Source of the DNA: a virus
IMG/VR virus record: IMGVR_UViG_3300035220_000447
Coordinates: 1 to 29,185 of that record
Reading direction: 5' to 3' (one strand)
DNA length: 29,185 nucleotides
Shown piece after piece: positions 1 to 29,185 of this stretch (position 1 is the first letter of the stretch; every line of letters starts with the position of its first letter). The position numbers were made by a program, and so were the translations under genes. Under the pieces are notes generated by a model. It was not told the DNA's origin, searched no databases, and saw only the letters and a list, made by a program, of their open reading frames with translations.

Positions 1-81
1 CTGTGCCTCATGTTGATCAACTGGTCTAAGTCCTATCCTCAGGGATGGAATCGTTTCGGATACTATCCCATGGGTGTGTGA
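1..81 (+). CDS. 3' end of a small protein of unknown function (partial)
   Basis: Frame 1 is open from the first base and ends at TGA 79-81, giving 26 residues rich in Trp, Tyr and Gly (WSKSYPQGWNRFGYYPMGV at the C-terminus). The aromatic, non-repetitive composition and the immediate hairpin and leader downstream suggest the true end of a gene whose start lies left of the window. I do not recognise a family. An in-frame ATG at 10-12 exists, so a very short complete ORF is possible but less likely. Confidence 0.45.
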   Translation: MCLMLINWSKSYPQGWNRFGYYPMGV

Positions 82-102
82 CAGGGGACGAACCGTCACA
101 CA
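75..102 (+). terminator. Perfect 8-bp hairpin over the end of the first ORF
   Basis: TGTGTGAC (75-82) is the exact reverse complement of GTCACACA (95-102), with a 12-base loop. It covers the stop codon of the partial gene. No U-tract follows, so it is not a canonical intrinsic terminator. It could be an mRNA 3'-end stabiliser or a weak terminator. Confidence 0.4.
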
Positions 103-105
103 GCA

Positions 106-123
106 ACCCTAGATCCCTAGGGT
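106..123 (+). promoter_or_regulatory. Second hairpin, directly abutting the repeated leader
   Basis: ACCCTAG (106-112) pairs perfectly with CTAGGGT (117-123) around a 4-base loop ATCC. It sits 3 bases after the previous hairpin and touches the first base of the 28-bp repeat at 124. There is no U-run. It may be part of a combined end-of-gene and start-of-gene element. Confidence 0.35.
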
Positions 124-151
124 GACCGACTAGAATTTAAAAGAACAAACG
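124..151 (+). promoter_or_regulatory. 28-bp repeated leader, copy 1
   Basis: The stretch from GACCGACTAGA to AAGAACAAACG matches 618-645 at 27 of 28 positions (A versus C at the eleventh base of TAGAATTT/TAGACTTT). It ends 9 bases before the ATG at 161. It contains a possible -10 hexamer TAGAAT (131-136), but no convincing -35. A phage promoter plus 5' leader is the simplest reading. A translational or RNA-binding site is also possible. Confidence 0.5.
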
Positions 152-160
152 AACCGAACC

Positions 161-436
161 ATGCGCTTCACAATCAACTCCGATCAGTCAAGTTCAGTTG
201 ACAGTCTCAAAGTCAATCCTATCACGGGCACCGCTCGTGTCACCTGGAAGTCTCGCGAGAATTATGAGAGCTGTGAGTATCGCTGCACCAAGGTATCACG
301 CCGTAAGATCCTCGCCCTGATGCTGGATTCTGATCGTTCCCTTGGACGTTGGGTCAACACTCATGCACAGTGGAAAGACTACGCCATCAAGGGCACCAAT
401 CCTCTCAACCGTATTCACTCCGTTCGTTTTAACTGA
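161..436 (+). CDS. Small protein, possible KTSC-like fold
   Basis: This 91-aa protein is soluble, with no signal peptide or membrane segment. Residues 18-70 follow the pattern of KTSC-type small domains: a turn NPITGTARV, then a beta-strand VTWKS, a Tyr-rich strand (YESCEYRCTKV), then a helix ending SLGRWVN. The resemblance is by pattern only; I cannot run a profile search. The function of such domains is poorly defined. The start is fixed by the repeated leader that ends 9 bases upstream. The stop is followed after 2 bases by the next ATG, so the two genes are probably translated together. The codons are C/G-ending and unlike the AT-rich genes downstream. It is probably an early accessory gene. 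Confidence 0.8.
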   Translation: MRFTINSDQSSSVDSLKVNPITGTARVTWKSRENYESCEYRCTKVSRRKILALMLDSDRSLGRWVNTHAQWKDYAIKGTNPLNRIHSVRFN

Positions 437-438
437 TC

Positions 439-612
439 ATGCAACGCACTGGAATCTTTATGCACAGCGAGAACCCCTCCCCTCTGATGACAAAGGTCAT
501 GGAGAACATCCAACGCCAGCACATGGCAGAGACAGAGAGACGCCAACGCATCAGAGCAGGACTTGAGCCAGGTGGACAGTGGACGACCTGGCACATCAGC
601 GACCGCCACTAG
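439..612 (+). CDS. 57-aa hypothetical protein
   Basis: ATG 439 to TAG 610-612 encodes 57 residues, starting 2 bases after the stop of the preceding gene. The middle is a charged helix (residues 21-42, rich in Glu, Arg and Gln). The C-terminus is a short tail GGQWTTWHISDRH with Trp residues. No family is recognised. Tight coupling to the upstream gene, the same C/G-ending codon choice and the next leader starting at 618 support a real gene. A longer plus-strand ORF overlapping its end (from 579) is better explained by the internal start at 657. Confidence 0.6.
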   Translation: MQRTGIFMHSENPSPLMTKVMENIQRQHMAETERRQRIRAGLEPGGQWTTWHISDRH

Positions 613-617
613 GCACA

Positions 618-645
618 GACCGACTAGACTTTAAAAGAACAAACG
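618..645 (+). promoter_or_regulatory. 28-bp repeated leader, copy 2
   Basis: This is the second copy of the element at 124-151, with one mismatch. It lies in the 44-base gap between the stop at 612 and the ATG at 657, ending 11 bases before that ATG. A stem GCCAGGT/ACCTGGC (567-573 with 586-592) precedes it, like the hairpins before copy 1. The placement just before two start codons argues for a regulatory role. Confidence 0.5.
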
Positions 646-656
646 CACAGGACATC

Positions 657-878
657 ATGAACGGTTGGACAAACTACGAAACCTGGAACGCTTCCCTCTG
701 GATCGGTAACGATGAGACGATCTACCGTCACGCTAAGGAGAATAAGAACCTCGGCTATCGCAAGTGGGCAAAGCGATTCATTGATGAGTTTGGCGAGTAC
801 ATCACAGGCGACGGCGTGGCATGGTTGCATGACGACATAGACACCGACGAGATGGACGCCATGCTTGCAGAACTCTAA
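657..878 (+). CDS. Conserved small phage protein with NYETWN motif (DUF7249-like)
   Basis: This 73-aa protein begins MNGWTNYETWN, followed by SLWIGNDE. This N-terminal pattern recurs in many small phage proteins; from memory it corresponds to DUF7249, whose function is not known. A helical, Lys/Arg-rich middle (residues 25-48) is followed by a very acidic C-terminus (HDDIDTDEMDAMLAEL). The frame is open further upstream to an ATG at 579. I chose 657 because the repeated leader ends 11 bases before it, the family motif starts right after the Met, and the longer form would overlap the 57-aa gene. It is likely cytoplasmic, with an unknown role in infection. Confidence 0.8.
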   Translation: MNGWTNYETWNASLWIGNDETIYRHAKENKNLGYRKWAKRFIDEFGEYITGDGVAWLHDDIDTDEMDAMLAEL

Positions 879-917
879 GGGCACACGCCCACACCCTGAC
901 CCCTTCGCTATCTTTCT

Positions 918-1088
918 ATGTACAGCATGAGCACCGAGATTCAGACACGACGCATCGTCTGGACACTGAACAACGGCACAGCAGAGGGAGGACATCCGAT
1001 CGGTTCGCCTTCCTTCGCTATCGCTGGACAGATGGCAGAGATCTGGCATGATGAGGCGATTGCCGCCATCCCCACCTTTGAGGACTGA
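918..1088 (+). CDS. 56-aa hypothetical protein
   Basis: ATG 918 to TGA 1086-1088 encodes 56 residues. An alternative start at 927 would give 53. The sequence has a short beta-like segment (RRIVWTLNNG, residues 11-20), a Gly/Pro/Ser linker, and a helix (FAIAGQMAEIWHDEAIAAI). No family is recognised. It lies 39 bases after the preceding stop and 3 bases before the next ATG, in the same high-G+C codon style. A long minus-strand ORF covers the same DNA but has no supporting context. No clear Shine-Dalgarno sequence is seen. Confidence 0.55.
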   Translation: MYSMSTEIQTRRIVWTLNNGTAEGGHPIGSPSFAIAGQMAEIWHDEAIAAIPTFED

Positions 1089-1091
1089 AAC

Positions 1092-1277
1092 ATGAAGCAC
1101 AGAAAATCCCTCACCATTCTCATGAAATCTTATGGGTTCGCCCTAGAGCGTGAGAGCAAGCACCTAGTCTGGAGGAATGCCGAGCGGGTGATGATCACCA
1201 CCAGCAGCACACCGTCAGACATCAACGCCATCCGACAGGTAGAGCGACAGATCAAGCGCAAACTTGCTGCAGTCTAG
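1092..1277 (+). CDS. Small HicA-like / dsRBD-fold protein, no partner seen
   Basis: This 61-aa protein has an order resembling HicA-type mRNA-interferase folds and related phage proteins. There is an N-terminal helix (KSLTILMKSYGF), a strand with a conserved-position His (ESKHLVWRN, His24), a second strand (RVMITTSSTPSD), and a C-terminal amphipathic helix rich in Arg/Gln (INAIRQVERQIKRKL). In HicA toxins the His is catalytic. Here the spacing fits loosely, and no HicB-like antitoxin follows, because the next gene is convergent. A stand-alone small RNA-binding or unknown phage protein is therefore as likely as a toxin. It starts 3 bases after the preceding stop and is the last gene of the G+C-rich block. 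Confidence 0.65.
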   Translation: MKHRKSLTILMKSYGFALERESKHLVWRNAERVMITTSSTPSDINAIRQVERQIKRKLAAV

Positions 1278-1287
1278 CACAGTATGA

Positions 1288-1305
1288 CACCCCCTAAGGG
1301 GGGTT
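1288..1305 (+). terminator. C5/G6 hairpin downstream of the small-gene block
   Basis: CCCCC (1290-1294), loop TAA, GGGGG (1298-1302) form a short strong stem 12 bases after the stop at 1277. Only TTAAAT follows, so termination would be weak. It lies in the 119-base convergent gap 1278-1396, which otherwise holds no gene I can support. Confidence 0.45.
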
Positions 1306-1373
1306 AAATGAAAAACGCCTTACTACCCTAACCTACAAAGGTTCCCAAACGACCGAAAGAATCTCTGTTTATA

Positions 1374-1396
1374 TAAAAAAATTTTCCGAAAAAATT
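1374..1396 (-). terminator. AT-rich hairpin plus U-tract at the end of the halogenase gene
   Basis: Read on the minus strand, AATTTT (1396-1391), loop TTCGG, AAAATT (1385-1380) is followed by a T-run (1379-1375). The stem begins directly after the halogenase stop codon at 1399-1397. The stem is only A:T pairs, so its strength is uncertain. Confidence 0.4.
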
Positions 1397-3022
1397 CTAA
1401 GAGTGGTAAGTGTCTCTAATCCAATCACAGATATAAGGTGATTTGTCGGCAGCATCATTCCACTTATCTTTGAGTGCTTGCTGCCTAGGTCCGATATGTT
1501 CTAAGAAAGCTTTCCAATACTTCGGACCTTTGAGAATATTATAATATACTAGACGATCCCAACTCACCTGTTTAAGAGCAGTAGTTTCGCACCCCACCAT
1601 AATAGCAGAAGTACCAGAGGTATCTTTCAGATTACCTTTATAGTATGCGAGTTTGAGTGTCTCCTTTGTGAAATAGTCTTCGCCATAATTGACAGGCATG
1701 GTATTTGCCCCTACGGGCGTTTGCGACCCATTATAGTCACGGTTACGAATATCTTTCCAGTATTGAGTATCATCTCTACGAGAGTATGCATAATGACATG
1801 ATACAAATTTACAGAGACCATCAAAGTCACCTCGGACCATTTGGTTATAATGATTAATATCAAGTCTATTATATCCATGGTCAGGTTGAAGGACCTCAGC
1901 AAGTTTCATAATAAACTCATGAGTAGTGAACAATCCAGTTGACTCTAAGGGTTCAATGAATCCTGCAGCGAGTCCAATTGCCACACAGTTTTGTTTCCAG
2001 GGTTCATGGTGGATACCGATTCTCATGCTGATATCTTTATATTCAAAGTCTTCTACCGAGCGGAGCTCTGAGGGGTATGCCATCTTGTCAGAGCGTAAGT
2101 ACGTTTTAAACTCATCTAGCGCAGCCTCTGGCGTAGTGTACTTATCGGAATAGACATATCCTGTACCGATACGAGAGTAACAGGGGATATTCCAACACCA
2201 ACCATTACCAAGAGCAGTTGCATTAGTCCATGGTTGCATTTCAATACGTTTATCAGTATATGGAATCTTAGTTGCCCATGCACGATTGTTAGGAATCAGA
2301 TGACCGTAATCAATAAACTCATTATCAAGTTCATTCATCAGGATAGATTTCCATCCGGTACAATCAATATACAGATCACCTTCAACAATCGTACCATCAT
2401 CTAGGACAACATTTTCAATTCCATCTTCATTGACATTGACTTTAACGACGGTAGCAGGGATATGAGTGACCCCTCTAGGTATTGCAACATTATCTCGTAA
2501 AAAGTTAGCAAATTTAATTGCATCAAAGTGGAATGCACTATTACGCTCCCATTTAAAATTCTTAAAAATATTGTCATTGCCTGGATGGTATCTGTTCTTA
2601 TGGACAAGTGCCATTTGTGACCAGAAACTATCTGCATAATCTTGTACAGGAGTCTCGGGATATAGTATTTTTTTATATTGCCATACATCCAATCCATGTT
2701 CACCATACAAACTTTCTGGTTTATGTGCATGACCAAATGGATAGTGGAACGTTCCAGAATCTTTTTTATAGAAATCAGTAAATCCAAGACTTAACTTAAC
2801 TGATGCATCAGCATGTTTGTATAAATCGGACTTTGGAATACCCATGGCATGAAGCCAGTATGTAAAATGTTCTAGTGTACTTTCTCCAACTCCGACTCTT
2901 GGAACATTTTTACTTTCAATACAAGTAATGTTTTTATTTGGGAAATATTTGTTCAACGTAACCGCAGAGAACCATCCAGCAGTTCCACCACCAACTATAA
3001 CAATCCGATCTGTGGAATTCAT
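1397..3022 (-). CDS. Flavin-dependent (tryptophan-type) halogenase
   Basis: This 541-aa protein is the length of PrnA/RebH-type enzymes. These use reduced FAD, O2 and halide to halogenate aromatic substrates through hypohalous acid held by an active-site Lys. Visible features are the FAD dinucleotide motif GGGTAGW (11-17), GVGES (44-48), a Lys at the PrnA Lys79 position (Lys76), the halogenase signature WCWNIP (275-280), and EPLESTG (357-363). Glu360 should match PrnA Glu346, and Thr362/Gly363 the halide site. All key residues are present, so an active enzyme is expected. A cyanophage homologue, VirX1 of phage Syn10, was reported to prefer iodide; similarity here is inferred. A separate flavin reductase is required and none is seen. 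It is the only minus-strand gene, convergent with the 5' block and divergent from the tail region, and looks like a separately expressed accessory gene. Confidence 0.93.
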   Translation of the reverse strand: MNSTDRIVIVGGGTAGWFSAVTLNKYFPNKNITCIESKNVPRVGVGESTLEHFTYWLHAMGIPKSDLYKHADASVKLSLGFTDFYKKDSGTFHYPFGHAHKPESLYGEHGLDVWQYKKILYPETPVQDYADSFWSQMALVHKNRYHPGNDNIFKNFKWERNSAFHFDAIKFANFLRDNVAIPRGVTHIPATVVKVNVNEDGIENVVLDDGTIVEGDLYIDCTGWKSILMNELDNEFIDYGHLIPNNRAWATKIPYTDKRIEMQPWTNATALGNGWCWNIPCYSRIGTGYVYSDKYTTPEAALDEFKTYLRSDKMAYPSELRSVEDFEYKDISMRIGIHHEPWKQNCVAIGLAAGFIEPLESTGLFTTHEFIMKLAEVLQPDHGYNRLDINHYNQMVRGDFDGLCKFVSCHYAYSRRDDTQYWKDIRNRDYNGSQTPVGANTMPVNYGEDYFTKETLKLAYYKGNLKDTSGTSAIMVGCETTALKQVSWDRLVYYNILKGPKYWKAFLEHIGPRQQALKDKWNDAADKSPYICDWIRDTYHS

Positions 3023-3043
3023 ATTAATTTTGATAACCCTTAT

Positions 3044-3049
3044 ATTATA
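3044..3049 (-). promoter_or_regulatory. Candidate -10 hexamer for the halogenase gene
   Basis: TATAAT on the minus strand lies 22 bases upstream of the halogenase ATG (3022-3020). No good -35 hexamer is seen 17 bases further up, as in activator-dependent phage middle promoters. The sequence is very AT-rich, so chance is a real possibility. Confidence 0.3.
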
Positions 3050-3072
3050 CTATATATTTTCTAAAAATGCTA

Positions 3073-3080
3073 TATAAATC
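3073..3080 (+). promoter_or_regulatory. T4-type late promoter, imperfect (TATAAATC)
   Basis: It matches 7 of 8 bases of the T4/cyanophage late element TATAAATA and lies 16 bases before the ATG at 3096. It is the first such element before the long plus-strand region, in the divergent gap with the halogenase gene. Confidence 0.45.
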
Positions 3081-3095
3081 AGTTATACAAATGTT

Positions 3096-3263
3096 ATGGA
3101 TAATATACATCTAGACTTGTCGGAGCATGAGATGGATGTCATGTTGAATGCTTTAGAAATTGCCATTGAAAATGCGGATGAGTATGAAAGTGGCGAATAT
3201 GAAGAAGTACTATTCGGTGTTCAGCGAAAGCTTGACGAAGAGTATGAACTTGATGTAGACTGA
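3096..3263 (+). CDS. 55-aa acidic hypothetical protein
   Basis: ATG 3096 to TGA 3261-3263 encodes 55 residues, about a third of them Asp or Glu, forming two predicted helices (LSEHEMDVMLNALEIAIEN and YEEVLFGVQRKLDEEYEL). No family is recognised. An upstream ATG at 3091 is in another frame and closes quickly. The gene lies just after a late-promoter-like octamer and 18 bases before the glutaredoxin gene, so it probably opens that transcript. Confidence 0.65.
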   Translation: MDNIHLDLSEHEMDVMLNALEIAIENADEYESGEYEEVLFGVQRKLDEEYELDVD

Positions 3264-3281
3264 TACTTTCTATTCTATCAC

Positions 3282-3518
3282 ATGGCATATCTAATTTACT
3301 CTAAAACTCAGTGTCCATATTGTCGTAACATCAAAAAGGTGTTAGAAGGACTTGGAGAAGATTATATGGAGTTGACACTCAATACAGATTTTTCTGAAGA
3401 GCAGTTCACTCAAAAGTTTGGACATGGTGCAACGTTCCCCCGTGTACTCAAAGATGGTCAACTTATTGGAGGATGTAATGAAGCAGTGGTTCATCTTCGT
3501 AATCAAGGGCTCATCTAA
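3282..3518 (+). CDS. Glutaredoxin
   Basis: This 78-aa single-domain dithiol glutaredoxin has a first strand MAYLIYSK, then the CPYC redox pair (Cys11, Cys14), the cis-Pro loop ATFPRV (around residues 50-55) and the Gly-Gly segment IGGCNEA. The length and motif order match small phage and bacterial Grx proteins. It would reduce disulphides with glutathione. In T4-like phages such a protein (NrdC-type) supplies electrons to ribonucleotide reductase; no reductase gene is in view, so that role is inferred. Its stop overlaps the next ATG by one base (TAATG), indicating translational coupling. Confidence 0.93.
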   Translation: MAYLIYSKTQCPYCRNIKKVLEGLGEDYMELTLNTDFSEEQFTQKFGHGATFPRVLKDGQLIGGCNEAVVHLRNQGLI

Positions 3519-3667
3519 TGAGAGTTGGTATTAAGGTCAAAGATGATGATGAAATCATCTTTGATTCATATGATGAAGCTATGGATTTTGTGGAAGACTT
3601 AATGCCACGGGTTCTAGAACTACATATAAGTACAGACGACATTAGCATAAATTACTATGGCAACTAA
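3518..3667 (+). CDS. 49-aa hypothetical protein overlapping glutaredoxin
   Basis: ATG 3518 overlaps the glutaredoxin stop, and TAA is at 3665-3667. The N-terminal half is beta-like and acidic (MRVGIKVKDDDEIIFDS), followed by a helix (YDEAMDFVEDLMPRVLEL) and a short strand (DISINYYGN). No family is recognised. It overlaps the next gene by 11 bases in another frame, continuing the chain of coupled small genes. The acidic beta-alpha-beta pattern is protein-like rather than random. Confidence 0.65.
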   Translation: MRVGIKVKDDDEIIFDSYDEAMDFVEDLMPRVLELHISTDDISINYYGN

Positions 3668-3842
3668 GAAATGGTATTTAAGGGAACGAAACTCTTCTCG
3701 CTATATTAATAGTGAGTGGATTTATCATCTTGTAAATCATGATTGGGTTGATGACTTAGATAAGGCAAAATCTTGGAAGACTAAGAAAGAAGCAACATCT
3801 TATTGTGAACTGCTAGGTAGAGGAGAAGTACATGGCGAATGA
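3657..3842 (+). CDS. 61-aa hypothetical protein
   Basis: This is a Trp- and Lys-rich small protein beginning MATKKWYLRERNSSRYINSE. It has a central WIYHLVNHDW segment and a C-terminal helix with a Lys-rich entry (SWKTKKEATSYCELL). The arrangement suggests a compact beta-beta-alpha fold, but no family is assigned. The start overlaps the previous gene by 11 bases and the end overlaps the next by 11. An unusually good Shine-Dalgarno sequence for the next gene (AGAGGAG, 3819-3825) lies inside its coding sequence. Confidence 0.75.
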   Translation: MATKKWYLRERNSSRYINSEWIYHLVNHDWVDDLDKAKSWKTKKEATSYCELLGRGEVHGE

Positions 3843-4029
3843 AGAGTATTTTGACTTTGAGGAAGTACTTGCCCGAATAAATAATCTGGAAGTTGTTGTC
3901 GCTAAATTAGTTAGTCCAGAGTTTTTTTATAAGAGACCTGGAGCAGAAGAACACGAGAAACTAATAGAGACTTTAGATTATCTACACAATAAAGTATCAG
4001 AACTAGAGAAGAAATGTCATACACCATAG
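3832..4029 (+). CDS. 65-aa coiled-coil-like small protein
   Basis: This acidic 65-aa protein is mostly helical. Residues 8-25 (FEEVLARINNLEVVVAKL) and the C-terminus (YLHNKVSELEKKC) show heptad-like spacing of Leu, Ile and Val. A central turn contains aromatic and Pro residues (SPEFFYKRPGAEE). No known family is recognised; it may be a small structural or chaperone-like partner of the next gene. Its ATG follows AGAGGAG by 6 bases, the clearest Shine-Dalgarno in this section. It overlaps the following gene by 16 bases. Confidence 0.75.
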   Translation: MANEEYFDFEEVLARINNLEVVVAKLVSPEFFYKRPGAEEHEKLIETLDYLHNKVSELEKKCHTP

Positions 4030-5024
4030 TTTATAGCGATTATAATGGTCTTCCTGGATCTACATCTACTTACGACTATGAAAGTGGTGCAGAGAAACCA
4101 ATTCTCCCTGCAGTAAACTTATACAATAGTTTTTCCTTTACTGTTAAGAGTAGCAATATTAATGCTGGAGTTCCACCTACCACACAAGAAGGTGCGGGAA
4201 GAACTGACGTAACCTATAGTAATTCCACAAACTATAACACTAGAGGTTATAGGTATGGTAGTAGCACTAGGAAACCTAGTGGGGCATATGGTGGAGTTCA
4301 TGTAGCAAGAATTCCCACTGCTATGCGCTGGGTAGATACTTTAGGTCCTAACGGCGATGGGATTGCCCAAAATGAAAAAGGCGATTGGTTTAGTCGTGAT
4401 GTTCTGTCTAAAGCAGATGGGAACGGTGGCGGTGTCAATTTTACAACGAATGTCGCTCCGAGTGGCAACACATCCTTTACATTAGTCACAGATACTGATG
4501 ATGAGCAGGGTTCTGCATCATTTACTGTCCCTGATTGGAATACTCTTACAATCAAGGGTTCTTACAATGCTTCCGTATTTTGCTACAACGAATTTGGTTA
4601 TACGAATGATTATGTAGGTGGTACTTATGAGGCGAATAGTCTTTGGGAACTTCCTGATAAGTTTGATAACCTTTATAAGTTTATTCCTGATCAGCGAGAG
4701 TCAACTACTCTTAAATTTACGATTGAAGTTGATTGGCAAGTATATTCAGGTTTTGGTATCTATAATGTAAATGACATTGGAACTGCAAATCTGACTAAAA
4801 TTGCTAATCGTATGGGATATAATAATCTATCTGGGCAAACCGGAACTGATACTCATGTTATTACTCACGTTATCAATAACAGTAATAATGATTGGGAAAA
4901 AATTCTAAACGACCTGTTAAATAATAGACAAAGATCACAGGCAGAGCAGCATGAACGTTATGGTCAGACGTTCCCTCAGACTGACATTCTGTTCACTCAA
5001 CCAAAACCAGTTACAGACTCATGA
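4014..5024 (+). CDS. Probable virion structural protein of unknown role (336 aa)
   Basis: This 336-aa protein has no signal peptide or membrane helix. It is rich in Ser, Thr, Asn, Tyr and Gly, with many predicted beta strands, as in phage tail proteins. Recognisable segments include an N-terminal SDYNGLPGST, a Tyr/Arg/Gly-rich linker (residues 68-95), a central WFSRDVLSKADGNGGG region, and a more helical C-terminus (NDWEKILNDLLNNRQRSQAEQHERYG). No family can be named. It has no lysozyme motif, so it is not the gp5 hub-lysozyme. Its stop region overlaps the PAAR gene start by 4 bases (ATGA), which suggests a role near the central spike or baseplate hub. Confidence 0.7.
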   Translation: MSYTIVYSDYNGLPGSTSTYDYESGAEKPILPAVNLYNSFSFTVKSSNINAGVPPTTQEGAGRTDVTYSNSTNYNTRGYRYGSSTRKPSGAYGGVHVARIPTAMRWVDTLGPNGDGIAQNEKGDWFSRDVLSKADGNGGGVNFTTNVAPSGNTSFTLVTDTDDEQGSASFTVPDWNTLTIKGSYNASVFCYNEFGYTNDYVGGTYEANSLWELPDKFDNLYKFIPDQRESTTLKFTIEVDWQVYSGFGIYNVNDIGTANLTKIANRMGYNNLSGQTGTDTHVITHVINNSNNDWEKILNDLLNNRQRSQAEQHERYGQTFPQTDILFTQPKPVTDS

Positions 5025-5332
5025 GTTTAAGATCAGCAGGTAGAATTTCAGATCCTTATTTGAAGAGGTGTACTGTACCTATTCAAGGAACTGGTGCGCC
5101 TAATGTTTTTATTGAGCAATTAGCTGCTTCTAGAATTGGTGATGTGACTATTCCTTATCAGGAAATAGTTCCATGCCCTAAGTGTTGTAAAACTCATGTA
5201 GCGCCTGTTATTACAGGATCTCCAAAAGTTTTTATTAATCAACTTGCTGCAGAAAAAATTGGTGATCTTGCACTTGGTATTACAGGTTCGTTCCCACTAG
5301 TTAAAGGTGCGATAACGGTATACATGATATGA
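5021..5332 (+). CDS. PAAR-motif spike-tip protein
   Basis: This 103-aa protein has two copies of the PAAR-type repeat, APNVFIEQLAASRIGD (26-41) and SPKVFINQLAAEKIGD (67-82), plus the typical ITG segment before the second copy. PAAR proteins form a sharp metal-stabilised cone on the trimeric central spike of contractile tails (T4 gp5.4) and type VI secretion systems. Between the repeats lies CPKCCKTH (residues 52-59), adding four potential metal ligands. The gene overlaps the upstream structural gene by 4 bases (ATGA) and the downstream Gly-rich gene by 4 bases (ATGA), so the three are probably translated in series. The family assignment is strong; the Cys-rich metal site is inference. Confidence 0.9.
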   Translation: MSLRSAGRISDPYLKRCTVPIQGTGAPNVFIEQLAASRIGDVTIPYQEIVPCPKCCKTHVAPVITGSPKVFINQLAAEKIGDLALGITGSFPLVKGAITVYMI

Positions 5333-8300
5333 AGATTAAACCCTTCTCTAATCTAGTAAAATTTATCCCTAAGGACCGTAGAGGGAGATTTGAGAAAGGT
5401 CAGGTATATCCTGCTGACTATTTTGAAGTAAGTGCTACAGATATTGCCGCAGCAGATGCCGGTGCATCAGCAAATCTTATTAATCCAGACGGAGGTGGAT
5501 CTGGTAACTCTGGTGGTGGTCCGGGAGTAAGTATTGAAACTCTTGTTCCATCCATTATTGATATTGATCCTAATACTGACAAAACAATAACAGCAACTGA
5601 ACCTACAACTACTGCTATTGTTTTAGAAGTAAGTGCTGGCGCAAATAGAATTGATCCCGCAAATACAACATTTCAGTGGCAGCAGTCTATTAATGATGGT
5701 GTATCGTGGTCTAATATTTTTGGTGAAATTTATACAACCTTGCAATTGACAGCAGGACTCACTAGTAGTCAGAGTGGATACCAGTATCGTTGTAAAATAC
5801 AAAATGCTTCAGCAGTAAATTCTCCTGCATTTTCAGGGGTCTTTATTCTTGCCATCAACAGAAGTATTGTAATTACAGCACAACCAATATGGACTCCTAC
5901 TGCACAGGGTATTACTTTTACATTAAATTCAACAGCCACTATTAGTAGTTCTACATTAAATTATCAATGGCAGAAAAAAGAATCTGGTAGTAATGTTTGG
6001 AATAATATTTCTGGTGCGGATGGTACAAATATTTCAAGTGGTACACAAGTATCATATACTACACCAATCTTAGATATTGATGATGATACTGATGATCAGT
6101 ATAGAGTTGTCTTTACTAATGCTGATGCCGCAGATGTATACAGTAATATTGTCACAGCGGTTGTTTTAGGATTTGATTTTAGAATTCAACCTCAAATTGA
6201 TGGTATAGAATTTTGGGATTTTGAGGAACATGGGACATTAATCTTTAATCCTAGTAATTCAACTGCATACACTGTAACTTCACTTTCTAGTGCTAGAAGT
6301 AAATTTGCTACCAAAATATGGGGACAAGGAACTTGTGCTGGAAAAGGTGGTCACACAGATGCACAAGTTCCTTTAAGTACAGGTCAGCAATTAAAACTTC
6401 TTATGAACTCTGGTGGTGGTGCGGCAGGATCATCAGACTCTGGACGCTACGCAGAGGCAGGAGGAGGGTACGCAGGTATCTTTGATACTTCGGTATCATA
6501 TGCCAATGCTCTTGCCATTGCAGGCGGTGCTGGTGGATCTAGTCTTAACATGGCATCTAGTTGTGGTGGCAGTCAATCTTCTATAAGTTATCCATATACC
6601 GTAACTTCATCATACTCATGCACTACCACCCAGATTGTTAGTGACGTTCGTAATAAGAGTGGTACTGTTTATCATTCTTATAATAATGCCGCTCAATCAA
6701 ATAACGCTTTGTATTGGAGTGGAAACACTGCTACTGCTTTTACTACAGGACATTGGCCACCTAGAGGGTATTATGTATATTTCAATCCCGCAGATTATTT
6801 TCTAGATGCTAATTATACTTTAAGTATTTATGCTGGGGCATGGACTGCTGGTGGCGGAGCTGCGCCAGGTTTTTATATTGGTGCGCTTCAAAAATTCTTT
6901 TATGGATTCTTAGTATACTTCTATAGAAATGATAATGGTTATGGTAGTTATGTTGCCAACTGGGGTTGGAACGCCTATGCTAACTATAGTACAACTATAA
7001 CAGTACCAACAACTTGTTATACAAGTAACACATATTATTACACCCACACAGGAGGATTAAAAGTTTCTGGAGGGTCTGGAGGTGGTCTAACAGGAACTGA
7101 TGGTGGTGATAGTTCACAATCAGCAATTTCTGCTACTGGAGGCGATGGTGCCTCTCAGTCTGCGGGTGGTGCTGGCGGAACAACATCATCAGGTGGTTCA
7201 ACTAATGGCACTACTGGTTCTACTTTACAAGGTGGTGTAGGTGGTGCTAACAGCGGATCTTATGCTGCTCCAGGTGGTGGCGGCGGCGGTGGCGGTTACT
7301 ATGGTGGTGGTGGCGGTGCTGGTGGTTATGATGGATATAATGGAAGCAGTGACCCCGGAAAAGGAACACAATCAGGTGGAGGTGGTGCTGGTGGATCAGG
7401 TTATGTGCATTCTACTGCTACAGGAAGTACAACTGCATTTGCAGGACAAAGTGATCCTAATAGAGGAACTGCCGGAGATCATGAACAGGATTCAAGGATT
7501 GTTATAGAAGCAACTTATATTAATATACAAACTCAACCACAAGGTTCTGTCATTTCTTCTGGATCTACTGCAACTTTTACTGTCGCTGCAGAAGTAATTG
7601 GTCAATCATCTCCTACTATTAATTATCAGTGGGAGGTATCATCTGGTGGAGTTTATACAAATATTAGCGGTGCTACTTCTAATAGTTACACAACACCAAC
7701 ATTAACTACATCAGATAGTGGAAACAAATATAGATGTATTATCACAAATAATTTTTCAAGAACAAAGATTACATCTGATGCTGTAGTTCTAGTTGTTGGT
7801 CCTGGAAATTCAACACTTGTTATTGATTCACTTGGATCTACTACTGTTGACTTGACAGATGCTACTGACTTTACATTCAAAATTTGGGGTGCTGGTGGCG
7901 GCGGAACAGGAGAATGTCCTTCAGGAAGTTTTAGTGGTGGATCTGGTGGATATGCTTCTGGAACAATCTCTAATATAGGTTCTGGTGATTCACTTACAGT
8001 ATTTGTAGGTTCTACTGGTCTTGGAGATTCTGCTGCTGGTATGAGTGGTTATGGAGCGGGTCGCGGTGGTCAGAGATCAGAACTTGCATATACTAGATCA
8101 GGTAATACTGCTAATTGGTATGTTGGCGGCGGTGGTGGAGCTGGTCAAAATGGTCAGGGTGGTGGCGGTGGTGCCCCAAATGGATCTGTAGGAAGTGGTA
8201 CTGGTCCTAACGCTGGCGGCGCTGCTTCATCTAGTGGTGGTGGTTCAGGCGGCGGTGGTGGCGCTGGATCTGGTACTACTGGAAGATCTGGCGGTGGCGC

Positions 8301-9414
8301 TTCGGGAGGAGCTCCATATAATCAAGGAAACCGTGGAGGTGGAGGTGGTTCAGGTTTCTATGGAGGCGGTGGTGGCGGTGGTCAGAATACTGGCAACAAT
8401 TGCACTGGTGGTGGTGCAGGCGGTGGATCAGGTTATGTCTCCGTCCCCTCTTCAATCACTGGCGATCTTTCGGGTACTACTTATACTTCTGGAAGTCAAG
8501 GTTCTTCCAGTGGTGCTGCAGCACCATATAATAATGATCCTGATTATGTAGCAGGACGTGGCGCTAATAGTGGTCATGGTCTTGCTATCATTGAAGTTTC
8601 TGTGCCCCAAGGACTTCTGATGACTGGAATTACCACAAATACTGCTACTGATATTTCAGATCTTTCCAGTACAACTACTTTAACTGAACCTGTTTTCTTA
8701 ACTGCTCAATCTCAAGATTTTGATATCACAGTAAGACTTCGTGGCAACACTCCTCCGGGGAATGGGGGAACTGGTGGTTATGTCCAAGGAACGGTGCGTC
8801 TTCCTATGGGCGATGTTTTCAGACTTCAATATGATTCTAGATATGCAGCATTATTTTATGGCACTGGAACTAATGGTGGTAATTGTATAATGCTTGCAGC
8901 TGAGGGTGGATATGAAGGAAATCCTAGAAGTGAAGGAGGGGCCGGGGGCGCACCCAGACCACCCGAACCTCAGGGTGGTAATGCTGGATATACTTCTGGA
9001 GCAAGTGGTGCCTCTTTGAATGGTTCAGGTGGAGGTGGTGGTGGAACCACTAGTGGATATAGAAATGGTACAGGTGGAGGTGGTGGTGCTAAAGGTGGAG
9101 ATCTATCTGCTGGTTCTGGAACTACTGGTAATTTCTTCTCTGCTGGTTATGGTGGAGGTGGTATTGATGGTAGTGGTGGTCAAGGCGGTATGGGATATTA
9201 TGGTGGCGGTGGCGGTGGAGGCGGTTGGGATACTGGTATTAGTTATGGTGCTTACTTTGGTGGAGGTGGAGGCGGCGGATCGTCTTATATTGGAGGTCTT
9301 CCAAGTCCCTCTGTTGATCCGAATAGTCCTACAGAAATAACTGTAAGTAATACTTCTCATGGAACTGAATCGGGTTCACCACAGATCCAAATCATCAGTA
9401 TTGCTCCAGCATAA
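5329..9414 (+). CDS. Giant Ig-like / glycine-rich adhesin-like tail protein
   Basis: The protein has 1361 aa. After a short basic N-terminus (PFSNLVKFIPKDRRGRFEKG) come about three Ig-like domains, each with a Q-W core and Y-R-C strand (near residues 70-175, 178-285 and 730-825). Three Gly-rich modules follow the pattern beta-segment, F-K-I-W-G-x-G, poly-Gly runs, and a closing strand. They lie at about 290-725, 826-1090 and 1095-1361. The first carries an insertion of about 150 residues rich in Tyr, Trp, Ser and Asn (about 405-560). Poly-Gly modules of this kind resemble the glycine-rich domain families and, in overall character, the poly-Gly sandwich of T4-like gp38 adhesins. Host binding is therefore likely but inferred. 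The start overlaps the PAAR gene (ATGA at 5329). Repetitive GGT/GGC codons make it prone to recombination and assembly error. Confidence 0.85.
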   Translation: MKIKPFSNLVKFIPKDRRGRFEKGQVYPADYFEVSATDIAAADAGASANLINPDGGGSGNSGGGPGVSIETLVPSIIDIDPNTDKTITATEPTTTAIVLEVSAGANRIDPANTTFQWQQSINDGVSWSNIFGEIYTTLQLTAGLTSSQSGYQYRCKIQNASAVNSPAFSGVFILAINRSIVITAQPIWTPTAQGITFTLNSTATISSSTLNYQWQKKESGSNVWNNISGADGTNISSGTQVSYTTPILDIDDDTDDQYRVVFTNADAADVYSNIVTAVVLGFDFRIQPQIDGIEFWDFEEHGTLIFNPSNSTAYTVTSLSSARSKFATKIWGQGTCAGKGGHTDAQVPLSTGQQLKLLMNSGGGAAGSSDSGRYAEAGGGYAGIFDTSVSYANALAIAGGAGGSSLNMASSCGGSQSSISYPYTVTSSYSCTTTQIVSDVRNKSGTVYHSYNNAAQSNNALYWSGNTATAFTTGHWPPRGYYVYFNPADYFLDANYTLSIYAGAWTAGGGAAPGFYIGALQKFFYGFLVYFYRNDNGYGSYVANWGWNAYANYSTTITVPTTCYTSNTYYYTHTGGLKVSGGSGGGLTGTDGGDSSQSAISATGGDGASQSAGGAGGTTSSGGSTNGTTGSTLQGGVGGANSGSYAAPGGGGGGGGYYGGGGGAGGYDGYNGSSDPGKGTQSGGGGAGGSGYVHSTATGSTTAFAGQSDPNRGTAGDHEQDSRIVIEATYINIQTQPQGSVISSGSTATFTVAAEVIGQSSPTINYQWEVSSGGVYTNISGATSNSYTTPTLTTSDSGNKYRCIITNNFSRTKITSDAVVLVVGPGNSTLVIDSLGSTTVDLTDATDFTFKIWGAGGGGTGECPSGSFSGGSGGYASGTISNIGSGDSLTVFVGSTGLGDSAAGMSGYGAGRGGQRSELAYTRSGNTANWYVGGGGGAGQNGQGGGGGAPNGSVGSGTGPNAGGAASSSGGGSGGGGGAGSGTTGRSGGGASGGAPYNQGNRGGGGGSGFYGGGGGGGQNTGNNCTGGGAGGGSGYVSVPSSITGDLSGTTYTSGSQGSSSGAAAPYNNDPDYVAGRGANSGHGLAIIEVSVPQGLLMTGITTNTATDISDLSSTTTLTEPVFLTAQSQDFDITVRLRGNTPPGNGGTGGYVQGTVRLPMGDVFRLQYDSRYAALFYGTGTNGGNCIMLAAEGGYEGNPRSEGGAGGAPRPPEPQGGNAGYTSGASGASLNGSGGGGGGTTSGYRNGTGGGGGAKGGDLSAGSGTTGNFFSAGYGGGGIDGSGGQGGMGYYGGGGGGGGWDTGISYGAYFGGGGGGGSSYIGGLPSPSVDPNSPTEITVSNTSHGTESGSPQIQIISIAPA
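7246..7410 (+). repeat. Low-complexity GGT/GGC/GGA tract, first Gly-rich module
   Basis: Near-continuous glycine codons (for example GGTGGTGGCGGCGG) encode a poly-Gly stretch of the adhesin-like protein. The same kind of tract recurs at about 8120-8430 and 8990-9290. Codon third positions vary, so protein-level selection keeps the glycines. Confidence 0.7.
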
Positions 9415-9429
9415 TTAGTGTGCTATACT
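9401..9429 (+). promoter_or_regulatory. Possible sigma70-like promoter
   Basis: TTGCTC (9401-9406) and TATACT (9424-9429) are separated by 17 bases, 24 bases before the ATG at 9453. The -35 match is weak (3 of 6) and the -10 match is good (5 of 6). Confidence 0.25.
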
Positions 9430-9452
9430 AAAAAAGTAAACTTAAGGAATCT

Positions 9453-9596
9453 ATGTCCCGCACCAAATCTCTTAACGGTAACGAAAATATTGAACCACAA
9501 CCTAAAAAATCTCGTCAGGGGTATGGCAAGCATACTAAATATAGTGCAAGCTCTCGTAATGGGGCTAAAAAACGCTACCGAGGACAAGGAAAATGA
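9453..9596 (+). CDS. 47-aa very basic small protein
   Basis: ATG 9453 follows TAAGGA (9443-9448) by 4 bases, and TGA is at 9594-9596. The protein is rich in Lys, Arg, Ser, Gly and Asn, ending NGAKKRYRGQGK, and has no hydrophobic core. It is probably disordered and may bind nucleic acid or another virion protein. A KK-x-YRGQG tail is familiar from small phage ORFs, but I cannot name a family. Its stop overlaps the next start (ATGA). An overlapping ORF starting at 9418 in another frame is the weaker candidate, because this one has the Shine-Dalgarno sequence and the coupling. Confidence 0.65.
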   Translation: MSRTKSLNGNENIEPQPKKSRQGYGKHTKYSASSRNGAKKRYRGQGK

Positions 9597-9685
9597 GCGA
9601 AGAAACACCAGCACCAAAGTCTTATGGTTATGTCGTAGGACGTAGACCATCAGAACAAGAACATCCAGACAAAGAAAAAGAATAA
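9593..9685 (+). CDS. 30-aa mini-protein
   Basis: ATG 9593 lies in an ATGA overlap with the previous stop, and TAA 9683-9685 overlaps the next ATG by one base (TAATG). The 30 residues (MSEETPAPKSYGYVVGRRP, then an acidic and basic tail) are hydrophilic. AGGA (9581-9584) lies 8 bases before the start. The coupled position on both sides is the main support; no family or function is assigned. The frame might instead serve only to couple translation between its neighbours. Confidence 0.45.
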   Translation: MSEETPAPKSYGYVVGRRPSEQEHPDKEKE

Positions 9686-10278
9686 TGAGTGATATTGAGG
9701 AGCATATTAAGGACTGGATTGCTAGAATTTCTGAAGTTCGCCCTGAATTAGGAAATTTTAGTGTGTGTCCTTTCTCTTCAACTGCAACTTATAAGATTAT
9801 ACACACACCTATTGACGACATCATTCCTACAGAAGGGTCTGATGTCGTTATTTTTGTTGTTGAAGACTATTTGGATACACTTGCTATTCAAATGTGGTGT
9901 GAAATTTACAACAAAATATATCCAGAATATATATTTTTGGAAGATTGTGGTAGTTATCACACCTTTATTAATGGTGTCCAGACAAATAATGGTAAGTATA
10001 ACCTTATCATGTCTCAAACTAAGGCAATATTGCGGCAACACCGCGAAATTTTAGCAAAATCTGGATATTATGAGCATTGGAATGATGCTATGATGCAAGA
10101 AATTCTTGGAACTGATTACGAAATCGTAAAAACTACAAAAAAATCAATGGGAAACTCACCAACCGATAAAAGCAAAGACTTTATTAAGTCTGGAATGACA
10201 TTAATTACTCAAATTGAGTCGGAAAGACTTTTGAAAAAGAGTAACCAAAAGAAAACTTCTAAAAATCGTGATAAATAA
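9685..10278 (+). CDS. 197-aa conserved-looking hypothetical with VCPF motif
   Basis: This soluble alpha/beta protein begins with an amphipathic helix (EEHIKDWIARISEVRPELG) and a VCPF motif (27-30). Beta segments follow (SDVVIFVVEDYLDTL; YPEYIFLEDCG), then a helical region (SQTKAILRQHREILAKSGYYEHWNDAMMQEIL). The tail is Lys-rich and probably disordered (173-197). The order helix, CPF and long helix before a GYY-x-x-W segment recalls DUF1415-like proteins, but I cannot confirm it. No catalytic residue set is evident. It starts in a TAATG overlap. Its stop codon lies inside the gp25 late promoter, so it is the last gene before the baseplate-wedge cluster. Confidence 0.75.
   Translation: MSDIEEHIKDWIARISEVRPELGNFSVCPFSSTATYKIIHTPIDDIIPTEGSDVVIFVVEDYLDTLAIQMWCEIYNKIYPEYIFLEDCGSYHTFINGVQTNNGKYNLIMSQTKAILRQHREILAKSGYYEHWNDAMMQEILGTDYEIVKTTKKSMGNSPTDKSKDFIKSGMTLITQIESERLLKKSNQKKTSKNRDK
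10270..10277 (+). promoter_or_regulatory. Late promoter GATAAATA before gp25
   Basis: It matches the cyanophage late element NATAAATA (T4 TATAAATA) and overlaps the upstream stop codon TAA (10276-10278). The gp25 ATG is 21 bases downstream, giving a short leader if transcription starts about 10 bases after the octamer. Confidence 0.6.
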
Positions 10279-10297
10279 CTGAAATACCTGCTACGAA

Positions 10298-10699
10298 ATG
10301 GCGCTTTTACCGTCAAGATCTTATAAAGACTTAAGTTTTACCTTCAAAATTAACCCGTTGAAGAAAGATCTTGCTATCCTTAAGGATGAGAATGCTATTA
10401 AGAGAGCACTTCTCAACTTATTCTCATACAGAAAAGGTGAAAAGTTTTTTAATCCGACATTTGGTAGCGGAATTCCTGATTTATTGTTTGAACCCTTTGA
10501 TTTTGTTACAGGGGGATCAATTAAAAGCGAAATTGAAAGTTTAATTACTTTATATGAACCTAGAATAACCTTATTAGAAGTTGTTATTGATTTGGATGAG
10601 TCCAATTATGAGTATGGGGTTCAGATTGTATATTTGATACCTGATAGTGGTCAGGTTAATAATGTTACATTATCATTACCATCTTCATCTAGAATATAA
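10298..10699 (+). CDS. 25: Baseplate wedge subunit gp25 (GPW/gp25 family)
   Basis: This 133-aa protein is about the length of T4 gp25. It shows the family pattern: an N-terminal region leading to a helix with NAIKRALLNLFSYRKGEKFFNP, then FGSGIPDLLFEP, a second helix ending in the conserved EPR (YEPRITLLEV), and a final beta segment. gp25 joins gp6, gp7 and gp53 in the wedge and contacts the first sheath ring; related proteins occur in type VI secretion (TssE). The stop codon directly abuts the gp6 ATG, the order found in T4-like cyanophages. Transcription probably starts at the late element overlapping the preceding gene. Confidence 0.95.
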   Translation: MALLPSRSYKDLSFTFKINPLKKDLAILKDENAIKRALLNLFSYRKGEKFFNPTFGSGIPDLLFEPFDFVTGGSIKSEIESLITLYEPRITLLEVVIDLDESNYEYGVQIVYLIPDSGQVNNVTLSLPSSSRI

Positions 10700-12550
10700 A
10701 TGGCATTCGCACAAGTAAGTTCTTTAGACTACGCTGATATCAAAGCGACTCTAATTGATTATTTAAAACGTAATAGTGATTTCACAGACTACGACTTTGA
10801 AGGATCAAGCCTAGCAGCGGTGGTTGATCTTTTGGCGTATAACACTTATTATACTGCTTTCAATACAACGATGGCAGTTAATGAGAGTTTTCTGTCGTCT
10901 GCCTCATTACGAGATAATATTGTTAAAGTTGCGAAGCAATTAGGATATACTCCAAAATCTACAACTTCATCACAAGCATTTGTTCAACTTAAAGTTGATT
11001 TTACCGCTTTGGCAGCAGTTGACCAAAGATTGGTTCCGTCATTTTTGACTTTAAAGAAAGGAAATTGCTTTATTTCATCAAATCCAGAATCTAGACAAGA
11101 AACGTTTCAGTTTGCTACTTTAGAGGATGTAGTTTCTCCTGTAACTAACAATATTTGCCTTATTTCAAATGTTGTGAATGACCAATTAAGAGCTACTGAA
11201 GGAATTTATCTGAATACCACATATTTGGTTGATAATACTACTCCAAATCAAAAATTTATTATCCCTACAATAAATGTAGATACTTCAAGTATCAGAGTAT
11301 CTGTAAGGGAGTCTGCTAATTCTACGAATAAAGAAAATTATACATTAGCAGAAAATATTTTAGATATTGGATCTACCCACAAAGTATTTTTTGTTCAGGA
11401 AACTGATGATTCTCAATACGAGTTATTATTTGGTGATGGAGTTTTAGGAAAGAAGTTATCAGATAATAATATCATTGAAGTTTCATATTTGCTTTCTTCT
11501 GGAGAGTCTGCAAATAAATTAAAGAACTTTGTTTTTTCTGGTGAAATTTATGATGAATCTCTCAATAGAATTCTGACCGGAATTACTACTACTGTAATAA
11601 ATGGAAGTGAAGGAGGAGACGATATTGAAAGTGAGACGGTAATTAAGAGAAATGCTCCTAAATTTTATTCTTCTCAAAATAGAGCAGTCACTTTAGATGA
11701 TTATAAAGTAATCACACAGAGACTTTACTCAGCAATTGCTGATATTATTGTATATGGTGGTGAAACTGAAGAACCGCCCGAATATGGCAGAGTTAAAATT
11801 GCAATTAAACCTAAGTTTAGTGATAGCTTAAGTAATTCCACAAAAAGAGATATTTTAACTAAATTAAAGAAATTTACCGTTGCTTCTGTAACCCCTGTTA
11901 TTATAGATCCATCTATCGTTGATGTATTAGTAAATAGTAAAATTTACTATAGAAGTACTGATACCAACCTAACACATGAGCAGTTAAGAAATGTTGTTAT
12001 TGAAAATCTTACTCAATATCGTGATACTAATAGCATTAATAAATTTGGCGGTAGAATTAGAAAAAGTAAGGTTGCTACAGTTATTGATGCTGCCGAACGT
12101 TCTATCAGTGGTAACGTAACTGCAATTTCTTTGAGAAAGAAAATTAAACCTGCATTGAGTACAAACGCTCACTACTTACTTTGTTATAAAAATCCGTTCA
12201 GAAAATTTTGCGACAATAAAACTAACATTTCAAGTACTGTATTCAGAACGGTCAATTTTCCAAATACTGATTCGTATATGGAGAATATTGAGGACGGTAC
12301 AATTAGAATATATACTATTGACACAAGTACCGCAACTAAGAAAATTTTAATTGAAAATGTAGGAAAAGTTGACTTTGTAAAAGGTGATATAACTATTAAT
12401 CAAATTAATTTTGTTAGTGGATCAAATGCCGATAATGAAATTTTTATCCAAGCGGTCCCTGATAATGATGATATCCTCGCAGTGAGAGAGGTATATTTAA
12501 ACCTTTCGGTAGAAGATAGTCTGTTCCAGATATTCCAGGAAAACGTCTAA
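10700..12550 (+). CDS. 6: Baseplate wedge subunit gp6 (J-like family)
   Basis: The 616 aa are close to T4 gp6. The N-terminus has the strongly conserved layout of the cyanophage family: SLDYADIKATLIDYLKRN, DYDFEGSSLAAVVDLLAYN, NESFLSSASLRDNIVKVAKQLGYTP. Further features are YELLFGDGVLGKKL (around residue 245), the segment RNAPKFYSSQNRAVTLDDYK (around 316-335) typical of gpJ/gp6 proteins, and a long beta-rich C-terminus. gp6 dimers form the ring that ties the wedges together around the hub and undergo the switch on contraction. The start follows the gp25 stop with no gap, and the stop is 1 base before the next ATG. Confidence 0.93.
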   Translation: MAFAQVSSLDYADIKATLIDYLKRNSDFTDYDFEGSSLAAVVDLLAYNTYYTAFNTTMAVNESFLSSASLRDNIVKVAKQLGYTPKSTTSSQAFVQLKVDFTALAAVDQRLVPSFLTLKKGNCFISSNPESRQETFQFATLEDVVSPVTNNICLISNVVNDQLRATEGIYLNTTYLVDNTTPNQKFIIPTINVDTSSIRVSVRESANSTNKENYTLAENILDIGSTHKVFFVQETDDSQYELLFGDGVLGKKLSDNNIIEVSYLLSSGESANKLKNFVFSGEIYDESLNRILTGITTTVINGSEGGDDIESETVIKRNAPKFYSSQNRAVTLDDYKVITQRLYSAIADIIVYGGETEEPPEYGRVKIAIKPKFSDSLSNSTKRDILTKLKKFTVASVTPVIIDPSIVDVLVNSKIYYRSTDTNLTHEQLRNVVIENLTQYRDTNSINKFGGRIRKSKVATVIDAAERSISGNVTAISLRKKIKPALSTNAHYLLCYKNPFRKFCDNKTNISSTVFRTVNFPNTDSYMENIEDGTIRIYTIDTSTATKKILIENVGKVDFVKGDITINQINFVSGSNADNEIFIQAVPDNDDILAVREVYLNLSVEDSLFQIFQENV

Positions 12551-12551
12551 C

Positions 12552-15500
12552 ATGGATCTTAATAAGCTTAAAATTTCGGATTTGGTTGCAGAACAACTAC
12601 CAGATTTTGTCGTCAATGAATTTCCAACGTTTGTAAAGTTTTTTGAGGAATATTATAGATCACTAGAAATTGTTGGTGGTATAAGTGATATTACCGAGAA
12701 TTTTTTAGAATATAAAAATTTAGAAGAACTTAGAAAATTTGACTTAGTAAAAACATACGAATTGCAGCAAGATATTTCTACTTCTGCAACATCTATTGTT
12801 TTAGATAAGTTAGATGGTCTTCCATCTGAAAATGGCATCATCATGATTGATGATGAAATTATTTTCTATAGAAGTGTAAATTTAACATCAAAAACTCTCC
12901 TAGAATGTGAGAGGGGATTTTCTGGTATTGTTGAATATTCTTCTTCAAAGACTGTACCAACTTCTACAGTTGCAGATAGTCATTTAGCAAGTTCAAAAGT
13001 TAATAATCTATCAAATCTTATTAAATTTCTTATTTTAAGAAATTATGAAAATCAGTATCTTGATGGGTTTCCTCATGAAAATATTTCTGATCAAATTAGT
13101 AGAGATACTTTAATTAGAAATGTTAAAGATTTTTATAGTTATAAAGGAACAGATCTTTCTATTGAATTTTTATTCCGAGCATTGTTTGATGAAGAAGTAA
13201 CTGTAAGATATCCTAAAGATTATGTAATCAAATCTTCTTTCTCAGATTGGACTGTTGATGATGTCATTAAAGTAGAAGAAATTGATGGAGATCCTTATGA
13301 TCTTGTCGGAAATGAATTAAATCAAACCGATGCTAGTGGACAGGATGTTAAAGTTGCTGTTATTGATCAAATCCTTGTAAATAATATTCAAAATTATCCA
13401 TCTGGGGATAAAAATGTATATGAGATTAGATTAAACGTAACTAATAACCAATACTTCACTATTCCTAGTAATACTATTGTTCGTGGAGTATTGAGTAATA
13501 CCAGTTCTGTAGTTACTGTTGATAGTACAATTGGATTTCCAGAATTAAATGGAATTATTAAAATTGATGACGAGTTTATTACATATCGCTTTAAAACCTT
13601 TAATCAATTTATTGATTGTGGTAGAGGTACTTATAATACTGTCGCAGTTAGTCATGCAGATTTACAACCCGTAATTACTACTGAAACTCTTTTTGGTTAT
13701 AAAGATGGTGACCGAATAGATTCAAATAAAATTAGACTTAGATTATTAGGATCTCTTTCCACGACTAGTATTGTTGATGGTTCTAATTACTATAATGAAA
13801 ATGAAATTATCACATTATCACTTGATGGCACAGTTGATGATAGAGAACAATTTAATTCATGGAGAAAAAACGAAATTGGATCATTTGGAAGTAGTTCAGA
13901 TGTCCAAATTAACAATGCGGTTGGAAAAATTACTTCAGGTGTAACATCTGTATATAAAGATAAAAATTTCGTATATATTGCATCTCCTGGATTACCAACT
14001 CATCCAATTGGTAGTTTTAGAGGTGTAGGTTTTGATGTCAAAAATCAGAATCTTTTAAAATCTATTCCATTAGTACCTGAAAAAAATACACAAGAACAGT
14101 TTACTAAAGATACACCAGTAGGATTATTTGTAAATGGTGTTGAGGCATTTAGTGCTCAAGATTATGAAGATGTGCCATTTGGAGATATTACAGAGGTTAG
14201 TGTATCTTCTACCGGTTTTGGTTTTGAGACGGATGTCCAACCTGTATTCAGAGTTGTTGATGGAACTGGTTCTAATGCTACTTTCCATGCAAATATTATT
14301 GACGGTAAGGTAATCTCAGTAGATGTTGTTAATGGTGGATCTGGATATACATCAGATCGTGTTTTTGAAGTTACATATGGATTTGATGCTACTGCTAGTG
14401 TCCTAAATGATGGTGACTTAGCTTTTGGGCAAATTAAAAACATTAGTGTAACTAATCCTGGTGTTAACTATGTGGTTGCTCCTAGGGTAGAAATTACTGA
14501 TATCTCAGGAAAAGGAAATGGTGCTTTTGCCACAGCACAAATTAACAACAATGAAGTTGTGGGAATTACTGTTCTTAATGGTGGTGTAGATTATACTGAC
14601 AAGAGCACCATTAGAATAAGGATCATTTCAAAAGCATCAGGAGTAAAAGCTATAAGTATCGTCAGAAAATGGTCTTTTGACAGAGTATTTAAAACTACTC
14701 ATGACAAGGATAATGCAGGTATTTGGGCAGTAGCTCAGTCCATAAAGTCTGACAGTGGTAATGGTTACTTATATGCTAGTAGAAACATAGAATATAATTT
14801 ACAATATGGATATCCATCAAATCCAAAAATTCTCAGACATACGCTATCTGATAATGTTCAGGGCGTAAATGCTAATTATGATGAAAAAACATCTGGATTT
14901 GTTCACTCTCCTATTTTAGGATGGGCATATGATGGTAATCCAATTTATGGACCATATGGTTATTCTCAAGCATTGAATGAAAGTAGTGGCATCTCTAGAC
15001 AAACTAGTTCATATGCATTAAACACTACTTCTCTTGCGACAAGACCAAGTACATCAGTATATCCTTTGGGGGCATTTGTTCAGGATTATAATTTTGCCCA
15101 AGGAAATGGTAGTCTTGACAGAAATAATGGTCGTTTTTGTAAAACACCAGAATATCCTAATGGTAGATATTGCTACTTCATAACTGTAGACAATGATGGT
15201 GCTGGAAAGTATCCATATATTCTTGGTACAACTTACCAATCAGTTCCATCACAATACAATTTTAATATTGAATTCAATCAATCAAATCAAAATAATTTAC
15301 CTGCAGATGCAAGGAGAATTAGAAGTGCAAATACACCAAGTCAAGGATTTGATGCTTCCCTTCTTGTAGGAGAGGTTCAAAGAGGGGAACTCAGTTCGTT
15401 TACTGTGAATTCTAGTGGAGATTCCTTCAAAAACTTAGATTTTGTTTTTATTGATAATACTGATACAGAAGGATCTAGATCTTTTGGTAGGGTTGAGAAA

Positions 15501-18500
15501 ATTGAGGGTAAACCAGTATCAACACTTTCATATGGTGTATCTTCAGGGTTTTCTGCTTCTGGATTTACTACAACTAATAATATTCCTGATCTTCCTTGGC
15601 CAATTGATATTTCTGGTCCTGAATATGTAGAGCAAGGACTTACATTTGATGTTAACGTTGAAACAACAGAACCTCACTTACTATCAAATGGTGATCAAGT
15701 AACATTAAATCTTGATAGACAATCTTTAGTCTCTGAAAAAACATATAAAGTTAGAGTATCAAACTATCAAACAGTTCATTATACACCTCCGGTTGCGAAT
15801 AGTTTTTTGGTTGCTGACGTTTCATTTAACCAAACTACTGTAAACGTAGATTCGTCAATTGACTATAGAGAAAATGATTTCATTATGATCAATGATGAAA
15901 TTTTAAAAATTACAGGAATAAATTATTCAAGTCATCAATTTACTGTTGAGAGATCACAATTCAATACACCAATTCGTCTTCATGCCGCTACTAATGTAGT
16001 ATCATTGCATATTCCAGAAAATGACAAGGATTATAGACTTGATGTTGGTTCTGCAATTTCCACACCAGGAGTTGCTGGTGTAATTTATAGTATTGATAAA
16101 TTAAATACATCAATTGAAGTTAGAGTATCATCAGGATCTTTATCAGACACCAGTGTTATTCTAGATTCATCTACTCCGGCAGGTAGAGAAATTAGTATTA
16201 ATAGTGTTGGTCCTGTTACGACATATTGGGAAATTGACCCAACAAATACTGGAAACTATTATGTAAGAGATCTGCAATTTAGAGTATCTAGAGGAACAGA
16301 GTATATACTTGATACTAGTGATGGGAGTAACTTTGGGTTTAACCTTTCTCTCTCAGAAGATTCTACAAATATTAACCCCATTAGTAATATTGACTACCTT
16401 GGTACGCCAGGAACTGCCGGTGCTAGATTAATTATTAGAAAAGCAGCATTGCTAGATTTTGGTGTGACGAGAATCTATTATTATGAACAAAATAAAAAAA
16501 TTAGTAATGATAAAAAGTTTTTCACTGTCTTATCAACTCCCGAAGGAGTCCAAAATATTACAGTAGTCAGTGATAATGTGTTTAAATATACTGTTACACG
16601 TCAACCAGAACAACTTCAGTATGTCAATGTAATTTCATACGACACGTTATCTAAAAGTGCTTTAGGTCAGATTAAAAAAATCTCTGTAGTTGATGGTGGA
16701 GAAGGATATAAAAAATTACCGAAAATTCTTGGTATAGTTCATAGTCAGTTAGATAATGCTTCATTCGCCCAGTCAATAACAGGTGGAGGTTTTGAATCTA
16801 TCAGTGTTATCAGTCAAGGTAGTAGATATTCTAATAATGTTACATTACATATAAACACACTTAATGGCACTGGTGCAGTTCTTACTCCATCTATTGTTGG
16901 TGGTAGGATTGTCTCAGTTTCTATTGATGCTATTGGCAATGATTATGATGCAAGTGATACTGTTACTGTAATTGATAATGATGCTGAAATTTTTGCTGAA
17001 AGTACAAATATTGGTAAGGTTAAAAGTGTAAGATTTAATAATAATGGTAGTCAATTTACAGCAGATTATACATTAGCAAAATCACTCGTATTTAATAAAA
17101 AAGTTATTGCTGTAGATGTAAGTTCAACTTCATATAAATTAGCAGAAACCGTAAAGACTCCAAATTTTGAGGGATTTATTGGTAAAATTCAGGAACTTGG
17201 TAAAAATGTATTGTTATTAGATATACAAGTTAGATCTGGTGAGTTAAATGTAAATGATATTCTAACTGGATCAATTCAATCAACAACATCTAAAGTTTAT
17301 TCAATTGATGAACCAGATGTTTTTGGAAATGTTGATGGATTTATGACAAGAGTTGGATTCTTTGATTCTGATCTGGGTAAAATTAGTTCTTCTTCTCAGA
17401 AAATTACTGATAGTTATTACTACCAAGATTTTTCATATGTAATTAGAAGCACTAAAGGTCTTAGTGATTATAAGAAGTATGTTGATGAAACAACTCATCC
17501 TCTTGGATTTAAATTATTTGGCGAAGTATCTGTAGAAAATGATGTTGACTTTGAGGACACTGTAACAGGTTCCGCATTTAGTATCGGACTTGCTGCGAAT
17601 CCTCATGCAAATGAAATTCTTATTCAACTTCCGACAATTAATGTAGAATCTGATATTGTATTTAAAAAATATGAATTATCTACGATCAAAGCAGCTAACT
17701 TGAAGTCTTATTTGGGCACAGGCGCTGCACAACTTAATTTCTTAGATAATCAAATTGAATCAGTACAAATTGCGGATCTTTCATCAAATTTGAATGAAAA
17801 TACAAACACATATAGTGTTATCACCAATGACGGAACATTCCCAACTGATACTAAAAATACTTCTGTAATTCTTGCATTGAATGAAGTATTCCAAGAACCA
17901 ATTGACACTGGGTCAATTGTGAGTCTGTCGTATGATGCTGGTTTAGCAACAGTTACTACATCAACAGATCATAATTTAGCAATAACAATTGCTGGTCAAA
18001 GATATCCAGATAACAAATATCTCCATGTTTCTGGAATTACTAATAGTGTTCAAAATATTAATTTTAATGATAAGTTTGAAATCTATGATGTTCCTAGTTC
18101 TGATTCATTTAGAGTAAAAATTTCCAATCCTAATGGAACTCTTACTAATAATGATCCTGCAGTTTGTGCTGATGTTCAAAGTACGATTGGGACTCTAATT
18201 GGAATTTTAACGTATTATTTAAATAATCCATCTGTTGCACTTCCTGTCTCAAATAAAGGAATCTGGTTAGACCCTGCTCAATCTACTGTGGTTAGTGCAA
18301 ACCGCCATAGAGATGGTGCTGATCTAATTTATATCAATAAACAAGAAATTATTGATAGAGCAAATGCTCAAATTTCTATTGAATATCCAGATTTCTTCTA
18401 TCCGAATGATCCCCAAACTACATCAACATCACGTTATAAAGATGCATACAGGTATATCCAAAGGAACCGTAAGGAAATCATTGACAGAGGTGCTGCTCAA

Positions 18501-21500
18501 ATCGCCATAGACTATCCTGATTTTGTTTATCCGCTAGATCCTGCCACTGCGAGTGATTATCGCTTTAAGGACGCTTATAGACTCATTCAGCAAAATAGAA
18601 CTGAGATTGTTAATAATTCCTGGAATGCTATTATTGCTCAATATCCTTCTCATGGAGCGTATGAGACCAAGTGTAAGAGAGATATGGGTCTCTTTATTGA
18701 TTACACATCATTAGATCTTGTTAATGGTGGTAATGAGTATGCTCGTAAATTTGCACTACAGTTTTTTGATGATTCTGGAAATCCTATAACTAACGGTATT
18801 CTTGGTGAAGAAGCAGAGGCAATTTTTGGTTTTAATGCCGCTAAGGATAATATGATCCTTGCATTTACTAATCAACTTACAGTTACTGATACTACGATTA
18901 CTCCTGATCCTCTCGGTGCTCCTTTGTGTGCTAACGTAACATCTGCTATTACAGTTCTTGCTGGTATTGTAAATGATGCATTTACTGCAGGATCTATTGC
19001 AGGTCTTCCAGCAGAAACTATCGGGTCCGATACTACGGGCGAAGGAAAGTGTAAGCGTGATCTTGGATTGTTTATTGATGCCGTATCACTAGATGTTCAT
19101 ACTGGTGGCAATGTTTATGCTCGTAAATTTCTCAAAAAATATTTTAATGTCAATGGAAATACATTAATTACGAATGGATTGAGTGGTGAAATTCTTCAAT
19201 CTATAACAGCATTTAATAAAGCGCGTGATATGATGAAATCGGCAATTACTAACCAGTTGCTTGATAAAGATCTTACAGTAACGCCAGGAAATGCTGAATA
19301 TTGGGGAACTGCTGTAGGAACACCTACTGCTGCAACTTATGATGCTGCTACTGGAGTTTTAAATGTAACAGTTGCTAATCATGGTCTTGCTAATTCAGAT
19401 AATATCCTTCTTAAAGAAAATAGTTTCATCTTTACTTGTGGTATGGATGGAAATGTTGCTGAGAAGAGTTATCCCAGAGTAACTGATAACGCTTTTAACA
19501 CAAACATGGCAGTTTCTAATGTTACCACAGATACTTTCCAGGTAAACATAGGTACATCACCTCTGGTTGGTTTTGATATTACTGCTGCTGATTATGACCC
19601 CCAATCGGGTGACGTTGAACTGACTATTGGCACTCACACATTATCTAAGTATGAAACTATCAAATTAAGAGATGAATCAATTACATTTACATGCGACTTA
19701 GATAACAATCAAACTAATCATTCATACCCGAAGACATCTATTCTTAGTGAAACTATTGAAAGTGCAGATTATGATCCTGTTTCTGGAGTAATGGTTATTA
19801 CTATCAATAATCATGGGTGGGAAGATGGAGATTTTATTAAATTTGATAATAACTCAATTACATTTACATGTGCTTTAGATAATAATCAAACTAATCATTC
19901 ATATCCTCGTGCAGGGTCTGACCCATATGCAGAGAAGTGGTTGCCAATTACTGAAACAACTGAGGATACATTCAAGGTTCGTATAGGTGTTTCTAGTGAT
20001 ACGTCCGCTCATACCTTTGTGAGTGCCTCTGTGAACGGTTTAAAGAAGAAAAAGGATAAGACATACGATACTCCTGTTCCGATCACTTCTACGACCGCTA
20101 CTACTATCACAATTAATGTTGGTAGTTCTACTGACACGTCAGTTCATACATATGTCCCAAGACTTTACACAGTAACTGATGCGACCTATGATGCTGCCAC
20201 TGGAATTTTAGGTATTACATCAGCTAATCATGGATTTACCGCAGGAGATGGTATTATCATTGGAGATGGGAGTCTTACATTCAGTTGTTTAATGGATGGA
20301 AATACATCCAACAAAACATATCCAAGATCAACTGATCCTGCTTCTAATAAACGACTCAATGTCATTTCTGCAACCAATGATCAACTTACTGTAAACATTG
20401 GAGCATCTCCACTTGTATCATTTACACCAACTGGTGCTGATTATAATCCTACAACAGGATTGATGGAATTGACCATTGGTAATCATAATTTGACTGCTGG
20501 TACAAGCATTAAGTTATTGCCAGATTCACTTGTATTCACATGTGATGAGGATAGTAATGGAACCAACCACGCATACCCTCGTTTAACTGATCCATTCTAT
20601 GATACTGCAATCAATATTGAATCGGTAACTGCAACCACAATTACAATTCAAGTTCTTACCACTATACCATCTACTAACACAACTACTCACACATTTGTTT
20701 CCGCAACAACTGGAGCTGTTGTATCTGGTGGTAATTACACTCATACATTTGTAAGTGCTACTGCTAGTGCATTGAATCAAGTTGTGGTTACTTCAGGTGG
20801 TAATTATTCACATACATTTGTTCGTGCTGCTACGGATGCTGTTGTTCTTCCTGCTGTAACTAGTGTTATCGCAAATAACGATCCAACGGCATGTGCGGAT
20901 GTTCGTTCAAATATCCATAATCTTTCAGAAACTATTACATTCTATCTGACTCAAGGATCTTTACTCTTCCCCACTCCATTCCCCAATGAACTAGTCGGGA
21001 TTCCATCTAGCGGAGAGGCAGTTTGTAGGAGAGATTTAGGTTTAGTTGTTGATGCTATTATTAATGACATGAAAACAGGGGGCAATTCCAACATAAGAGA
21101 AGTTGTTGGGAGATATCTTCAAGGTAACTCTTTACTTCCCGATGGTCTTGCGGGTGAAGTAAGTGAATCTATAACAGCATTCAATAAAGCTCGTGATATG
21201 ATGAAATTAGCAATTGCTAATCAACTTTATGAGAAAGATTTCACAATTCTTCCTGACTTCTTAACCACTTCTGGTATTATTGATTCTAGTGATGTTACTG
21301 GTTCCATCTACACGAAAGGGCAGTTTAATTACACTAATTCCACGTTAAACCTTTTTGAAGCACCAAAATTTGGAACTACATTCCACTCTATCTTCTTCAA
21401 ATTTGTTAATTCTTCAGATGATATAAGATACTCATACAAAGTTAGGGACATCTTGTTTGATGGAACATCAAAAACATTTGATTTGAAAAAAACTAATGGT

Positions 21501-23135
21501 TCTAATATTATCACCGAGGCAGATGAAAATATATTAGTGTTTATTGATGGTGTGGTGCAAATTTATGGTGAATCATATACTATTAATAGAAGTGTCAATC
21601 CTAATAAGATTGTATTTACTGAAGTACATTCACCAGAAAGACAGTTCTTTGCATATACATTTAGTAAGTATAAAGTATTAAATAATTTCTCGCATGAATT
21701 TAATAGTAGTAAAAAATCATTTGAATTTAAATTTGGTGATGATATTATTCTTCCACCTGATGATCATCAAATTTTAGTTTTACTTGATGGCATTCCTCAA
21801 TTAGAAGGATCTTCATTTACAATTGTTGATAATGTTATTACATTCACTGAGGCACCAACTGTAGGGAAGAATTGCCATTGTCTTTACTTCTATGGGAAAA
21901 CGTTTGACAAAACCATTTCTATCTGGAATGGTAATGTTTTTGAGAAACTTGAATATCTTGGTGATAATAATCCTGAGGGATGTAGATACTTTAATAAATT
22001 ATCAAACACTGGAGATATTATCTTTCCTGGAGATCTCATCAAAATTGATGGAGAAACCACCAAGAAAATTATTAAAATTGATGAAAGGGCATTAGAAAAT
22101 ACTGATAATCTGCTTTATACTGCATTTGTATATACCGATAACTCATATGTTCGCGGTAAAAATGCCGTCGCAAATGCAGTTGTTAGTGGTATTCCCATTA
22201 GTGGAGGTAATACAGTGGGTATCCAAAACACTGCAGGTATTCAAGGAACTCAAGGTATTCCTCCAGTTTTTGATTATCAAGTAACTGGAGTCAATATTAC
22301 CAATCAAGGTCTTGAATATGATGTAGCACCTATAGTGTTATTTAAAGTTGAGTGTGGTAATCCAGGAACAGGTGCAGAAGCATATGCTGAAATTACTAAT
22401 GGTAGAGTTACTAATATTGTAATTACTAACCCTGGTTCTGGATATACTGAGGCACCTGAGTTAATTTTTGCGAAGAAGTATGAAATTATTAGACCCCAAA
22501 CACCACTTTTTGCAAAACGAGAGTTAATTGTAGATAGCACTTCTTATAATGCAATCAATGGATTTGGTGTTGCATCTGTTCGCGAGGAAGAGTTCTTACT
22601 CCCAATTATCATATCTCAACTTATTATTTCTAATACTATCCATGTTGAAACTGAATCAAGAACGCTCAAAGATACTTCTGATGCCGGTCTAGCATATAAT
22701 CTCCAGACATTTGATAATAACAAATTCTCGTATGAACCTCAAGAACTTAATGATCCATTAGCATCTTATCTTGGTACGGGTGTTACTATTGAAATGATTA
22801 ATAGATATGCTCCTGCTCTTACAGTGGGTGACTTTACTACTCACAGAGGAGTTTCGCAGGGTTCTATTGAACCATCAATGATTAATATTGGACCAGAAGC
22901 GTATGTTTCATATGGTCTGACACTCAATGGTGCTATTAATGACACAGTTACTACCATTACAGTAACTGGCAATGTATCAAACTTCCCACCCACAGGATAT
23001 TTGGAATTTGGTGATGAAACTGTGGAATATACATCAATCTCTGGTCAAGACTTCACAGTCGTCAGAGGATCTAAATCAACAACAGCAACATCACATACAG
23101 ATACAGATTATTTGAGACTCGCTTGGCGAGGGTGA
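12552..23135 (+). CDS. Giant modular baseplate/tail structural protein in the gp7 position
   Basis: The protein has 3527 aa, more than three times T4 gp7 (about 1030 aa), but lies exactly between gp6 and gp8, so it is probably the gp7 wedge equivalent with added domains. The N-terminus is gp7-like in style (LPDFVVNEFPTFVKFFEEYY). Seen in order are an IDDE beta module (about residues 73-127; others near 312-370, 1087-1148 and 3456-3520) and GSGYT-type beta repeats (about 545-695, 1370-1470, 3240-3310). A YHYH-like domain follows (about 785-890, with AYDGNPIYGPYG and NGRFCKTPEYPNGRYCY). Helical Cys-containing modules lie at about 1866-2236 and 2775-2895, and five FTC/SYPR beta modules at about 2259-2720. 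No enzymatic site is evident. The ATG is 1 base after the gp6 stop. The stop overlaps the gp8 late promoter. The assignment to gp7 rests on position, not on recognised homology. Confidence 0.85.
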   Translation: MDLNKLKISDLVAEQLPDFVVNEFPTFVKFFEEYYRSLEIVGGISDITENFLEYKNLEELRKFDLVKTYELQQDISTSATSIVLDKLDGLPSENGIIMIDDEIIFYRSVNLTSKTLLECERGFSGIVEYSSSKTVPTSTVADSHLASSKVNNLSNLIKFLILRNYENQYLDGFPHENISDQISRDTLIRNVKDFYSYKGTDLSIEFLFRALFDEEVTVRYPKDYVIKSSFSDWTVDDVIKVEEIDGDPYDLVGNELNQTDASGQDVKVAVIDQILVNNIQNYPSGDKNVYEIRLNVTNNQYFTIPSNTIVRGVLSNTSSVVTVDSTIGFPELNGIIKIDDEFITYRFKTFNQFIDCGRGTYNTVAVSHADLQPVITTETLFGYKDGDRIDSNKIRLRLLGSLSTTSIVDGSNYYNENEIITLSLDGTVDDREQFNSWRKNEIGSFGSSSDVQINNAVGKITSGVTSVYKDKNFVYIASPGLPTHPIGSFRGVGFDVKNQNLLKSIPLVPEKNTQEQFTKDTPVGLFVNGVEAFSAQDYEDVPFGDITEVSVSSTGFGFETDVQPVFRVVDGTGSNATFHANIIDGKVISVDVVNGGSGYTSDRVFEVTYGFDATASVLNDGDLAFGQIKNISVTNPGVNYVVAPRVEITDISGKGNGAFATAQINNNEVVGITVLNGGVDYTDKSTIRIRIISKASGVKAISIVRKWSFDRVFKTTHDKDNAGIWAVAQSIKSDSGNGYLYASRNIEYNLQYGYPSNPKILRHTLSDNVQGVNANYDEKTSGFVHSPILGWAYDGNPIYGPYGYSQALNESSGISRQTSSYALNTTSLATRPSTSVYPLGAFVQDYNFAQGNGSLDRNNGRFCKTPEYPNGRYCYFITVDNDGAGKYPYILGTTYQSVPSQYNFNIEFNQSNQNNLPADARRIRSANTPSQGFDASLLVGEVQRGELSSFTVNSSGDSFKNLDFVFIDNTDTEGSRSFGRVEKIEGKPVSTLSYGVSSGFSASGFTTTNNIPDLPWPIDISGPEYVEQGLTFDVNVETTEPHLLSNGDQVTLNLDRQSLVSEKTYKVRVSNYQTVHYTPPVANSFLVADVSFNQTTVNVDSSIDYRENDFIMINDEILKITGINYSSHQFTVERSQFNTPIRLHAATNVVSLHIPENDKDYRLDVGSAISTPGVAGVIYSIDKLNTSIEVRVSSGSLSDTSVILDSSTPAGREISINSVGPVTTYWEIDPTNTGNYYVRDLQFRVSRGTEYILDTSDGSNFGFNLSLSEDSTNINPISNIDYLGTPGTAGARLIIRKAALLDFGVTRIYYYEQNKKISNDKKFFTVLSTPEGVQNITVVSDNVFKYTVTRQPEQLQYVNVISYDTLSKSALGQIKKISVVDGGEGYKKLPKILGIVHSQLDNASFAQSITGGGFESISVISQGSRYSNNVTLHINTLNGTGAVLTPSIVGGRIVSVSIDAIGNDYDASDTVTVIDNDAEIFAESTNIGKVKSVRFNNNGSQFTADYTLAKSLVFNKKVIAVDVSSTSYKLAETVKTPNFEGFIGKIQELGKNVLLLDIQVRSGELNVNDILTGSIQSTTSKVYSIDEPDVFGNVDGFMTRVGFFDSDLGKISSSSQKITDSYYYQDFSYVIRSTKGLSDYKKYVDETTHPLGFKLFGEVSVENDVDFEDTVTGSAFSIGLAANPHANEILIQLPTINVESDIVFKKYELSTIKAANLKSYLGTGAAQLNFLDNQIESVQIADLSSNLNENTNTYSVITNDGTFPTDTKNTSVILALNEVFQEPIDTGSIVSLSYDAGLATVTTSTDHNLAITIAGQRYPDNKYLHVSGITNSVQNINFNDKFEIYDVPSSDSFRVKISNPNGTLTNNDPAVCADVQSTIGTLIGILTYYLNNPSVALPVSNKGIWLDPAQSTVVSANRHRDGADLIYINKQEIIDRANAQISIEYPDFFYPNDPQTTSTSRYKDAYRYIQRNRKEIIDRGAAQIAIDYPDFVYPLDPATASDYRFKDAYRLIQQNRTEIVNNSWNAIIAQYPSHGAYETKCKRDMGLFIDYTSLDLVNGGNEYARKFALQFFDDSGNPITNGILGEEAEAIFGFNAAKDNMILAFTNQLTVTDTTITPDPLGAPLCANVTSAITVLAGIVNDAFTAGSIAGLPAETIGSDTTGEGKCKRDLGLFIDAVSLDVHTGGNVYARKFLKKYFNVNGNTLITNGLSGEILQSITAFNKARDMMKSAITNQLLDKDLTVTPGNAEYWGTAVGTPTAATYDAATGVLNVTVANHGLANSDNILLKENSFIFTCGMDGNVAEKSYPRVTDNAFNTNMAVSNVTTDTFQVNIGTSPLVGFDITAADYDPQSGDVELTIGTHTLSKYETIKLRDESITFTCDLDNNQTNHSYPKTSILSETIESADYDPVSGVMVITINNHGWEDGDFIKFDNNSITFTCALDNNQTNHSYPRAGSDPYAEKWLPITETTEDTFKVRIGVSSDTSAHTFVSASVNGLKKKKDKTYDTPVPITSTTATTITINVGSSTDTSVHTYVPRLYTVTDATYDAATGILGITSANHGFTAGDGIIIGDGSLTFSCLMDGNTSNKTYPRSTDPASNKRLNVISATNDQLTVNIGASPLVSFTPTGADYNPTTGLMELTIGNHNLTAGTSIKLLPDSLVFTCDEDSNGTNHAYPRLTDPFYDTAINIESVTATTITIQVLTTIPSTNTTTHTFVSATTGAVVSGGNYTHTFVSATASALNQVVVTSGGNYSHTFVRAATDAVVLPAVTSVIANNDPTACADVRSNIHNLSETITFYLTQGSLLFPTPFPNELVGIPSSGEAVCRRDLGLVVDAIINDMKTGGNSNIREVVGRYLQGNSLLPDGLAGEVSESITAFNKARDMMKLAIANQLYEKDFTILPDFLTTSGIIDSSDVTGSIYTKGQFNYTNSTLNLFEAPKFGTTFHSIFFKFVNSSDDIRYSYKVRDILFDGTSKTFDLKKTNGSNIITEADENILVFIDGVVQIYGESYTINRSVNPNKIVFTEVHSPERQFFAYTFSKYKVLNNFSHEFNSSKKSFEFKFGDDIILPPDDHQILVLLDGIPQLEGSSFTIVDNVITFTEAPTVGKNCHCLYFYGKTFDKTISIWNGNVFEKLEYLGDNNPEGCRYFNKLSNTGDIIFPGDLIKIDGETTKKIIKIDERALENTDNLLYTAFVYTDNSYVRGKNAVANAVVSGIPISGGNTVGIQNTAGIQGTQGIPPVFDYQVTGVNITNQGLEYDVAPIVLFKVECGNPGTGAEAYAEITNGRVTNIVITNPGSGYTEAPELIFAKKYEIIRPQTPLFAKRELIVDSTSYNAINGFGVASVREEEFLLPIIISQLIISNTIHVETESRTLKDTSDAGLAYNLQTFDNNKFSYEPQELNDPLASYLGTGVTIEMINRYAPALTVGDFTTHRGVSQGSIEPSMINIGPEAYVSYGLTLNGAINDTVTTITVTGNVSNFPPTGYLEFGDETVEYTSISGQDFTVVRGSKSTTATSHTDTDYLRLAWRG
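18310..18665 (+). repeat. Triplet of about 43-residue helical repeats (KDAYR...NR-EI)
   Basis: These are three consecutive units in the giant protein, near 18310-18436, 18438-18566 and 18567-18665. Shared features are (K)DAYRxIQxNRxEIIDRAxAQI, then I-x-YPDFxYPxDP. The third unit is divergent and ends SHGAYE. Amino-acid similarity is clear while DNA similarity is partial, so this is an old duplication. Confidence 0.75.
18921..19270 (+). repeat. Helical Cys-containing module, copy 2 (CANV...KCKRDLG...NQL)
   Basis: This is one of three copies. The full pattern is CAxVxSxI, a short helix, GE-x-KCKRDLGLFIDA, GGNxYARKF, TNGLxGE, ITAFNKARDMMKxAITNQL. Copy 1 is split (18148-18240 and 18666-18885) and copy 3 is at 20876-21240. 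The 59 bases at 19201-19259 are close to identical to 21169-21227, so part of the duplication is recent. Confidence 0.75.
19327..20712 (+). repeat. Five tandem FTC/SYPR beta modules
   Basis: Units start near 19327, 19576, 19758, 20176 and 20426. Each shows YDxxTGxxxxTxxNHGL, then a loop, S-x-TFTCxxDxN and SYPR. Units 1 and 3-5 end with a VNIG-type strand. Unit 2 stops after SYPK and lacks the second half. Between units 2 and 3 the DNA at 19677-19730 and 19854-19906 is nearly identical. Confidence 0.8.
20686..20855 (+). repeat. Three short repeats of THTFVSAT / SGGNY type
   Basis: Three copies of (Y)(T/S)HTFV(S/R)A(T/A) are linked by VVxSGGNY segments, near 20686, 20737 and 20807. They form a bridge between the fifth FTC/SYPR module and the third helical module. 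Confidence 0.65.
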
Positions 23136-23147
23136 TAAATATAAATA
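23134..23147 (+). promoter_or_regulatory. Overlapping late promoters GATAAATA / TATAAATA before gp8
   Basis: GATAAATA (23134-23141) and a perfect TATAAATA (23140-23147) overlap by two bases, the first covering the giant gene's stop codon TGA (23133-23135). The gp8 ATG is 31 bases after the second octamer. AAGGA at 23153-23157 is too far from the ATG to act as its Shine-Dalgarno sequence. Confidence 0.7.
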
Positions 23148-23178
23148 ACACAAGGAAAACCGTAAACCACTTATAGAA

Positions 23179-24750
23179 ATGCCAGCTTTAATTTCTGAAC
23201 AATTTAGAATTCATAATGCACAACAATTTGATGAAGCATTTTCCGAAGCGGCATCTACCAAGATGTACTTCTTTATGGGTAGACCACAAAACTGGGATAC
23301 CGCAGCTGTAGCTGGTGCGACCTCTTACGTTGGGCAATCAACAGGTAGTCAGCATAGTAACTCTTATCTGGCAACGCCAGACGAGAACAATCCACCTACA
23401 CCCGTTGATAGCTTCAATTACGAAAAAGAAACTTTTGACGATATGATCTCTCTTAAGAGAGTCACTTCATCAGATGTACGATTAGTAATCCCAAGATATA
23501 ATTGGACATCTGGAGTTACATACTCCATGTATCGTTCTAATTATAGTACTGACTATAAAGCGAATTCTGCAGGAGAAAATGCTCCCCATCTTTATAGTGC
23601 CAAGTATTATGTTGTAAATGATTATAAAATTTACAAGTGTATCTTCAACGGTTCTTCTCCTGCTAACCCTAACGGAACTGCTTCTACAGTTGCTCCTTCA
23701 GGAACTCAGACATCTATCTTCAATACTGCAGATGGATATAAATGGAAGTTTTTGTACAGCATCGGTACTGATGATGTAATCAAATTCTTCACTAGTTCTT
23801 ATATTCCTGTTCCTGCTGCTTGGGGAACTGGTCCTTCTGGAGATCCTTCTAATGGAACTGATGTAAAGAATGCTGCGGTTGATGGATCTATTGACACAGT
23901 AGTGATTAAAAATGGTGGAGCAGGTTACACTGATAATGACGTTACTGGATATACTAGTGTCCCTATTCGTGGAGATTGGTCACAAAATGGTGGAGTCCAA
24001 GCACTTGCTACAGTAAAAGTTACTAGTGGTACTGTTAGTGAGGTAACCATCACAACTCCTGGTTCTGGTTATACCTATGCTTACATCAACGTAAATGCAA
24101 CTGAAATTACTGGTATTGGATCACCTAGTTCTGTTTCAGTATTGGAAGTAGTTCTTCCTCCTTCAGGTGGTCATGGTGCTAATATCTTCAAAGAACTTGG
24201 CACCAAGCGTGTTATGATTAATTCTAGAGTAGCATATGATGAGAACCAAGAGTTCCCAGTTGATACTGACTTCAGAAGAATCGGTATCCTTCGCGATCCT
24301 CTGGAAGCAGGTGGTGGCGCTGCGAGCGGTGTAACTTATAGTGCTTTGACTGCAATTAAATTCCCTTCAGCAACTGCAGCATCATTTAATATTGATGAAG
24401 TAATTACTCAAACAACTACTGGTGCTTCTGGTAAGGTTGTTTCATGGGATTCGGGAACTAAAATCCTTAAAATTTATCAGAGCAGCTATGAGCATATTGC
24501 TACTGGAGATCAAGGTGGAGATCTGACTCCTTTCTCTGGCGGCAATGCAATTACAGGATCGGGATCTGGATCAGTTGAGACTCCAGATACAGCATATAGT
24601 TCTACTACTTCCAATTTGACTTTTGCCAATGGTTATTCAACGCCAGAAGTCAAGAAGTATACAGGTGATATCATTTATGTTGAAAACAGAAGAACAGTTT
24701 CTCGCTCAATTGACCAAATTGAGGATGTGAAATTGGTCGTAGAATTCTGA
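23179..24750 (+). CDS. 8: Baseplate wedge subunit gp8, enlarged
   Basis: The 523 aa compare with 334 in T4 gp8. The diagnostic T4 landmarks are present in order: VIPRYNW (around 103-109; T4 VIPRRDW), YKWKFLYSI followed by YIPVP (187-212; T4 YVWEYLFEI and YIVVP), RRIGILRDPLEA (around 366-377; T4 RQISIITNPLEA), and the C-terminus TGDIIYVENR...DQIEDVKLVVEF (T4 SGEMIYMENR...DQTEEINILFTF). gp8 dimers link the wedge to gp7 and gp10. The extra length comes from two inserts. One carries GSGYT-type beta repeats (about 235-315) like those in the preceding giant protein. The other (about 390-480) carries an FNIDEVITQTTTGASGKV segment. The gene is driven by the late promoter pair in the 43-base gap upstream. 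Confidence 0.93.
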   Translation: MPALISEQFRIHNAQQFDEAFSEAASTKMYFFMGRPQNWDTAAVAGATSYVGQSTGSQHSNSYLATPDENNPPTPVDSFNYEKETFDDMISLKRVTSSDVRLVIPRYNWTSGVTYSMYRSNYSTDYKANSAGENAPHLYSAKYYVVNDYKIYKCIFNGSSPANPNGTASTVAPSGTQTSIFNTADGYKWKFLYSIGTDDVIKFFTSSYIPVPAAWGTGPSGDPSNGTDVKNAAVDGSIDTVVIKNGGAGYTDNDVTGYTSVPIRGDWSQNGGVQALATVKVTSGTVSEVTITTPGSGYTYAYINVNATEITGIGSPSSVSVLEVVLPPSGGHGANIFKELGTKRVMINSRVAYDENQEFPVDTDFRRIGILRDPLEAGGGAASGVTYSALTAIKFPSATAASFNIDEVITQTTTGASGKVVSWDSGTKILKIYQSSYEHIATGDQGGDLTPFSGGNAITGSGSGSVETPDTAYSSTTSNLTFANGYSTPEVKKYTGDIIYVENRRTVSRSIDQIEDVKLVVEF

Positions 24751-24792
24751 TATATATCATACAAGATCAAAACAACATTCTAGCCTAGTAAT

Positions 24793-27700
24793 ATGCCCCA
24801 GAGTACTAATCTAAACAAAGCTCCATACTTTGATGATTTTGATCCGAATAGCAACTTCTATAAAGTTCTCTTTAGACCTGGATTTTCAATTCAGTCTAGA
24901 GAACTAACTACGCTGCAATCAATTTTACAAAATCAAGTTGAGAGTCTTGCGAAAGCAAATTTCAAACAGGGATCTGTTGTTGTACCTGGGGAACTTATTG
25001 TAGATAAGCAATATAGTTATGTAAAAATTAGTTCTTTTACTAATAACTTACAGATTACCGATTACATCGGTAAAAAAATGACAGGCAATACTTCTGGTGT
25101 TATCGGAACTGTTGTAAATGCTACTTCTGCTACCACCAGTGATTCTGCCACTTTATTCGTCAAATATGAAAATGGCGGGACGAGTACTATTGATGAAAAG
25201 TTTAATGAAGGTGAAACAATTACAGCAAATACTCCAGGATCACCTACAGCTATTGTAGGTATCAGTGGTAATGTGAAGCCTACTTCTAGTAATGCATTAG
25301 GATATGGTTGTGCTGCTTCAGTAAGACAAGGAATTTACTTTATTAATGGTAGTCTAGTTAAGAATAAAAACGAAACTATTATTCTTGAAAAATATAACAA
25401 TAGTCCTACTTTAAAAGTTGGATTTATTGTATCTGAGCAATTAACTACATCTGAAGAAGATTTTTCTTTACTTGACAATGCACAGGGGTATTCTAATTTT
25501 GCTGCTCCTGGAGCACATAGACTTAAGATGTCTCTATCATTAGTCCAGAGACCTATTGATTTTCCAGATCAAAAAGATTTTGTTCAATTACTTGAGGTAA
25601 CTTCTGGAGAGGCAACTGAGTCTGTAGGTATTGCAAATACAAATGCTCTTCTTGAAGACGTTCTTGCTAGAAGAACGTTTGACGAATCTGGAGATTATGT
25701 TGTCAAAGAATTCCTTATTGGAATTAAAGAAAGTTTATCTACCTCTGATAATAATGGTGTGTATCCTAATGGTTCGGAGTCCAAATTTTTATTGGTATTA
25801 GAACCAGGAAAAGCATATGTTAAAGGATATGAAATTGAGACAACAGGTGTTAGATACATTACGGTAGATAAAGCAAGAGATACTGAGAAACAGGAAAATA
25901 ATTCAATCACACCATCAGAGTCTTCTAGTTATACTGTAAAGAATCTACTTTCATTCCCTGATGTAGAAAGTAAGTCGCAGTCACTTACTGGTATGGGGTT
26001 GTTGAGTACAAATTCTTTCCAGGAACTTAAGTTTTTTGATAAATTTACTGATGTTCAATTTGGTGATACTACAGCTAACTTAGATGGTACTGCTCCTGAT
26101 GGAGAGAATTATTTTATCGTTACAATTGAAAATTTGAGTTCAACTGCTACACCATCACTTCCTGCAAACTATACTAATGGTAGTATTACGGGAGAGGTGA
26201 GATCTTATGCTTTGAATGCTAGTCAGAATGAAGCAGTAGCACTTATTACTAAAGTAGGCACCGTAGTCCATGAAATTGGCGAATCAATCGTTATGGGTGC
26301 TGTCAATGGTACTCTTAAGACAACCGAACAAATTTCAACCCCCCTTATAGGTATTGGTAAGACAAGATCAGTTAATTTTGTTTCTGGTTCGTCATCAAAT
26401 AATGTATATGACAAGTCGGCATTATTTAAGTTAGGATTATTTGGTGTAGAGTATTTTACAAAAATTAGATGTAAAAATCCTCTTAACTTTACTATTGGTA
26501 AATTTATTGATGGTCAGTCAAGTCGTGCTAGAGGAATCGTTGAGCAACTGTTAACACAAACAAATGAACTGGTTCTTTCTAGAGTTACTGGAGAATTTGT
26601 TCCTGGAGAAACTCTTCAATCAGAACAAGATGGAAATGTTACACCTTTCAATTTCTCCGAAGAAGAAGGAACACTTCAAGAGTTAAAGGTTGTTGCATTT
26701 GGAACTGCATATACAAATAATGCTGATGTAACAGCTATTAACATCAATGGCGTCAATAGATTAACTGAAATTGGTGCTAGTAATATCAATGTAGTTAGTA
26801 CTGAAATCAGATCAATTACAATTACATCCGATGCTAGGGCAGCTATTGGTACATTTTCTACTCCACCAACAGTTGAGATTGTTGCAAATAATGGATATTC
26901 TTGTGCAGTAGTTGCTATTACGAACATTGACAATGCAATCAATTATGATTCATCCTTTGTCAAGAGTTTCTTTAACGCTACTACAGGTAATGATTTTGCA
27001 GGTGATATTGCATCAGCTGAATCAACTTATTATATTGATGGAGGATCAACCTTTAGTGCAACTGAAGGAAATTATTTTATAACCGCAGATAATTTAGGAT
27101 CAAGACCAGATTTAGACCTCGTATCTGGTGATGTTATTAGAATTGTTGATAATACTGGAGTTTCTAGAAAGTATATCGTAAGATTTGCTTGTCTAGATGG
27201 AACTCAGGATACCTCTAGAATTTATGTATTCGGTTCAATACTTTCATCATTTAGTGCTAAAAAAGTTATTAGAGTTAGATCAAAACTTTCTGGTGGAGAA
27301 AAGAATTCATTAATTTATCCTCTTCCAAATAAGCATATAAAAACATTAGTATTAGATTCTAATAACACTAACATCAATTATACTGTCCAGGCAGAATTTA
27401 TTGGTAATTTGGATGGTGCAGGTGCAGTGAGTGTTACTGTAGGCACTAATGAACAGTTCTTAGGATTTACATCATCAAATTATGTAATGAGTAATCCCCA
27501 GAATGGTCAATTGATTGATTTAACTGGTGTCACTACTTTGTCAGGATCAAATAAAACACTGAATATTGATCTTGGGGTATCTTTTGCGAATATTGCATTT
27601 AAAGTTATTGCTCCAGTAAGAAAAGTTGATACCGCCCCTAAAACTAAAATTCTTGTAGAAAACAATGAATATAATGTAAATACTGGATTTAACGATCCAG

Positions 27701-29185
27701 TTATTCCTGTTGGATTTGCCGATGGACTTAAATTAAGATCTATCCATATGTCAGCAACTGCGGCAGCTGCTACCAAACTTGATGTTGATATTACTGATCG
27801 GTTTATCTTTGACGGCGGGCAAAGGGATACACATTATGATCTTGCAAGAATTATCTTAAAGCCTGGTGCAATCTTCCCTACAAATAAATTGTTAGTTGTA
27901 TTTGATTACTTTAAGCATGTTGGTGGAGTTAACACAGGTGATTATTTTACTGTTGACTCATACACTAACATTGAGTACAAAAATATTCCTGATTATGATT
28001 CTTCATCTTTTGGCAAGATCTCATTAAGAGATGCAGTTGATTTCAGACCTAGAGTATCTGACTATGATGGTACTGATACTGCAACAGTTCTTCCTGGATA
28101 CAGCGATAAACTTACTACAAATGCATTGAAGTTTACTGGTACTGGTTCTTCTGCATCAACTATAGCATTATCAGGAACTGCATTTGAGTCTGGGTATGAA
28201 TTCTATCTCAATAGAATTGATAGCGTATATATTTCCAAGAATGGTAATTTTGTGGTATCAAAGGGAACTCCTTCGCTTAATCCACAAACTCCTGCAGAAA
28301 TTTCTGATGCAATCCTTTTGTATCATATAAATGTTCCTGCTTACACATATAATATTACTGATGTCACAACTAAGAGTTTTGATAATCGTCGCTACACAAT
28401 GCGAGATATCGGAAAACTTGAAAAACGTGTTGAAAAACTTGAATATTATACTGTACTTAGCTTGCTTGAGCAAGATACATTTAATGCTCAAATTAAAGAT
28501 GAGTTTGGAAATGATAGATTTAAAAATGGTATCCTTGTAGATAATTTTGAAGGTCATGGTATTGGTAATAGTTCATCAAGCGACTATAGATGTTCGGTTG
28601 ATATGCAAACTGGTGTTTTAAGACCAAGTTTTGCATCATCGCAAACTAAATTGATTGAGAAAAATGTAAATGATTCACAGAGACTTGCTGATGGATATGT
28701 AAACCGCACAGGATTTATTACTCTTCCATATACTGAAAAAGTAGTAATCCAAAATACATCTGCGACAACTACAGCTACTATCAATCCAAATAAATCATCC
28801 AAGTACAGTGGTATTTGTATACTCACACCAAATCTTGATGAGTGGAAAGATACATTTACTGATCCAGAATTGATTCTTAATGAGAATTCAATTTTAGATA
28901 ATATAAAAAATGGTACTAACTGTTGGGGTAGTGTTTGGAATGAGTGGCAAATGAATTGGACTGGAACTCCAATCTATAGTCTTACCAATTCTACTAATTC
29001 TATAAACAGTCAATTTGCAGATATTTCTAATCTTGTTATTTCTGGAAAAACTAGATCTAGAACTAGAAATGGAACGCAGAATAGATTGTCTCCGTATGGT
29101 ACTGCTTCTATAACCAAAGGAAGTAGAAGTGTATCTACACCATATAATTCATATATCAGATCAAGAATGGTTCAATTTGTTGCCA
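24793..29185 (+). CDS. DUF4815-type virion structural protein (3' end beyond window)
   Basis: The frame is open from ATG 24793 to the window end (1464 residues visible, no stop). The N-terminus has the hallmark of the DUF4815 phage family: NLNKAPYFDDFDPNSNFYKVLFRPG, then a region with QSRELTTLQSILQNQVE. Later come Ig-like/beta modules, the segment YTMRDIGKLEKRVEKLEYYT (around 1204-1223), a Trp-rich WGSVWNEWQMNW (around 1378) and SYIRSRMVQFVA at the edge, a stretch typical of this family's late region. These proteins are virion structural and often lie after gp8 in marine T4-like phages, where T4 has gp9 and gp10. A role in linking fibres to the baseplate is therefore plausible but inferred. 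It begins 42 bases after gp8 with no late octamer, so it probably shares the gp8 transcript. Confidence 0.88.
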   Translation, partial: MPQSTNLNKAPYFDDFDPNSNFYKVLFRPGFSIQSRELTTLQSILQNQVESLAKANFKQGSVVVPGELIVDKQYSYVKISSFTNNLQITDYIGKKMTGNTSGVIGTVVNATSATTSDSATLFVKYENGGTSTIDEKFNEGETITANTPGSPTAIVGISGNVKPTSSNALGYGCAASVRQGIYFINGSLVKNKNETIILEKYNNSPTLKVGFIVSEQLTTSEEDFSLLDNAQGYSNFAAPGAHRLKMSLSLVQRPIDFPDQKDFVQLLEVTSGEATESVGIANTNALLEDVLARRTFDESGDYVVKEFLIGIKESLSTSDNNGVYPNGSESKFLLVLEPGKAYVKGYEIETTGVRYITVDKARDTEKQENNSITPSESSSYTVKNLLSFPDVESKSQSLTGMGLLSTNSFQELKFFDKFTDVQFGDTTANLDGTAPDGENYFIVTIENLSSTATPSLPANYTNGSITGEVRSYALNASQNEAVALITKVGTVVHEIGESIVMGAVNGTLKTTEQISTPLIGIGKTRSVNFVSGSSSNNVYDKSALFKLGLFGVEYFTKIRCKNPLNFTIGKFIDGQSSRARGIVEQLLTQTNELVLSRVTGEFVPGETLQSEQDGNVTPFNFSEEEGTLQELKVVAFGTAYTNNADVTAININGVNRLTEIGASNINVVSTEIRSITITSDARAAIGTFSTPPTVEIVANNGYSCAVVAITNIDNAINYDSSFVKSFFNATTGNDFAGDIASAESTYYIDGGSTFSATEGNYFITADNLGSRPDLDLVSGDVIRIVDNTGVSRKYIVRFACLDGTQDTSRIYVFGSILSSFSAKKVIRVRSKLSGGEKNSLIYPLPNKHIKTLVLDSNNTNINYTVQAEFIGNLDGAGAVSVTVGTNEQFLGFTSSNYVMSNPQNGQLIDLTGVTTLSGSNKTLNIDLGVSFANIAFKVIAPVRKVDTAPKTKILVENNEYNVNTGFNDPVIPVGFADGLKLRSIHMSATAAAATKLDVDITDRFIFDGGQRDTHYDLARIILKPGAIFPTNKLLVVFDYFKHVGGVNTGDYFTVDSYTNIEYKNIPDYDSSSFGKISLRDAVDFRPRVSDYDGTDTATVLPGYSDKLTTNALKFTGTGSSASTIALSGTAFESGYEFYLNRIDSVYISKNGNFVVSKGTPSLNPQTPAEISDAILLYHINVPAYTYNITDVTTKSFDNRRYTMRDIGKLEKRVEKLEYYTVLSLLEQDTFNAQIKDEFGNDRFKNGILVDNFEGHGIGNSSSSDYRCSVDMQTGVLRPSFASSQTKLIEKNVNDSQRLADGYVNRTGFITLPYTEKVVIQNTSATTTATINPNKSSKYSGICILTPNLDEWKDTFTDPELILNENSILDNIKNGTNCWGSVWNEWQMNWTGTPIYSLTNSTNSINSQFADISNLVISGKTRSRTRNGTQNRLSPYGTASITKGSRSVSTPYNSYIRSRMVQFVA

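Follow-up and report, generated by a model that had tools for sequence, protein, structure and literature searches.

A VirX1-like flavin-dependent halogenase, predicted to be active, encoded antisense to its neighbours in a T4-like phage of cyanophage type

Introduction

Flavin-dependent halogenases have long been annotated in phage genomes, and one of them, VirX1 from cyanophage Syn10 (PDB 6qgm), has been characterised. VirX1 uses K79 as its catalytic lysine, has an open pocket that bulky substrates fit, and is reported to prefer iodide (PMC8407142). The N-terminal start of VirX1 matches Syn10 CPUG_00131 exactly, the second of two tandem halogenase genes, which shares the strand of its neighbours and adjoins fibre and 2OG oxygenase genes. 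Four substrate regions have been defined, and VirX1, BrvH and others make up group C, which is without the Trp4 motif (PMC8269204). Phage annotations and papers still use the name "tryptophan halogenase" for such proteins. As to what a phage halogenase does during infection, alteration of host metabolites has been proposed (PMC10452541), as has protection by an antibiotic, an idea that its own proposers termed speculative (PMC2984593).

We analysed a relative of these enzymes encoded on a 29.2-kb IMG/VR fragment (29,185 nucleotides; the whole stretch is referred to as the window). Like VirX1, it is a phage-encoded group C protein with the same predicted fold and the same Lys/Glu pair; unlike the halogenases of the cultured Synechococcus phages S-H35/S-B64 and Sf-CH11, which occupy other genome positions and are co-stranded with their neighbours, it is encoded antisense to the genes around it. 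We consider it rather likely that the locus encodes a working, FADH2-dependent group C halogenase, carried as antisense accessory cargo of a T4-like phage and equipped with a divergent promoter of its own.

Results

An intact reading frame with conserved catalytic motifs

The halogenase gene (Table 1) opens with ATG and reads through 541 codons with no internal stops. Its product matched the PF04820 profile with E=5.4e-97, scoring 326 bits where the cut-off is 21, and PHROG 2928, "tryptophan halogenase", with E=6.9e-134, both far above chance. A second contig, IMGVR_UViG_3300028197_001049 (78.8 kb), encodes a 100% identical halogenase and is 99.986% identical to the window over the full window length, reaching 49 kb beyond it on the right and 0.36 kb on the left. 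The four differences between the two (6600, 7278, 7281 and 7287) all fall inside the gene for the Gly-rich 1361-aa protein. A peptide-pattern search for near relatives of the halogenase recovered the identical copy alone, and at the DNA level each cultured-phage record covered at most about 1% of the window.

Table 1. Features of the halogenase locus and its surroundings, in window coordinates
Feature	Position	Strand	Basis or remark
Last small G+C-rich gene, phrog_2053	1092..1277	+	Convergent with halogenase
G+C-rich hairpin ACCCCC ... GGGGGT	1288..1304	.	Between convergent genes; kept in L025; without T-run
Noncoding element core CCCTAACCTACAAAGGTTCCC	1322..1352	+	Matches 273 cyanophage records; A/T tail 1371-1388
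Halogenase CDS, 541 aa, VirX1-like, group C	1397..3022	-	Profile, motif and model evidence
EPLESTG, residues 357-363, with catalytic Glu360	1934..1954	-	Alignment
WCWNIP (WxWxIP motif), residues 275-280	2183..2200	-	Sequence motif
Lys76, catalytic lysine, in SVKLS	2795..2797	-	Equivalent of VirX1 K79
GGGTAGW, dinucleotide-binding motif, residues 11-17	2972..2992	-	Sequence motif
35-nt block perfectly conserved with L025	3044..3078	.	Divergent intergenic region; conservation
Divergent neighbour, 55 aa	3096..3263	+	85% identical in sibling phage
Glutaredoxin, 78 aa, PF00462	3282..3518	+	Divergent neighbour; also beside halogenase in L023, L025
PAAR protein gene	5021..5332	+	Earliest gene of late operon recognised as baseplate
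Gly-rich (21% Gly) structural/adhesin-like protein, 1361 aa	5329..9414	+	Weak Ig match
Baseplate wedge genes gp25, gp6	10298..12550	+	Annotation

The protein carries both the GxGxxG and the WxWxIP motifs that mark flavin-dependent halogenases. A preliminary description of this DNA had read an intact catalytic apparatus from GGGTAGW, Lys76, WCWNIP and Glu360 in EPLESTG, and all four were confirmed in place; the motifs are also near-invariant across 141 viral homologues, with K76 kept in 140 and E360 in 130. That description had named a missing Lys/Glu pair in an alignment as evidence against the assignment, and the pair was found to be kept, as it is in all 77 bacterial homologues (77/77 for both residues) and in close viral relatives (Lys76 in 40/40, Glu360 in 39/40).

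An AlphaFold model built with 40 aligned viral sequences as input had a mean pLDDT of 89.9 and a pTM of 0.88. Its sole poor part, C-terminal residues 434-451 (pLDDT <50), belongs to the 434-475 stretch that gives the substrate site its shape. Six VirX1 chains ranked top in a Foldseek search with the model (TM 0.89), and VIA-align superposed 509 residues on VirX1 at 1.9 Å (Z 46.0), as compared to 453-485 residues at 2.2-3.5 Å (Z 37-49) for other halogenases of the same fold; it is alignment length and RMSD, and not Z by itself, that put VirX1 top. Together, the motifs and the model predict an intact and active flavin-dependent halogenase.

Could the protein instead be a degenerate or non-halogenating flavoprotein, retained for another role? 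It has diverged quickly, being 48% identical to its counterpart in a sibling phage (L025, described below) as compared to 59-85% for most neighbouring proteins, and 11/141 viral paralogues have lost Glu360. However, the window reading frame is full length and its catalytic motifs are all intact, as are those of L025 and of 39 or 40 out of 40 close relatives; together, these points make this reading very unlikely. The nearby Gly-rich protein is likewise only ∼44-50% identical between the two phages. The third codon positions of the two halogenase genes are 44% identical, i.e., saturated, and the nearest non-identical relatives of the halogenase are ∼50% identical to it.

Relationship to VirX1 and other phage halogenases

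Relatives of the window enzyme are encoded on at least 588 viral stretches; it thus belongs to a common, already described group of phage halogenases that is mostly uncultured. In a FastTree phylogeny of 218 sequences, where some long branches meet among distant paralogues, the window and L025 proteins were sisters (support 99) and nested in an 87-row clade (support 99) whose only cultured lineages were S-H35/S-B64 and Sf-CH11. These are the nearest cultured relatives, at 49.9% (S-H35/S-B64) and 48.7% (Sf-CH11) identity over residues 1-428. A 101-row clade (support 100) encloses the 87-row clade together with VirX1, which sits on a separate branch. Every row of the larger clade is viral but one, L103, from a contig of a "Deltaproteobacteria" MAG (JABDFK010000005.1) with a halogenase 52% identical to the window enzyme; this contig may come from a misbinned phage or contain a prophage. 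Cyanophages often carry two halogenase genes in tandem (L004, L006, L008 and L011), and the human faecal phage records MT835646.1 and MT837902.1 encode halogenase-like proteins ∼30% identical to that of the window.

The suggestion in the preliminary description that VirX1 is a relative therefore stands in part: the two enzymes share a viral clade, and VirX1 is the best fold match, but they are 37.6% identical and belong to different subclades. Because of this distance, the iodide preference, which is known for VirX1 alone, cannot be transferred to the window enzyme on the sequence comparison. We know of no sequence marker for iodide preference.

A group C enzyme without the Trp4 motif

The tryptophan halogenases PrnA, RebH, PyrH and SttH share the fold, FAD motif, WxWxIP motif and catalytic Lys and Glu with the window enzyme, to which they are 27-31% identical. 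Comparison with PrnA and RebH, as the preliminary description had proposed, gave a clear outcome: the Trp4 substrate motif is missing. Neither of the two Trp4 patterns (groups A and B) was present in the window protein, whereas the same search in 77 bacterial homologues, used as a positive control, found pattern A in 2 and pattern B in 11. The equivalents of Trp1 and Trp2 are STLEHF and YPFGH, similar to STLGHF and YPFGP in VirX1, and beyond about residue 430 the sequence no longer resembles tryptophan halogenases. Because the Trp4 motif is missing, the window enzyme is assigned by sequence to the VirX1/BrvH type (group C) and not to the PrnA/RebH type.

This bears on the reading, stated in phage annotations and several cyanophage papers, of such proteins as true tryptophan halogenases, which as with prnA would make chlorotryptophan on the way to an antibiotic that shields the host during infection. 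While the Pfam family and fold are indeed common to PrnA and RebH, the absence of both Trp4 patterns, the loss of likeness past about residue 430, and the count of zero other pyrrolnitrin-type genes among the annotated genes of the window and longer contig leave this reading scarcely credible for the window enzyme, and the antibiotic role was offered as speculation to begin with.

Reducing power

No flavin reductase of families PF01613 or PF03358 was found in the window or the 78.8-kb contig, in agreement with the earlier statement that no reductase gene lies nearby, and neither family was found in 15 complete halogenase-bearing phage genomes. Since both are missing from the contig and from these genomes, FADH2 is likely supplied by the host, as judged from the two reductase families checked. 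Synechococcus elongatus encodes both.

An antisense gene behind a conserved upstream block

The halogenase is co-stranded with both neighbours at 59 of 73 viral loci, and the window-type layout is in the minority. Within the window, it is the sole substantial minus-strand gene. The preliminary description had called it alone on the minus strand, which is true of the window but not of the longer contig, where a second minus-strand pair lies at about 50651-52299 (window coordinates; L020:6148-7793). One protein of that pair is oxygenase-like and matches DUF6445/phrog_1644 ("minor coat protein"); its partner matches nothing.

The same antisense layout is found in the sibling phage (IMG/VR contig 3300017770_000069, L025) and in contigs L239 and L241 of the same species as L025, with the same flanks and conserved blocks. 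The gene order that the window shares with these contigs runs from the 55-aa protein through glutaredoxin, a 65-aa protein, a 336-aa protein, PAAR and the Gly-rich protein to gp25 and gp6. A glutaredoxin gene divergent to the halogenase is seen in three separate phages, those of the window, L023 (5313-5549) and L025 (7503-7739), the latter two products being 37-59% identical to that of the window.

Between the halogenase and its divergent neighbour, 21 nt ahead of the halogenase start codon, lies the 35-nt block that is perfectly conserved with L025; the longest perfect match inside the two 1.6-kb halogenase genes themselves is 21 nt. Facing the halogenase, the block has a TATAAT-like box, and facing the plus-strand genes, one of TATAAA type. 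A sigma-70 promoter scan of the window found no more promoter-like sites than in shuffled sequence, and a terminator scan was likewise not above shuffled sequence. It is thus the perfect conservation, as opposed to any match to a consensus, that supports the block as a candidate conserved divergent promoter. The separate regulation suggested earlier gains support from this block and from the retention of the layout in L025.

Probable insertion between a noncoding element and the baseplate operon

Downstream of the halogenase, between its stop codon and the small plus-strand genes, lies a noncoding element with the core CCCTAACCTACAAAGGTTCCC at 1325-1345, which matches 273 phage records, cyanophages without exception, at about one copy per genome. 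In 12 examined records, the element comes after a small-gene cluster and is closely followed by the opening gene of the operon that runs on to the baseplate genes, with PAAR, gp25 and gp6 downstream where the stretch reaches that far. None of the 12 has an annotated halogenase after the element, and in S-H35 the halogenase lies elsewhere in the genome. The A/T tail of the element in the window and L025 instead points to the halogenase 3' end, and L025 has a tRNA-Met gene in the same slot. Normally the baseplate operon follows the element; in these two phages the halogenase intervenes, so this gene, along with the short genes behind it, is probably cargo inserted between element and operon.

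An Rfam search of the window, L025 and the surroundings of the element returned nothing even at E 1, and the five pairs considered for covariation showed no compensatory changes, leaving RNA structure unsupported. A leader RNA, a promoter, an origin or a packaging site are all possible functions. The G+C-rich hairpin between the convergent genes may act as a terminator. Base composition breaks at the halogenase: the small genes at 161-1277 have 50-51% GC (GC3 58-69%), and the halogenase and structural genes 32-40% (GC3 21-31%).

The phage and its host

By its gene content, the phage is T4-like, of cyanophage type, with gp25, gp6 and further baseplate genes to the right of the halogenase. The longer contig encodes a major capsid protein that shares 68.7% identity with its Synechococcus and Prochlorococcus phage counterparts. 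A cyanobacterial host is probable, since the noncoding element was found in cyanophage records only. The psbA gene was not found on the 78.8-kb contig, which is partial, and anti-phage defence profiles gave no matches.

Oxygenase neighbours and the question of substrate

In 13 of 15 complete genomes, a 2OG-Fe(II) oxygenase gene lies within 2 kb of the halogenase, as compared to 3.7 expected, and none of 5000 random placements reached this adjacency, although the 15 phages share ancestry and the effective number is smaller than 15. The same holds within 3 kb in 29 of 50 uncultured relatives, and Sf-CH11 has 2OG oxygenases on the flanks of its halogenase, unlike the window. Fibre-like genes just precede the halogenase in Syn10, S-RIM44, S-CREM1, P-RSM6, S-WAM1 and S-SZBM1. 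The co-location of halogenase and oxygenase suggests a common job, such as modification of virion proteins. By this account, the halogenase would modify aromatic residues of the phage's own tail fibres or Gly-rich adhesins, with the oxygenases hydroxylating them. The open VirX1 pocket accepts bulky substrates (PMC8407142).

Several observations weigh against this for the window enzyme. No 2OG oxygenase is near the halogenase in the window, L025, S-H35, L043 or L100, none lies upstream within ∼8 kb on the longer contig or in L025, and the nearest on the longer contig is ∼50 kb away. Gly-rich protein genes show a weak enrichment near halogenases, with P 0.03 at 2 kb and no significance at 4-6 kb, the genomes behind the oxygenase association are not independent, and free Tyr or Phe is reported not to have been halogenated by the halogenases tested in PMC8269204. 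Modification of virion proteins by the window enzyme is therefore unlikely in our estimation. A broader version, in which group C phage halogenases act with adjoining 2OG-Fe(II) oxygenases as a system for post-translational halogenation and hydroxylation of phage adhesins or other virion proteins, with the window enzyme as a relocated, independently regulated member, we hold to be distinctly unlikely. Because no oxygenase is nearby and the Gly-rich enrichment is weak, a small-molecule target is favoured here: indole- or phenol-like host small molecules are the most likely targets on present sequence evidence, with an exposed aromatic protein residue second.

Discussion

The preferred reading is that of a working group C halogenase, fed by the host and carried as separately expressed cargo. 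The host would reduce FAD, and the halogenase would join FADH2, O2 and a halide, which is abundant in seawater, to give hypohalous acid. This would pass to Lys76 and then to the target, with Glu360 activating the latter. The target would be an electron-rich aromatic in an open pocket that does not appear built for free tryptophan. The gene itself would have entered in antisense orientation between the noncoding element and the baseplate operon, with expression from its own divergent promoter.

What is new here is the placement of a phage halogenase as an insert antisense to its surroundings and preceded by conserved DNA of its own, along with the tendency of its relatives to adjoin 2OG oxygenase genes. 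The substrate question is now open to concrete experiments, given an enzyme that is predicted not to be of the tryptophan type, two reductase families that are not phage-encoded, and the oxygenase neighbours of its relatives. Conservation of both the slot and the upstream block suggests cargo that is under selection for separate expression.
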